Of a stretch of 64,000 nucleotides of DNA, positions 1 to 64,000 are shown one piece after another. A model generated the notes under the pieces. That model was not told where the DNA came from. It worked only from the letters and a program-made list of their open reading frames with translations, and ran no database searches. How positions within the stretch are numbered: the first letter of the stretch is position 1; the number at the start of each line of letters is the position of its first letter. The position numbers and the translations under genes were made by a program. Source of the DNA: Cycloclasticus sp. (GTDB lineage Bacteria > Pseudomonadota > Gammaproteobacteria > Methylococcales > Cycloclasticaceae); NCBI GenBank assembly GCA_002700385.1, contig PADC01000005.1, positions 1 to 64,000 on the forward strand, in the 5' to 3' direction.

Positions 1-902
1 ATGGAACCAGGCTTGGCGAGCACTTGACCACGCTCGACTTCTTCTCGCTTGGTTCCACGTAGTAAGATACCAACGTTATCGCCTGCTTCGCCTTGATCAA
101 GGAGTTTGCGGAACATTTCGACACCGGTGCATGTTGTTGTTGCGGTTTCTTTGATGCCAACGATTTCGATTTCTTCACCCACTTTGATCACTCCACGCTC
201 AATTCGACCAGTAACCACGGTGCCACGACCTGAGATTGAGAAGACGTCTTCTACGGGCATGATGAAGTCGCCATCGACGGCACGCTCTGGCAAGGGGATG
301 TAAGAGTCTAGCGCATCGACGAGTTTTCTAACTGCAGGCGCACCGATTTCTGAGGTGTCGCCTTCTAGTGCTTTAAGCGCTGAGCCTGTAATAATTGGTG
401 TGTCATCGCCTGGGAATTCGTACATATCTAAGAGTTCGCGTACTTCCATTTCAACGAGCTCCAGTAGTTCTTCGTCATCGACCATGTCGGCTTTGTTTAG
501 GAAGACGACAATGTATGGAACACCCACCTGGCGTGACAATAAGATATGCTCACGTGTTTGTGGCATGGGGCCGTCGGCTGCTGAACAAACGAGGATAGCG
601 CCGTCCATTTGAGCGGCACCTGTGATCATGTTTTTTACGTAATCGGCGTGACCTGGGCAGTCTACGTGTGCGTAGTGACGTGTATCTGATTCATATTCTA
701 CGTGTGAGGTGGCAATCGTGATACCACGCTCGCGCTCTTCTGGGGCGTTGTCAATCTCATCAAATGCTTTGACTTCTCCACCCATCGCTTCTGCCATGAC
801 TTTTGTGAGCGCCGCCGTTAACGTTGTTTTACCGTGATCAACGTGACCAATTGTGCCTACGTTTACATGGGGTTTATTTCTTTCAAATTTTTCTTTAGAC
901 AT
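1..902 (-). CDS. tuf: Elongation factor Tu, C-terminus cut off by the window edge
   Basis: EF-Tu is the GTPase that delivers aminoacyl-tRNA to the ribosomal A site. Reading the minus strand from the ATG at 902 gives about 300 residues of uninterrupted EF-Tu. Visible are the P-loop GHVDHGKT (residues 19-26), DCPGH (81-85) and the guanine-specificity motif NKAD (136-139), followed by the start of domain 2. The family is about 394-396 residues, so roughly 95 C-terminal residues lie left of the window. It sits 65 bases downstream of tRNA-Thr on the same strand, matching the tRNA-tufB arrangement of enterobacteria, so co-transcription from the promoter upstream of tRNA-Tyr is likely. Confidence 0.97.
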
Positions 903-967
903 TACACACCTATTATTAAAAATTAATTTAAATTGAAACCACAGTCACATCTACAAACCAGTACAAC

Positions 968-1042
<75 letters not shown>

Positions 1043-1058
1043 ATAACCCATGCCGCGA

Positions 1059-1132
1059 TGGAGCGGGTGATGGGAATCGAACCCACGTGTTCAGCTTGGA
1101 AGGCTGACGTTCTACCATTGAACTACACCCGC
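1059..1132 (-). tRNA. tRNA-Gly (TCC anticodon)
   Basis: The minus strand gives a 74-base cloverleaf with acceptor arm gcgggtg/cacccgc, anticodon loop ctTCCaa, T-loop ggttcgattcc and an encoded CCA. It lies between tRNA-Tyr and tRNA-Thr, the same order (Tyr-Gly-Thr) as in the E. coli tufB operon. Confidence 0.95.
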
Positions 1133-1156
1133 GGTCATTTCGGCTCTATACAAAAC

Positions 1157-1241
1157 TGGTGGAGGGGGGAGGATTCGAACCTCCGAAGGCTGAGCCGTCA
1201 GATTTACAGTCTGATCCCTTTGGCCGCTCGGGAACCCCTCC
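1157..1241 (-). tRNA. tRNA-Tyr (GTA anticodon)
   Basis: This 85-base class II tRNA has a long variable arm. The acceptor arm ggagggg pairs with the 3' strand, the anticodon loop is ctGTAaa, and the CCA end is encoded. It is the promoter-proximal member of the Tyr-Gly-Thr-tuf cluster. Confidence 0.95.
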
Positions 1242-1255
1242 GAAATTAGCAGGCT

Positions 1256-1284
1256 ATTCTCTTGTATTTAGATTTAGCTGTCAA
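1256..1284 (-). promoter_or_regulatory. Likely sigma-70 promoter of the tRNA-Tyr/Gly/Thr-tuf operon
   Basis: On the minus strand a perfect -35 box TTGACA (1284-1279) is followed after 17 bases by GAGAAT (1261-1256), which matches the -10 consensus at four of six positions. A GC-containing stretch follows, and the tRNA-Tyr 5' end lies about 8 bases beyond the expected start point. The site is between the pth stop and tRNA-Tyr. Confidence 0.55.
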
Positions 1285-1296
1285 CAAAGAAAACGT

Positions 1297-1881
1297 TTAG
1301 CTTTTAAGTTTTTCTTCCGTATGCAGTTTTTGCATAACAGACGGGTACTCACCACTACATATTGCAGGAATTTGCACCATTACCCGATCCATTGCATAAC
1401 CAAGCAAATCCTTTTCTTCTTTAGAAGGCTCTTTTAGCACATAATCAACGACTTTGTTATGGCCCTTTGGGCGACCTATCCCGATGCGCAGCCGATAAAA
1501 GTTCTTTGAGGATAAATGCGCAATGATATCCCTCAGGCCATTATGGCCGCCGTGACCGCCTCCCATCTTCAGGCGAACTTCACCTGTATTAATATCCAAC
1601 TCATCATGAATAATCAAAATTTCTTCTGTCGGAATATCAAAATATTTAGCACCCGCCACCACAGATTGACCACTTTTATTCATATAGGTTTGCGGCTTAA
1701 GTAATCGAACCATCTTGCCTTCAATAGAACACTTCGCCACATCAGCTTTGAATTTTGCTTCGTATTTAAAGCTTCCACCATAGTACTCAGCTATCGAATC
1801 TATCATTAAAAACCCGGCATTATGCCGGGTTTTTTTATAGTTATCGCCTGGGTTACCCAAACCGACAATCAGTGAAATCAT
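1297..1881 (-). CDS. pth: Peptidyl-tRNA hydrolase
   Basis: Pth cleaves peptidyl-tRNAs that drop off the ribosome so that tRNA and peptide are recycled. The 194-residue product is typical bacterial Pth length. It has GLGNPG (residues 7-12) with Asn10, catalytic His20 in TRHNAGF, Asn68 in YMNKSG, Asp93 in HDELD and Asn114 in GGHNG, so every known active-site residue is present. It follows rplY by only 3 bases on the same strand, giving the conserved prs-rplY-pth order. The codons for residues about 15-26 form a strong terminator-like hairpin, listed separately. Confidence 0.98.
   Translation of the reverse strand: MISLIVGLGNPGDNYKKTRHNAGFLMIDSIAEYYGGSFKYEAKFKADVAKCSIEGKMVRLLKPQTYMNKSGQSVVAGAKYFDIPTEEILIIHDELDINTGEVRLKMGGGHGGHNGLRDIIAHLSSKNFYRLRIGIGRPKGHNKVVDYVLKEPSKEEKDLLGYAMDRVMVQIPAICSGEYPSVMQKLHTEEKLKS
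1807..1833. other. Terminator-like palindrome inside the pth coding sequence
   Basis: The plus strand reads aaaaacccggca, a 3-base loop, then tgccgggttttt: a 12-bp perfect stem followed by a run of seven T on the plus strand and five on the minus strand. It overlaps the codons for Pth residues about 15-26, including catalytic His20. It has the shape of a bidirectional intrinsic terminator but sits in coding sequence, so its function is uncertain. Confidence 0.5.
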
Positions 1882-1884
1882 GCG

Positions 1885-2538
1885 CTATTCGCCAGATTCC
1901 TCTTCAGCACCGTCACTCGCTTCACCTTCTGCTTCCCCAGCATCATCTTCAGCTAATGTCGCTCTATTTGCCTGAATAGCCACCACTTGAAGGTCATGAT
2001 CCTCACCTTGGGATAAGGCGACAATATCCAACCCTTTTGGCAATTTAATATCTGATAAATGCAAACTCTCACCAATCTCTAGCGCCGACACATCTACCTC
2101 GATAAATTCCGGCAGATCTTTTGGTAAGCACTGAACTTCAATATCAACTAAATCATGCGTTACAACACCGCCTTGTTTTGCACCCGGCGCTATTTCTTCG
2201 CCAACAAAATGAAGAGGCACATGTACTTTTAATTTTTCTTTCATATCAACACGCATAAAGTCTGCATGCATCAAAATGCTTTTTGCTGGATGTCGCTGTA
2301 ACGCTTTGATGATAACGTCTTCTTTTTTTCCCTCAACATCAATAGATAAGATATGCGAAAAAAACGCTTCATTTTCAGTGCTATGTAATAACTGATTATG
2401 AGCCAAGGTGATAGAAACCGGCTCTTTACCCGCTCCATAAATTACAGCTGGAACCATGTCTTGTCTGCGCAATCGACGCGTTGCACCTTTACCCAAATCT
2501 TCGCGAATTGATGCTGTCAATTCAAAGCTGATACTCAT
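1885..2538 (-). CDS. rplY: 50S ribosomal protein bL25, long CTC form
   Basis: bL25 binds 5S rRNA in the large ribosomal subunit. This is the long form: an L25 domain (residues about 1-95, with the conserved [10 protein letters not shown] near residues 16-25 and VIYG at 33-36), a CTC-type beta domain (about 100-185) and a strongly acidic tail (about 193-217) rich in Glu and Asp. E. coli has only the short single-domain version. It is the middle gene of prs-rplY-pth and likely shares its transcript. Confidence 0.96.
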
Positions 2539-2596
2539 CTAACCTTCTCCAAAAATAATATTTAATTTCGCTAAACAGCACATTTTGCCATATTTT

Positions 2597-3550
2597 TTAA
2601 TCCACGTATAGCGAACTTACCGAATCACCGTCCACCATCCGACGAATGGTCTCTGCCAACATTTCTGCAATACCCAGCTGACGAACTCTATCACACGCCA
2701 AGGCCGACTCGCTTAGGGGGATGGTATCTGTAACAACTAGCTCATCTAGCACGGAATTAGAGATATTATCTATTGCTTTTCCTGATAACACAGGATGCGT
2801 ACAATAAGCTTTCACACTTATAGCGCCATTCTCTTTTAAAGCCTTTGCAGCCAAGCATAGCGTGCCCGCCGTATCCACTAGGTCATCAACAATCACGCAT
2901 TCTCTGCCACTAACATCACCAATGATGTTCATTACCTTAGACACATTTGCTTTAGGCCGCCTTTTATCAATGATAGCCAAATCAGCATCGTCCAAACGCT
3001 TTGCTATTGCTCTAGCTCTAACAACGCCGCCCACGTCAGGCGAAACAATCATTAAATTTTCAGTTTTTCTTCTCCATATATCGCTTAACAACAAGGGAGA
3101 TGCATAAACATTATCAACGGGAATATCAAAAAAACCCTGAATTTGATCGGCATGCAAATCAACTGTTAACACATGATCAGCACCTGCTGTATCGATCATT
3201 TTTGCCACCAGTTTTGAAGTAATAGGAACGCGAGCGGAACGAGGGCGACGGTCTTGCCGCGCATAACCATAGTATGGAATAACAGCCGTAATTCGACTGG
3301 CACACGCTCTTTTTAGCGCATCAATCATTACCAGGAGTTCCATTAAGTGATTATTGGTCGGCGCACATGTCGGCTGAATAACAAAAACTTCTTTTCCACG
3401 TACATTTTCGCCAATCTCAACCATGACCTCGCCATCACTAAATATTTCGACGCTGGCTCTACCCAAACTAATATTAAGATGACGCACAACATCTTTAGCT
3501 AAGGCCATATTTGCATTTCCAGCAAACACCATGATGCGATTATCTATCAC
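2597..3550 (-). CDS. prs: Ribose-phosphate pyrophosphokinase (PRPP synthetase)
   Basis: Prs makes PRPP from ribose 5-phosphate and ATP for nucleotide, His, Trp and NAD synthesis. Length 317 is typical. Visible are the flexible loop [13 protein letters not shown] (93-105), [11 protein letters not shown] (131-141) and the PRPP-binding loop [12 protein letters not shown] (219-230). The start is taken as GTG at 3550 because AGGAG lies 6 bases upstream; an in-frame ATG six codons downstream (3532) would also fit the family N-terminus. It lies directly after tRNA-Gln, a gene order shared with Pseudomonas. Confidence 0.97.
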
Positions 3551-3599
3551 ACTAAACTCCTACTAAAGAAAAATAAGACATGAACATACACTATAAGAA

Positions 3600-3674
3600 T
3601 GGCTGGGGCGCCAGGATTCGAACCTGGGATGCGGAGATCAAAACCCCGTGCCTTAACCACTTGGCCACGCCCCA
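3600..3674 (-). tRNA. tRNA-Gln (TTG anticodon)
   Basis: The minus strand gives a 75-base cloverleaf with acceptor arm tggggcg/cgcccca, anticodon loop ttTTGat, T-loop ggttcgaatcc, discriminator G and an encoded CCA. It lies between ispE and prs, a widely conserved position in gammaproteobacteria. Confidence 0.95.
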
Positions 3675-3691
3675 AACTTTATGGCTGCAGA

Positions 3692-4585
3692 TTATACCTG
3701 ATTTGCTCGATTAAAAAACTGTTTAAGCGACTTCTGTAAGGGCGATTCATTAATACCTCGCACAACCCACTTACTCCAGCTATCAGGTAATTTATCTGAC
3801 AGCGACACGGCTTCTTGCCGATTCATGCATTTTGCAAACAAACTAGAACCCGTGCCTGTTAAATAAACGTTAGAAAATTCAGCAAACTGACGATAAACCT
3901 CATCCAGTTCACGACTCAATTCTCTAACAACCGGCAAGCAACTATTGTTTTCTTGCCCGTTTAAAAAGTCGCGTATTGTGATGGGTGAATTATCTCGTGT
4001 CAAACGGTTATGAGTAAAAACTTCTTTTGTTGAACAATGAACCCCTGAATTAACAATCACATACCATGTTTCCGGCAGCTTCATTGGTGTTATTTTTTCA
4101 CCTAGACCTTCTGCCCAAGCCGACAAACCTCTTACAAACACCGGCACATCTGCGCCCAGACTAAGCCCAAAAGCACTTAACTGTTCTGTAGAGAAGCCCA
4201 GCTTCCACATTTTATTCAACACCACCAGCGTTGTTGCCGCATCGGAACTTCCTCCACCCAAACCAGCCCCCATCGGCAATATTTTTTTAAGAATAATTTT
4301 AACACCCAGGTTTGTATTGCTTTTATCTTTAAGCAACTGAGCTGCCCGAACAACCAAATTATCTTCCGGGGCAATATCAACCTCATGATTAATTAACTGG
4401 ATATCATTTCCATCAGTTGGTACAAAATTCAACCAATCTGAAATGGCTATTAATTGAAAAACTGTTTGCAAGTCGTGGTAACCGTTCTCTCGCTGCCCGA
4501 TGATATTCAGCATTAAATTCAGCTTTGCCGGCGCGGGCCACCAATGTTCTTTCCAATCCAACATACGTTCTTCTAGGTCAACCAT
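3692..4585 (-). CDS. ispE: 4-diphosphocytidyl-2-C-methyl-D-erythritol kinase
   Basis: IspE phosphorylates CDP-ME in the MEP pathway of isoprenoid synthesis. It is a GHMP kinase: PAPAKLNL near the N-terminus contains Lys21, the glycine-rich ATP loop PMGAGLGGGSSDAA is at about 104-117, and GADVPVF carries the predicted catalytic Asp146. The listed ATG at 4585 overlaps lolB by 13 bases. A second ATG at 4564 would begin just after lolB stops and is closer to the E. coli N-terminus, so the true start is uncertain by seven codons. Confidence 0.96.
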   Translation of the reverse strand: MVDLEERMLDWKEHWWPAPAKLNLMLNIIGQRENGYHDLQTVFQLIAISDWLNFVPTDGNDIQLINHEVDIAPEDNLVVRAAQLLKDKSNTNLGVKIILKKILPMGAGLGGGSSDAATTLVVLNKMWKLGFSTEQLSAFGLSLGADVPVFVRGLSAWAEGLGEKITPMKLPETWYVIVNSGVHCSTKEVFTHNRLTRDNSPITIRDFLNGQENNSCLPVVRELSRELDEVYRQFAEFSNVYLTGTGSSLFAKCMNRQEAVSLSDKLPDSWSKWVVRGINESPLQKSLKQFFNRANQV

Positions 4586-5157
4586 TCATCAATCACCAAC
4601 TTAATTTTTAACGTATCTTTTAGCAGTGTTATTTTACCCGGCAAAAGCAAGCCACCCTGTTCACTGAAACGCTCTAGCTGAATGGTCCACGCCTCTTGTT
4701 TAAATCTCATTACACCCATCGACTGCCCTTTATCCATCTCCACCTTTTTTTTTGGTGACGGCAACCCCCTCACCCAATAGGCTAAATGTTCCAAAGGTGG
4801 CGTATAACCCAACATGGCTTTCAACTGCTCCTCAGAGACTCGTTGCAAAACACCCTTTTCATCCACCATGACCATGCCGTGCTTTGAATACCCAAGCTTT
4901 GCAACAACCCCACCCAAGGAGGTACTTAGGGTTAAATTATCCACCAATGCACCATGTTTCCACTCTAACAGCGTCAACCATGACTTGTTCGCGTTTCGAA
5001 CTGATAGGCGCCCCAACATATGCCATTGCTGAACGGCTGAAATGTTCTCCACATCTCTGGCAGCCAACAAATGGTTTTGCGCCTTCGTTGCTTTATTTAT
5101 TGAAGCACACGCCAGCAACTGCGAGGTTAGTAATATCAATACAAAATAACGGATCAC
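4573..5157 (-). CDS. lolB: Outer-membrane lipoprotein receptor LolB
   Basis: LolB accepts lipoproteins from the periplasmic carrier LolA and inserts them into the outer membrane. The 194-residue product starts with a lipoprotein signal ending in the lipobox LLAC, so Cys17 would be lipidated. The rest fits the LolB fold (WHMLGRLSVRN at the start of the mature domain, GLPSP later). It overlaps the upstream TPR gene by 4 bases and ispE by 13, so the three are probably translationally coupled. The TPR-lolB-ispE order matches Pseudomonas, which supports the call for this poorly conserved family. Confidence 0.93.
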   Translation of the reverse strand: MIRYFVLILLTSQLLACASINKATKAQNHLLAARDVENISAVQQWHMLGRLSVRNANKSWLTLLEWKHGALVDNLTLSTSLGGVVAKLGYSKHGMVMVDEKGVLQRVSEEQLKAMLGYTPPLEHLAYWVRGLPSPKKKVEMDKGQSMGVMRFKQEAWTIQLERFSEQGGLLLPGKITLLKDTLKIKLVIDEWLT

Positions 5158-6911
5158 TTTAATCTCTTTAATACCTCAATTAAGTGCCGATTATCTTTAT
5201 CTCGTTTTAACGCTTCCTGCCATAACTGTCGCGCTTCATGTTGCCGGCCCAACATCCATAAGGTTTCTCCAAGGTGCGCGGCTATTTCTCCATCAGGGGA
5301 CTGACTGTATGCTTTTTGCAAAAAAATCAACGCCTTTTCATATTGGCCTTCACGATAATTTAACCACCCCACACTGTCCAAAATAGCTGAGTCATTAGGC
5401 TTTAAAGCCAGCGCTTTTGTTAAATACTCACGTGCCTCCTTAAACCGGAAGGTCTTACTCGCCAGAGTATAACCCAGTGCATTTAATGCATTCGCATTAT
5501 CCGGCTCCCTTTCTAGTATGAACAACAAGTCCTTCTCAGCAACCTTTATTTTATCCAATTCAGTTGCCGCTATTGACCGAAGGTACCTAAAAGATAAATT
5601 ATCTGGGCTCTCAGCAATGGCTCCAGACAATAAGTCATACAGGACTGAATGTTGCTGACTATCCATCAACAATTCAGCTTCTAATAAGAAAAAGCGCGCA
5701 GAGTTTGTTGGGTAATCATTACGCAATCGCTGCAAAATACTTCTTGCGGATTGCAAGTTCCCCACCTCAGCTTCAAGCATCGCGATGGAGGCTTGAGAAT
5801 CAATATAATGACTTCCTTTATCGACTCGCCCAAACCACAATAAAGCATCCTTATATTGTTTTTGATAATAATGAATCCGGCCTAAATAAAAAGCCGATTT
5901 GGACGGAAACGCTTTTTCTTCATAAAGTTTTTCAAATATTTTTGCAGCCTTCGCCGCCTCCTCTAATTTCAAATAAACAAGCCCTAAAGCAAAGCTGGCT
6001 TCAGGGTCACTACTTCCATCCGACAATAATCTTAAGAATTGCTTTTTAGCTTCCTCATAGCGTTCATTTTTGGCCAATAAACGCCCATAAACCATTACCA
6101 ACTGCCTTACTTCAAGTTGCTCAGCAGCTTGTTTTAAAACGAGTAACGCTTGATCTATTTCACCTTGACCATCTAACACTAAAGCCAGTTGAGCAAAACC
6201 CGCTGGCCATGATGAGTCGATCTTTGTGGCTTTAACCGCATCCTTTTTGGCTTGCTCCAACTCAGCAAAATGAGACATCACACGAGACCGAGCCAAATAC
6301 ACACTGGCCTTTTCAGGAAATCGAGCAACCAAATCGTTCATTACGCTGGTTGCCACCTCTTTGCTTGCATTACGCGCAACAAGGTCTCCAATCGAAAGCA
6401 CCGTGTTACGTGGCGACACATCACTTTTTTTAAGAATAGAATCGACCTGATTTAAACTTTTCTCTACTTCCGCAGCATGCAGGTAGATCGTCAAAGCCAA
6501 ACGATGCGATGATAATTGTAGATCTCCCTCTTCAACCAGTATATCTATAGCCGATTCTGCCGACACTAAATCCTTGTTATATAAAGCTATTTGAGCAGCC
6601 CTTAACGCCACTTCCGAATCTCCTGAACGCTTCGCAGCGTCAAGATAAAAAGCAGAAGCCATCCTGATATTACCGCGTTGACCAGCCACCTCACCACTTA
6701 ATAAGCTAAACAACAAGTCAGCATCTAATTGACTGGGCTCAACTGATTTTTCTTCTGGCTCGAGATCAACAGGTTTTGGCTTATTAACAGGCTCTTCGAT
6801 AGCTTTCACTGGTTGAACCACTTTATTTTGATCAATGTCTTTTTGCTTTTCGACATGCGAACAGGCCACCAACAAAACCATTAAAAGCATTACCACAAAC
6901 TTTAACATCAT
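5154..6911 (-). CDS. TPR-repeat lipoprotein upstream of lolB
   Basis: This product of about 585 residues consists mainly of tetratricopeptide repeats, for example a C-terminal series with A-L-N-A-L-G-Y and D-S-V-G-W-L-N-Y helices. TPR proteins usually scaffold protein assembly; the exact role here is unknown. The start is placed at 6911, where AGAGAG precedes tandem ATGs and the product begins with a short lipoprotein signal ending in LLVAC (Cys17). The longest frame begins at 6944 but would put eleven extra residues, including charges, before the signal. The family is conserved next to lolB in pseudomonads, suggesting an outer-membrane link. Confidence 0.9.
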   Translation of the reverse strand: MMLKFVVMLLMVLLVACSHVEKQKDIDQNKVVQPVKAIEEPVNKPKPVDLEPEEKSVEPSQLDADLLFSLLSGEVAGQRGNIRMASAFYLDAAKRSGDSEVALRAAQIALYNKDLVSAESAIDILVEEGDLQLSSHRLALTIYLHAAEVEKSLNQVDSILKKSDVSPRNTVLSIGDLVARNASKEVATSVMNDLVARFPEKASVYLARSRVMSHFAELEQAKKDAVKATKIDSSWPAGFAQLALVLDGQGEIDQALLVLKQAAEQLEVRQLVMVYGRLLAKNERYEEAKKQFLRLLSDGSSDPEASFALGLVYLKLEEAAKAAKIFEKLYEEKAFPSKSAFYLGRIHYYQKQYKDALLWFGRVDKGSHYIDSQASIAMLEAEVGNLQSARSILQRLRNDYPTNSARFFLLEAELLMDSQQHSVLYDLLSGAIAESPDNLSFRYLRSIAATELDKIKVAEKDLLFILEREPDNANALNALGYTLASKTFRFKEAREYLTKALALKPNDSAILDSVGWLNYREGQYEKALIFLQKAYSQSPDGEIAAHLGETLWMLGRQHEARQLWQEALKRDKDNRHLIEVLKRLK

Positions 6912-7037
6912 ATTTTTCTCTCTTAACCAGCCAGACAGTAACATCCGCCTTAAAAATAAACACCTTTAGCTTACATCCAAAAACACGCTAAAAGCCTCCT
7001 ATTGAAACATATGGAACATTCACCAGGATAAAACGCT

Positions 7038-7043
7038 TATAAT
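7038..7043 (+). promoter_or_regulatory. Candidate -10 element upstream of hemA
   Basis: A perfect TATAAT lies 36 bases before the hemA ATG in the divergent gap. No good -35 box is found 16-18 bases upstream. TTGAAA at 7002-7007 is 30 bases away, too far to pair. Support is therefore limited to the -10 element. Confidence 0.3.
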
Positions 7044-7079
7044 AGCGCAATTAAACTAAAGTAAAACCATCAAAAGCGC

Positions 7080-8330
7080 ATGCTGCTTACGCTCGGACTT
7101 AATCACAATACAGCACCCATCGATATTCGCGAGAAGCTCGTCTTTGCGCCTGAACAACTTAACGACTCGCTTCAAGCGTTGACCAATCTTTCGTCAATAG
7201 AAGAAGCCGCCATTTTATCCACCTGCAATCGAACTGAAATTTATTGTGACGTGGCAACATTGCAAACAGACGAACTGATCGCTTGGCTGGCAAGCCATCA
7301 TCGTTTGGATGAAAAAAATATACGCGAATATCTATACAGCCATACTGAGCAGCAGTCGATAAAACACATGTCTCGCGTTGCTTGCGGGCTTGATTCAATG
7401 GTATTAGGCGAACCCCAAATTCTCGGTCAAATGAAAACAGCATACCAACGGGCCGCTGAAGCAGGCACGCTTGGTAAATACCTTGGCCGACTGTTCCAGC
7501 ACACCTTTCAGGTCGCTAAAAAGGTACGCACCGACACCGCCATTGGTTCCAGTCCTGTGTCTATCGCCTTTGCGGGCGTTAAGTTAGCTCAACAGATTTT
7601 TGGCCAATTGAAAAACCAAACCGCCCTGCTAATTGGCGCTGGCGAAACCATCGAACTGTCTGCTCAGCATTTAAAAGAACAAGGCATTGGCCGGTTGATT
7701 GTTGCCAACAGAACTCTTGAAAAAGCTCACGCCATTGCCTCTCAAGGTAACGGCTACGCTATAGAAATTAAAGATATACCTGAGCACTTGGCCGAAGCCG
7801 ACATTATCGTCTCCTCTACGGCCAGCTCGCTGCCTATACTAGGAAAGGGCAGCGTTGAAACCGCTATTGCAAAACGCAAACACAAACCTGTCTTTATGAT
7901 GGATTTAGCCGTCCCTCACGATATTGAAAAAGAAGTCGGCTCTTTGAGCGATGTTTACCTTTATTGCGTCGATGATCTTAAAAACATTGTTGATGATGGC
8001 CTGCAATCTCGACGCAAAGCGGCCGAACAAGCAGAAGACATTATCGATATCCAGGTTTCGCATTTCCAAACTTGGATGCGCGCACAAGATGCGTCAAAAA
8101 CAATTCATCAACTGAGAAGTCAAGCTGAGAAATCCCGTGAAGAACTTCTGCAAAAAGCCATCAACTCGCTCAATAAGGGACAACCCGCTGAACACGTTCT
8201 TGAACGGTTAGCCAATGACTTAACAAACAAAATTCTACATTCACCCAGCAGCACTTTAAAACAAGCCGCTTCTGAAGGTAACAATGAACTCTTATCAGCC
8301 GCTCAACAACTTTTTAATCTAAAGAACTAA
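7080..8330 (+). CDS. hemA: Glutamyl-tRNA reductase
   Basis: HemA reduces glutamyl-tRNA(Glu) to glutamate-1-semialdehyde, the first step of C5-pathway tetrapyrrole synthesis. The 416-residue product shows GLNHNTAP (6-13), nucleophilic Cys49 in STCNRTE, His96 and [15 protein letters not shown] (103-117), the NADPH-binding LLIGAGET (183-190), and a C-terminal dimerisation helix. It is the first gene of a plus-strand run with prfA (1 base gap) and prmC, an order shared with E. coli and Pseudomonas. Confidence 0.98.
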
Positions 8331-8331
8331 C

Positions 8332-9420
8332 GTGAACACAACTATTTTACAAAAATTAGATACGCTTTCTGAACGCTTTGAAGAAATTGCAGGTTTATTA
8401 TCTGAACCCAGCGTACAAAACGACCAAAATCAATTCCGCTCCTTAAGCCAGGAATACGCTCAGCTTGAACCCATCGTCAACACGCACCAAAACTACTTAT
8501 CTACATTAGAAGATCACGAAGCCGCAAAAACCATGCTTGGCGATAGCGATCCCGAGATTAAAGCCATGGCGAAGGAAGAGCTAAAAGAAACACAAATCGC
8601 TCTTGAAACACAAGAAAAAGAACTGCAAATTCTTTTGCTTCCAAAAGACCCTAATGATGGAAAAAATGCCTTTCTTGAGATTCGCGCAGGAACCGGTGGC
8701 GATGAAGCCGCTATTTTCTCGGGTGACTTATATCGCATGTATTTACGGTTTGCAGAGAAAAAAGGCTGGAAGTTCGAAATCATGAGTGAGAACCAAGGCG
8801 ATCACGGTGGCTATAAAGAAATTATCGCTCGAATTGAAGGAAATGATGTGTACTCTCAACTAAAATTTGAATCTGGCGCACATCGTGTTCAGCGGGTCCC
8901 CGAGACAGAATCCCAAGGGCGTGTCCATACATCCGCTTGTACTGTCGCCATCATGCCTGAAGCTGATGAAAAGGACGAAATTGAAATTAACTCTGGCGAC
9001 CTTCGTGTTGACACATTCCGAGCTTCTGGGTCGGGTGGTCAGCACGTCAATAAAACCGATTCCGCTATTCGCCTCACCCACCTTCCAACAGGCACCGTTG
9101 TCGAATGCCAGGATGAGCGTTCTCAGCACAAAAACCGGGCACGGGCCATGTCACTTCTAAAAGCTAGAATCATGAGCGCCGAACAAGAAAAAATGGCAGC
9201 GGAGCAGGCAGAATCTCGACGTTCGCAAGTGGGCAGTGGCGACCGATCTGAACGTATTCGAACTTACAATTACCCGCAAGGACGTGTGACAGATCACCGC
9301 ATCAACCTAACGCTGTATAAACTAGATGAAGTGATGCAAGGTGGCCTTGATCAAGTCATCAACCCACTCATTCAAGAGCACCAGGCAGAACAATTAACAC
9401 AGTTAAGCTCAGAAGAATAA
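8332..9420 (+). CDS. prfA: Peptide chain release factor 1
   Basis: RF1 recognises UAA and UAG and triggers peptide release. The 362-residue protein starts with GTG directly after the hemA stop. The stop-codon recognition tripeptide appears as PET (190-192) within [14 protein letters not shown], where E. coli has PAT. The catalytic GGQ is at 235-237 in GSGGQHVNK; Gln237 is the expected methylation target of PrmC, encoded next door. Confidence 0.98.
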
Positions 9421-9433
9421 CGAACTGATCCCC

Positions 9434-10279
9434 TTGAGCCATCGCTTAACAATAAAAGAAGCACTGACACAGGCTGCCGATTTGCTAACCGACAGCGACA
9501 GCAGTTTGTTGGATAGTGAAGTTCTTTTAGCTCATGTGCTTAAAAAAACACGAAGCTATTTTAGAGCCTGGCCGGAAAAAGTTTTAACGCCCAATGAGTT
9601 GAAAGCGTTTCAACACCTCATTGAACAGCGCAAGACGGGGCAGCCGATTGCCTATTTAACCGGTGAACGCGAATTTTGGTCTCGCTCTTTTAATGTTTCG
9701 CCCGATGTCTTAATACCACGACCTGACACGGAATTACTGATTGATATTGTTCAAGAAAACTTTTCACCTGATCAAGCCTTTTCCATTTTAGATTTAGGCA
9801 CAGGCAGCGGCATTATCGCCATTACCCTCGCCTTAGAATTTAAAAATGCGACAGTCACTGCGGTAGACATCAGTGAAAAAGCGCTGTCGATGGCAAAAAA
9901 AAATGCTCGTCAACATAAAGCTGACCACATCCAATTTATTCTCAGTTCCTGGTTCAAAAACATACCCAAAAACCGGTTTGATTTAATAATCAGTAACCCA
10001 CCTTATATCAGCCCAAATGACCAACACCTCCGTGAAGGCGATGTTCGCTTCGAGCCTAATTCTGCCCTGATTGCTCAGGACAATGGCTTGGATGATTTCA
10101 AGAAAATCATTACAAAAGCCTCGGTGTTTCTCAACCCCAAAGGAACTATCTTGCTTGAACACGGGTTTCAACAAGGCGCGATCGTTAAAAACTTGTTAGA
10201 ATCTTCGGGATTTGTTCAGATTCGGCATTACCAGGATATCCAAGGTCATGTCCGGGCAACATTAGGCAAAAAACCATAA
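9434..10279 (+). CDS. prmC: Release factor glutamine methyltransferase
   Basis: PrmC N5-methylates the GGQ glutamine of RF1 and RF2. The 281-residue product has the N-terminal helical substrate domain, SAM-binding LDLGTGSG (119-126) and the amide-methyltransferase signature NPPY (188-191). The start is TTG at 9434, 13 bases after prfA. It is expected to be co-transcribed with prfA, whose product is its substrate. Confidence 0.97.
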   Translation: MSHRLTIKEALTQAADLLTDSDSSLLDSEVLLAHVLKKTRSYFRAWPEKVLTPNELKAFQHLIEQRKTGQPIAYLTGEREFWSRSFNVSPDVLIPRPDTELLIDIVQENFSPDQAFSILDLGTGSGIIAITLALEFKNATVTAVDISEKALSMAKKNARQHKADHIQFILSSWFKNIPKNRFDLIISNPPYISPNDQHLREGDVRFEPNSALIAQDNGLDDFKKIITKASVFLNPKGTILLEHGFQQGAIVKNLLESSGFVQIRHYQDIQGHVRATLGKKP

Positions 10280-10294
10280 CCGTTAACGTTGAAT

Positions 10295-10717
10295 ATGCAA
10301 TCAAAAGAAATCGTCTTACCTAGAAAGCTGGTTAATGAACTTCTTCATCACGCACAATCATCAGAAAAATTAGAAGTTTGCGGGTTTGTCGGCAAAAATA
10401 GTGCTGATGAATTCAGCTGTTACCCTGTTGACAATATTGCAGAAACTCCTTCTACTCGCTTCCTGATGGCGCCGGAAGAGCATATCGACACCATGAAAGC
10501 GATGCGTGATAAAAAGGAAGACGTTTTTGCCATTTATCACTCTCACCCAACCGCTCCCGCCAGACCTTCAGCCACCGACATTGAGCTTGCCTCTTATCCA
10601 GACGCCTGCTATCTGATCATTTCACTTAACACCAAGGGCGTATTAGAAATGCGCTGTTTCAAGATACTTCATGATGAAAACCTTGTTGAAATGACCCTGA
10701 GGATGATAGAGAAATAA
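10295..10717 (+). CDS. JAMM/MPN-family metalloprotease (M67-like)
   Basis: This product of about 140 residues has a complete JAMM zinc-protease signature. Numbered from the TTG at 10289, these are Glu29, His84-Ser-His86, Ser94 and Asp97 in HSHPTAPARPSATD. Bacterial members process or deconjugate ubiquitin-like sulfur carriers such as ThiS, MoaD or QbsE types, or act on amino-acid/sulfur-carrier adducts; the partner here is not visible. It follows prmC by 15 bases. In Pseudomonas the equivalent slot holds moeB, an E1-like activator of sulfur carriers. The ATG at 10295 is preferred over TTG 10289. Confidence 0.88.
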   Translation: MQSKEIVLPRKLVNELLHHAQSSEKLEVCGFVGKNSADEFSCYPVDNIAETPSTRFLMAPEEHIDTMKAMRDKKEDVFAIYHSHPTAPARPSATDIELASYPDACYLIISLNTKGVLEMRCFKILHDENLVEMTLRMIEK

Positions 10718-10745
10718 GAAAACACCTTTATGCTCTTTAGCGGGT

Positions 10746-11102
10746 TTACCTTGACTCTTTGGCAGACAAATAAATCGCGCGTCTTAGCTTTTTCCTGATA
10801 TCAAGGTCGCCTTCACTTAACAAATAAGCTTGCTGATATGCGCGAATAGCCTCATCGTAACGTTGCAGATGAATATTTGCGTCACCGACTAATATCCACC
10901 CTTGTGAAGTCGGTTTATCTTTTAGCTTTTTTTCAATCCGTACAATCTGCTGCTCGATCTCAATGGTCCTTGCATCGACCGGAACAACCGCCTTACTGAC
11001 CTCTCCTTCCGTTGCTTTCTTTTCATTCGTTGACACACTTGCACAAGCAGTCAGTAACACCGTTAAACCAAAAACACTCAACTTTTTAGTGATAGTCATC
11101 AT
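10746..11102 (-). CDS. Small TPR-containing lipoprotein
   Basis: This 118-residue protein begins with a lipoprotein signal ending in LLTAC, so it should be lipidated. It has a mid-region predicted coiled stretch (ARTIEIEQQIVRIEKKLKD) and a TPR-like helical pair near the C-terminus (GWILVGDANIHLQRYDEAIRAY). The layout resembles the tail of CcmI/NrfG-type TPR domains, but it is too short for a firm family assignment. It is encoded downstream of gatB on the same strand and convergent with the JAMM protease gene. The role is unknown. Confidence 0.75.
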   Translation of the reverse strand: MMTITKKLSVFGLTVLLTACASVSTNEKKATEGEVSKAVVPVDARTIEIEQQIVRIEKKLKDKPTSQGWILVGDANIHLQRYDEAIRAYQQAYLLSEGDLDIRKKLRRAIYLSAKESR

Positions 11103-11146
11103 ATCCTCTCTCTTTTAGATCACACGATACATCGTAGGTTATTACT

Positions 11147-12580
11147 TTATTCTTTTAGTTTGCTTTCCAGTAATTTATTTAATTCTTGTGGGTTTGCTTT
11201 ACCTTGTGTTTGCTTCATCAATTGACCTACAAAATACCCCATCATTTTTGTTTTACCTGCCCGATATTGCTCAACTTGAGCAACATTATCAGCCATTAAT
11301 TGATCAATCATTTTTTCTAGCGCGCCCGTATCAGAAATTTGTTTTAGCCCTTCTCGCTCAATCACTTCGTCTGCGACATCTTCACTGCCCCACATCAATT
11401 CAAGAACCTGTTTGGCAATTTTTCCCGAAATGGTTTGATCGGCAATGCGTGCCACTAAGCCCCCCAAACGTTCTGCGTTGACGGGACTCTCTGTAATGTC
11501 CAAATTATTTTGGTTTAACGCAGCACTCAATTCGCCCATCACCCAATTAGCAACCAATTTAGCCTCCCCACCGGAGAAACTAACAGCTTCTTCATAGTAA
11601 TCGGCCATCGCTTTTTGCGAGGTCAAAACATCTGAGTCATATTCATTTAACGTGTACTGTTGCTGGAATCGCTGCTTCTTTGCCGCTGGTAGTTCTGGCA
11701 AGTTATCACGTACTTCAGTCAACAAAGCCGAACTGATTTCCACAGGCAATAAATCAGGGCATGGGAAATACCGGTAATCATTCGCCTCTTCTTTAGACCG
11801 CATTGAACGCGTTTCATCCCTGTTTGCATCGTACAAACGGGTTTCCTGAACAACCTCCCCACCCGATTCAATCAAGTCAATTTGACGGTCCACTTCATAC
11901 TCGATCGCTTTTTCAATAAAACGAAAGGAGTTTAAATTTTTAATCTCCGCACGGGTCCCAAATGCTTCTTGCCCCATCGGTCTTACCGATACATTCACAT
12001 CACAACGAAAAGAACCTTCCTGCATATTTCCATCACAAATACCCAGATATTGCACCAAAGTATGCAATTTTTTGACATAAGCAACAGCCTCTGCGGCCGA
12101 CCGCATATCCGGTTCAGATACAATTTCCAACAAGGGTGTACCTGCTCTGTTCAAATCCACACCGGTCATGCCATGGTAGTCTTCGTGCAGCGATTTTCCA
12201 GCATCCTCTTCCAAATGAGCGCGTGTTACCCCGATTGTTTTGGTTTTACCATCCACTTCAATATCTAAATGCCCCAAGCCAACAATCGGCTTATCAAATT
12301 GGCTCGTTTGATACCCTTTTGGTAAATCGGGGTAAAAATAGTTTTTGCGGGCAAACACCGAATAAGGTGCGATATGTGCGCCTATCGCCAAACCAAACTT
12401 AACCGCAAAATATACAGCTTGCTCATTAAGCACCGGTAGCGTGCCTGGCAACCCTAAATCCACGGCGCAAGCTTGCGTGTTAGGCTCTGCTCCATAGGCA
12501 GTTGATGCGCCCGAGAAAATTTTTGACTGTGTTGCTAACTGAGCGTGAATCTCAAGCCCAATAACTGTTTCCCATTGCAT
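11147..12580 (-). CDS. gatB: Asp-tRNA(Asn)/Glu-tRNA(Gln) amidotransferase subunit B
   Basis: GatB is the tRNA-binding and phosphorylating subunit of the GatCAB amidotransferase, which converts misacylated Glu-tRNA(Gln) and/or Asp-tRNA(Asn). The start is placed at the ATG at 12580, two bases after the gatA stop, because the protein then begins [15 protein letters not shown] as in the family; the open frame runs 15 codons further upstream only by overlapping gatA. Length is 477. Conserved [12 protein letters not shown] and a C-terminal YqeY-like tail ([12 protein letters not shown]) are present. Confidence 0.97.
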
Positions 12581-12582
12581 GC

Positions 12583-14046
12583 TTAGGCCTCCTGCTCGTA
12601 ACCGGACGGTACTGCAAGGTGCCAATCGGTTAGTTGTTGATACTGGTGCGCTACATTTAGTAAACGCGCCTCTTCAAAATAATGACCAATCAATTGCATA
12701 CCGACCGGTTTATCGTCAACAAAGCCACACGGTACCGACATACCGGGCAGCCCGGCCAAATTTACGCCAATAGTGAAAATATCGGATAAATACATTGACA
12801 CGGGGTCATCCTTTTTTTCACCTGCCGCAAATGCAACGGAAGGCGCTGTTGCACTGGCAATAACATCAACTTCTTTAAACGCTTCTACAAAATCTTGTTT
12901 TATTAAACGTCGAATCTGTTGCGCCTTTTTATAATAAGCATCGTAATAACCTGCCGATAGAACATAGGCACCCATCATAATTCTGCGTTTAACCTCGTCA
13001 CCAAAACCTTCACCGCGAGAACGTTTATACAGGTCTTCTAAATCTTTTGGTGAATCACAACGATGTCCAAAACGGACGCCATCAAATCGTGACAAGTTTG
13101 CAGAACATTCTGCTGGTGCAACAACATAATACGCGGGTACAGATAAATTAATATTCGGCAGACTGATTTCTTTTACGTTGGCGCCTGCTGATTTAAAGGC
13201 CTCTACAGCCTCTTCTATTTTGATCCGAATTTCTTCGTCAAGGTCTTCACCAAAAAATTCTTTAGGTAGACCAATGGTTAAGCCTTTAACGGAACCGTCT
13301 ATATCTGACAACAAATCACCGACCGGCTTATCGGTACTTGTTGAATCTTTTTCATCAAAACCTGACATAGCCTGCAGCATAATGGCCGCATCTTCAGCAC
13401 TTTTTGCCATCGCACCACCTTGATCCAGGCTCGATGCAAAAGCAATCATGCCATAACGTGACACACGGCCATAAGTGGGTTTAATTCCAGTAATGCCACA
13501 AAAAGCAGCGGGCTGCCGGATAGAGCCTCCCGTATCTGTTCCACTGGCTAAGGGCGCTAATCGAGCTGCCACCGCTGCCGCAGATCCTCCTGAAGAACCT
13601 CCCGGTACCGTACTCAAATCCCAAGGATTTTTAACCGCCCCATAAAAACTTGTCTCATTAGATGAACCCATCGCAAATTCATCCATGTTAGCTTTACCCA
13701 AGGTGACTGCACCGGCTTGCTCTAATTTACGAACAGCTGTTGCTGTATAAGGTGCGATAAAGTTATCCAACATGTTAGAACCGCAACTGGTTCGTAACCC
13801 TTCGGTACAAAAAATATCTTTATGTAACAAAGGAATACCGGTTAACAAGCCCGAATCACCCGATGCGATAAGTTTATCGGCTTGCTCAGCGGCTTTTAAT
13901 GCCGCATCAGTATTTATCGTAATAACACTATTGAGCTCGCCATCAAAACGCGCAATACGATCTAAAAAATAATGACTCAGTTCCACACTGGATATCTCCT
14001 TTCTGTGAAGACTGGCCGACAGTTCTTTTAATGATTTGTTATACAT
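12583..14046 (-). CDS. gatA: Asp-tRNA(Asn)/Glu-tRNA(Gln) amidotransferase subunit A
   Basis: GatA is the amidase subunit that releases ammonia from glutamine for transfer by GatB. The 487-residue protein carries the amidase-signature triad Lys76 (LLHKD), Ser151 (PGGSSGGS) and Ser175 (DTGGSIRQP). It is the middle gene of gatC-gatA-gatB. The 86-base gap to gatC contains no further gene. Confidence 0.98.
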
Positions 14047-14132
14047 TGTTTACCAACATTCTTAAGACGCTTAACCATAAATTTTCTAAGCGTTTTTCAT
14101 TTAAACGGATACAAAACTTGCTCTAATTCAGC

Positions 14133-14420
14133 TCAATCGATAACACGCGGCACTAAAAACAAACCATCTTCAACATCAGGGGCATTTTGTTGTAGTATTT
14201 CACGTTGATTAGTTTCCGAAACCACATCTGCTCTCAATCGTTGAAACTGATCAAGCGGGTGCGCCATAGGCTCAATATCAGACGTATCGACCTGATTCAT
14301 TTGTTCAACTAACGTAACAATGTTAGATAGGTCTGACGCATACGACTCGACCTGCTCCTGACGAATACCTAACCTTGCCAAATGTGCTATTTTCAGTACA
14401 TCTTTCGACTGAATTGACAT
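14133..14420 (-). CDS. gatC: Asp-tRNA(Asn)/Glu-tRNA(Gln) amidotransferase subunit C
   Basis: GatC is the small subunit that stabilises the GatA-GatB interface. The 95-residue product shows the family pattern: an N-terminal helix with KIAHLARLGI, an acidic central part, NQVDTSDIEPMAHPLD, and a C-terminal APDVEDGLFLVPRVID. It is the first gene of the gatCAB operon and diverges from mreB. A gatCAB locus next to mreBCD is also the Pseudomonas arrangement. Confidence 0.96.
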   Translation of the reverse strand: MSIQSKDVLKIAHLARLGIRQEQVESYASDLSNIVTLVEQMNQVDTSDIEPMAHPLDQFQRLRADVVSETNQREILQQNAPDVEDGLFLVPRVID

Positions 14421-14507
14421 AAAATAACCTCTTTATTTTATTCATACTTTAAAAGCGTGCAAATTAACACAATTCGCGCCTTGCCCAAAGAGGTAAAGGG
14501 TTGTTAA

Positions 14508-15587
<1,080 letters not shown>

Positions 15588-15606
15588 GAAAAAAAGGTTC
15601 ATCGCT

Positions 15607-16509
15607 ATAAAACCCATTTTCTCAAAAGGCCCTGCTACCAGCACTCGTTTTATTGCTATCGTGGTTGTCTCCATTTTGCTGTTATTAATAGCAAAACAAA
15701 CCCAGCACCTCAATCGATTTAAAGACATGTTGTCTTTTGTCGTCCACCCTGTTTTAGTGGCTGTTGATTTACCCAGCCAACTGTTTCAGTGGCTCGCAGA
15801 CAATACAACAGGATACGCAGAATTACGTGAAGAAAACCATCGTTTAAAATCCGAGTCCTCACTGCTAAAGGTCAAATTACAAAAATTTAATGCCTTAGAA
15901 ATGGAAAACACCCGTTTACACAGCCTGCTGGAAACCTCTTTCAAGCTAGGCGAACAGTTTATCTCCGCTTCTCTGATTAAAGTAAACCAAAACCCGAATA
16001 CAACCAATATCCTCATAGACAAAGGCAGTCGTTTTAATTTATATAAAGGACAAGCTGCGCTCAATGAGGACGGGGTGCTTGGCCAAATTGTGGACGTTCA
16101 CCCTCTGACCGCGTCCATTATGCTGATTACAGATCCTAATCATGCGATTCCAATCGAAATAAACAGAACAGGATTAAGAACCATAGCGGCCGGCAATGGT
16201 ATACAAAACACCCTGATCTTACCCTATATCCCTCATAATGCCGATATTCAAGTAGGTGACTTACTCACCACCTCTGGTTTGGGTGGTGTTTTTCCAAAAG
16301 GTTACCCTGTTGCTAAAATAACTCACCTCACCCCTCTTGAAGGCGAGGCCTTTATGCATGCTGAAGCTCAAACCATGGCAAAAATAGAACGGACTCAAAA
16401 TATTTTATTGGTATGGAGCAAGCAACAGCCCATTCCGCTTGTCCCCGCAGAGCCAATGGGACCTGAAAAACCAGCCACACTTGATCAGTTGCCCCCTAAT
16501 GCACGCTAA
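15607..16509 (+). CDS. mreC: Rod-shape-determining protein MreC, with a probable non-standard start codon
   Basis: MreC is a bitopic periplasmic scaffold linking MreB, MreD and PBP2. From the in-frame GTG at 15661 the product is 282 residues but would begin inside the transmembrane segment. Upstream in the same frame (opened by a TAG at 15580) the sequence reads I-K-P-I-F-S-K-G-P-A, matching the classical MreC N-terminus MKPIFSRGP, with ATA at the Met position (15607). No ATG, GTG or TTG occurs between that stop and 15661. AAAGG ends at 15597, nine bases before the ATA. A coiled coil (about residues 70-110 of the 300-residue form) and the beta-domain motifs GQIVDVHPLTASIMLITDP follow. ATC at 15601 is an alternative start. 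Confidence 0.9.
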   Translation: MKPIFSKGPATSTRFIAIVVVSILLLLIAKQTQHLNRFKDMLSFVVHPVLVAVDLPSQLFQWLADNTTGYAELREENHRLKSESSLLKVKLQKFNALEMENTRLHSLLETSFKLGEQFISASLIKVNQNPNTTNILIDKGSRFNLYKGQAALNEDGVLGQIVDVHPLTASIMLITDPNHAIPIEINRTGLRTIAAGNGIQNTLILPYIPHNADIQVGDLLTTSGLGGVFPKGYPVAKITHLTPLEGEAFMHAEAQTMAKIERTQNILLVWSKQQPIPLVPAEPMGPEKPATLDQLPPNAR

Positions 16510-16984
16510 ATCTTCCGGCGGATTTGTTATAGCCTTATCGATTTTTTTCTCCATGTGCCTGGCCATTGCACCTTGGCCAAACCATATCGCTGTTTGGATG
16601 CCTAATTGGACATTACTGACATTAATTTATTGGAGTATCGCCTTACCCCATAAAATCAGTGTCTTCACTGGTTTTATAACAGGACTACTGGTAGATATTT
16701 TAACCGGCCACTTGCTGGGTCAGAATGCACTCATCTTTGGTACCGCTTCCTTTTTAAGCCACTCACTCTACTCAAGATTAAGGAACTATCGACTCTGGCA
16801 ACAAGCTGTTTTTGTCCTGTTTTTTTTATTGTTGATGCAATTAGTATCACGGTGGATCGATCAACTTTTTATGGGCGCGAACACAGGTTATACATACTGG
16901 TTTCAAGCCTTCTCTAGCGCCCTGTTATGGCCTGTTGTTTTTGCTAGCTTACGGTTTATAAGAAGACGATTTAGGGTTCAATAA
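16499..16984 (+). CDS. mreD: Rod-shape-determining membrane protein MreD
   Basis: MreD is a small polytopic membrane partner of MreC in the elongasome. The start is set at the ATG at 16499, overlapping the mreC stop by 11 bases, which gives 161 residues, the usual MreD length; the open frame extends further upstream only inside mreC. Five or so hydrophobic segments are visible, together with the conserved P-N-W region (AVWMPNWTLLTLIYW) and GLLVDILTGHLLGQNAL. Confidence 0.95.
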   Translation: MHAKSSGGFVIALSIFFSMCLAIAPWPNHIAVWMPNWTLLTLIYWSIALPHKISVFTGFITGLLVDILTGHLLGQNALIFGTASFLSHSLYSRLRNYRLWQQAVFVLFFLLLMQLVSRWIDQLFMGANTGYTYWFQAFSSALLWPVVFASLRFIRRRFRVQ

Positions 16985-16988
16985 CGCC

Positions 16989-18815
16989 ATGAAAACCCGT
17001 TTTGATCTAAAAAGCTCACTACAGGAAAATAAACTTTTTTTTTCGCGTGCCAGCCTACTCAGTCTTTTTGTACTGGTCTTGTTTTTTATCCTTATTGTCC
17101 GGCTCGCCTACCTGCAAATAAAAACTCATGATGAATATGCCGACCTGGCGCAAAATAACCGCGTTAAACTGTCTGTCATTGCGCCTGTCCGCGGATTAAT
17201 TTTTGACACCCACGGTCGAGTGCTCGCAGAAAACAACCCGAGTTACAGCCTCGAATTAGTGCCCGAACAGATTCAAAATATCAATGAAACCATTGAGCGT
17301 CTCCGCACTTTGCTACCGATTTCTGATGCTGAAATAAAATTATTCGAAAAGCGTCGAAAACAACAAAAACATTTTGCAAACGTACCACTAAGAAATCGCT
17401 TAAACGACACAGAAGTCGCCGTTTTTTCGGCTAACCGCCATTTATTTCCAGGTGTTGATATCCAAGCCAGACCCCTGAGGCATTATCCCTTTCCTGAATT
17501 AACTTCACACGTTGTTGGCTATGTCGGCGCCATTAATGAAAAAGAGCTTAAAACCATTAACCCCGTTAACTACCGTGGCTCACGTGTTATTGGCAAAACA
17601 GGCATTGAAAAAACTTACGAAACAGAGCTGCACGGCTTTGTCGGTTATCAACAAACTGAAAACACGGCACAAGGCCGGTCAATTAAAACCCTCAGCCACA
17701 TTGCCCCCCTATCAGGTCGCAACCTAACCTTAAATATTGATATTGACTTACAAAAAATCGCGTATGACGCCTTGGGTGAATTCGCGGGGACGGTGGCCGC
17801 TATTGATACCCGTACGGGTGCGGTGCGAGCACTCGTTAGCAAACCAGGCTTTGATGGCAACCTCTTCGCCCAAGGTATTGATCAGGCATCCTATAGTGCC
17901 TTACAAAACTCACCTAAGCGTCCGTTATTTAATCGCTCTCTTCGTGGTCAATATCCACCAGGCTCAACATTAAAACCTTTTTTCGGCTTGGCCGCTCTTG
18001 ATTACAAAACAATAAACCCACAACAAAAAATAATGTGCCCTGGCTTTTACCAACTGCCAAAACAGCGTCACAAATACCGAGACTGGAAAAAAACCGGGCA
18101 TGGTTTGACAACATTACACGACGCTATAGTCGAATCGTGCGATGTATATTTCTACATACTGGCACATGAACTTAAAATCGACCGGATGCACAATTTTCTT
18201 AACCGATTTGGTTTTGGACAACCAACAGGTATTGATATCCTTGGTGAAAAAGCCGGTCTCCTCCCTTCAAGGGAATGGAAGAAACGCAGTCGTAACCAGG
18301 CCTGGTACCCTGGTGAAACCCTGATTGCCGGCATTGGACAAGGCTTCAATCTCACCACACCACTTCAACTTGCCCACGCGACGGCCATTCTTGCCAATAA
18401 AGGGGTGGCTCACACACCATCTGTCGTCGGAAAAATCAATGACACGGTCAAGCAACCCCAGCTATCGCCCCCCGTTCAATTAAAAAACGATCGCCATTGG
18501 GATCTCATTATTCATGCCATGCATGACGTTGTTCATGGCGCACGTGGTTCCGCCAGAATTATTAAAGAGGGCGCCAACTACGATATCGCGGGTAAAACAG
18601 GCACTGCCCAAGTCTTTAGCATTAAACAAGATGAAAAATATGAAAAAGATAAAGTCGCTGATCACCTTAAAGATCATGCCTTGTTTATCGCTTTTGCCCC
18701 GGTAGAAAAACCTCAATTAGCCATCGCTGTTATTGTTGAAAACGGCAGTCATGGCGGCTCAGTGGCTGCACCCATCGCACGAGCTATCTTTGATCAATAC
18801 CTCCTAATCCCATAA
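16989..18815 (+). CDS. mrdA: Penicillin-binding protein 2 (elongation transpeptidase)
   Basis: PBP2 cross-links peptidoglycan during side-wall growth with RodA. The 608-residue protein has a single N-terminal membrane anchor (about 23-42), a pedestal domain with APVRGLIFD, and a transpeptidase domain carrying STLK (Ser326-Lys329), the SxN-type motif SCD within VESCDVYFY, and KTGTAQV near residue 535. It begins 4 bases after mreD, and its TAA overlaps the rodA ATG by one base (TAATG). Confidence 0.98.
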   Translation: MKTRFDLKSSLQENKLFFSRASLLSLFVLVLFFILIVRLAYLQIKTHDEYADLAQNNRVKLSVIAPVRGLIFDTHGRVLAENNPSYSLELVPEQIQNINETIERLRTLLPISDAEIKLFEKRRKQQKHFANVPLRNRLNDTEVAVFSANRHLFPGVDIQARPLRHYPFPELTSHVVGYVGAINEKELKTINPVNYRGSRVIGKTGIEKTYETELHGFVGYQQTENTAQGRSIKTLSHIAPLSGRNLTLNIDIDLQKIAYDALGEFAGTVAAIDTRTGAVRALVSKPGFDGNLFAQGIDQASYSALQNSPKRPLFNRSLRGQYPPGSTLKPFFGLAALDYKTINPQQKIMCPGFYQLPKQRHKYRDWKKTGHGLTTLHDAIVESCDVYFYILAHELKIDRMHNFLNRFGFGQPTGIDILGEKAGLLPSREWKKRSRNQAWYPGETLIAGIGQGFNLTTPLQLAHATAILANKGVAHTPSVVGKINDTVKQPQLSPPVQLKNDRHWDLIIHAMHDVVHGARGSARIIKEGANYDIAGKTGTAQVFSIKQDEKYEKDKVADHLKDHALFIAFAPVEKPQLAIAVIVENGSHGGSVAAPIARAIFDQYLLIP

Positions 18816-19951
18816 TGAACTGGTTATTTAAAACAAAGCAACAAGTCAGCCCTTATCATCAAAGAGAAGGGCATATTTTTCAGCGTTTTCATCTCGATTT
18901 AACGCTCTTTATTTTATTAATCGGCTTATCAGCCTTTGGCATTTTTATTTTAGTAAGCTCTGGCCAGGAAGATATTGGCCTGCTTCAAAGGCAAATTACT
19001 CGACTCAGCGTTGCTTTTATTGCGATGATCATCGTCGCTCAAATCCCTCCCCACGTTTTAAAAATGTCGGCCCCTTGGTTATTTCTACTTGGCATTTTCC
19101 TATTACTTAGCGTTCTATTCGTTGGTGATATGGGCAAAGGTGCACAGCGTTGGTTAAATTTGGGTTTTTTTCGTTTCCAACCATCTGAATTATTAAAAAT
19201 AGCCACACCCATGATGGTTGCCTGGTACCTTGCAGAAAGGCGGCTGCCGCCCAGTGCAAAACACATTTTTTTCGCTACCGTCTTTATTGCTATTCCAACT
19301 GTTCTTATCGCCAAACAACCTGATTTAGGCACCTCTATTTTAATCGCCAGCTCTGGTCTGGCTGTGTTATTTCTAGCGGGTATTTCCTGGAAAATAATCA
19401 TAACGGTCATGGCAACAGCTACAGCGCTCGCACCGGTTCTTTGGAGTTTCATGAAGGACTACCAGAAACAGCGTGTTCTCACTTTTCTAAACCCAGAAGA
19501 AGACCCATTGGGTGCCGGCTACCATATTATTCAATCAAAAATTGCGATTGGTTCAGGTGGTTTGTATGGCAAAGGCTGGAAGAATGGCTCACAAGCGCGC
19601 TTAGAGTTCCTGCCCGAAAGCTCAACCGACTTTATTTTTGCCGTTTTCTCCGAAGAATTTGGGCTAATGGGCTGCGTCGGTTTATTAACAATATACTTCG
19701 TTATCTTTATTCGCTCGATCTACATTGCCATACAAGCACAAGATACGTTTTCACGCTTACTGGCTGGTAGCTTGTCATTCACTTTTTTTATTTATCTATT
19801 TGTCAATGTCGGCATGGTAACGGGCATTTTACCCGTCGTTGGTGTACCCTTGCCTCTTGTAAGTTATGGTGGCACATCAATGGTGACACTGCTCATTGGT
19901 TTTGGTATTTTGATGTCTGTACATACTCACCGAAAATTACTTTCTTCCTAA
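18815..19951 (+). CDS. rodA: SEDS-family peptidoglycan glycosyltransferase RodA
   Basis: RodA polymerises lipid II during rod elongation. The 378-residue protein has about ten membrane segments and the SEDS landmarks GAQRWLNLGFFRFQPSEL, KQPDLGTS, the loop LPESSTDFIF with the conserved Asp required for polymerase activity, and GVPLPLVSYGGTS near the C-terminus. It is coupled to mrdA by a one-base stop/start overlap. Confidence 0.98.
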   Translation: MNWLFKTKQQVSPYHQREGHIFQRFHLDLTLFILLIGLSAFGIFILVSSGQEDIGLLQRQITRLSVAFIAMIIVAQIPPHVLKMSAPWLFLLGIFLLLSVLFVGDMGKGAQRWLNLGFFRFQPSELLKIATPMMVAWYLAERRLPPSAKHIFFATVFIAIPTVLIAKQPDLGTSILIASSGLAVLFLAGISWKIIITVMATATALAPVLWSFMKDYQKQRVLTFLNPEEDPLGAGYHIIQSKIAIGSGGLYGKGWKNGSQARLEFLPESSTDFIFAVFSEEFGLMGCVGLLTIYFVIFIRSIYIAIQAQDTFSRLLAGSLSFTFFIYLFVNVGMVTGILPVVGVPLPLVSYGGTSMVTLLIGFGILMSVHTHRKLLSS

Positions 19952-19968
19952 GGATAGGCCCGCATCAC

Positions 19969-20973
19969 ATGAAACAATTCTCTTTTTACTCTATGTTAAT
20001 TCTTGCCTTAAGCGTTATTCCCTTGACTGCTTATTCAACGGCACCATCGCTTCAACCCGAAACTTATCAACGCTTTATTGATAAAATGGTCACACAGCAT
20101 CAATTTGATCGCGATGAGTTAAACACTCTATTAAGTAAATCAGTTGTTAAACAAAGCATACTTAAAGCCATGTCTTCGCCGGCTGAAAAACGTTTGGAAT
20201 GGCATGCTTACCGCAAGATTTTTCTAAAACCAAACCGGATTAATGGTGGTATAAAATTCTGGAAAGAGAATAAAGCGTTATTAGAGGCTGCTTCTGAAAA
20301 ATATGGTGTCCCCGAAGAAATTATCGTCGCCATTATTGGTGTTGAAACGCGTTACGGTGGAAACACCGGTTCTTATAAAGTGCTTGATGCCTTAACCACG
20401 TTGGGATTTCATTTTCCAAAGCGATCCAAATTTTTTCTCAGTGAATTAGAGCACTTCTTGTTGTTATGCAGAGAAGAAGGCTTTGATCCTTATGAGCCCA
20501 AAGGGTCTTACGCCGGCGCCATGGGGCAATCTCAATTTATTTCCAGTAGCTATCGAGCCTACGCTGTCGACGGTGATGGCGATAATAAACGCGATCTCTG
20601 GAATAGCCACGCCGATATTATTAACAGTATTGCTCATTATTTTTCTAAACATGGCTGGAAAAACTCGGGCCCGGTCACTCAACAGACAACCGTCGAAGGC
20701 GACGCTTATAAAACGTTATTAAATCGATCACTCAAACCCAAAAATACCCTCAAGCAATTATCACAAAAACACGTACAAACGCCGACCGATCAGGCAGATG
20801 ACACGGTCGTAAAATTACTGGAACTAAACCAAAAAGACTCGTCTGAATTTTGGCTAGCGTTCCATAATTTTTATGTTATTACTCGCTATAATCACAGTCA
20901 CTTGTACGCAATGGCCGTTTATCAACTCGGACAAGAAATTAAAAAAGGTTATCTAGACACTTCATCATCATGA
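19969..20973 (+). CDS. mltB: Membrane-bound lytic murein transglycosylase B family
   Basis: MltB-type enzymes cleave glycan strands with 1,6-anhydro ring formation. The 334-residue protein has catalytic Glu126 in AIIGVETRYGG and the family-3 motifs GAMGQSQFISSSY and DGDGDNKRDLWNS. The N-terminal signal (hydrophobic 6-20) ends in AYSTA without a lipobox cysteine, so this looks like a soluble periplasmic form unlike E. coli MltB. It sits between rodA and rlpA, a conserved neighbourhood. Confidence 0.95.
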   Translation: MKQFSFYSMLILALSVIPLTAYSTAPSLQPETYQRFIDKMVTQHQFDRDELNTLLSKSVVKQSILKAMSSPAEKRLEWHAYRKIFLKPNRINGGIKFWKENKALLEAASEKYGVPEEIIVAIIGVETRYGGNTGSYKVLDALTTLGFHFPKRSKFFLSELEHFLLLCREEGFDPYEPKGSYAGAMGQSQFISSSYRAYAVDGDGDNKRDLWNSHADIINSIAHYFSKHGWKNSGPVTQQTTVEGDAYKTLLNRSLKPKNTLKQLSQKHVQTPTDQADDTVVKLLELNQKDSSEFWLAFHNFYVITRYNHSHLYAMAVYQLGQEIKKGYLDTSSS

Positions 20974-21821
20974 CCCGCGTTTATTTTTTACCAATTTTTC
21001 TCATCTCATTGCTCAGCGCATGCAGTAGCGATACGTCAATCGTCCGTGATAGCGCACCCTCTATCCACCCCGCTAATATTGAACTAACACCTGATGCCAT
21101 TCCTCGGATAGAAGCCAAAAGCCGTGGCGGTAACCCAGCTTCCTATGAGGTGTTTGGAAAAACTTATCATGTCTTACCGTCTAGTGAAGGTTTTGTTCAA
21201 CGGGGTATTGCTTCTTGGTATGGCACAAAATTTCATGGAAACAAAACATCCAATGGCGAAACCTATGACATGTACGCAATGACAGCTGCGCATAAGACAC
21301 TCCCGCTGCCAAGCTATGTGGAAGTGAGAAATTTAGACACGAACAAAAAAATTATTGTTCGAGTCAATGACCGAGGGCCTTTTCATGATGGACGCATTAT
21401 TGATTTATCGTACGCCGCGGCTGCCAAACTTGGCACCTTAAAAAATGGAACCTCCTCAGTCGAGATTAAAGTCATTAACCCAAGTGTAGATGCAACGCCG
21501 GATGTAGCTCCCCCTCCGCCAATAAAACAAAGCGAACTCCCACCAAGCCCCTCTATTCAACAACCTTTCGCTTCCAACCCTACTCAAGGGCTTCTCTTTA
21601 TACAAGTGGGGGCGTTCAGTTCAATTGATAATGCCAACCGACTTAAGTATGAGCTAACAAACCAATTAAAAATGCCTGTCACTGTTGAAAAAAAATCTCA
21701 CTCAACCGACCCTCTGTATCTGGTCCAAGTTGGTCCTTACATCAGAATGCAAAATGCCGATTCAACTCGATTACAACTGTACAAACTGGGTTATAAAAAC
21801 ACTCTTTATACTGGCCGATAA
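20970..21821 (+). CDS. rlpA: Septal/glycan-binding lipoprotein RlpA
   Basis: RlpA is an outer-membrane lipoprotein that binds, and in some bacteria cleaves, denuded glycan strands. The 283-residue product starts with a lipoprotein signal (LLSAC, Cys18), then a double-psi beta barrel (about 72-165) with GIASWYG and VRVNDRGPFHDGRIIDLS, then a proline-rich linker and a C-terminal SPOR domain (about 206-283). Its ATG overlaps the mltB stop by 4 bases. Confidence 0.97.
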   Translation: MTRVYFLPIFLISLLSACSSDTSIVRDSAPSIHPANIELTPDAIPRIEAKSRGGNPASYEVFGKTYHVLPSSEGFVQRGIASWYGTKFHGNKTSNGETYDMYAMTAAHKTLPLPSYVEVRNLDTNKKIIVRVNDRGPFHDGRIIDLSYAAAAKLGTLKNGTSSVEIKVINPSVDATPDVAPPPPIKQSELPPSPSIQQPFASNPTQGLLFIQVGAFSSIDNANRLKYELTNQLKMPVTVEKKSHSTDPLYLVQVGPYIRMQNADSTRLQLYKLGYKNTLYTGR

Positions 21822-21869
21822 GTGAGCTTTAACAACAGACGACACTGCCTTATGTGCAAAGCTGCGTGA

Positions 21870-21885
21870 TATAATCCATTATAAT
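21870..21885 (+). promoter_or_regulatory. Two tandem -10-like elements upstream of dacA
   Basis: Two copies of TATAAT (21870-21875 and 21880-21885) lie 25-40 bases before the dacA ATG in the 89-base rlpA-dacA gap. No clear -35 box accompanies either, so a dacA promoter is likely but its exact register is not fixed. Confidence 0.35.
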
Positions 21886-21910
21886 CTTTCAGCCAAAAGC
21901 TAAATTCAAC

Positions 21911-23035
21911 ATGAAAAAAATCATTCTGATACTGAGCCTGTTTTTATCATTTCAAGCCATGGCGTTGCCTATTCCCTCGGCCCCTAATTTAAACGCCAGA
22001 AGTTACCATCTAACTGACTTCCATAGTGGCGAAGTATTGGCTTCAAAAGATCCTGATTTAAAACTGGCGCCCGCCAGCATGACAAAAATCATGACCGCGC
22101 TTATCGTTTTTCGTGAGCTCAACCACGGGAATCTGAACTTAACTGACCAAGTTCGAATCAGTGAAAAAGCCTGGAGAACACCTGGCTCAAGAATGTTTGT
22201 AGAAGTTAATAAATTTGTCAGCATTGACGATTTGATTCACGGCATGCTTGTCCAGTCGGGCAACGATGCAACGGTCGCTTTAGCCGAACACATTGCCGGT
22301 GATGAAGCTACGTTTGCACAATTAATGAATCAGGTTGCTAAAGAGCTCGGCATGACAAACAGCCATTTTACCAACAGTTCCGGTTTACCTGACGAGCAGC
22401 ACTACACCAGCGCAAAAGATCTCTCTATTCTTACTCGTGCCATGATTATCGAGTCACCTGAGTTATATAAAATAAATGCAATAAAAGAATTCACCTTTAA
22501 CGGCATTACCCAGCAAAACAGGAATAAACTTTTGTGGCGTGACAGCACGGTTGATGGCGTTAAAACCGGGCACACAGAAGAGGCAGGATACTGTTTGGTT
22601 TCCTCTGCCGTTCGTGACAATATGCGGTTAATTTCTGTTGTCATGGGAACCGATGGAATAGAATCGCGAAATGATATCAACCAAACCTTGCTGAATTATG
22701 GCTATCGCTTTTACAAAACACATTTGCTGTACAAATCACAACAAGCATTAACTAACGCACGCATCTGGAAAGGGGCTGTAAAAAATCTGCCGGTTGGCTT
22801 ATCGAAAAACCTTTACCTGACCATTCCTCGAAATGAGTATAAATCTTTAGACGCCAGTTTAGAATTAACCCCTCGACTACTCGCCCCCATCAAAAAAGGG
22901 GCGATTGTCGGTACTGCCGTTATTAAACTCAAAGGTGAGGTCATTGCTAAACGTCCATTAACCGCCTTGCAAGACATCCCCGAAGGCTCCTTCATGGACA
23001 GGCTTAAAGACGAAGCATTATTAATGCTTGAATAA
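21911..23035 (+). CDS. dacA: D-alanyl-D-alanine carboxypeptidase (PBP5/6 type)
   Basis: DacA removes the terminal D-Ala of the stem pentapeptide and so limits cross-linking. The 374-residue protein has a cleavable signal (ending near QAMA), the catalytic SMTK (Ser56-Lys59), SGN (116-118) and KTG (218-220), then a PBP5 C-terminal beta domain and an amphipathic C-terminal helix for membrane association. It heads dacA-dat-ybeD-lipB-lipA. Confidence 0.98.
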   Translation: MKKIILILSLFLSFQAMALPIPSAPNLNARSYHLTDFHSGEVLASKDPDLKLAPASMTKIMTALIVFRELNHGNLNLTDQVRISEKAWRTPGSRMFVEVNKFVSIDDLIHGMLVQSGNDATVALAEHIAGDEATFAQLMNQVAKELGMTNSHFTNSSGLPDEQHYTSAKDLSILTRAMIIESPELYKINAIKEFTFNGITQQNRNKLLWRDSTVDGVKTGHTEEAGYCLVSSAVRDNMRLISVVMGTDGIESRNDINQTLLNYGYRFYKTHLLYKSQQALTNARIWKGAVKNLPVGLSKNLYLTIPRNEYKSLDASLELTPRLLAPIKKGAIVGTAVIKLKGEVIAKRPLTALQDIPEGSFMDRLKDEALLMLE

Positions 23036-23049
23036 GGGAGAGCGTTAAC

Positions 23050-23916
23050 GTGTCTACCGAGTCTGAGGTGTATTTAAACGGCCAATTTTTACCGTTGGCA
23101 GATGCCAGGATCTCTGTTCTCGATCGTGGTTTTTTATTTGCTGACGGTGTTTACGAGGTTATTCCTGCCTATGGCGGGAAGCTTTTTCGTCTGCAACAAC
23201 ACATAGATCGGCTCAATAACAGCCTGAACGCTATTCGCATGCAAGCCGTTATGACAGATCAGGAATGGGCCAACGTCTTAACCAAACTCACTCAGTCTCA
23301 TACCCAATCCGACCAATCAGTTTATGTCCAAGTCACTCGAGGCTCTGGGAACAACCGTGATCACCAATTACCCGTTGACTATACCCCAACGATCTTTGCT
23401 ATGTGCCAAACGCTCCCAAGCTCTAGCTTGGATTTTATTGCAAAAGGCATTAAGGCCATTACACTGGACGATATCCGTTGGGACTGGTGTCATATAAAAT
23501 CTATCGCCTTACTGGGTAACATCTTGCTAAAGCAACAAGCCAGTGACCAGCATTGTACCGAAGCCATTTTATTACGTGATGGCTTTGCTACCGAAGGTTC
23601 TGCCAGTAATTTATTCATCGTAAAAAACAAACAACTCATCACGCCCCCAAAAAGTCACCATTTGTTACCCGGTATCACTCGCGATTTAGTCTTGGAACTT
23701 TCTCTCAAAGAAGGTATCCAATGTGCTGAAGCTGAAATATCAGAGAAGCAATTATTTGACGCTGATGAAATTTGGCTGACCAGTTCAACGAAAGAAATTA
23801 TGCCGGTGATTGAATTAAATCGACAAGCCGTCGGCAGCGGACAACCTGGGCCTTTATGGCAACAAATGTCCGCTTGTTACAGTGATTTCAAAAACCAATT
23901 AAGACACCCATCATGA
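23050..23916 (+). CDS. dat: D-amino acid aminotransferase (class IV PLP)
   Basis: This enzyme would interconvert D-alanine and D-glutamate with their keto acids. The 288-residue class IV aminotransferase begins with GTG, 14 bases after dacA. It has SVLDRGFLFADGVYEV near the N-terminus, the PLP-binding Lys150 in WCHIKSIALLGN, and EGSASNLFIV later. A second class IV enzyme (ilvE) lies elsewhere in the window and is clearly different. The dacA neighbour makes free D-Ala, so a role in D-amino-acid salvage is plausible. An L-branched-chain or aminodeoxychorismate lyase role is less likely. Confidence 0.88.
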   Translation: MSTESEVYLNGQFLPLADARISVLDRGFLFADGVYEVIPAYGGKLFRLQQHIDRLNNSLNAIRMQAVMTDQEWANVLTKLTQSHTQSDQSVYVQVTRGSGNNRDHQLPVDYTPTIFAMCQTLPSSSLDFIAKGIKAITLDDIRWDWCHIKSIALLGNILLKQQASDQHCTEAILLRDGFATEGSASNLFIVKNKQLITPPKSHHLLPGITRDLVLELSLKEGIQCAEAEISEKQLFDADEIWLTSSTKEIMPVIELNRQAVGSGQPGPLWQQMSACYSDFKNQLRHPS

Positions 23917-24194
23917 CCGAGCTTACCGACAATCAACATAACGAATTAATGGACTACCCCTGTAAGTTCACCATTAAAACAATGGGGTATGCCAATATTG
24001 AATTTGATGTGATTGTTGTCGATATCATTCGTCGTCATGCGCCAGATATTAGCGACCATTCGGTTAAATCAACATTCAGCAAAACAAAAAAATATGTCTC
24101 TGTCAGTATCACCATCACCGCTCAAAACAAGCAGCAAATGGATGCTATTTATCAAGATTTAACCGACTGTGAACATGTATTAATGTCTTTGTGA
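23913..24194 (+). CDS. ybeD: YbeD/DUF493 family protein
   Basis: This 93-residue protein matches the small ACT-like fold YbeD family: YPCKFTIKTMGYANIEFDVIVVDIIRRHAP near the start and VSVSITITAQNKQQMDAIYQDL later. It is almost always encoded between dacA and lipB in gammaproteobacteria, as here, and is thought to be regulatory, although no activity is established. It overlaps both neighbours by 4 bases. Confidence 0.94.
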   Translation: MTELTDNQHNELMDYPCKFTIKTMGYANIEFDVIVVDIIRRHAPDISDHSVKSTFSKTKKYVSVSITITAQNKQQMDAIYQDLTDCEHVLMSL

Positions 24195-24862
24195 TTGATC
24201 ACTTAAACAATCGAGAGCGGCCCTTAGTTATTCGTCAACTGAACCAACAAAGCTATCAGGCAACCTGGGAATCAATGCGAACTTTTTGCAACGATCGCAA
24301 CATCGAAACAGCCGACGAAGTATGGTTTGTTGAGCACCCACCTGTTTTCACTCAAGGGGTCAGCGGCAAAGCTGAACATATTTTAACACCCAGTGAGATT
24401 CCAATTGTTCAAACAGATCGCGGCGGCCAAGTCACCTATCATGGGCCGGGACAATTGATCATGTACGTTTTATTTGATTTACGCCGCTTAGGTATTGGCA
24501 TTCGAACATTGGTTGATGTGCTTGAAAACATCACCATTAACAGTTTAAAGAAATACGGTTTAAAAGCCGTTGCTCAAAAAGAAGCGCCTGGCGTTTATAT
24601 TAATAGAAAAAAAATTGCTTCTTTAGGTTTACGAGTTAAAAAATCTTGCAGTTACCACGGCCTTAGCATCAACTTGAATATGGATTTAACACCCTTCAAG
24701 TATATTAACCCTTGCGGTTATAAAGGGCTTGAAATTACCCAATTGACTGAACATGGCGTAAAATGCACCGCATCCGATTTTGCCGCCATTCTCTTACAAG
24801 AATTAAAAGAGCAACTTCCGTTTTCTGAGCTTATACTGGGCCCAGACACTTTATACAGTTAA
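24191..24862 (+). CDS. lipB: Octanoyl-[ACP]:protein N-octanoyltransferase
   Basis: LipB moves octanoate from ACP to the lipoyl domains of 2-oxoacid dehydrogenases and GcvH. The 223-residue product begins with GTG (GTGA overlap with ybeD) and contains [12 protein letters not shown] (77-88), catalytic Lys141 in KIASLG, and Cys175 in NPCGYKGLE. It is followed 5 bases later by lipA, which inserts the sulfurs. Confidence 0.97.
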
Positions 24863-24867
24863 CACTT

Positions 24868-25845
24868 ATGCCACACGACGACCTCAATACTCTAAAAGCT
24901 CCCTCAAGAGCCACGCCCGAAACTCACCAGCGAAGTGAAGCAAAACTTGCCCGCATTCCCATTAAAGTAGAAAAAAAAGAAGAGATACTACGCAAGCCTC
25001 ATTGGATACGCGCCAAGGTCCCCAGTGGAACCCGTGTGAATAGCATAAAAAAAGCCCTCCGCAGCCATGGTTTATATTCAGTTTGTGAAGAAGCCGCCTG
25101 CCCAAATTTAGGCGAATGTTTTAATAATGGCACCGCTACTTTCATGATCATGGGCGATATTTGCACACGACGTTGCCCTTTTTGTGATGTTGCTCATGGC
25201 CGCCCCAAGCCATTAGATACCGATGAGCCTAAAAAACTGGCTGGCACCATAAAAGATATGCAGCTTCGCTACGTCGTTATCACCTCTGTTGATCGTGATG
25301 ATCTACGCGATGGCGGTGCTGATCACTTTGCTCAATGTATTGAGGCTGTCCGAGAAAAAAATCCATCCATCCAGGTTGAAATTCTGGTTCCTGATTTTAG
25401 AGGCCGTAGAGACATTGCCATTGAGATCTTGAAACAAACACCTCCCGATGTCTTTAACCATAATTTAGAAACCGTTCCTCGTTTATATAAAAAAGCACGT
25501 CCAGGCTCAGACTATCAATGGTCTCTTGATTTAATAAAACGTTATAAAGAAGCAAAACCATCCGTGGCAACAAAGTCTGGCATTATGCTCGGTTTAGGAG
25601 AAACTCTGGACGAAACGCTCGCGGTGATGCAAGATTTGCGCGATCATCACTGTGACATGTTAACCCTGGGTCAATATTTACAGCCCAGTCAAGGCCACTT
25701 AGCGGTAGAACGTTACGTCACCCCTGAAGAGTTTGATGAACTGGCAAAACTCGGTAAAGAAATGGGGTTTTCCCACGTCGCCAGTGGACCGATGGTTCGC
25801 TCCTCATACCACGCCGACCAACAAGCCTCTGGCGTTATCGACTAA
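24868..25845 (+). CDS. lipA: Lipoyl synthase (radical SAM)
   Basis: LipA inserts two sulfurs into protein-bound octanoate. The 325-residue protein holds both iron-sulfur cysteine sets: Cys73, Cys78 and Cys84 (auxiliary cluster, [12 protein letters not shown]) and Cys99-x3-Cys103-x2-Cys106 (radical-SAM cluster, CTRRCPFC). The C-terminal SSYHADQ motif that supplies the auxiliary-cluster serine is also present. It ends the plus-strand operon and faces murU. Confidence 0.98.
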
Positions 25846-25872
25846 CCTTCTGTATTGGGTTGCATTAAAGAC

Positions 25873-26538
25873 TTAACCCTGCTGAAGTTTTACGTTCAGG
25901 TCGGCCAACCTGTCAGGTGTACCGACATCAACCCATTCACCGCCATACAGCTCACCGCTCACCTGATCTTTTGTTATTAACTGACGAATCATCGGCGCCA
26001 AAGGAAAAACACCCGACGAGTGTTGCTTAAAGACATCAGGATTAAAAACACCCAAGCCACTGTATGTATAGCGCTCTTTATCCGCCAATCGGACAACGCC
26101 ATCTTGTATGCAAAAATCACCGTTTTTATTATGCTCGGGATTATTAACCAGAACCAAATGAATGCCTTTATCAACCTTCGTTCTTAAACTGGCAAAAGGA
26201 AAATCAGTCCACACATCCGCATTCACCACAAGAAAAGGCTCTTTACCCAATAAAGGTAAGGCCTTGAAAATACCTCCGCCCGTTTCTAAGGCTTGCTCTC
26301 CCTCATCGGAATATTCAATATGGACACCCCACTGTTCTCCGTTTCCCAACGCTGCTTTAATTTGCTCACCTAAGTAGGCCACATTAATGACAAATTCAGT
26401 AAACCCTTGACGTTTTAACGTAACAAGGTGGTGTTCAATCAAGGCTCGACCCGCGACTTTTAATAAAGGTTTGGGACAATTCTTTGTCAAGGCCCCCATG
26501 CGTTCACCACGCCCAGCGGCCAAAATCATCACTTTCAT
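25873..26538 (-). CDS. murU: N-acetylmuramate 1-phosphate uridylyltransferase
   Basis: MurU converts MurNAc 1-phosphate to UDP-MurNAc in the cell-wall recycling route that bypasses de novo MurA/MurB. The nucleotidyltransferase signature MILAAGRGERMG lies directly at the N-terminus when the ATG at 26538 is used, 4 bases after the amgK stop. The longer frame to 26568 overlaps amgK and adds nothing conserved. Length is 221. NADVWTDFPF carries the metal-binding Asp. Pairing with amgK is what distinguishes it from other sugar nucleotidyltransferases. Confidence 0.93.
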   Translation of the reverse strand: MKVMILAAGRGERMGALTKNCPKPLLKVAGRALIEHHLVTLKRQGFTEFVINVAYLGEQIKAALGNGEQWGVHIEYSDEGEQALETGGGIFKALPLLGKEPFLVVNADVWTDFPFASLRTKVDKGIHLVLVNNPEHNKNGDFCIQDGVVRLADKERYTYSGLGVFNPDVFKQHSSGVFPLAPMIRQLITKDQVSGELYGGEWVDVGTPDRLADLNVKLQQG

Positions 26539-26542
26539 AACA

Positions 26543-27556
26543 CTAGGCAATCCACGGTTGTTGCTCAAATTTTTCTACTACCTGATGATGTTCAATCAAG
26601 CCAGCCAAAGGTTTTAGCTCCTCATAGCGTTCACTGATCGTTATCAAATAGCCTAAGGTGCGAGGGATGTCCTTTAAATACCCTTCTTTCCCATCCCTTA
26701 ATAATAAACGTGAAAAGATACCCACTGCTTTCATATGGCGTTGAACCCCCATCCAATCAAACCATTGATAAAATTGCCGATGATCAAAATCATCCACTTC
26801 ACCACGTTCTTGTCGTTGTTTGAGAAAATCATCAAGCCAAGCGTAAATTTTTTCATCGGACCAGGCTATGTAACAATCTCTATATAAAGAAACCAGGTCA
26901 TAGGTGAGAGGTCCAATCACAGCATCTTGAAAATCAATAACGCCGGGATTATTGTCTTTTGTCACCATCAGGTTTCTGGAGTGGTAATCTCTATGAACAA
27001 ATACCTGAGGTTGTTCCAAGGCAGATGCTGCTAATTTTTCCTTAACCTGACTCAAGGTTTCTTTATCCTTAAACGATAAATCAATGCCCAACAAGGTCTT
27101 CAAAAACCACTCACCGAATAAATCCATTTCCTGTCGCAATAAAGCCAAATCGTAGGATGGTATCAACAGATCCTTTAACCCGATTCCATGCATTTGATGC
27201 AGCACTTGAACCGCATCTTTATATTGCTTATCCACAGTTCGTTCTGTCAGCTGATCCAAATAACTGTCTGAACCTAGATCACTGAGCACCAAAAACCCAT
27301 CTTCAAGAGATTGATGAAAAATTTTCGGCGCATTAATACCTTGTGCCTTCAGCAAGTTAGCCACTGCAATAAAAGACGTACAGTCTTCTTTTAAAGGCGG
27401 TGCATCCATGACCACAAACGATTGATCATCAAATTGAACTCGGAAATAGCGCCTAAAACTCGCATCACTCGATGCCGCTTCGATGCTAAAGTTTTTAATC
27501 GAAAAAGTAACCGCCAGCCAATCCATTAATTGCTGTTTTCGCTCATCTATTGCCAT
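26543..27556 (-). CDS. amgK: N-acetylmuramate/N-acetylglucosamine anomeric kinase
   Basis: AmgK phosphorylates the C1 of MurNAc or GlcNAc freed during peptidoglycan turnover and feeds MurU. The 337-residue protein is an aminoglycoside-phosphotransferase-fold kinase with the catalytic loop HRDYHSRN (His188, Asp190, Asn195) and the metal-binding Asp208 in VIDFQDA. It is divergent from lptD, as in Pseudomonas putida, where the amgK-murU pathway was defined. Confidence 0.94.
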   Translation of the reverse strand: MAIDERKQQLMDWLAVTFSIKNFSIEAASSDASFRRYFRVQFDDQSFVVMDAPPLKEDCTSFIAVANLLKAQGINAPKIFHQSLEDGFLVLSDLGSDSYLDQLTERTVDKQYKDAVQVLHQMHGIGLKDLLIPSYDLALLRQEMDLFGEWFLKTLLGIDLSFKDKETLSQVKEKLAASALEQPQVFVHRDYHSRNLMVTKDNNPGVIDFQDAVIGPLTYDLVSLYRDCYIAWSDEKIYAWLDDFLKQRQERGEVDDFDHRQFYQWFDWMGVQRHMKAVGIFSRLLLRDGKEGYLKDIPRTLGYLITISERYEELKPLAGLIEHHQVVEKFEQQPWIA

Positions 27557-27702
27557 AAAAAATACTCTGTCAAACCTATTTAACTCATACCGAAAAATTG
27601 CATGTTAATATATGAGAAATTTTCCACAGTATCGTTGAAGAATTCATCATTCTATGCGATTTTATACAACTTAACGTTAGACACAACCAAAAAGGTTTCA
27701 CC

Positions 27703-30357
27703 ATTATCCTTTCCTATAAACATTTTCTTTTAGCCTCTGTGCTGATCTTGGCCACTTCTCCATCCTTAGGCTTTAATAATTCGCAATGGGATTGCAAATT
27801 GGCCAACGATGGTCAAACCTGGGATTGCTCGACTTCAACAAAACCCGTAAAAAAAACAGCACCTAAGAACCCTGCCAACGCGTCTGTCGCTAGCAAGAAA
27901 GGTCCTGTCGCTAAAAAAACTGAGCATAAGCCCAATAAACCTTCTATCCCCCGTGTTCAATTAACTCAAAAAGCCGTGCCAAAAAAACAAGAAAAGGCTC
28001 CCACTAAGGTGTCTACTAAAAATACAGGTGCCTGGGATTGTCAAACGCATGAAAGCGGCCACTGGGACTGCGCCCAGACAAGCGAACCAAGCGCGGTTGT
28101 TATCGCTTCAAGCGCAACCCTGGAAGAAGTGCCTTTAAGTGACCCAAATGCAGATCGAATTAGAAATAGTTTGCTTTTTCAACAAATGGTCAAACAGCTT
28201 AAAGCAAACCCTTGGGATACCTGTAATGTCAGCACAGACACCCTTCGTCAAAGCAGACAAGCTTTGCAACAAAATCGCTTAAATGCTGAGGTGAATATCC
28301 AGTCTGACTACGCAGAGGTTCTTAACGAAAACAACGCTCGATTTTCTGGCGATGTCCTCGTTAATCGGGCAGATCAATCTATCTCGGCTGATCAAGTCAC
28401 CTATAACAATGACCTGGAAAATGCGTCTGCCTCTGGTGACGTTTTTTATCAAGAGCATGGTTTTGCCATACACAGTGACCAAGCAGAATTACAACTGGCT
28501 AAAAATTCTGGGCAATTCACGCAAAATCAAATGATTCTTGAAGCCACACATGCCCGGGCGACAACACAAACAACCCGTCTAATCAATCGTCATATTTCTG
28601 AATCAACACAGGTGACCTATACCACTTGCGCTCCAACAGTTAATGACTGGGAACTGCAAGCGAGGTCTCTTGAACTGAACAAAGAAACCGGGCGTGGCAC
28701 AGGTCGTGATGTTTGGGTGGAAGTTTTTGATATTCCTCTGCTCTATACACCTTATATTAGTTTTCCTATTGATGACCGCCGTCAATCTGGTGTGCTTACA
28801 CCCACGTTTGGCAACTCCGACACAACAGGTATCGACTTTTCTATTCCGTACTACTGGAACATTGCCCCTAACTACGATGCAACGCTTACACCACGTTTCA
28901 TGACTGACCGTGGCCTGATGTTGGGCGGTGAATTTCGCTATTTAACTCAACATTCCGAGGGGCAAGTCTCTGCCGAAATTCTCGATGATACCGACACAGA
29001 TGAATTACGAGGCCAGTTCTCTTTCCAAAACAAGTCTACCCTTAGCGCTCGATTAACTTCTGATATTGACCTTAACTACCTGTCTGACGATGACTATTTG
29101 GAAGATTTTGGGAACAGCCTGAGTACCTCAAGTGATCGTTATCTAAAAAGCCATGCCAGCCTTAATTATCGAGCTGATCACTGGAATTTACTGACTAGAA
29201 TAGACAACTACGACTCGATTGATGAGTCTATCCCCAGTTCTGCCAGACCTCATCGCCGCCTACCAAGAGTACTTTTTAACTTCCATGAGCGCGAGGTGTT
29301 TGGTGGTGCAAAAGTCACTATGCGTAATGAATTTGTTTATTTTGAACACAGTGCAGATGTCGATGCTAAACGCCTGGATTTACACCCTGGCATTAGCCTT
29401 CCATACAGAACAGCCGGGGCTTTCTTTACCCCAAGATTAAGCCTGCGACACACTGAATACCGCCTGCAGGATCAAGCAAATACAATAGACAATCATCAAA
29501 GCAGAACCTTGCCTATTTTGTCGGTTGACTCTGGTCTCTTCTTTGAAAGGAACCTGGATTTTGCTAACGGCATGGTACAAACCTTGGAACCACGCGCCTA
29601 TTATTTGTATGTGCCACATAAAAACCAAGATCATATCCCTTTATTTGATACCTCTGAATACGACTTTAGCTTCAATCAATTATTCAGAGAAAACCGTTTC
29701 TCTGGCGCTGATAGAGTAGCCGATGCAAACCAACTAACTTTAGCCTTAACCTCGAGGCTTATTGAATCATCAACGGGTAATGAAAGATTAAGGGCCAGCG
29801 TTGGAACAATTGTTTACTTTGATAACCTTGATGTAGGACTGAGCCCCACCAGCGATTCGATCAGTGAAGAGACCTCTGATCTGGTCACAGAATTTTCTGC
29901 AAAAATCACGGATACCTGGTCTACTCGCTCTGCCCTTCAATACGACCCTCACGCTGGCAAAACTCAAAAAGCCAGTCTCGGTTTTCATTATCGTGACAGT
30001 GCAGACCGCCTATTCAATGCCACCTACCGTTCGCGCTATGAAGCAAACTCTGATGATATTGAACAAACTGATTTATCTTTCAAATGGCCTATTAGCAAGG
30101 AATGGAGTACGGTTGGTCGCTGGAATTATTCTGAAGAACACAACTTGTCACTTGAAACATTCTTAGGACTGGAAAAAGACACCTGTTGCTGGCGTGCTAG
30201 AGTGATCGCCAGACGATATGTTAACGATGCACTGGATGAAGAGCCTAAAGAAGGCATTTTCTTCCAATTCGAACTCAAGGGCCTCACCAGTTTTGGCGAG
30301 AAGCTGGATTCATTTTTAGAAGAAGGCATATTGGGTTATCAGCCACCTGATGAATAG
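27703..30357 (+). CDS. lptD: LPS-assembly outer-membrane protein LptD, with a probable non-standard start codon
   Basis: LptD is the beta-barrel that, with LptE, inserts LPS in the outer leaflet. From the only standard in-frame start (GTG, 27739) the product is 872 residues but lacks the charged start of a signal peptide. The frame stays open upstream to a TGA at 27613 without any ATG, GTG or TTG. It encodes I-I-L-S-Y-K-H-F-L-L-A ahead of the hydrophobic core, with AAAGG ending at 27695, seven bases before ATT at 27703. The adjacent Cys pair (816-817 in GTG numbering, DTCCW) that forms the essential disulfides is present. An unusual lysine-rich N-terminal stretch carries four WDC motifs. Confidence 0.93.
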   Translation: MILSYKHFLLASVLILATSPSLGFNNSQWDCKLANDGQTWDCSTSTKPVKKTAPKNPANASVASKKGPVAKKTEHKPNKPSIPRVQLTQKAVPKKQEKAPTKVSTKNTGAWDCQTHESGHWDCAQTSEPSAVVIASSATLEEVPLSDPNADRIRNSLLFQQMVKQLKANPWDTCNVSTDTLRQSRQALQQNRLNAEVNIQSDYAEVLNENNARFSGDVLVNRADQSISADQVTYNNDLENASASGDVFYQEHGFAIHSDQAELQLAKNSGQFTQNQMILEATHARATTQTTRLINRHISESTQVTYTTCAPTVNDWELQARSLELNKETGRGTGRDVWVEVFDIPLLYTPYISFPIDDRRQSGVLTPTFGNSDTTGIDFSIPYYWNIAPNYDATLTPRFMTDRGLMLGGEFRYLTQHSEGQVSAEILDDTDTDELRGQFSFQNKSTLSARLTSDIDLNYLSDDDYLEDFGNSLSTSSDRYLKSHASLNYRADHWNLLTRIDNYDSIDESIPSSARPHRRLPRVLFNFHEREVFGGAKVTMRNEFVYFEHSADVDAKRLDLHPGISLPYRTAGAFFTPRLSLRHTEYRLQDQANTIDNHQSRTLPILSVDSGLFFERNLDFANGMVQTLEPRAYYLYVPHKNQDHIPLFDTSEYDFSFNQLFRENRFSGADRVADANQLTLALTSRLIESSTGNERLRASVGTIVYFDNLDVGLSPTSDSISEETSDLVTEFSAKITDTWSTRSALQYDPHAGKTQKASLGFHYRDSADRLFNATYRSRYEANSDDIEQTDLSFKWPISKEWSTVGRWNYSEEHNLSLETFLGLEKDTCCWRARVIARRYVNDALDEEPKEGIFFQFELKGLTSFGEKLDSFLEEGILGYQPPDE

Positions 30358-30462
30358 CCATTTAAAGAAAACCTTAACGTTATATTTAACTTTTACAATG
30401 ACCTTAGCGATGATATTTTTTTAGATCTGATGCATCACTTATTTACTTGACACACTGACCCT

Positions 30463-31761
30463 ATGAAAAGATTTAAACAACAATGCCTTGTTCATGCCTT
30501 CATCTTCTTTACCCTCGGATCGCTCAATGCGTTAGCACAAACCCCTGTCAATCGAATCGTTGCTATCGTTGATAAAGGCGTTATATTGCAAAATCAACTA
30601 GACGAACAAGTACAACAAACCTACCAACGCTTACCACCGGAGCAACGTGCGTCCATTTCAAAAAGTGACATTGAAAAACGGGTGCTGGACAGAATGATCA
30701 TCACTGAGTTGCAACTGCAAATTGCTCGACGCAGCGCTATTAAAATTTCAGATGCTGAGGTTGAGGATTCAATCAGTCGAATAGCGGCGGCCAATAAATT
30801 ATCGCCTGAAGAATTTTTATCGGTGCTTGAAAAGGATGGCGTCTCCCTTTCATCGTTCAAAAATACTATTCGAGACCAAATGTTGGTCAGGCGCGTACAA
30901 TCGAGTTATGTGCATCATGAGGTAAAAATATCTGAACAAGAAGTCGACAGCTTTCTAAACCTGTTAGAGCAAAACGAAGGTGCCCAATCAACCGAGTATC
31001 ATTTAGGTCATATTCTTATCGCCACGCCTGAGAATGCCTCGCCCCAGCAAATAGCAACCGCCCGAAAAAAAGCAGACGCTATTATTAACAGCCTTAAGCG
31101 GGGTGAGAATTTTTCCACCTTATCGATTGCCAATTCTGATGCCAGCAATGCCTTGGAAGGCGGCGATCTTGGGTGGATGAAGCTCGCTCAAATGCCCACT
31201 TTATTAACGCCTTTTGTTGAAAAGATGGCTGTTAATGAATTTTCTGAGCCCATAGAAAGCCCCAGTGGCTTCCATATTATTAAACTTTATGAAACACGTG
31301 GCCAACAAAAAGTCATGGTAACAAAAACGCATGTACGTCACATTCTTCTTAAAATAAATGCGTTAATCAGTGATCAAATTGCTCAAGAGCGATTACTCAA
31401 CCTTAAACAACGTCTTGAAAATGGTGAAGACTTTGGTGCTTTAGCAAGAGCAAATTCAGAAGACAGAGGGTCCGCTATTAAAGGAGGGGACCTTGGTTGG
31501 GTGCAGCCTGGCGCACTTGTTCCTGCCTTTGAAACTGCTATGGATAAACTGGCGATCAATGAACTGAGCGATCCCGTACAAACTCAGTTTGGCTGGCATT
31601 TAATTCAAGTCTTAGGGCGCGAAGAACAAGACAACACACAACTGATGCGTGAAGCCCAGGCACGCTCCCAATTACAAAAACGTAAAGCCGATGCCGCTAT
31701 TGAAGCATGGCTAACTAAACTGCGTGATGAAGCGTATGTTGAATATCGCTTAGAAGACTAA
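30463..31761 (+). CDS. surA: Periplasmic chaperone/peptidyl-prolyl isomerase SurA
   Basis: SurA escorts outer-membrane proteins, including LptD, to the BAM complex. The 432-residue product has a signal peptide ending near ALAQ, the SurA N-terminal chaperone domain (VNRIVAIVDKGVILQNQLDEQV onward), and two parvulin domains (about 175-275 and 285-385), each with GGDLGW and a following FH-type active-site segment. The 105-base gap to lptD holds no evident terminator, so the lptD-surA-pdxA-rsmA order probably reflects one transcription unit. Confidence 0.97.
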   Translation: MKRFKQQCLVHAFIFFTLGSLNALAQTPVNRIVAIVDKGVILQNQLDEQVQQTYQRLPPEQRASISKSDIEKRVLDRMIITELQLQIARRSAIKISDAEVEDSISRIAAANKLSPEEFLSVLEKDGVSLSSFKNTIRDQMLVRRVQSSYVHHEVKISEQEVDSFLNLLEQNEGAQSTEYHLGHILIATPENASPQQIATARKKADAIINSLKRGENFSTLSIANSDASNALEGGDLGWMKLAQMPTLLTPFVEKMAVNEFSEPIESPSGFHIIKLYETRGQQKVMVTKTHVRHILLKINALISDQIAQERLLNLKQRLENGEDFGALARANSEDRGSAIKGGDLGWVQPGALVPAFETAMDKLAINELSDPVQTQFGWHLIQVLGREEQDNTQLMREAQARSQLQKRKADAAIEAWLTKLRDEAYVEYRLED

Positions 31762-31791
31762 TCTCTTGACAGCATTGTTTTAAACAGGCCT

Positions 31792-32769
31792 ATGTCTATA
31801 CCTCGAATTGCTATCACGCCAGGTGAACCTGCCGGTATAGGCCCTGATATCTGCATACAGTTGTGTCAAAAAAACTGGCCATGCGAACTGGTTTTTATTG
31901 CAGACCCAACACTGTTATTACGTAGAGCATCTGAACTCAACTTATCTATCAACATCCAACCGGCTGATCTAAACCAACCGGCCTGTGTACATAAGCCCGG
32001 TTACATGAATGTTTTACCGGTTGAACTAAGCAAAACAGAACACTGTGGTCAGCTCGACGTCATCAATGCGTCCTATGTGATAGAAACTCTCCGCACAGCC
32101 GCTCAACTTTGCTTGGAAGACAGCTGTCAGGCGCTTGTGACAGGCCCTGTACAAAAAAGCATCATTAATGATGCACAGATCCCTTTTTCCGGCCATACCG
32201 AATTCTTCGCAGATTATTGCGGAGGATACCCCGTCATGATGTTAGCGAGTAAGAAATTTCGGGTTGCTCTTGCTACAACACACCTTCCTTTAAAAGACGT
32301 GAGCTCGGCAATCACCCCTTCTTTACTTGAAAAAACCATCACCATATTGCATCAGGATCTAACAAATAAGTTTTCGCTTGCTGAGCCCCGTATCGCCGTT
32401 TGTGGATTAAACCCCCATGCTGGCGAAAACGGCCACCTGGGCCATGAAGAGTTAGACACGATTATTCCCGTACTCGATAAATTGCGGCAAAAAAACATGC
32501 ACTTAACGGGACCGTTACCAGCCGACACCACGTTTACCCCAGCTATTTTAGATAACCATGATGCTGTCTTAGCCATGTATCACGACCAAGGCTTACCAAC
32601 CCTTAAATATTCTGGCTTCGGCGAGGTCGTCAATATCACGTTAGGATTACCGATTATTCGCACGTCCGTTGACCACGGAACAGCGCTTAATTTAGCCGGC
32701 ACAGGAAAAGCCAGCTCAACCAGTTTAGAATCTGCCTTAAACAGCGCCATCCAACTTACCTTAAAGTAA
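31792..32769 (+). CDS. pdxA: 4-hydroxythreonine-4-phosphate dehydrogenase
   Basis: PdxA oxidises 4-phosphohydroxy-L-threonine in the DXP-dependent pyridoxal-phosphate pathway. The 325-residue product has [12 protein letters not shown] at the N-terminus, the metal-binding histidine in [24 protein letters not shown], and [12 protein letters not shown], all diagnostic. It is located between surA and rsmA as in E. coli. Confidence 0.97.
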
Positions 32770-32773
32770 AACC

Positions 32774-33559
32774 TTGAATAAACCTCATAAAGCCCGCAAA
32801 CGTTTTGGTCAGAACTTCCTGCAAGACAGTCGAATTATCCACCAAATCATCATGGCAATAGATCCATCAGCAACGGATCACTTAGTTGAAATTGGCCCAG
32901 GGCAAGGCGCTATTACAGAGCCTTTATTACAAACAAAATGCACCTTGGATGTCATAGAACTGGACCGAGACTTAGTTGATCGTTTAAACCAGCGATTCTC
33001 CCACCTTGAGCATTTCCGTTTACACAGTGCCGACGCCTTAACATTCGACTTTGCTGCTCTTGAACGTGAAACGCCGTTAAGAATAGTTGGGAATTTACCT
33101 TACAATATTTCAACGCCTTTAATGTTTCATTTGCTCACACAAGCCGCCCATATCCAAGACATGCATTTCATGCTGCAAAAAGAAATCGTCAATCGCTTGC
33201 AAGCACAACCTGGTAGTAAGCAATTTGGTCGTCTCAGTATCATGATTCAGCTGTCTTGCCAGGTTGAAGCACTCTTTGATGTCGAACCGGAGTGCTTTCA
33301 CCCACAACCTAAAGTCATGTCAAGTATCGTCCGCCTTACACCTTACAAAAAACAACGATACACCATTAATGACCTACCCCTGTTTGACAGCATAGTAAAA
33401 ACTGCCTTTTCCCAGCGCCGTAAAACAATCAGAAACACCCTGAAAAATATCTGTGAAGACCCTGATTTCGATAAAGCCGGCATTGACCCGAGCAGTCGAG
33501 CGGAATCACTCTCCATTGACGACTTTGTTAACCTAAGCAATCAACTCAAGCCTTCATAA
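32774..33559 (+). CDS. rsmA: 16S rRNA (A1518/A1519) dimethyltransferase RsmA (KsgA)
   Basis: RsmA dimethylates two adjacent adenines in helix 45 of 16S rRNA. The 261-residue protein starts with TTG, 4 bases after pdxA. It has the family opening KRFGQNFL, SAM-binding EIGPGQG (39-45) and the catalytic NLPY (107-110), with FSQRRKTIRNTL in the C-terminal domain. Its 3' end overlaps the opposing membrane-protein gene by 6 bases. Confidence 0.97.
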   Translation: MNKPHKARKRFGQNFLQDSRIIHQIIMAIDPSATDHLVEIGPGQGAITEPLLQTKCTLDVIELDRDLVDRLNQRFSHLEHFRLHSADALTFDFAALERETPLRIVGNLPYNISTPLMFHLLTQAAHIQDMHFMLQKEIVNRLQAQPGSKQFGRLSIMIQLSCQVEALFDVEPECFHPQPKVMSSIVRLTPYKKQRYTINDLPLFDSIVKTAFSQRRKTIRNTLKNICEDPDFDKAGIDPSSRAESLSIDDFVNLSNQLKPS

Positions 33560-34075
33560 AGGGTTGAGCACCTGAATAACTTGATAAGACAAATATAAAT
33601 AGCAAAAAGTGAGCAGCAAACTCACACTGTACGTCTTTTCTATCGTTTCACGAATAATGTGTGCCATCACAATAAAACTCCAGAAAACTATCATAAAAAC
33701 ACTCAAGCCAAGCCAGCCTGTTGAAGCTTCATTATCTGTTAAATCACCCATCATCAATACAAAAGGGAGACTCATAGTCGTCATTAAAAAGCCACTGCCA
33801 TAAAGAGCGGTTACCGACTGGTTAAAACGATTTTTTACTGCAAAAAAACTCACCAAAAGATACATAAAAACCCCCACTAACAAGGTTTCCATGAAGGCTT
33901 GAGCCATGGCTTCACTGAACTCGACAGTCCGCGAAAGCAGTAACGTGCCGGCGACAAAATACAAAAAAAATACAATTCTTAACAAGGCCGCTGAGTTTGG
34001 CACTTGACTCGGCCCTTTCTTAAACAAGCAAATATCGATAAATAGTCTACAGAGTCTTTTAAAATCATTATTCAT
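33554..34075 (-). CDS. Uncharacterised inner-membrane protein
   Basis: This 173-residue protein has about five hydrophobic segments (roughly 28-47, 58-80, 92-112, 120-140 and 150-170), a positively charged N-terminus and no recognised catalytic motif. The overall shape resembles YIP1-like small membrane proteins, but this is weak. It is convergent with rsmA and divergent from the ydcH-like gene. No function is proposed. Confidence 0.7.
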   Translation of the reverse strand: MNNDFKRLCRLFIDICLFKKGPSQVPNSAALLRIVFFLYFVAGTLLLSRTVEFSEAMAQAFMETLLVGVFMYLLVSFFAVKNRFNQSVTALYGSGFLMTTMSLPFVLMMGDLTDNEASTGWLGLSVFMIVFWSFIVMAHIIRETIEKTYSVSLLLTFCYLYLSYQVIQVLNPL

Positions 34076-34130
34076 TGGCTAAGTATGCTGTACCATAACC
34101 GCATATTCAATCTGCTTTATATAAATCAAG

Positions 34131-34337
34131 ATGATATTAAGCGAAAACGATCAAATTAAACTCCGCATCATCGAGCTCTCTCAAGAGCATCAAGATGTAC
34201 ATTATTTGATCGATCACCTTTCAGAAGACGTTCTACCCGATCAACTAAGAATACGCAGACTAAAAAAGCGCCGTCTCTTTATCAAAGATCAAATAGAACA
34301 TTTAAAAAGTACCTTAATTCCTGATATCGACGCATGA
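34131..34337 (+). CDS. YdcH/DUF465-type small coiled-coil protein
   Basis: This 68-residue protein is a helical hairpin with IIELSQEHQDVHYLIDHL and a C-terminal LRIRRLKKRRLFIKDQIEHL, the pattern of the DUF465 (YdcH) family whose function is unknown. Its stop overlaps the ATG of the next gene by 4 bases, so the two are likely translated together. Confidence 0.82.
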   Translation: MILSENDQIKLRIIELSQEHQDVHYLIDHLSEDVLPDQLRIRRLKKRRLFIKDQIEHLKSTLIPDIDA

Positions 34338-34993
34338 TCAAGAAAATCACACAAAAACACTATCAACAACTGATTAAAGATGCTGACATCATCGAAAAAG
34401 ATGTGTTTGGTGTAAAAGTTCTCGACACAAAAAAAGGCGAGATGATTAAATTATTTCGTCGCAAACGGCTTTTATCTACAGCCCTTTTCAAACCTTACGC
34501 AGTACGTTTCGTCGATAACGCGAAACAACTCACCGCTTTAGGCATCCCAACAATTACCGTCAATAAACTTTTTTGGTGTTCGAGCATTAAGCGCCATTTG
34601 GTTATTTATCAACGGCTTGAAGGAGAACTACTTCGTGATGTTTTAAGCAAACCATCAAGCAATGCAAAGGAAATATTCCGTCAGTTTGGTGCTTTTATTG
34701 CTCAACTTCACGATAAAGGCATTTATTTTCGTTCAGCGCACCTGAAAAACATCCTTGTGCTAGCCAATGGTGAGTTTGGACTGATTGATATATCTGATTT
34801 GATGGTTAAAAGTCACTCACTGAACGTAAAGTTACGCCAACGAAACTTTAAGCATATCCTTCGCTATCGTGAAGATAAAGCATTATTTAAAAGCCACTTA
34901 CAAGACTTTTTTTCAAGTTACGTTACAGCAAGCAACCTTGGCAAAAATGAAACAGGAAAGATCGAAAAAACGATTAAAACTATTCTGGCTTGA
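34334..34993 (+). CDS. Kinase-fold protein with a substituted catalytic loop
   Basis: The 219-residue product has the WaaP/RIO-like small-kinase layout: IKLFRRKRL supplies a possible ATP-binding Lys, FGAFIAQLHDKGIYF precedes the catalytic loop, and LIDISD takes the DFG place. The loop reads FRSAHLKNIL, with Ser where the catalytic Asp of HRD normally lies. It resembles the toluene-tolerance/PA4998-type kinases found next to LPS genes in Pseudomonas. It may be a pseudokinase, or may use another residue. The gene overlaps the opposing carbamoyltransferase gene by 14 bases. Confidence 0.8.
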   Translation: MIKKITQKHYQQLIKDADIIEKDVFGVKVLDTKKGEMIKLFRRKRLLSTALFKPYAVRFVDNAKQLTALGIPTITVNKLFWCSSIKRHLVIYQRLEGELLRDVLSKPSSNAKEIFRQFGAFIAQLHDKGIYFRSAHLKNILVLANGEFGLIDISDLMVKSHSLNVKLRQRNFKHILRYREDKALFKSHLQDFFSSYVTASNLGKNETGKIEKTIKTILA

Positions 34994-36713
34994 TTTTTCT
35001 AACCAAAATATCTTCCATCACCAGATATTCCAAATCAGATCCATAAAACATAGTTAAAGCATCCGTTGGCGAGCAAACCATGGGTTCACCACGGCGGTTT
35101 AACGATGTATTTAATACAACACCGTTACCGGTTAATTTTTCCACTTCTGTCAGTAACTCATAGTAACGCGGGTTTGTTTCAGCCGTTACAATTTGCGCAC
35201 GGGCTGTGCCGTCTTCATGCACGACTTCTGGAATACGTTCCTTCCAACTTTCCGCCACATCAAAGGTAAACGTCATATACGGACTTGGATGGCCTGTTTG
35301 CAACATATCTTCTGCCACAGTATCCAAAATACTTGGGCAAAATGGACGCCAACGTTCGCGGTATTTAATCTGTGCATTAATTCTATCGGCCACACCTTTG
35401 CTGCCAGGGTTACCAATAATACTCCGATTCCCTAAGGCACGAGGGCCAAACTCCATCCGCCCTTGAAACCAGGAAACTGGGTTCCCTTCAGCCAGTAATT
35501 TAGCGGTATATTCTGTTGTGTTGTCCAACACGTCATAGTCAGGTTTATTTTCATGATCTAAACACGCCTGAATGCAGTCTTCATTAGTATATTTAGGCCC
35601 CAAATAAACATGCTGCATTTTTTCAACGCTGTCACCCAATTCATTCGCTGCATAACTCGCCGCACCGATCGCGGTACCCGCATCACTGGCCGCTGGTTGC
35701 ACAAATAATTCCTTCACATCGGGGCGCGCAATAATACGTTGATTCAACTTAACATTTAGCGCCACACCACCGGCATAGCACAGCTTACCGGTTTCTTTGA
35801 GTGTATCGCCTAAGTAAGTATCAATTAAGCCCAGCGCAACTTTTTCTAGCAAATCCTGAATGCTCGCCGCATAGTCAATGTAAGGGTCATCAATTTCATC
35901 ACCTTCACGTTTTGGCCCTAACCAATCAATAAGTTTGGGGCTAAAAAAATAGCCTTTACCATTTTCTTTATAGCGACGTAAACCCAAGCAATTAACCAAC
36001 TTTGTATTGACGCGAAAGCCCTTACCGTCTGTTTTTATCAAACGTGAAAAATCAAACCGTTTTGGGTCGCCATACGGTGCCATACCCATCACTTTAAACT
36101 CACCATCGAGCATTTCAAAGCCTAAAAATTCGGTCATTGCACCATACAACCCTCCCAACGAATCAGGGTCGTAGAATTCTTTTATTTTATGAATTTTTCC
36201 ATTTTCACCATAGCCAAAGAATGTTGATGCGTATTCACCTTTTCCATCAATACTCAGAATGGCGGTTTTTTCTTTGAAGCCACTGAGATGATAAGCACTG
36301 CTCGCATGTGCTAAGTGATGCTCCACTGGCATGAATTTGACCTGTTTTGGATCTATGCCTAAATCATCTAGCATTTTCATCACTTTTTTAAAATTACGCT
36401 TATAACGACGGTTACCATTAAATAAAGCCAATAATGCGCGATCCGGTGCGTACCAATGCCTTTTTGCATAATGCCAACGAGCTGGGCTCGATATACCTAT
36501 CTTTGCGTAAGGAAAAGCAACTACATCGACATCATTAGGTTGTATACCCGCATACGCTAAGCAAAACTTAGTGGACTCATAGGGAAATTGACCCTTCGCA
36601 TGCTTATCACGTAGAAAACGCTCCTCTTCTGCAGCAGCCACTAATTGACCATCAATATACAACGCCGCAGATGCATCATGATTAACGGCACCGGATATCC
36701 CTAGCACAATCAT
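34980..36713 (-). CDS. NodU/CmcH-type O-carbamoyltransferase (WapO-like)
   Basis: These enzymes transfer a carbamoyl group from carbamoyl phosphate to a sugar hydroxyl. The 577-residue protein begins GISGAVNHDASAAL, has the metal/active-site motif EHHLAHASSAYHLSGF, the ATP-binding GGVALNVKLNQRI, and the C-terminal YrdC-like end with FGPRALGNRSI. AAAGGAG precedes the ATG. Its place beside waaG, waaP and other kinases matches P. aeruginosa WapO, which carbamoylates heptose II of the LPS core, so the same role is inferred. Confidence 0.92.
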   Translation of the reverse strand: MIVLGISGAVNHDASAALYIDGQLVAAAEEERFLRDKHAKGQFPYESTKFCLAYAGIQPNDVDVVAFPYAKIGISSPARWHYAKRHWYAPDRALLALFNGNRRYKRNFKKVMKMLDDLGIDPKQVKFMPVEHHLAHASSAYHLSGFKEKTAILSIDGKGEYASTFFGYGENGKIHKIKEFYDPDSLGGLYGAMTEFLGFEMLDGEFKVMGMAPYGDPKRFDFSRLIKTDGKGFRVNTKLVNCLGLRRYKENGKGYFFSPKLIDWLGPKREGDEIDDPYIDYAASIQDLLEKVALGLIDTYLGDTLKETGKLCYAGGVALNVKLNQRIIARPDVKELFVQPAASDAGTAIGAASYAANELGDSVEKMQHVYLGPKYTNEDCIQACLDHENKPDYDVLDNTTEYTAKLLAEGNPVSWFQGRMEFGPRALGNRSIIGNPGSKGVADRINAQIKYRERWRPFCPSILDTVAEDMLQTGHPSPYMTFTFDVAESWKERIPEVVHEDGTARAQIVTAETNPRYYELLTEVEKLTGNGVVLNTSLNRRGEPMVCSPTDALTMFYGSDLEYLVMEDILVRKIKPE

Positions 36714-36801
36714 ATGAATTCTCCTTTGATTCTAACGAGGGTTTTAAAACCCAATATGCAAGACGGTATATCACAGAAATTTATACCGCTTCGCATAGGC
36801 C

Positions 36802-37575
36802 TCAGGCTCTAGGTTGTTTTTTGGTATTTAACTTATTCCATAACCGCCTTGAGCGAGCACTTAACTTATCCTCACCTTGATAAATTTTAAAGAAGGCTAG
36901 CTTATCTGCATGACTCCAATTATCTGCATGACGTAGCCATGTATCAAGATCTCTGAAAACTGCATGCCCTTTAAAAAAAGACTGCCGCACCCTTTCCAAA
37001 TCGATAACACGTAAATCAGTCTCGCCACCAGGCAATTGCTTAGCAAACACATGTTTTGGATAAAAACAACCATGTTGAAAGTGTCGCTGATGCATCGCAT
37101 GCATCAACGCCGCAAGCTTTTTAAATAAGTGCAGCTTTTGATCGACATCTTTGATAAATTTACCGTCGGTTCCATACTCTGCCGAAGACAGAGGTATATA
37201 ACCTAAAAGCTCTTCAGTCATAATACACCCGCGTCTTTTTCCAGCTTCTTTCCAATGGTCAAACGCCACCACTTCTAATGTAGGAATATTATGCTGCTGA
37301 AACATTTGAATCACATCAAATTCTCTGGAAAAAGTTAATATCCCTTTAACAGGGTGCGCTATTGATCGCGTCATATGATCTTCCTGCCGTTTGAGAAACA
37401 CACCGGCTTTACCGCCCAAGGGCAGCTTTAACTCTATGCGCGACACACCACTCCAACCACCTCGGCGATGATTAGGTTCCTCAAACCAATCAGCTTTTAA
37501 AGACCATATTTTCTCATGGCTATCCAAGCCATTGAAAATCAGTATATCTCGCCATTTTTCCGAAATATAATGCAT
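36802..37575 (-). CDS. LPS-core kinase-like protein (InaA/WaaP superfamily)
   Basis: The 257-residue protein belongs to the lipopolysaccharide-kinase superfamily: GVFLKRQEDH near residue 60 supplies the probable ATP-binding Lys, and VIDLERVR replaces DFG. The catalytic loop reads FQHGCFYPKHVF, with Cys at the position of the HRD aspartate, a pattern that I recall from the InaA-like branch. GGTGGAGGA just before the ATG is a strong ribosome-binding site. It lies between the carbamoyltransferase gene and waaP, so phosphorylation of the LPS core, or support of WaaP, is the likely role. Confidence 0.85.
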   Translation of the reverse strand: MHYISEKWRDILIFNGLDSHEKIWSLKADWFEEPNHRRGGWSGVSRIELKLPLGGKAGVFLKRQEDHMTRSIAHPVKGILTFSREFDVIQMFQQHNIPTLEVVAFDHWKEAGKRRGCIMTEELLGYIPLSSAEYGTDGKFIKDVDQKLHLFKKLAALMHAMHQRHFQHGCFYPKHVFAKQLPGGETDLRVIDLERVRQSFFKGHAVFRDLDTWLRHADNWSHADKLAFFKIYQGEDKLSARSRRLWNKLNTKKQPRA

Positions 37576-37767
37576 TCCTCCACCTCGTTACACCTGTTCT
37601 TTGAATCTCATCTGAGAACCCATTTATTGATCCATTTAATCGTCAATAATTATTTTTTAGCGTCATATAGGTCATTATTCGCAAGCCTCAATAAGCGCTA
37701 AACAATTCAACTCATCATGTATCGGCCTTTTCCACCTCTCGATCTTTATGCCGACTAAAATAACACC

Positions 37768-38571
37768 TTAAGGTTTTGCCGATTTAGCTTTCAACCGAAG
37801 GGCTTTTTGCTCAACCGCTTTCCAGAGTGCCTTGTTTTTCTGAAGTGAGCATTTAAAAGGTTCGCCTGTGTAACAACTCATGAAATAACTCAAATCATAC
37901 CGGCTCAAACCTAGCTCCATACTCGAAAAATATAAGGCGGCCAGGTCTTTGATTTGCCATCTTTTTGGGGTTTTATCTCGAATTTGTACACGATGAAGGT
38001 CTATTAAATACAAGGCAACATCGTCCACATTTTTCAAAGACTCAAGCTCTCCTTCTTTTAATAAAAAATGACAGATGTATAAATCACGGTGGTTAATGCC
38101 ATTTTCATGCAGTGTACGTGTTATTTTCGCCACCCGTTTAATCAGTGCCCTTTTTAACTTAAAAGGGGGCTTATGAAGCGCCCAATCGGCACAAAAATCT
38201 TCAAGACTAACTGCCGGTTCCAAAGACTCTGTCACTACAAACGACTCTTGCTCCGCAAGATTGAATCCACGCCGCCCATAAGCAGCTAAATTCATTGTCT
38301 TAATACCTAACTGATGCAGTGCCCCAAGTGCATCATATTCATTCTTGGCGCCCAAGATAGGCAAACGTCCTTGAAATAGATTTTTAAAAATTTCGCCCCA
38401 GCCAACGCCTTGGTGAATTTTGGCAAAGTAAACACGGCCATTCATCGAAAACTTTAGCGTTTTTCGCCGTGCCACTTGTCGATAAATTTCACCTTCAAGC
38501 GCCATCAATTCATCAAATGATGACGAGGTTCCCCAATTATTTTTGAACGTCTCTGTTAGCTCAAACTGCAT
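37768..38571 (-). CDS. waaP: LPS core heptose I kinase
   Basis: WaaP phosphorylates heptose I of the LPS inner core, which stabilises the outer membrane. With the ATG at 38571 (11-base overlap with the waaG stop) the protein is 267 residues, matching the E. coli 265. It shows EGEIYRQVARRKTLKF with the ATP-binding Lys further on in YFAKIHQGVGWGE, and a full catalytic loop HRDLYICHFLL followed by LIDLHRVQ. The longer frame to 38649 lies inside waaG and is rejected. Confidence 0.95.
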   Translation of the reverse strand: MQFELTETFKNNWGTSSSFDELMALEGEIYRQVARRKTLKFSMNGRVYFAKIHQGVGWGEIFKNLFQGRLPILGAKNEYDALGALHQLGIKTMNLAAYGRRGFNLAEQESFVVTESLEPAVSLEDFCADWALHKPPFKLKRALIKRVAKITRTLHENGINHRDLYICHFLLKEGELESLKNVDDVALYLIDLHRVQIRDKTPKRWQIKDLAALYFSSMELGLSRYDLSYFMSCYTGEPFKCSLQKNKALWKAVEQKALRLKAKSAKP

Positions 38572-39694
38572 GGACTTTCTCTTTTGCAACTCGTTCAATG
38601 GCTTCAACTGCTTTTTCGGGCATGCTGTACAAGTCTTCACGATCTGCAAGCGTCAATGCTCGCTGAGCTAACGCCTCCCTTGCATCACTCAACAACAAGG
38701 AAGCAAGCTGCTCATTTAAGACTTGTTGTTTAAAAGGAGAGGAAATGACAACACCCGCTTTAGATTGATCGACATATTTTGCATAACCACAATTACCCGT
38801 TACCAACATTGGAAGTCCCGCCACCATTGCTTCTAAAATAACGGTTCCCGTATTTTCCTTACGAGCTGGATGCAGCAAAAGATCAGCCGCCAAAAGAAAA
38901 TCTGGCACATCAGATCGACCACCCATTAAATGAACATGATTGGCTACACCATTAGCCTTGGCTAAACGTTCATACGGCGCAACATCACCTTCGCCAACAA
39001 CCATTAAGTGTGTTTTTTTACGTAATGTGATGGGTAAAGAAGCCAATGCCTTGATTGAACGATCAACCCCTTTTGTCTTAAACGCCGAGCCTACCATCAA
39101 AACCAGAAGCTCTTTTTCACCAAAATTAAGTGCTTGTCTAAAGGCTGAGCGCCTAGTTTCATCACCTTTAACCCTACGACGACTTTTATCGATACCCGGT
39201 GGCAATCGTACTAACCTGTTGTCCGGCGTACCATAGTGTCGTTTGAATAACTCTGTTTGGACATCAGAAATCATCAAACACACCGTTTTGCTTTTGACAC
39301 CAAAAACAGCCTTTTCAACCTGCGAGTAAAATCGGTATCGTGGATTCAGTTGATGTAACAAGCATTTGCTTACAAACCGGTCGACGTAACAAGGATCTGC
39401 CGCATAATACACATCCAAATTTGGCATTTTATTAAAACCCACGACGACGTCGTACGATTCCTTTTTTAGTTGATCAGCTAACTGTTGATGAAAACTTGAA
39501 ACCTTTGCATGATTCGTTAATCCTTTACATGACAATACCTTAGGATGATACCCAGCCATCCTTTCTCCGTGCCATTCCATCACGTAAACGTCAACCCGGT
39601 AACCTTTTTGCAAACACATATCAGCAATCCGCACAAAATCTCGTGCCAAACCACCGTACGGAAAATATTTATACAAAGCAAAAGCGATACGCAT
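38561..39694 (-). CDS. waaG: LPS core glucosyltransferase WaaG
   Basis: WaaG adds the first outer-core hexose to heptose II. The 377-residue GT4-family protein begins MRIAFALYKYFPYGGLARDF, close to the E. coli WaaG start, and has the UDP-sugar site with HPARKENTGTVILEAMVAGLP. It overlaps waaP by 11 bases. In P. aeruginosa waaG follows waaC directly; here a plus-strand cassette separates them. Confidence 0.95.
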   Translation of the reverse strand: MRIAFALYKYFPYGGLARDFVRIADMCLQKGYRVDVYVMEWHGERMAGYHPKVLSCKGLTNHAKVSSFHQQLADQLKKESYDVVVGFNKMPNLDVYYAADPCYVDRFVSKCLLHQLNPRYRFYSQVEKAVFGVKSKTVCLMISDVQTELFKRHYGTPDNRLVRLPPGIDKSRRRVKGDETRRSAFRQALNFGEKELLVLMVGSAFKTKGVDRSIKALASLPITLRKKTHLMVVGEGDVAPYERLAKANGVANHVHLMGGRSDVPDFLLAADLLLHPARKENTGTVILEAMVAGLPMLVTGNCGYAKYVDQSKAGVVISSPFKQQVLNEQLASLLLSDAREALAQRALTLADREDLYSMPEKAVEAIERVAKEKVHAV

Positions 39695-39800
39695 AACACA
39701 CTAAGGCAGCAAAAATAAAAAAACATTTTACCTCTAAACATCCTAGTAATGGCCGAACTATAAGTTAAAATATTGAATTGATGCATGCAGACACAAAACA

Positions 39801-41555
39801 TTGACTCAACAAGCAACTCAACACGACTCACCCAATAGCCTTAAAATTTATTTAAGGCTATTAGATTACGTATGGCCCTATTGGAAACCCTTTGCTCTTA
39901 GTTTATTTGGTTTTTTTGTCTTTGCTATGACTCAACCCGCCTTAGCTGCCTTAATGGAGCACCTGGTTGATTCGCTACAAGCGGAACACCGGTCTGACAT
40001 TTATTGGGTTCCCGTAGCCACCATTTGCATTGTCTTTTTAAGAGGCATTGGCTCATTTTTGGGAAGTTACTACATTGCTAAAGTAGCGAATAATGTCGTT
40101 CATAATCTTCGTTGTGAAATTTTTGATACATACACTACTTTACCGACCGTCTATTTTGAAGACCAAAATTCTGGACACCTTCTCTCACGCGTCACCTATA
40201 ACGTTCAGCAAGTGACCTCAGCCGCCACAGATGCCATTAAAATTGTCGTCAGAGAAGGGTTAACCGTCATTGGTCTTCTGGGGTATTTGTTATACATGAA
40301 TTGGGCCTTATCCCTCATTTTTATTGCAATAGCCCCTATCATTGCGCTCCTTGTCAATTATGCTGGCAAGCGCTTTAAGGCCATCAGCAAACGTATTCAA
40401 TTCTCAATGGGGGATATTACCCATGTCTCCTCAGAACTTATTAACAATTATCGAGTTGTTCGTAGTTTTGGTGGCGAAGAATACGAAAAAGAGCGTTTTA
40501 AAAAAGCCAGTCTATCTAATTTCAAACAAGCCATGAAAATGGTACAAACAGGGGCAATCAATACCCCCGTCCTACAACTTATCGTTGCTTTTGCTTTAGC
40601 ACTAATGATTTACTTGGCTTTATTGTTAATGACAAATTCAACACCCGGTGAGTTTGTTGCCTACATAACCGCTGCAGGGCTCATTCCAAAGCCTATTAGA
40701 CAATTAAGTGAGGTTAACGCAAAAATTCAAAAAGGCATCGCCGGTGCTGAAAGTATTTTTGAGGTATTAGACTCACAACCAGAAAAAGATCACGGTAATT
40801 TCGAGGCTGAAACTGTTAAGGGCCATATTGAAATAAAAAATTTAAGTTTCAAATACCCAGAGAGCCATCACACTGTATTGAACAGTATCAATGTTGACAT
40901 TAAACCTGGCATGATGGTTGCGCTTGTTGGAAAGTCTGGCAGCGGTAAAACAACTCTAGCAAACCTTATCCCTCGGTTTTACAATCATCAAGAAGGCGAA
41001 ATCCTTCTTGATGGCCTAGATGTCAATCGATATACCTTAGGCAACCTTCGAAAACATATTTCACTTGTTACCCAAAATGTCACCTTATTTAATGATAGCA
41101 TCGCTAATAATATAGCGTATGGTGCACTAAAAAGCACACCTTTGGAAGACATTAAGAAAGCCGCAAAAGATGCCAATGCCTACCACTTTATTGAGCAACT
41201 TCCCAATGGTTGGGAAACAATCGTTGGCGAAAACGGCGTAAAACTATCCGGCGGCCAAAGGCAACGAATAGCCATTGCTCGCGCCTTGTTAAAAAAAGCG
41301 CCCATTCTCATTTTAGATGAGGCCACCTCAGCTTTAGACACAGAATCTGAAAGAAATATACAAACAGCCTTAGATACGGCAATGAAACACAGAACAACGC
41401 TCGTTATTGCTCATCGTTTATCAACCATCGAAAAGGCCGACCTCATTCTTGTGATGGAAAACGGTGAGATTATAGAACAAGGGAACCACCGTGAACTCGT
41501 TGCTAAAAATGGCAAATACACTCAACTTCATCAAACCCAATTTGTAAACAGCTAA
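39801..41555 (+). CDS. msbA: Lipid A flippase MsbA (ABC exporter)
   Basis: MsbA flips lipid A-core across the inner membrane. The 584-residue half-transporter has six membrane helices (about 30-310) and one ABC domain with Walker A GKSGSGKTT (about residue 376), signature LSGGQRQR (about 482) and Walker B ILILDEATSALD (about 500). The start is TTG at 39801; no in-frame ATG is suitably placed. Its neighbours are all LPS genes, which favours MsbA over other lipid exporters. It starts the plus-strand cassette inserted in the waa region. Confidence 0.94.
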   Translation: MTQQATQHDSPNSLKIYLRLLDYVWPYWKPFALSLFGFFVFAMTQPALAALMEHLVDSLQAEHRSDIYWVPVATICIVFLRGIGSFLGSYYIAKVANNVVHNLRCEIFDTYTTLPTVYFEDQNSGHLLSRVTYNVQQVTSAATDAIKIVVREGLTVIGLLGYLLYMNWALSLIFIAIAPIIALLVNYAGKRFKAISKRIQFSMGDITHVSSELINNYRVVRSFGGEEYEKERFKKASLSNFKQAMKMVQTGAINTPVLQLIVAFALALMIYLALLLMTNSTPGEFVAYITAAGLIPKPIRQLSEVNAKIQKGIAGAESIFEVLDSQPEKDHGNFEAETVKGHIEIKNLSFKYPESHHTVLNSINVDIKPGMMVALVGKSGSGKTTLANLIPRFYNHQEGEILLDGLDVNRYTLGNLRKHISLVTQNVTLFNDSIANNIAYGALKSTPLEDIKKAAKDANAYHFIEQLPNGWETIVGENGVKLSGGQRQRIAIARALLKKAPILILDEATSALDTESERNIQTALDTAMKHRTTLVIAHRLSTIEKADLILVMENGEIIEQGNHRELVAKNGKYTQLHQTQFVNS

Positions 41556-41571
41556 AAAAATAGTTTCAAGT

Positions 41572-43110
41572 ATGGATGCCGTCAAAAACTATTCGGATAA
41601 GCCAGCTAACCCACGCGAAATCAAGCATATTTGCCTTGTAACGGCGGTCATCAGCTTTATTTTATCAGGCAGCCAAGTGCTCCTTGATCCCGTCATCAAC
41701 TCCGATGGTATCTTATACATTTCAACCGCTTATCACCTACAAAATGATGATTGGCAAACAGCTTCTCAACAGTACAATTGGCTTTTCTTTCCTCTTATCA
41801 TTGCTCAGCTCTCTAGCTTGACTGGTTTATCTCTAGAATACTCCGCTTATATTCTTAATGCATTCTTCACGGCTATCACTTGTACAAGTTTCTTACTCAT
41901 TATCAAAGAGTTTGGTGGAAAAGATAAAACAACGCTCTGGTTTGCCAGCTTAATTATTCTTTGCTTCCCCAATTTAAATGAGTACAGAAACCTAATTATT
42001 CGAGATCATGGATATTGGGCTTTTTACCTGCTCAGTTGTTATTTCTTTATCAAAGCCTGCCAGCAAACTTCAATTAAATCTATTCTCTTACTTTTAACAT
42101 CCTCTTCTATGGCCACCTTATTTAGGGTTGAAGGCTTATTATTCACACTATTGCTTCCTGTTTTTACTGTGATCGTTCATTCATCGTCACTCAACAATAA
42201 AACAAAGCTCACCGTGCAGGCCTTAGCAGCCCTGTTAGTCATTACTTTGGTATACATCGCCTCAGGTGACCAACAAGTGAAGGGGTTTACAAAGACCTCA
42301 CAACTAGAACACGCTTTAGAAAAGCCTTTCGAAAAAATTGAGCAATCAATTGAAATAACAAAATCATACATAGAAGATCTATCCCCACAGGGTTTTTCTA
42401 ATAAATATGCACCCACCATTCTCGCTTGTACTTTCATCCTTATTCTTATCACTGAAGTGACCAGCGCCATAAGCCCCTTTTATGCATTGATGCTATTAAT
42501 GGGTTTTTTAAAGCAAAATGATTTCCAAAAACATCCTTTTTTTATTCCTTGGATATATTTAATCTTAATTAACGTCATTATTTTATGTGGTTTTCTTGCC
42601 TTACGTTTTTTCTTGGCAGGTCGCTACCCTATTCCACTTGCGCTAATTTTATTAATACCCCTTCCTTTTATAGCTGTAATAATCTATCAAAAGTTCCAAA
42701 ATAAAATATTTAGCCTTAATCAAGTCAAGTTAATTAAATTTACAGCCGCGTTGTTCGCCATTTTAAGTGTTGACGGTCTAATATCAATGGGAGCAAGCAA
42801 AATTTACCTCAAAGATGCAGGTCAATGGATTGCAGCCAATAAGAGCTCTCATGACTCCTTGTTCACCAACGACCAGATCGTTAGCTTTTATGCCACTGGT
42901 GAGCATAAGAACCGAATTAGAGAAACAAGCTTTAAAAAAGTTCTACGTAAAATAGAAAAAGGGCAACTTAATAAGTTCGATTTACTGGCTGTCCAATTAG
43001 ACCATAAAAATTTCGATAAAAAACCGCTCCTTTTTAAATTAATGGCTACAAAACCTCTAAAAATATTTAGCAACAGAAGAGGGGACAGCGTTTTTATTTT
43101 CAAATCATAA
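41572..43110 (+). CDS. Polytopic membrane protein, probable GT-C/ArnT-like glycosyltransferase
   Basis: The 512-residue protein has about ten to twelve hydrophobic segments and a soluble C-terminal tail of about 100 residues. An acidic residue in the first periplasmic loop (VINSDGILYI) and a second in IRDHGYWAFYL are placed as in GT39/ArnT-type enzymes that use lipid-linked sugars. There is no closer assignment from sequence alone. It starts 16 bases after msbA and is clearly AT-richer than the waa genes, suggesting acquisition. It likely decorates the LPS core or another surface glycan. Confidence 0.78.
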   Translation: MDAVKNYSDKPANPREIKHICLVTAVISFILSGSQVLLDPVINSDGILYISTAYHLQNDDWQTASQQYNWLFFPLIIAQLSSLTGLSLEYSAYILNAFFTAITCTSFLLIIKEFGGKDKTTLWFASLIILCFPNLNEYRNLIIRDHGYWAFYLLSCYFFIKACQQTSIKSILLLLTSSSMATLFRVEGLLFTLLLPVFTVIVHSSSLNNKTKLTVQALAALLVITLVYIASGDQQVKGFTKTSQLEHALEKPFEKIEQSIEITKSYIEDLSPQGFSNKYAPTILACTFILILITEVTSAISPFYALMLLMGFLKQNDFQKHPFFIPWIYLILINVIILCGFLALRFFLAGRYPIPLALILLIPLPFIAVIIYQKFQNKIFSLNQVKLIKFTAALFAILSVDGLISMGASKIYLKDAGQWIAANKSSHDSLFTNDQIVSFYATGEHKNRIRETSFKKVLRKIEKGQLNKFDLLAVQLDHKNFDKKPLLFKLMATKPLKIFSNRRGDSVFIFKS

Positions 43111-43235
43111 CTAAAACAATTTATCAACACCTTTAAAAAGCAAACGTCGATATCATATTTAACTGCTACGATTTATTGTAGAATGAGCAATAAGCAAAAA
43201 AGAAGTTCTTATTAATAAAACAAATCTATAAAAAC

Positions 43236-44183
43236 ATGAGTGTTGAATCGGTAAATTGCCCAGTCTGTCAAAGCCAATCTCAGTATGACTTTTCTAGTAG
43301 AGATTTAATGTTTAACCATTACGAACGCTACGATTACTTCAAGTGCATAAATTGTTTAAGTGTATTTCAAAATCCCATGCCTTCTGATGAAAAAATAAAT
43401 AGTTTTTATCCTACGAATTATTCTGTTTTTGATGCTAAATCACAGGCTAGAAAAATTAGCCCCTTAAAGGAAGCCATCTACTATATTAAACATGGGTACA
43501 AACACCTAAAACCAAATTTTTTCTTTAAACAAGTTGCAACAATAGTTGCCCCTTTTTACAAAGCAGATAAACCTGACTTTATTAAAAATGGGACTTTATT
43601 AGATGTAGGTTGTGGAAATGGGCGATATTTAAATACCATGAGACTTTTGGGCTGGGATGTCCAAGGTGTTGAATTAAATGAGAATGGCGTAAAAGTATGC
43701 CACGCAGCTAATTTACCTGTCCATCATGGTGATTTATTATCTGCAAGTTTTCCCGATAAGAGCTTCGATGTCATTACATTAAGGCATGTTATTGAACATG
43801 TACGCGACATACACCCACTAATGGCAGAACTTGCCCGCATACTGAAACCTAGAGGTAAGCTGATAATAGAAACACCCAACAACCAAGCCTTAGGTCACAG
43901 TTTTTGCGGAGCTAATTGGTATGCTAATGATGTGCCTAGACACCTGATTCTCTTTTCACAGACTAGTTTATCTTTACTAGGTGCGGAACATGGCCTCAGA
44001 ATGCTTAGTTGTCGATTCGAAACATCGCCAAAAATTATCCTCAACAGCTTAGACTACATAACAAAAAATGAAGATAAGCCCTCTAAAAAAATAATCTGGA
44101 AAAGATTCTTAGCGCGTTTTTATATTTGGAAAGCCCAGCGTAGGAACCAAGGAGATACAATACACTCTGTATTTGTTAAATAG
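43236..44183 (+). CDS. SAM-dependent methyltransferase with N-terminal zinc-ribbon-like motif
   Basis: The 315-residue protein opens with two CxxC pairs (CPVCQSQS and CINC about 25 residues later), as in sugar or glycan methyltransferases. A class I SAM-binding motif LLDVGCGNGRYL follows at about 124-135, with VITLRHVIEHVRD as the acidic post-motif. The substrate is unknown. Location between the GT-C-like and GT genes suggests modification of a surface sugar. The start is the ATG at 43236. Confidence 0.85.
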   Translation: MSVESVNCPVCQSQSQYDFSSRDLMFNHYERYDYFKCINCLSVFQNPMPSDEKINSFYPTNYSVFDAKSQARKISPLKEAIYYIKHGYKHLKPNFFFKQVATIVAPFYKADKPDFIKNGTLLDVGCGNGRYLNTMRLLGWDVQGVELNENGVKVCHAANLPVHHGDLLSASFPDKSFDVITLRHVIEHVRDIHPLMAELARILKPRGKLIIETPNNQALGHSFCGANWYANDVPRHLILFSQTSLSLLGAEHGLRMLSCRFETSPKIILNSLDYITKNEDKPSKKIIWKRFLARFYIWKAQRRNQGDTIHSVFVK

Positions 44184-45162
44184 CCAATTGCCAACCAAAA
44201 TTCTTTTTATTTCTAAATCTATAGAGTCCTCCTCTACTCGTTATAGAGCGTTACAGTTTTATCCATATTTAGAGCGGCATGATTTTTCGCCAACACACAG
44301 TCAAATATCAGGCGGTATTCTCTCTGTTATAAAAACTTTAGGATTAGCAAGCAAAGCAGATACTGTAATTGTATTGAGGAAAACATTTCCGTTTGTTCTC
44401 ACTTGGCTTCTGCGACTAGTCTCGAAAAAACTGATCTTTGACCTAGATGACGCCATCTTTTGCAGCACAGACGGCTCCTCGTCTGCAACACGTAAAAAGC
44501 GCTTTAAAAACATAGTGATGCTTAGTGACCATGTTTTTGCAGGAAATAAATTTCTTGCTAAAAATACTCTTTTGTTTAATAAATCAGTGACTGTTATTCC
44601 GACATGTTTAAATGTAAAAAAATATGACATTACCGTTGACAAACCTAAGGATCATATTGATTTAGTTTGGATTGGTAGCACCTCAACATCCAAATACCTG
44701 TTAAACATTTTACCAATACTTGAACTAGCAGTTAAGGAACAGCCAAAACTAAGATTGAAAATTATTGCCGATTTCAGTCTAACTGATGCAAAAATAAACA
44801 CGCTGAACATACCGTGGAACGAAGAAACAGAAGCTGAGGAGTTAGCATCTTCGCACATTGGCATTGCTCCCATGATTGAAAATGATTGGACACGCGGCAA
44901 GTGCGCTTTAAAAGTACTTCAATATATGGCTTCAAAATTACCCGTTATTTCCTCCAATGTTGGCGTTAATAGCGAAGTAATTCACGCCGGTAAAACGGGT
45001 TACTTGGTGTCAACTACTAACGAGTGGCTAAATGCCATTGAGCAATTAAGCACTGACATTGAAAAACAAAAAAGAATGGGTATTGCCGGTCAAAATAAAG
45101 TAAAAAGGCTCTATGACGAACAAGTTATTTTTAATAGGGCATTACCCATCTTAAAACTATAA
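44173..45162 (+). CDS. Glycosyltransferase (GT4-like)
   Basis: The 329-residue protein begins TKILFISKSIESSSTRYRAL and has the C-terminal donor-binding pattern KCALKVLQYMASKLPVISSN followed by NSEVIHAGKTGYLV, typical of GT4-family transferases. It overlaps the methyltransferase by 11 bases using a TTG start (44173); a second TTG at 44188 is an alternative. It ends the AT-rich cassette and faces the two-domain kinase gene. Confidence 0.86.
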   Translation: MLNSQLPTKILFISKSIESSSTRYRALQFYPYLERHDFSPTHSQISGGILSVIKTLGLASKADTVIVLRKTFPFVLTWLLRLVSKKLIFDLDDAIFCSTDGSSSATRKKRFKNIVMLSDHVFAGNKFLAKNTLLFNKSVTVIPTCLNVKKYDITVDKPKDHIDLVWIGSTSTSKYLLNILPILELAVKEQPKLRLKIIADFSLTDAKINTLNIPWNEETEAEELASSHIGIAPMIENDWTRGKCALKVLQYMASKLPVISSNVGVNSEVIHAGKTGYLVSTTNEWLNAIEQLSTDIEKQKRMGIAGQNKVKRLYDEQVIFNRALPILKL

Positions 45163-45188
45163 ACTGATTGTTCTAATATTCAGCATGC

Positions 45189-46607
45189 CTATACTTCATA
45201 TATTAAAAATTTCTCAAACTCACTAAAGTAAGGATTTCCATGCCATTTAGACGGCCAACTCATACCAAAACGTTGGATGTCTTTATTATATTTTTGCAAG
45301 AACTTTTTATGTGATAAATTAGACTCCAACCCATCCAAATCAATAAAAACCGCTCCATCTGTAGGGCAGAGTATATTTTGCGCTTTTAAATCACCATGAC
45401 TTATCTGATTACGCTTTAAAAGCACAAATAATTCATAGATTTTTCTAGCCCACTTCTGTCTATCTAGCTCATTAAATTTATTATTTTCATAAATATCCCA
45501 AGCTTGAGGCGCATCAATAAACTCCGACAACAAATACGAACGACGCCTGAAAACACCCACCCGCTCCTCGATGAACGCATATGATTTTGCTGTTGGTATT
45601 CCAAGCATTTCCAACAGCAAACCGTTTCTCCATGAAATAGCTGCTCTTGACCACATCAGCGCTTTTAATATTGAGCGCACTTTTTTCTTAATGTTATATC
45701 GTTTTAGAACGTATTGTTTGCCTGCTATATCTACTCGCGCCACTGTCGCCGTTTGACCATTCTTCAACAAATGGCCTTGTTCTATTAGCGCATCTGGTTT
45801 TTCCAGGGCATTGGCAACATCCTCAGTAAAAAAACCACGTTTAGCCACTAAAAAGCGGTGACTGTTTTTTTTACAAACATAGGCGGTACATTCCCTAAAA
45901 ACTTTTTTATCGATAAACCGCTTTTGCCGCCATCGCCTTTGTTTTATTAATAATGTTTGCCAGCTTTTTTCGTTTATATTGAGTTTATTGCCCAGTCGTT
46001 TTGTTAAAACGCCGAAAGCCATCTCATCAAAAGTGACCGGTAATTGTGCATATAAAAGCGCCAGGTTATTGATTGAAGCCTGGGTATTTAACGGGGTTTT
46101 CAAGAGTTGGATATCACCGGCATCAATAATAAAAACGTCACCATTACTAATGAGGAAGTTCCCTAAATGGGGATCTTTTATTTCAAAACCCGCCTGATGA
46201 CAAGTTATGAGCAACTCGGTGACTGATGAAAAAATGGCTTTAAATTCGGCTTCGCTCGGCCTCGCATCCATCCAATCTAGCAAAGACTTTGAGTCTTCAA
46301 GATATTCTATTAATAAGACCGTGACCCCCTCCAAAGTCGCTAGCAATAGCACCGATGGTGTAGAAATTTTTGCTTTTATTAGGGCCTTGATGAGCAAAGC
46401 TTCTTTCTCTGCCTGCAATTTATGAAAAGACCCATAAAAGAACTTTGCAACAACCGTTTTACCTTGCCATTTTGCCAAACAGGTTAAGCGTCTTTTCGGC
46501 AAATGCCTTAATTGCTGATCGAGCTGAACATCGCCAGCCTCTAGTTCTATATTAATTGATTGATCTGGGTGACTAGCCCAATTTTCTATTAAATCGGGTA
46601 TTTTCAC
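45189..46607 (-). CDS. Two-domain lipopolysaccharide kinase-like protein
   Basis: The 472-residue product contains two kinase-fold units in tandem. The first (about 30-190) has a catalytic loop EIKDPHLGNFL and FIIDAGD; the second (about 235-465) has HGDLKAQNIL and VFIDLDG. Both loops retain Asp and Asn, so both may be active. Its length and its place next to waaC match the P. aeruginosa PA5006-type core kinase. It overlaps the waaC stop by 4 bases and is likely co-transcribed with waaF-waaC. Confidence 0.86.
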   Translation of the reverse strand: MKIPDLIENWASHPDQSINIELEAGDVQLDQQLRHLPKRRLTCLAKWQGKTVVAKFFYGSFHKLQAEKEALLIKALIKAKISTPSVLLLATLEGVTVLLIEYLEDSKSLLDWMDARPSEAEFKAIFSSVTELLITCHQAGFEIKDPHLGNFLISNGDVFIIDAGDIQLLKTPLNTQASINNLALLYAQLPVTFDEMAFGVLTKRLGNKLNINEKSWQTLLIKQRRWRQKRFIDKKVFRECTAYVCKKNSHRFLVAKRGFFTEDVANALEKPDALIEQGHLLKNGQTATVARVDIAGKQYVLKRYNIKKKVRSILKALMWSRAAISWRNGLLLEMLGIPTAKSYAFIEERVGVFRRRSYLLSEFIDAPQAWDIYENNKFNELDRQKWARKIYELFVLLKRNQISHGDLKAQNILCPTDGAVFIDLDGLESNLSHKKFLQKYNKDIQRFGMSWPSKWHGNPYFSEFEKFLIYEV

Positions 46608-47620
46608 GTCATTAACCCTTGGAGGCTATTGAATACTTGCTGGGGAGCCAGGGTTTCATAACAAGCCGGGGTAACTGACGATGCTTGAGTGTACCGGCAA
46701 TCTTTTTGCAGACAAGGTGAACAATCAAACGCCGTTTGTAAAGATAGGTTACGTTCACCCATCGTACCGGTTAACTCTGCACTGGTGGCACCATAAATCG
46801 TAACGGCTGGTGTTCCACATGCTGCGGTTAAATGCGATAAACCACTGTCCACACCCACTACACCATTGGCATGCATTAAAATGCTGGCTAATTCTTTTAT
46901 TGTTGATTTTTTTAGAATCTTTGCATTTTCTCGCCTGTTCGACAACCTTTCAGCGCGTTCCTTTTCTTGCTCATTTCCCCATGGCAAATACACGCTAAGG
47001 CCTTGTTTGTTTGCTATTGAAATAAGCTCTTGCCAATAATCTTCTGGCCAATGTTTACTTGCCCAAGTGGTGCCATGCAAGAAAACTAAATAGGGTTTTT
47101 CTAAAGTTTTAGGTGCAGGACAATCCTCTTTTTGTAACCCGTATGATAAAGAACTCAGATCAACTTCGTACCCCAAGCTTTTAGCAAATAACTGCCTGAC
47201 GCGAGTTATCGCATGCTGCCCCTTCGGAACATCTATTTTGTAACGATAAGCAAGCGTCGCTAGCGGTTCTTGACAGCTGGTTTTAGACAAACCATATTTA
47301 GCGCCCTTGGCATAACGTGTAAAAATTGCACTCTTAATCAACCCTTGCGCATCAATAACATAGTCATATGTCTGTTGCTGCATATGATGAAGACTGGCTT
47401 TCATCTCTGCTCTATTTGCCCATAGGTTTTTTCGCCACCGCCGTACAGATACTGGAATGATCTTCTCAACATCGGGGTGCATTTGGGGTATCTCTTGAAA
47501 CGACTCTTCAACCACCCAATCAAAGGATATCCCCTTAATTTTTTTTGCCGCATCGGTTAAAGCGGGCAAGGTATGAATAACATCCCCAAGTGATGAGGTT
47601 TTTATAACTAGAACTTTCAT
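46604..47620 (-). CDS. waaC: LPS heptosyltransferase I
   Basis: WaaC adds the first heptose to Kdo2-lipid A. The 338-residue GT9 protein begins MKVLVIKTSSLGDVIHTLPAL, the WaaC signature, and has GVVGVDSGLSHLTAACGTP in the donor-binding half. It starts 15 bases after waaF and overlaps the following kinase gene by 4 bases. Confidence 0.96.
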   Translation of the reverse strand: MKVLVIKTSSLGDVIHTLPALTDAAKKIKGISFDWVVEESFQEIPQMHPDVEKIIPVSVRRWRKNLWANRAEMKASLHHMQQQTYDYVIDAQGLIKSAIFTRYAKGAKYGLSKTSCQEPLATLAYRYKIDVPKGQHAITRVRQLFAKSLGYEVDLSSLSYGLQKEDCPAPKTLEKPYLVFLHGTTWASKHWPEDYWQELISIANKQGLSVYLPWGNEQEKERAERLSNRRENAKILKKSTIKELASILMHANGVVGVDSGLSHLTAACGTPAVTIYGATSAELTGTMGERNLSLQTAFDCSPCLQKDCRYTQASSVTPACYETLAPQQVFNSLQGLMT

Positions 47621-47635
47621 CGTTAACGTTTACCG

Positions 47636-48643
47636 CTACTCCAAAAAGGCAAGCACTCGATCTGGGGTGATCTTAGTCAAACAATCTAAATGCTGTAATG
47701 GGCACTGTCGTTTAAAACACGGCGAACATTCCAACCCTAGGCTAATTATTTCGGCTTTTGAATGCAAAGGTGGCGTAAAATTCGGGTCTGACGAACCATA
47801 AAGAGCAATCGTTTTAATGTCTAACGCGGCGGCGACGTGCATCAAGCCTGAATCATTACTTACAACAACATCACACAATGACATTAAATCCAACGCCTCA
47901 GTTAAGCTTGTCTTACCTGCAAAATCTCGACATTTATTGCCCGATAATTCATTAATACGAGCTGCAACAACTTGGTCTTTACCCGAGCCAAACAAGTACA
48001 CTTCCCAGCCTTTTGAAATCGCTTCTTTTGCTACGGCCGCGTAATGTTCCTCCGGCCAGCGTTTTGCCGGGCCATATTCTGCTCCAGGGCATAACCCCAA
48101 TCTTTTCCCTTCCGCCTCTGTAATATTGAACGAGTTTTTAGCGACTTCAACACTGGCAGGATCAATCAACAACCGAGGCTGAGGAATTTCCGGAAGAATA
48201 GCGCAAGGCTCAGCCGCCAGCGCAACGAAACGCTGAACTGTTTTGGTTAAGAATTTTTTATCTAAGTGGCGCGAATCATTCAGCAAACCCCAACGCACTT
48301 CACCTACATAACCGGTCCGTTTAGGAATACTCGCAAAGTACGGGATCAGCGCAGATTTCCATGAATTCGGCAATACAATGGATTGATCATAGCGCTCATT
48401 GACCAGACTTTTTCCCAACGCTTTACGGCCTTTAAAATTAAATTTCCCATGGCCAAAAGGCATAATAATAGCCTTACGAACCTCTGGCATCCGTTCAAGG
48501 ATGGCTAATGACCATTCAGGCGCCAATACATCTATAGAACAATTTTCATGGCGTTGCTTCAGCGCCATAAATAAGCTTTGCGCCATCACCATATCACCAA
48601 CCCATGAAGGGCCAACAATTAATATGCGATAAGGTTTACTCAA
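47636..48643 (-). CDS. waaF: LPS heptosyltransferase II
   Basis: WaaF adds the second heptose to the core. This GT9 protein of about 335 residues has ILIVGPSWVGDMVMAQSL near the N-terminus, the WaaF-specific MPFGHGKF, and VVSNDSGLMHVAAALD. The TTG at 48643, five bases after ilvE ends, gives an N-terminus like E. coli WaaF. Another TTG at 48667 would overlap ilvE by 19 bases. Neither start has a clear Shine-Dalgarno sequence, so translational coupling to ilvE is likely. Confidence 0.95.
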   Translation of the reverse strand: MSKPYRILIVGPSWVGDMVMAQSLFMALKQRHENCSIDVLAPEWSLAILERMPEVRKAIIMPFGHGKFNFKGRKALGKSLVNERYDQSIVLPNSWKSALIPYFASIPKRTGYVGEVRWGLLNDSRHLDKKFLTKTVQRFVALAAEPCAILPEIPQPRLLIDPASVEVAKNSFNITEAEGKRLGLCPGAEYGPAKRWPEEHYAAVAKEAISKGWEVYLFGSGKDQVVAARINELSGNKCRDFAGKTSLTEALDLMSLCDVVVSNDSGLMHVAAALDIKTIALYGSSDPNFTPPLHSKAEIISLGLECSPCFKRQCPLQHLDCLTKITPDRVLAFLE

Positions 48644-48648
48644 CGCAT

Positions 48649-49569
48649 TTAAAGATAGGTTAACCAATCACGATGTTCTGGCGAACGACCTTGAACCACA
48701 TCAAAATACAGCGTTTGCAATCGCTCAGTTATGGGCCCTCTGCCCCCATTGCCAATCGTTCGGTCATCGACTTCACGTATTGGCGTTACCTCTGCTGCAG
48801 TCCCTGTAAAGAACGCTTCATCTGCGACGTAAACTTCATCACGTGTAATTCTCTTTTCGATAACCTCTAATCCACACTCTTCAGCTAATTGAAAAACTGT
48901 TTCACGTGTAATGCCTTCCAATGCTGAGGTTAAATCCGGTGTAATCAATTTACCGTTCCGAACGAGGAAGATATTTTCACCACTCCCTTCAGCCACGTAG
49001 CCTTCGTGGTCTAATAACATGGCTTCGTCATACCCACAGCTAATCGCTTCTTGTAGCGCCAAAATCGAGTTCATGTAATTACCATTGGCCTTGGCTTTAC
49101 ACATCACACTGTTAACATGATTTCGGATATAAGATGAGGTGCGAATACGTATTCCTTTTTCAATACCGTCTTCACCAAGATATTTCCCCCATTCCCAAGC
49201 AGCGACCATCACGTGAACTTTTAAACTATCCGCACGAATACCCATGCCTTCTGAGCCGTAAAAACACATAGGACGAAGATAAGCTGATTTTAAATTGTTT
49301 TTTACTATCGCTTCACGTTGAATTTGATTCAAGGTGTCTTTATCAAACGGGACATTCATATTTAAAATATGAGCGGAACGGAACAAACGATCTGTATGAT
49401 CTTGCAGTCTAAAAATTGCTGTGCCCTCTTCGGTCTCATAGGCACGTGTACCTTCGAAAACCCCCATGCCATAGTGTAGAGTATGTGTTAGCACATGAAC
49501 CTTGGCATCACGCCAATCAACCCATTCTCCATCCATCCAGATGACGCCATCTTTGTCATCCATTCCCAT
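48649..49569 (-). CDS. ilvE: Branched-chain amino acid aminotransferase
   Basis: IlvE performs the last step of Leu, Ile and Val synthesis. The 306-residue class IV PLP protein has VHVLTHTLHYGMGVFEGTR, the catalytic Lys in VMCKAKANGNYMNS (about 163), and EGSGENIFLV. It is the third gene of the glnE-ilvE-waaF order kept in pseudomonads, although its metabolism is unrelated to LPS. Confidence 0.97.
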   Translation of the reverse strand: MGMDDKDGVIWMDGEWVDWRDAKVHVLTHTLHYGMGVFEGTRAYETEEGTAIFRLQDHTDRLFRSAHILNMNVPFDKDTLNQIQREAIVKNNLKSAYLRPMCFYGSEGMGIRADSLKVHVMVAAWEWGKYLGEDGIEKGIRIRTSSYIRNHVNSVMCKAKANGNYMNSILALQEAISCGYDEAMLLDHEGYVAEGSGENIFLVRNGKLITPDLTSALEGITRETVFQLAEECGLEVIEKRITRDEVYVADEAFFTGTAAEVTPIREVDDRTIGNGGRGPITERLQTLYFDVVQGRSPEHRDWLTYL

Positions 49570-49612
49570 AGTTAACTCCTAACTTTTTTTGTTAAACCAA
49601 ATGCACTCGCAT

Positions 49613-52477
49613 TCAGCCATTTATAATCATTTCATCCCACACCGAAGTAACCAGTTGGACATGGTGTTCAACTTCTTCGACCAATACCATTTTTGGATTT
49701 TCTGCTAACGAGGCGTGATGAGACGCTTTTCGGTAAGCCTGATACGCCTCATTTAACCCTTTTTGTTGTGAATCCGAAAGGAAACCTATTTTATTTAATG
49801 TATCCAGCAAACGGATATTATCTGTATATACTAATAAGGCCGGATGGTTATTGGCATTCTCCAGCACACCGAATTGTACAATAAACTCAATATCGACAAT
49901 ACCTCCAACGCCATGTTTTAGGTCAAAATAACCCGGCTTTTTGTTTAAAAGTGTTGAACGCATTTTTTCTCGCATCTCAATCACTTCTTTCCGCAAGGCA
50001 TGACTGTCACGGGATTGCTTCAAGACCGCATGACGAATTTGTTTAAACCGCTTGGCTACTCTGTCACACCCTGCCACAAAACGTGCTCGGATTAGCGCTT
50101 GATGCTCCCATGTCCAAGCATTTTGCTGCTGATATTGCTCAAATGCCGATTCACTGCTGACCAGCAAACCCGACTGACCGTTCGGACGCAAGCGCAGATC
50201 CATTTCATATAATAAACCGGAAAATGTGCGAGTCACCATGTAGGAAATAATTTTTCGACCCAGTCGCATATAGAACTCACCTAAAGAAATACTCCGGTCC
50301 CCTGTCGTTTGCTCATCCATCTCCCCATCTTTATGGAGGAATATAATATCTAGATCAGAACTAAAGCCTAATTCGATCCCCCCCATTTTACCAAACGCAA
50401 TAACCGCAAAACCGCTCACGTCATCTATCGTTTCATTAACCGGCGCACCATATTGTTCACAAACCGAGCGCCAGCTGAGTGTCACAACCTTTTCAACAAT
50501 CACTTCAGCTATGTCCGTCAACTTATCGCTCACCACCATAACCGGAATAACACCCGTTAAATCTGAAGCCGCCACTCGTAACACATTCACCTGCTTGAAA
50601 ATCCGCAAGGCTTCCATTTGTCCTTCAGTATCATCTGGTGGAATGGATAATAAGGCTTTGTCTAAATCATCCCGAAGTTCCTCTTTTGTCGGCACGTTGA
50701 ATAAACTCAACGGGTCAATCAGCTCATCCAATAAAATAGGAGACCGCGTCACTTGCGACACAATCCAAGGGCTTAATATGCTCAATCTAACCAATTGATT
50801 AAACACAGGGGTGTTTTCAACCAATAAAACTATATAAACCACGCGGTTACAAATTTTCTCCAACATAGTTAGAAAAAGCGACAATGTTTTTTCGTGAGAC
50901 TCTCTAATCAATAAAGCCTCAACCAGCATCGGTAATAGACGAACCAGGTATTGCTGCCCTTTTTCTTGTAATTGCCTTACCGGATAGCTTTGACAGAAAT
51001 GAAGAATGCTCCGTTGCGTCTCTTGACTCACCATCACCTCCTTTAAGGTAAAATAATGCGCCAGTTCTTCCTCATTTAACGACAACCAATCCACGTTATC
51101 ACTCGACTCATCAGGTTGATCAAAGTCTATTAAACTTTCAAAATAGCCGTGCACCCTTGCCATGACCTGTTGTGTCTTTTCCTGCAATGCACCCCAGCTC
51201 TCAACATCCATCGACAAGACAAGTCGAGCACGATTAACCTCATCTTCAGGTAAATCATGTGTTTGCCTGTCATCTATCTCCTGAATATGATTTTCTAGCC
51301 GGCGCAAATAGCGATAATCTGCACTTAATTCTTCCGCCGCCAACCGCGGGATATGATTTCCCTCAGCCAATAAATCCAGTACTCTCAATATTCCTCGTTC
51401 TTGCAGTACAGTTTCTCGACCCCCTCGGATCAACTGAAAAGCTTGTCCGATAAATTCTATTTCTCGGATACCGCCGGGACCTAATTTAACATTATGTTCC
51501 ACCCCTTTTTTCTGTAACTGCGCTTCAATTTGACGTTTCATCACACGAATAGAATCAAACACGCCGTAATCCAGATAACGACGAAAAACAAAGGCTTTTA
51601 TCATCGACATCAGTTCAGCTTTACCAAGTTTTTCGCCCGTAATCAGCCGCGCTTTGACCATTGCATAACGCTCCCATTCACGTGCATGACTTTGATAATA
51701 AAGCTCCATCGCATCATTATTTAACACCAGGGCGCCACTCTCGCCAAAAGGCCTTAATCGAGTATCAACACGGAATACAAAACCATCAGCCGTGTGTTTA
51801 TCTAGGAGCTTGATCACTTGGCGACCCATGCGGGTAAAAAATTCTTCATTACTGATAACACGTTTGCCATCCGTTTCACCTACCGACGGATAACAAAAGA
51901 TAAGATCAATATCGGATGAGAAATTAAGCTCTTTTGCGCCTAACTTTCCCATACCGATAACAATGAGTTTTTGTTCCATTCCTGCTTCATCGCGTGGTAC
52001 TCCAAAACGATCGCAAGTTTGCGAATATGCCCAAGCAACAGCACATTGAATCAACGCATCGGCCAAAGCAGAAATTTTGTGTAAAACAGAATCAACATCC
52101 TCTCCCGCTAGATCCTGCCAAGCGATTCGCAACATATATTGATTGCGGAATTGACGAAGAATACGCATAACCGTTACTTCATCGCTGACACCCGATGTCA
52201 GACTCGTCAGGTCTTCTAACAGCTCATCCGTCGCCCACGGTATAGCGTCTTCTTTTTGCTTTAATGCCTTAGCCACCCTTTCAGGAAACCGAACTGCCTG
52301 CTTTTGAACAAATAAGCTGCACGCCAATGCTCGGCTAAAATCCTTTAGCGCCCTGTTGCTTTTTAGCCCCTTTTTATTTTCAAATTGAACAGATAATTCA
52401 TTGTCTACAAGGTTGGAGACCTCTCCAATTAACTCGACCGGCAACTGGTTCAATAATTCTGCTTTATTCAATATCAT
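49613..52477 (-). CDS. glnE: Glutamine synthetase adenylyltransferase/deadenylase
   Basis: GlnE adds and removes AMP on glutamine synthetase in response to nitrogen state. The 954-residue protein has the expected duplicated nucleotidyltransferase architecture, with FSSDIDLIFCYPS in the N-terminal half and FSSDLDIIFLHKD in the C-terminal half. Each is followed by a helical domain that includes GPGGIREIEFI and GVGGIVDIEFI. No frameshift is seen across its 2.9 kb. Confidence 0.97.
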   Translation of the reverse strand: MILNKAELLNQLPVELIGEVSNLVDNELSVQFENKKGLKSNRALKDFSRALACSLFVQKQAVRFPERVAKALKQKEDAIPWATDELLEDLTSLTSGVSDEVTVMRILRQFRNQYMLRIAWQDLAGEDVDSVLHKISALADALIQCAVAWAYSQTCDRFGVPRDEAGMEQKLIVIGMGKLGAKELNFSSDIDLIFCYPSVGETDGKRVISNEEFFTRMGRQVIKLLDKHTADGFVFRVDTRLRPFGESGALVLNNDAMELYYQSHAREWERYAMVKARLITGEKLGKAELMSMIKAFVFRRYLDYGVFDSIRVMKRQIEAQLQKKGVEHNVKLGPGGIREIEFIGQAFQLIRGGRETVLQERGILRVLDLLAEGNHIPRLAAEELSADYRYLRRLENHIQEIDDRQTHDLPEDEVNRARLVLSMDVESWGALQEKTQQVMARVHGYFESLIDFDQPDESSDNVDWLSLNEEELAHYFTLKEVMVSQETQRSILHFCQSYPVRQLQEKGQQYLVRLLPMLVEALLIRESHEKTLSLFLTMLEKICNRVVYIVLLVENTPVFNQLVRLSILSPWIVSQVTRSPILLDELIDPLSLFNVPTKEELRDDLDKALLSIPPDDTEGQMEALRIFKQVNVLRVAASDLTGVIPVMVVSDKLTDIAEVIVEKVVTLSWRSVCEQYGAPVNETIDDVSGFAVIAFGKMGGIELGFSSDLDIIFLHKDGEMDEQTTGDRSISLGEFYMRLGRKIISYMVTRTFSGLLYEMDLRLRPNGQSGLLVSSESAFEQYQQQNAWTWEHQALIRARFVAGCDRVAKRFKQIRHAVLKQSRDSHALRKEVIEMREKMRSTLLNKKPGYFDLKHGVGGIVDIEFIVQFGVLENANNHPALLVYTDNIRLLDTLNKIGFLSDSQQKGLNEAYQAYRKASHHASLAENPKMVLVEEVEHHVQLVTSVWDEMIING

Positions 52478-52681
52478 GGTTTTATCTTAATACATAAGCG
52501 TCTGTTTTCAATAAGCTAAACCCGAACTTCCTTGATGACTAAAAAATAAGGGGTTGTGCTTATATCAAGTATCAGCTATAAGCATACAAGTAAAGCAATA
52601 AAATCTCATGGAAGCAAAATCTGAAGAGACCCGTAACCACATGGTAAAACATATGATAATAAGCTCAATCTCTACTTGGCT

Positions 52682-52709
52682 CTGACAATACAAATTAATC
52701 CGTTAAAAT
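52682..52709 (+). promoter_or_regulatory. Candidate promoter for the PAS-GGDEF-EAL gene
   Basis: CTGACA (52682-52687) and TAAAAT (52704-52709) are separated by 16 bases, each matching the sigma-70 consensus at five of six positions. The ATG lies about 57 bases downstream. The rest of the 289-base gap between glnE and this gene shows no further gene or repeat. Confidence 0.45.
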
Positions 52710-52766
52710 CAGCGCAACGCCCTTTCAACTTTACCCATGCTAAAAAAATAGATTATTGTTAATCAT

Positions 52767-54647
52767 ATGAAAAACGACTTGCCCCATTTAAACAATGCTC
52801 CGAATAAAGAGGGTAATTCAATCATAGAATCAAACGAAAGCGTTGCTGAGTCAAAAAATGCTTCATCTTCGGATCAAACGGCCTCGCCTATCGAGCGTCA
52901 ATTAAAAGATCAACAGTCAAGCCTGCTAAAAGCACTAGACGCTTTAAAGCAATCAAAACATGAATTGAGCACTGAACGAGACTTTATGCGCGCCACCATG
53001 AACGCTCTGAATGAAGGGGTTATCGTGACGAATATGGACGGCGTTATCCAATACAGCAACCCTGCCCTTCACCATTTGTTACACAGCAACCCTGAAGATC
53101 ACTCCAATAAATTTATAGGCGATATTCTCACTTTAAAAACTGATGAATCACTCCCCATTGACCTTCTTCATATTGAGGAAAAAGCACCGACTGTAGAACA
53201 ACAAATTGCTTTTATTGAACAGGCTGATGACAATAAATTCACCGTTGAGTGGTCTCGTTCATATATTACTAATGGAAACAATAAACGCTTAGGGCTGGTC
53301 TTTACCATTAACGATATTACAACGGCTTACAACATCAATAATCAGTTAAAGCATCAAGCCACTCATGACACCTTAACAGGCTTGTTAAATAGAAATGAAT
53401 TTGATAAACGCTTATCAAATTGCCTGACCAGTACTCAAGACAATATCCGGCATAGCCTGATCTACATCGACCTTGATAAGTTTAAAATTGTTAATGACAC
53501 CTGCGGACATCAAGCGGGCGACCAATTGCTCCGACAATTATCATCCATTCTATCTCCTATGGTCAGAGGACGAGATACGCTGGCTAGACTGGGTGGTGAT
53601 GAATTTGCGATTTTACTCGAGGCTTGCCCAAAAAGTGCCGCTTTGAAAGTCGCCAATGATGTTTTATCAACCATTCAGAAGTTTCGCTTCACCCATGATC
53701 ATAAAACTTTCGACGTTGGTGCCAGTATGGGCATTGCACACTTCTCTTCAGGAGCTCAAAACGAAAACAACCCCTTGAGTGTTGCTGACGCAGCTTGCTA
53801 CAAGGCCAAAGAGAACGGCAGAAATTGCATCGTAGAAATGGATATTTCCACTATCCAGCACCAACCCAGTATTCCTCCACAACAAATGCAATGGATTAAT
53901 CGTTTAAACACTGCCCTTGAGACTGACCAGTTTATTCTCTTTCAACAAAGGGTGATTCCAACCAACCCGGGCAAAAATGATTACCTGCATTTCGAAGTTT
54001 TATTGCGAATAAAAGATGACGATGGTCGACTGATCAGCCCAGGAGCCTTTCTCCCCGCTGCCGAACGGTACGGGCTCATACACAAAATTGATCATTGGGT
54101 TATTAAAAACACTTTTGCCTGGTTATCAAATAACCCTAACGTATTAGCCAAAACTCATTTATGTAGCATTAATTTATCGGGGTTATCGCTGTCTGACGAA
54201 GACCTAACCGAATATGTCACTCGATACATCAAACTTTATAACATTGATTGCAATAAAATATGTTTTGAAATAACGGAATCCTCCGCTATTCAAAACCTGT
54301 CCTTGGCCTTTGAATTTATACATAATATGCATGAACTCGGGTGCTCTTTCTCCTTGGATGACTTTGGTACAGGCATGTCATCGTTTTCTTACTTGAAGCA
54401 GCTACCGGTCAATCATTTAAAAATAGATGGAAGTTTTATTCGTCACATTGATTCAGACCCTATTGACCTCGCCATGACACGGTCCATCAATGAAATTGGC
54501 CATGTCATGGGCATGAGCACGATGGCTGAATTTGTTGAAAGCAAAGAGATTCTTCAACTTCTAAGCCAACTCGGCGTTGACTACGCGCAAGGCTACCACA
54601 TCGCCCAACCAGCCCCCCTTGAAGAACTGCTGAAAACCCTTAATTAA
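52767..54647 (+). CDS. PAS-GGDEF-EAL cyclic-di-GMP signalling protein
   Basis: This 626-residue cytoplasmic protein has a charged N-terminal coiled stretch, a PAS sensor (about 75-190), a GGDEF domain with intact [10 protein letters not shown] (about residue 275) and an EAL domain. The latter carries EVLLR in place of EAL, then the Asn of SINLSG, E-I-T-E, the DDFGTG loop, LKIDG and Gln in YAQGYH, so the key metal and catalytic residues are kept. It could make and break c-di-GMP, or be regulated by PAS ligand. No membrane segment is seen. It overlaps the opposing copA-like gene by 4 bases. Confidence 0.95.
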
Positions 54648-57073
54648 AGCTTAATTTGTTTCAACCTTAACGCATTTGCAATCACAGAAACTGAGCTTAA
54701 ACTCATTGCCGCTGCAGCGATCATCGGCGATAACAAAATCCCAAAAAACGGGTACAACACACCTGCGGCAACTGGCACACCCAAACTGTTATACAGAAAG
54801 GCAAACACAAGATTTTGCCTGATATTTCGCATCGTTGTTTTACTGAGCTTTCTCGCACGAACAATACCGGTCAAATCTCCTTTAACCAAAACAACGCCGG
54901 TGCTTTCAATCGCGATATCAGACCCATTACCCATTGCTATCCCAACATGTGCTTGTGCCAGAGCAGGCGCATCATTAACCCCATCTCCGGCCATAGCAAC
55001 AATATGTCCGGCCGCTTGAAGCTCTTTCACAACATCTGCTTTTTCAGCCGGTAAAACGCCTGCTCTGAATTCATCAATACCCAACTGTTGAGCAACCTGT
55101 TCTGCTGCATTTTGTTGATCACCCGTCAACATCACCACATGTACGTCATGTTGCTGCAGCTCCAACAAGGCATCAGCCGTGGAAGGTTTCATTTCATCTC
55201 TCAGCAAAATAACCGCACTGGCTTGATGATTAACTGCCATATACAACGCCGTTTGTCCTCGCTCCTCATTCGATATGGGCAACTCTTTTAAACGGTCTGT
55301 CTTAATGTCATGGCTTTCTAAATAACGTATATTTCCCAGCATAACTGTTTGCTGGTTAACCACCCCAGACACCCCTTGTCCTGGTGTTGAATTAAACTCA
55401 CTCACCTCAAATAAGTTCGCTTTTTTTGCCGCACGTACAACAGCTTCCGCCAATGGGTGTTCACTGGCTTTTTCAAGACTAGCCGCCAAAATAAGCAGTT
55501 CTTCATCACTCATTACGCCTAACGTTTTAATATCGGTCACACTCGGCTTTCCTTCTGTTAAGGTACCCGTTTTATCAACCACCAGCGTATCCACTTTTTC
55601 CATCAGTTCTAACATTTCGGCGTCTTTTATCAACACCCCCATGCTCGCACCACGCCCCATTCCAACCATAATCGACATCGGCGTCGCCAACCCTAATGCG
55701 CAAGGGCAGGCAATAATCAACACAGCAACCGCATTAACAACCCCTAGGCTGAGAGCAGATTCCGTTGCTAGGCCATACCAAGCAAAAAAAGTAATGACCG
55801 AAATACCCACCACAATCGGCACAAACCAAGACGCAACTAAATCCGCCACACGTTGAATCGGAGCCCGACTGCGTTGTGCCTCACTGACCATTTGAATAAT
55901 ATGTGATAATAACGTTTCACTACCGACACGTTGAGCCGTAAACGTAAAACTACCGGTCCCGTTAACCGTACCACCCACGACGGAATCACCCGCTATTTTT
56001 TCTATCGGAATTGGCTCACCGGTCACCATCGACTCATCAATCGAACTGCTCCCATTCAGCAACTCGCCGTCTACGGGAATTTTCTCGCCTGGGCGAACAC
56101 GAAGAACATCTCCAACCCTCACTTCCTCTAATGGAATATCTTCTTCATCCCCTTGAGCATTAATTCGCCTTGCCGTATTAGGTGACAACCCCACTAACAA
56201 ATGAATCGCTTTGTTCGTTTGACCTCGTGCCTTTAGTTCCAACACCTGCCCCAGCAAAACCAACGTGACAATCACCCCAGCCGCTTCAAAATACACAGGT
56301 ATCACGCCCTGTGACGTCAGCATTGAATTCGGGAATAACGTTGGGGAAAACACCGCTACCAAACTATAGAACCAAGCTACCGTTACGCCTAAACCAATCA
56401 AGGTAAACATATTCAGGTTCCACGTTTTAACCGACTGCACTGCCCGTTCAAAAAATGGCCAACCCGCCCAGATGACAACAGGCGATGCCAATAATAACTG
56501 AACCCATTGCCATGTTTTAGCCGAGGCAAATTTGAGCAACGTCTCACCCACTGCCATCTCTGACATAGCGATAATAAATAATGGAATCGTGAATAAAAGA
56601 CTTATTTTAAACCGCCGACTCATCTCATCTAATTCGGGGTTCTCTTCTTCTAAAACAACGGTTTTTGACTCTAAAGCCATGCCACAAATCGGGCACAAAC
56701 CCGGTGACTCTTCTATCACCTCAGGGTGCATTGGACAGATGTAATCTGTCTGTGTAGACGGCGGCACAAAAGCTTCAGGTTCTAGCGCCATACCACATTT
56801 AGGACAAATATCTGGCCCATCACTTTCAATACCAGGACACATGGGACAGATATATTTAGCACCTGGAATGGCCACTGGCTGCGGGCGCGGTTTATCTGAT
56901 AAATACAGTTCCGGTTCTTTATTAAACTTGATTAAACAGCCTTCGCAACAAAAGCCGTACCACTGACTTTTATACTCTGTATGGTGCTGAGTCTCTTTTG
57001 TCACACTCATCCCACACACGGGATCTTTGAAGCCTTCTTCTTTCAGCTTTGTGCCATGACAACACTCATTCAC
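54644..57073 (-). CDS. copA: Copper-type P1B ATPase with YHS and heavy-metal-binding N-terminus
   Basis: This pump would export Cu(I) or a related soft metal. The 809-residue protein has a YHS domain (DPVCGMSV at 18-25, CCEGC at 42-46) and two YICPMxP...CPxCGMAL metal-binding repeats (74-97, 111-134). The ATPase core follows, with CPC at 456-458, DKTGT (Asp500) and [10 protein letters not shown]. There is no classical HMA domain. The gene symbol is by family; the exact metal (Cu versus Ag) is not shown by sequence. Confidence 0.93.
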
Positions 57074-57108
57074 GTTATCGACTCCGAAAAAATAAATTCA
57101 TGTTTTAT

Positions 57109-57531
57109 TCAAGAGACCGCTTCAACTTCCAGCATTAACGCATTTTTCCACACCTTGATCCCAGTGACGATAATAATGACGTGGATAACCAACGTAATAA
57201 TGGCTATCACAACGTCTTCATGATGCATTGCGCTGTATATATCCCAAACACTAAAAACCATTTCCGTTATTAAAACCACAGGAATCAACGCAGGGTAATA
57301 ACGCATGGGCCTTTTAGCGCCCACTATTAAAACCACGCCGATGGACGCCAAACCCAGTCCTACAATCAACCAGGCATCTAGCAATAATTGAAAAACAATT
57401 TCTTCTTGAAACAGGTTGACACCTGGATACATGCCCGGCAGTTGCGGCGCCCAAAGAGAAGGCCATAATAAGACCAAGTTTAAAATATAAAAAATACCAA
57501 CACTCACCATCCACCATTTTAACCCTTTCAT
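57109..57531 (-). CDS. Small four-helix membrane protein, possibly BphX-like
   Basis: With the ATG at 57531, which follows AGGGGAG, the protein is 140 residues. It has four hydrophobic helices and conserved-looking MKGLKWWMVSVGIFYIL, LDAWLIVGLGLASIGVVL and HVIIIVTGIKVW. The pattern resembles the BphX-like proteins that accompany aromatic dioxygenase operons, but I am not certain. It lies upstream of copA on the same strand (35 bases before it) and diverges from the GST gene, so it could belong to either neighbourhood. Confidence 0.72.
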   Translation of the reverse strand: MKGLKWWMVSVGIFYILNLVLLWPSLWAPQLPGMYPGVNLFQEEIVFQLLLDAWLIVGLGLASIGVVLIVGAKRPMRYYPALIPVVLITEMVFSVWDIYSAMHHEDVVIAIITLVIHVIIIVTGIKVWKNALMLEVEAVS

Positions 57532-57700
57532 ACGACTCCCCTTTTTAATTATCAAAAAAACCGTTAAGACACTTATATAAAACACACACTTGCTTATATA
57601 ATCATATGCTAATTGGTTGTCCTTTACGATTATTAATCAATCAATTTCTGCTTAAACATTGTGCTAAGCATCTTCATTAATTACAACAGGAATTTTCATC

Positions 57701-58306
57701 ATGAAATTATATTACTCACCGGCTTCATGCTCTTTATCTCCTCACATTACTTTATGTGAAACAGGTCTCGATTGTGAACTGGTCAAGGTAGACTTGGCGA
57801 CACACACACTGGAAAACGGCGACAACTACTTGGACATTAACCCTCATGGTTATGTGCCTGCTTTGGTCTTAGACAATGGTGAATCATTATTTGAAGGTCC
57901 CGCGATTATTCAGTACCTTGCCGATTTAGCCCCCGAAAAAAACTTAGTGCCTGCCGCAGGCAGCTTTGAACGCGCGAAAGTACAGCAGTGGTTAAACTTT
58001 TTATCCACTGAATTGCACAAACAGCTTGCGCCTTTATTCAACCCTGCACTTCCTGACGAAGCAAAAGGCGTTTTCATTGAAGGCTATAGCAACCGACTCA
58101 ATCAACTGGCCAACGCGCTAGGTGATAATGATTATTTATTAGGCGATCAATATTCAATCGCTGATATTTATTTATTTGTTATTTTAAGCTGGCATCCATT
58201 TTTTGAATTTGACGCATCGCCTTGGCCTACCTTAGAAGCATTCCAAGCGCGTGTTGGTGCTCGTCCTGCTGTCCAACAGGCATTAAAAGAAGAAGGGTTA
58301 GCTTAA
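57701..58306 (+). CDS. Beta-class glutathione S-transferase
   Basis: The 201-residue protein begins MKLYYSPASCSLSPHITL, with Cys10 in the position of the beta-class catalytic cysteine, and has a C-terminal helical domain including DYLLGDQYSIADIYLF. BphK-type members of this class are encoded in aromatic degradation operons and act in dehalogenation or stress, so a role in handling reactive intermediates is inferred. A strong terminator follows. Confidence 0.92.
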   Translation: MKLYYSPASCSLSPHITLCETGLDCELVKVDLATHTLENGDNYLDINPHGYVPALVLDNGESLFEGPAIIQYLADLAPEKNLVPAAGSFERAKVQQWLNFLSTELHKQLAPLFNPALPDEAKGVFIEGYSNRLNQLANALGDNDYLLGDQYSIADIYLFVILSWHPFFEFDASPWPTLEAFQARVGARPAVQQALKEEGLA

Positions 58307-58321
58307 CCCTAAAAATAAAAA

Positions 58322-58357
58322 AAACCGAGATAGCTGGGTTAAAGGCTATCTCGGTTT
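58322..58357. terminator. Bidirectional intrinsic terminator between the GST and aldehyde dehydrogenase genes
   Basis: A perfect 13-bp inverted repeat (aaaccgagatagc / gctatctcggttt) with a 10-base loop is followed by a T-run on the plus strand and by an A/T-rich tract giving U residues on the minus strand. It lies between the two convergent genes and would serve both. Confidence 0.88.
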
Positions 58358-58381
58358 TTTATTGCTTCATGGCGACCTGTA

Positions 58382-59842
58382 TTACAACTTCACACAGATA
58401 TTTCGTGTCTCTGTGTAAAATTCCAGGGAGTGAACGCCTCCCTCACGTCCAATACCTGATTGCTTAGAACCGCCAAAGGCCGTTCGTAAGTCACGTAAAA
58501 ACCAGCTATTAATCCAACTTATTCCCACTTCAATTTTGGCTGCCACACGGTGAGCGCGCGATAAATCGCCTGTCCAAATCGTTGTCGATAAACCGTATTT
58601 CGTATCATTTGCCCAATTGATCACCTGCTGCTCTTCATCAAATGGCGTGATGTGACAGCATGGGCCAAAAATTTCTTCTTTCATTATCGTGGCATTCTCA
58701 CCTAAACCTGTCCAAATCGTTGGTTCCACCCACGCCCCATGTTTCAATTCATCAGGCACTGTCGGCACCCCTCCTCCAATAACAACCGTAGCACCTTCTT
58801 CCACAGCCTTTTCATAATAAGAAAGCACTTTTGCCTGGTGCTCATGACTAATCAAAGGACCATAATTGGCCTCTTTATCATCCGGCCGACCATATCGCAC
58901 TTGCTCAACCTTTTTCTTCAAAGCAGCGACAAACTTCTCAAAAATAGGCCGCTCTACATAAACACGCTCTGTCCCTAGACAAACCTGACCAGAATTAAGG
59001 AATGATGAGCGATAAATGCCATCCACTGCTTTATCAAAATCGCTATCAGCAAAAACAATACCCGCATTCTTACCGCCTAGTTCAAATGATACATCTCGCA
59101 TGCCTTCTGAAGCCGCCTTCATAATAGCCGTTCCAGTACAAGTTTCACCGGTAAAGGTAATGGCATCGACATTGCTATGGTGTGTTAAAAACTCACCTGC
59201 CGAGTCGGGCCCAAACCCATGCACAACATTAAAAACACCTTTGGGCACACCCACCGTATTCATAACCTCGCCCAATAAAGTAGCCGTTAAGGGTGTTTCT
59301 TCAGACGGTTTAACCACAACCGTATTACCACACGCTAATGCCGGCCCTACTTTCCATGTCATCAGTAAAAATGGCGCATTCCAAGGTGAAATGACGCCAA
59401 TGACGCCCTTCGGCACACGAATAGAGTAATTAAGGGCGCCTAACCCATCAGGTGTTGTCGTTTGAAACGACTCACTTGGAACATTTTTAATCACGTCGGC
59501 AAATATTTTAAAGTTTGCCGCTCCTCTGGGTATAAAGGCATGGGTCATGACAGCTTTTGGCTGCCCTGTATCTGCCATTTCTGCTTCAACAAAATCATCA
59601 AAACGCCGAGTAATTTCGTCTGCAACGCCGTACAAAATATCGACACGTTGTTCCATGGTAAATTGGCCCCATTCACCCTTGAGGGCCGTCCTTGCAGCTT
59701 TCACAGCAAGATCGACATCAACTTTACCTGCTTCAGAAATTTGAGCAATAATGCGGTGATCTACCGGAGATCGCTTGCCAAATTGTTTGTTATCTGCCGA
59801 TAAAACGAACTCGCCATTTATGAAGTGATTAATCTGTTTCAT
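58382..59842 (-). CDS. 2-hydroxymuconic semialdehyde dehydrogenase (XylG/DmpC type)
   Basis: This enzyme oxidises ring-cleavage semialdehydes of the catechol meta-pathway to the dicarboxylic acid using NAD. The 486-residue ALDH carries catalytic Cys288 (NSGQVCLGTE), Glu254 (FELGGKN) and Asn155 (PWNAPF). The C-terminal RTAFGGSKQSGIGREGG followed by EFYTE is characteristic of hydroxymuconic semialdehyde dehydrogenases. It diverges from the dioxygenase genes across a 261-base gap and shares a terminator with the GST gene. Other ALDH substrates cannot be excluded. Confidence 0.9.
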   Translation of the reverse strand: MKQINHFINGEFVLSADNKQFGKRSPVDHRIIAQISEAGKVDVDLAVKAARTALKGEWGQFTMEQRVDILYGVADEITRRFDDFVEAEMADTGQPKAVMTHAFIPRGAANFKIFADVIKNVPSESFQTTTPDGLGALNYSIRVPKGVIGVISPWNAPFLLMTWKVGPALACGNTVVVKPSEETPLTATLLGEVMNTVGVPKGVFNVVHGFGPDSAGEFLTHHSNVDAITFTGETCTGTAIMKAASEGMRDVSFELGGKNAGIVFADSDFDKAVDGIYRSSFLNSGQVCLGTERVYVERPIFEKFVAALKKKVEQVRYGRPDDKEANYGPLISHEHQAKVLSYYEKAVEEGATVVIGGGVPTVPDELKHGAWVEPTIWTGLGENATIMKEEIFGPCCHITPFDEEQQVINWANDTKYGLSTTIWTGDLSRAHRVAAKIEVGISWINSWFLRDLRTAFGGSKQSGIGREGGVHSLEFYTETRNICVKL

Positions 59843-59925
59843 TTGTTTCCTCTATGAATTTGATTCGGTTTATTGTCTAAAAAACTTAATGGTTTTATCG
59901 CCTAACTGCGATACTCGGTCTCGCT

Positions 59926-59931
59926 ATTATA
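59926..59931 (-). promoter_or_regulatory. Candidate -10 element of the aldehyde dehydrogenase gene
   Basis: The minus strand reads TATAAT at 59931-59926, about 84 bases upstream of the dehydrogenase ATG. No convincing -35 box lies at the right distance; TTCAAC is 19 bases away. Support is weak. Confidence 0.3.
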
Positions 59932-60021
59932 CGCTTCGCTTTTGCTTTTAGTTGAAACTAACACCCCTTTCTGCACAACTCAAGTGTATTCTGAATATAA
60001 ACCGTTGCCGCCCTTCCGATA

Positions 60022-60050
60022 TTGATTTAAGTCCCCCACTTACATATAGT
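60022..60050 (+). promoter_or_regulatory. Promoter of the ring-hydroxylating dioxygenase genes
   Basis: TTGATT (60022-60027) and TATAGT (60045-60050) are exactly 17 bases apart. A 12-bp palindrome ATATAGCTATAT (60070-60081) follows just downstream, inside the predicted 5' leader, and AGAGGAGAAG lies before the ATG at 60104. The palindrome is a candidate operator. Confidence 0.55.
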
Positions 60051-60069
60051 ATAACTTAACCGCCTATTA

Positions 60070-61445
<1,376 letters not shown>

Positions 61446-61491
61446 CAAGCGTCTTTTAACTTCACCCGACCCTTACATGTAGGAACCCACT

Positions 61492-62067
61492 ATGGCCTTT
61501 CATATCGACATTAATCAACTTGTTTCAACCCCAGCGCCAGACCTTGCGCTACAACATGAAGTGGAGCAGTTTTATTACCGCGAAGCATTACTTTTAGACA
61601 ACATTCAATACGAAGACTGGTTCGGTTTATTGGATGATGATATTCATTACTTTATGCCTATCAGACGAAACCGCATGCAACGATACGGCAAAGTAAGATC
61701 AACGGATGTACCTGAGTACACCAGTGAACATGAATTTGCTCACTTTGATGAAGACAAAGCCACCATGACGGGACGTTTAAGAAAATTGCTCAGTGATTAT
61801 AGCTGGTCAGAAAACCCGGCCTCCCGAACACGTCATACCGTATCCAACGTGATCATTACCCCCGGCGAAGAAAACGGCACCTTGAATGTTTGCTCATCGT
61901 TTATTGTTTATCGTAATAGGCTGGAAACCCAAGTGGATCTATTCGCCGGCGAACGTCACGATATTCTACGACGTGCTGATAACACCCTGGGCTTTAAAAT
62001 AGCCAAGCGAACCATCCTAATCGACCAAAGCACGATCTTGTCTAATAATTTAAGTATTTTCTTTTAA
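61492..62067 (+). CDS. Ring-hydroxylating dioxygenase beta subunit
   Basis: The 191-residue protein is the NTF2/SnoaL-like small subunit: [12 protein letters not shown] and [20 protein letters not shown] near the N-terminus, and a C-terminal [20 protein letters not shown]. It begins 46 bases after the alpha subunit with GTAGGAA as a ribosome-binding site. The frame is intact, which argues that the alpha-subunit shift is recent or an error. No ferredoxin or reductase gene is visible nearby. Confidence 0.95.
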
Positions 62068-62108
62068 ACCTGTCCAAACAGACACCGTTTAAACATATTT
62101 AAAATACG

Positions 62109-62133
62109 GCGGCTGCCTAACTTGGGCAGCCGC
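62109..62133. terminator. Hairpin terminator after the dioxygenase genes
   Basis: A 9-bp GC-rich inverted repeat (gcggctgcc / ggcagccgc) with a 7-base loop lies between the convergent dioxygenase beta and transporter genes. The plus-strand side is followed by taattaaa with no strong T-run; the minus-strand side runs into tattttaaat. It is probably a weak bidirectional terminator. Confidence 0.6.
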
Positions 62134-62157
62134 TAATTAAAGCAACAATGCTGCGGC

Positions 62158-63045
62158 TTATATACCAACAAGAGCAATCGTTAAAGAGCCAAACATCATC
62201 AACCCACCTATTAAACGACTCATAAGCTGACGCTGCGTTAGTTTTTCCATTTGGCTAAACCCAAGCCGAGCCATCACATACACCACACCAACCGCAATAA
62301 ACCCTCTCGATGCTTGAACAATATTAATCATCGTTGCTTCCTGCGCTTGTTTAAAGGCATACATTAAAATCACCAATCCGATGAAATGAGCAACGGCATA
62401 AATCAACAATGTTTTACTGAATGCCTTGCTGACTTTCCAATCATTCTTAAACATAATCGGAGAGAGCGGCATCAACAAGGCAGCCGGTACAACAAAAACA
62501 AACACAGCCAGTTCTAACCCCCCCATCCCATTATGCAAAACAAGAACAACAATAATGTCTGCAAAAGCAAAAAAAATGCAGGTTAATATAATAAACAGAA
62601 GCGCTAATGGCGAACCGCGCAATTTTCCGTCATTTAAAAAAAACAAACTAACAAAGGCCCCAAAAGCAGCCAGATACACGCTGGAAGAGTAGGTTTGTTC
62701 AAAAAAGGCCACCGAAAAAGCAGCGACAGCAAAAATCTTGCAGCCCAACATCGGTACAACGAAAGAGGCATCGCCATGACGCATCGCATTTAAATAACAG
62801 GTCTGCCCTAATAAAACGAGTGCGCACATCAAAAGAATCAGCCAAAATTGATCCCAAAGCTGCTGCAACTCAACAAAAGGTAGCAATAATAGCGTTAACA
62901 GACCCACTGCGTATTGACTATAAAACGCCAATTTTTGACGATTTAAAGAATGCTCTAAGAACTGTTTGGTATAAGTAAAACTGAAGGCATGAAAAACAGA
63001 GGCCAACAAAGTTAACCAAACATAAGGCGGAATACTATTAGTCAA
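62158..63045 (-). CDS. EamA/DMT-family transporter
   Basis: The 295-residue protein has about ten hydrophobic helices in two halves, the drug/metabolite transporter layout. SFTYTKQFLEHSLN in the first loop and a C-terminal AQEATMINIVQASRGF fit the EamA type. Substrate is unknown. It lies between the dioxygenase and aldolase genes, so uptake or efflux of an aromatic compound or degradation product is possible but not shown. Confidence 0.85.
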   Translation of the reverse strand: MTNSIPPYVWLTLLASVFHAFSFTYTKQFLEHSLNRQKLAFYSQYAVGLLTLLLLPFVELQQLWDQFWLILLMCALVLLGQTCYLNAMRHGDASFVVPMLGCKIFAVAAFSVAFFEQTYSSSVYLAAFGAFVSLFFLNDGKLRGSPLALLFIILTCIFFAFADIIVVLVLHNGMGGLELAVFVFVVPAALLMPLSPIMFKNDWKVSKAFSKTLLIYAVAHFIGLVILMYAFKQAQEATMINIVQASRGFIAVGVVYVMARLGFSQMEKLTQRQLMSRLIGGLMMFGSLTIALVGI

Positions 63046-63227
63046 AATAAGGACCTTGATTTAATTACGCCATTTTTTATGGCAAGTTGTATTGAAGAAG
63101 CATATGATGTTCTCTCTTACCTTTACTACCACCCCATCTTTGATAGCCTGTAAGATCCATCATTGTCGAAGCGTTTTCCTTTAAAAAACTGGGGGCTTGC
63201 ATTAACGCTTTGCTTAACTCCCTATAA

Positions 63228-63262
63228 AAAAAGCTTATGGTCATAACGATCATAAGCTTTTT
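63228..63262. terminator. Intrinsic terminator downstream of the aldolase gene
   Basis: A 12-bp inverted repeat (aaaaagcttatg / cataagcttttt) with an 11-base loop lies 22 bases after the aldolase stop on the minus strand, where A/T runs flank both sides of the stem. The rest of the 238-base gap to the transporter gene (63046-63283) shows no gene. Confidence 0.75.
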
Positions 63263-63283
63263 AATCGCAGTGTATTTTTTTAA

Positions 63284-64000
63284 TTAATCCGATTTGAATT
63301 TCTCTAACAAAGCTGTCGCCGCTCCTTTTAACAGTAATGTATCTGCCGCGATTAAAAAGAAGCTGGCGCCCATTTGTTGATAACAGGCCAACTGTTTTGG
63401 ATCAGCACAATAAACACCCACAGGTTTTCCGTGCTGATGGACTTTCTGAATTGCCTGCTCGACCACACGCCTCACTTCAGGGTGACCTGGTTGCCCTATA
63501 TACCCCATAGCTGCTGCCAAATCAGCGGGGCCAACAAAAACAGCATCCACCCCGTCGGTTTGTGTAATGGCATCTAAATTCGCAATCCCTTCAAGGCTTT
63601 CAAGTTGAAGAATAAGGCAGACATTATCATCCGCTTTTTCAAAATAATCTGGGAATGAACCCCAACGTGTTGCACGCGTTAAACCGCCGCCAAGACCCCG
63701 AATACCTTTTGGTGGAAACCGAACGGCCTGCGCCAGTTCTTTTGCCTGTTCAGCCGTATCAACCATTGGAATGAGCAAACTTTGTGCGCCTATGTCTAAT
63801 ACACGCTTAATATTGGCCACATTATGGTCAGGCAACCGCACAACTGAATTCACCGGATAGGCTGCCAAAGCCTGTAACTGCGCCAAGATAGAAGCAATAT
63901 CATTGGGTCCATGTTCGCCATCTATCAATAACCAATCAAAACCCGTGTTCGCCATTAATTCAGCAGCAGAGTTATCGGCTAATGCCATAAAGGCACCCAG
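63284..64000 (-). CDS. HpaI/HpcH-family class II aldolase, 5' end beyond the window
   Basis: HpaI-type enzymes cleave 4-hydroxy-2-oxo acids to pyruvate and an aldehyde in the lower part of aromatic meta-cleavage and related pathways. The frame continues past its first ATG (63988) to the window edge, with LGAF directly before it, as inside the family rather than at its start, so the protein is truncated here. Diagnostic stretches are DWLLIDGEHGPND, PMVDTAEQAKELAQAVRFPP, GIRGLGGGL, LQLESLEGIANLD (metal-binding Glu) and VDAVFVGPADLAAAMG (metal-binding Asp). It ends the catabolic region. Confidence 0.93.
   Translation of the reverse strand: MGAFMALADNSAAELMANTGFDWLLIDGEHGPNDIASILAQLQALAAYPVNSVVRLPDHNVANIKRVLDIGAQSLLIPMVDTAEQAKELAQAVRFPPKGIRGLGGGLTRATRWGSFPDYFEKADDNVCLILQLESLEGIANLDAITQTDGVDAVFVGPADLAAAMGYIGQPGHPEVRRVVEQAIQKVHQHGKPVGVYCADPKQLACYQQMGASFFLIAADTLLLKGAATALLEKFKSD

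Follow-up and report, generated by a model that had tools for sequence, protein, structure and literature searches.

Comparative sequence analysis indicates that lptD, an essential outer-membrane gene, starts in the oil-degrading marine bacteria of the genus Cycloclasticus at a conserved weak ATT or ATC codon instead of ATG, and that this property is real and genus-wide. The window that we analysed, a stretch of 64,000 nucleotides from a Cycloclasticus sp. genome of 2.5 Mb, carries lptD on the forward strand (positions 27703..30357; 884 amino acids when counted from the ATT). Its predicted product, the LPS-assembly outer-membrane protein, belongs to the LptD family, as judged by a match to PF04453 of 338.6 bits (E 4.2e-101) against a curated cut-off of 22.4. 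The lptD frame is open from 27616 to 30357, after a TGA codon at 27613-27615, and its inspection confirmed the original prediction that no in-frame ATG, GTG or TTG is present between this stop codon and a GTG at 27739..27741 (forward strand).

The proposed initiation codon is the ATT at 27703..27705 (AUU in the mRNA). It is followed by ATC CTT TCC TAT AAA CAT TTT and thus by the residues I-L-S-Y-K-H-F, the beginning of a signal peptide that had been read from these codons before. Seven nucleotides separate the ATT from a Shine-Dalgarno sequence, AAAAAGG (27689..27695), which contains the AAAGG previously noted at this distance, and all coordinates that had been given for the start region proved correct. 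The signal peptide, M-ILSYKHFLLASVLILATSPSLG (27703..27771, with a predicted cleavage site), has an n-region with K/H, a hydrophobic core and small residues, features that are kept throughout the genus. No usable ATG, GTG or TTG is available to the gene in the window, where canonical codons occur in the start region only within this signal peptide.

An alignment of the lptD 5'-end across relatives, which had been proposed together with the original prediction, bore it out. We compared 18 Cycloclasticus species, each represented by a separately assembled genome; part of this collection consists of draft or metagenome assemblies, while the genomes G001 and G007 are single contigs. lptD is present in all 18. 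In 17 of them the arrangement AAAAGG, a spacer of seven nucleotides and AT(T/C) is found at the same alignment column, exactly 28 codons 5' of the WDC motif in mature LptD. The spacer never deviates from seven nucleotides in these 17 species, and the six Shine-Dalgarno bases (zero entropy at each position) and the leading AT of the start codon are likewise invariant. Across all 18 species, the aligned codon is ATT in 16 and ATC in two. One species is ambiguous: G017 has ATT at the aligned position plus an in-frame ATG four codons upstream. Six species (G007, G008, G011, G012, G013 and G014) possess a frame that is devoid of ATG, GTG and TTG all the way from the upstream stop codon to the mature part of the protein, and in several of these the stop codon is located just four codons 5' of the ATT. 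The n-region of one of them, G011, is without a basic residue.

The pattern of sequence variation marks the same site. On the 3' side of the ATT, the entropy at the three codon positions amounts to 0.99/0.70/1.23, so that variation tracks the codon positions; on the 5' side, the corresponding values (1.09/0.98/1.04) are without a codon pattern, and indels disrupt the frame. The distance from the ATT to the WDC motif is fixed, and the ATT is the sole triplet that lies at a constant distance from both the invariant Shine-Dalgarno sequence and the mature protein. Collectively, the alignment indicates that the AAAAGG-N7-AT(T/C) pattern at lptD is more than a product of chance, and the earlier reading of the ATT as the start of lptD is well supported, with initiation at this codon inferred from its conservation. 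An assembly or sequencing error that conceals an ATG, which the draft or metagenome status of some genomes might bring to mind, had been named as an outcome that would speak against this reading. It can be excluded for all practical purposes, because 18 separately assembled species share the same start region with no canonical codon at the start column; AT(T/C), the Shine-Dalgarno sequence and their spacing are identical in 17 of these, the single-contig genomes G001 and G007 included.

Translation might alternatively begin at the GTG at 27739, with the part upstream of it left untranslated. No canonical codon precedes this GTG in the frame, and a gene finder limited to ATG, GTG and TTG would pick it. 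At the corresponding column, however, GTG is present in only 2 of 17 species (the window and one other), the remainder having GCC, GCT, TCG, ATT, TTA or other codons, and the six species mentioned above lack any canonical start before the mature part of LptD. A protein beginning at this GTG would read M-L-I-L-A-T-S-P..., with an n-region devoid of charge, as had been pointed out before, so that the conserved n-region would be deleted; furthermore, the AAAAGG sequence is positioned 43 bases upstream of it. We therefore regard a start at the GTG as very unlikely.

Upstream of the start region lies an intergenic DNA block that is strongly conserved in the genus alignment (TTGAAG...CATTCTATGCGATTTTATAC; 27635..27667, forward strand) and that contains an ATG (27654), embedded in ATGCGATTTTATAC. 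A start at this conserved ATG, reached directly or via a frameshift, would give LptD a longer N-terminus. In G001, G002, G004 and G015 its equivalent is conserved and in frame, and the lptD frame of these species contains an ATG at a distance of 16 codons 5' of the ATT. In the other species it is out of frame or stopped, as in the window (ATG CGA TTT TAT ACA ACT TAA); the indels between it and the ATT are not multiples of three, and in the window no AAGG-like Shine-Dalgarno sequence precedes it. We consider initiation at this ATG very unlikely. Since it is in frame with lptD in only 4 of 18 species, the block is conserved as DNA and not as a start codon; it is possibly the core promoter of lptD. 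A scan for sigma-70 promoters returned one hit, at chance level. Coupling of lptD to an upstream open reading frame was considered and rejected, as the stop codon of such a frame has no fixed position relative to the ATT. The divergent upstream gene, an open frame on the reverse strand (26543..27556), is presumably amgK-like, judging from gene order and sequence.

While the conservation of the start is directly visible in the alignment, we infer initiation at the AUU, its weakness, its dependence on IF3 and its benefit. With high confidence, we propose that lptD is translated from the AUU at 27703, which the initiator tRNA would decode as fMet, and that the invariant AAAAGG seven bases upstream, placed within unstructured RNA, would aid this event. 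Since IF3 discriminates against AUN codons that differ from AUG, it would limit initiation to a level several-fold to tenfold below that of an AUG, and this level would vary with IF3 activity. The weak start probably keeps LptD production low, and the likely benefit would be that translation holds the supply of this outer-membrane barrel, which is difficult to assemble, at a low level. RNA structure is ruled out as a special feature of the lptD start: the region of the Shine-Dalgarno sequence and start codon has no excess of structure over shuffled sequences (z -0.22).

To our knowledge, few bacterial genes retain an AUU, AUC or AUA start codon over evolutionary time, and on the basis of its sequence lptD most likely joins this small group, alongside infC and pcnB. 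In the open-licence literature we found no paper on an lptD gene with an AUU start. The infC gene, which encodes IF3, has an AUU start under IF3 control (PMC5472188); like lptD, it combines a conserved AUN codon (AUU, AUC or AUA) with a Shine-Dalgarno sequence and lacks a canonical start, but it is autoregulated by its own product, whereas the envelope gene lptD could solely be a target of IF3. Within Cycloclasticus, infC has an ATC start in each of the 17 genomes in which the gene is present (loci L043-L059; G000:C12:300552-301085). This ATC is preceded by a GGAG-type Shine-Dalgarno sequence and is invariant while other isoleucine codons of the gene vary; on visual inspection, the IF3 of the genus appears typical. 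The GUC (GTC) start of Streptomyces sigR is likewise a conserved non-canonical start, repressed by IF3 and verified in the laboratory, albeit with another codon and in another lineage (PMC5472188). In Staphylococcus aureus, the AUU and AUA starts of cvfC1, ccpN and citZ yield about 10% of the expression obtained with AUG in poor medium; those of cvfC1 (AUU) and ccpN (AUA) are conserved and lower initiation, as we propose for lptD, but they have an extended Shine-Dalgarno sequence and measured initiation, whereas the proposed lptD start has AAAAGG, a moderate Shine-Dalgarno sequence (PMC13009471). The AUU start of Escherichia coli pcnB, the same codon as in lptD, is cited as limiting the amount of protein (Binns and Masters 2002, cited in PMC13009471). 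Cycloclasticus pcnB (L159-L174) differs in this respect, as it has a conserved TTG near the N-terminus as its apparent start.

The weak codon could also be a product of neutral drift without a regulatory role, a view that shares the start site with our proposal and differs from it in the benefit assigned. Regulation of lptD in Cycloclasticus is, as far as we know, unstudied, and a change from AUG to AUU could be tolerated. Against drift stands the finding that the start column is never ATG, GTG or TTG in the 18 species, although a single substitution (ATT to ATG) would suffice, and that the third base of the start codon is more constant than that of other isoleucine codons: it is fixed in 16 of 18 species, against 0.50-0.78 at the other invariant isoleucine columns of lptD, of which there are only three. 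We consider drift unlikely. The start column is ATT in 16 of 18 species for lptD, ATA in 16 of 16 for mreC and ATC in 17 of 17 for infC, while the majority codon at other invariant isoleucine columns of these genes usually reaches 0.47-0.78 (0.94 at one infC column); isoleucine codon usage in the sampled genes is 0.57 for ATT, 0.25 for ATC and 0.19 for ATA. Each gene thus holds its own AUN codon, which suggests that selection acts on the start codon rather than on isoleucine.

The original prediction had likened lptD to mreC (15607..16509, forward strand). This holds insofar as mreC also lacks a canonical start and has an ATA at 15607, but the mreC case is far wider. In all 16 genus members examined (among loci L026-L042), the ATA occupies the column of Met1 of E. 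coli MreC, where E. coli itself has ATG. ATA, ATT or ATC is found there in 20 of the 29 best-scoring loci at the order level (L110-L138) and in about 19 of the 30 best-scoring loci, from different families, at the class level (L270-L299), where three loci have ATG and one has GTG. Nearly all mreC loci with an AUN codon are without a canonical codon just upstream. Roughly two-thirds of the gammaproteobacterial loci sampled therefore have AUN at the mreC start, a rough fraction, since some alignments are uncertain and the loci are the best-scoring ones. Among the open-licence papers examined, none described this start, and the pattern merits a separate study. The genus-wide occurrence in lptD and the wider one in mreC suggest that weak initiation sets the dosage of envelope proteins. 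More tentatively, and with considerable doubt, the weak AUN starts of mreC in Gammaproteobacteria, lptD in Cycloclasticus and infC might form a small IF3-controlled set that couples construction of the cell envelope to the condition of the translation apparatus. Gene finders limited to ATG, GTG and TTG would misplace the starts of lptD and mreC and remove the signal peptide.

Such starts are rare within the genome. Two stretches of the window's genome, one of 161.7 kb (168 frames) and one of 140 kb (84 frames), were compared with G001 and G007, and flagged frames were judged by eye; among these approximately 250 conserved genes, only mreC (AUA), lptD (AUU) and infC (AUC) were without a canonical start. 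With three such genes among 168 plus 84 conserved frames, a genome-wide relaxation of start-codon use is not apparent. Elsewhere in the order, the majority of the lptD frames inspected from other families carry ATG or GTG upstream of the signal peptide, and the weak lptD start hence seems particular to Cycloclasticus. A single possible parallel was noted in another gammaproteobacterium, isolate OFTM67, whose lptD locus (L219, positions 1441-1530) has GAGAGA-N6-ATC-GCC-ACC-CGA-CGC before a signal-like stretch and no canonical start, so that lptD may start at ATC there.
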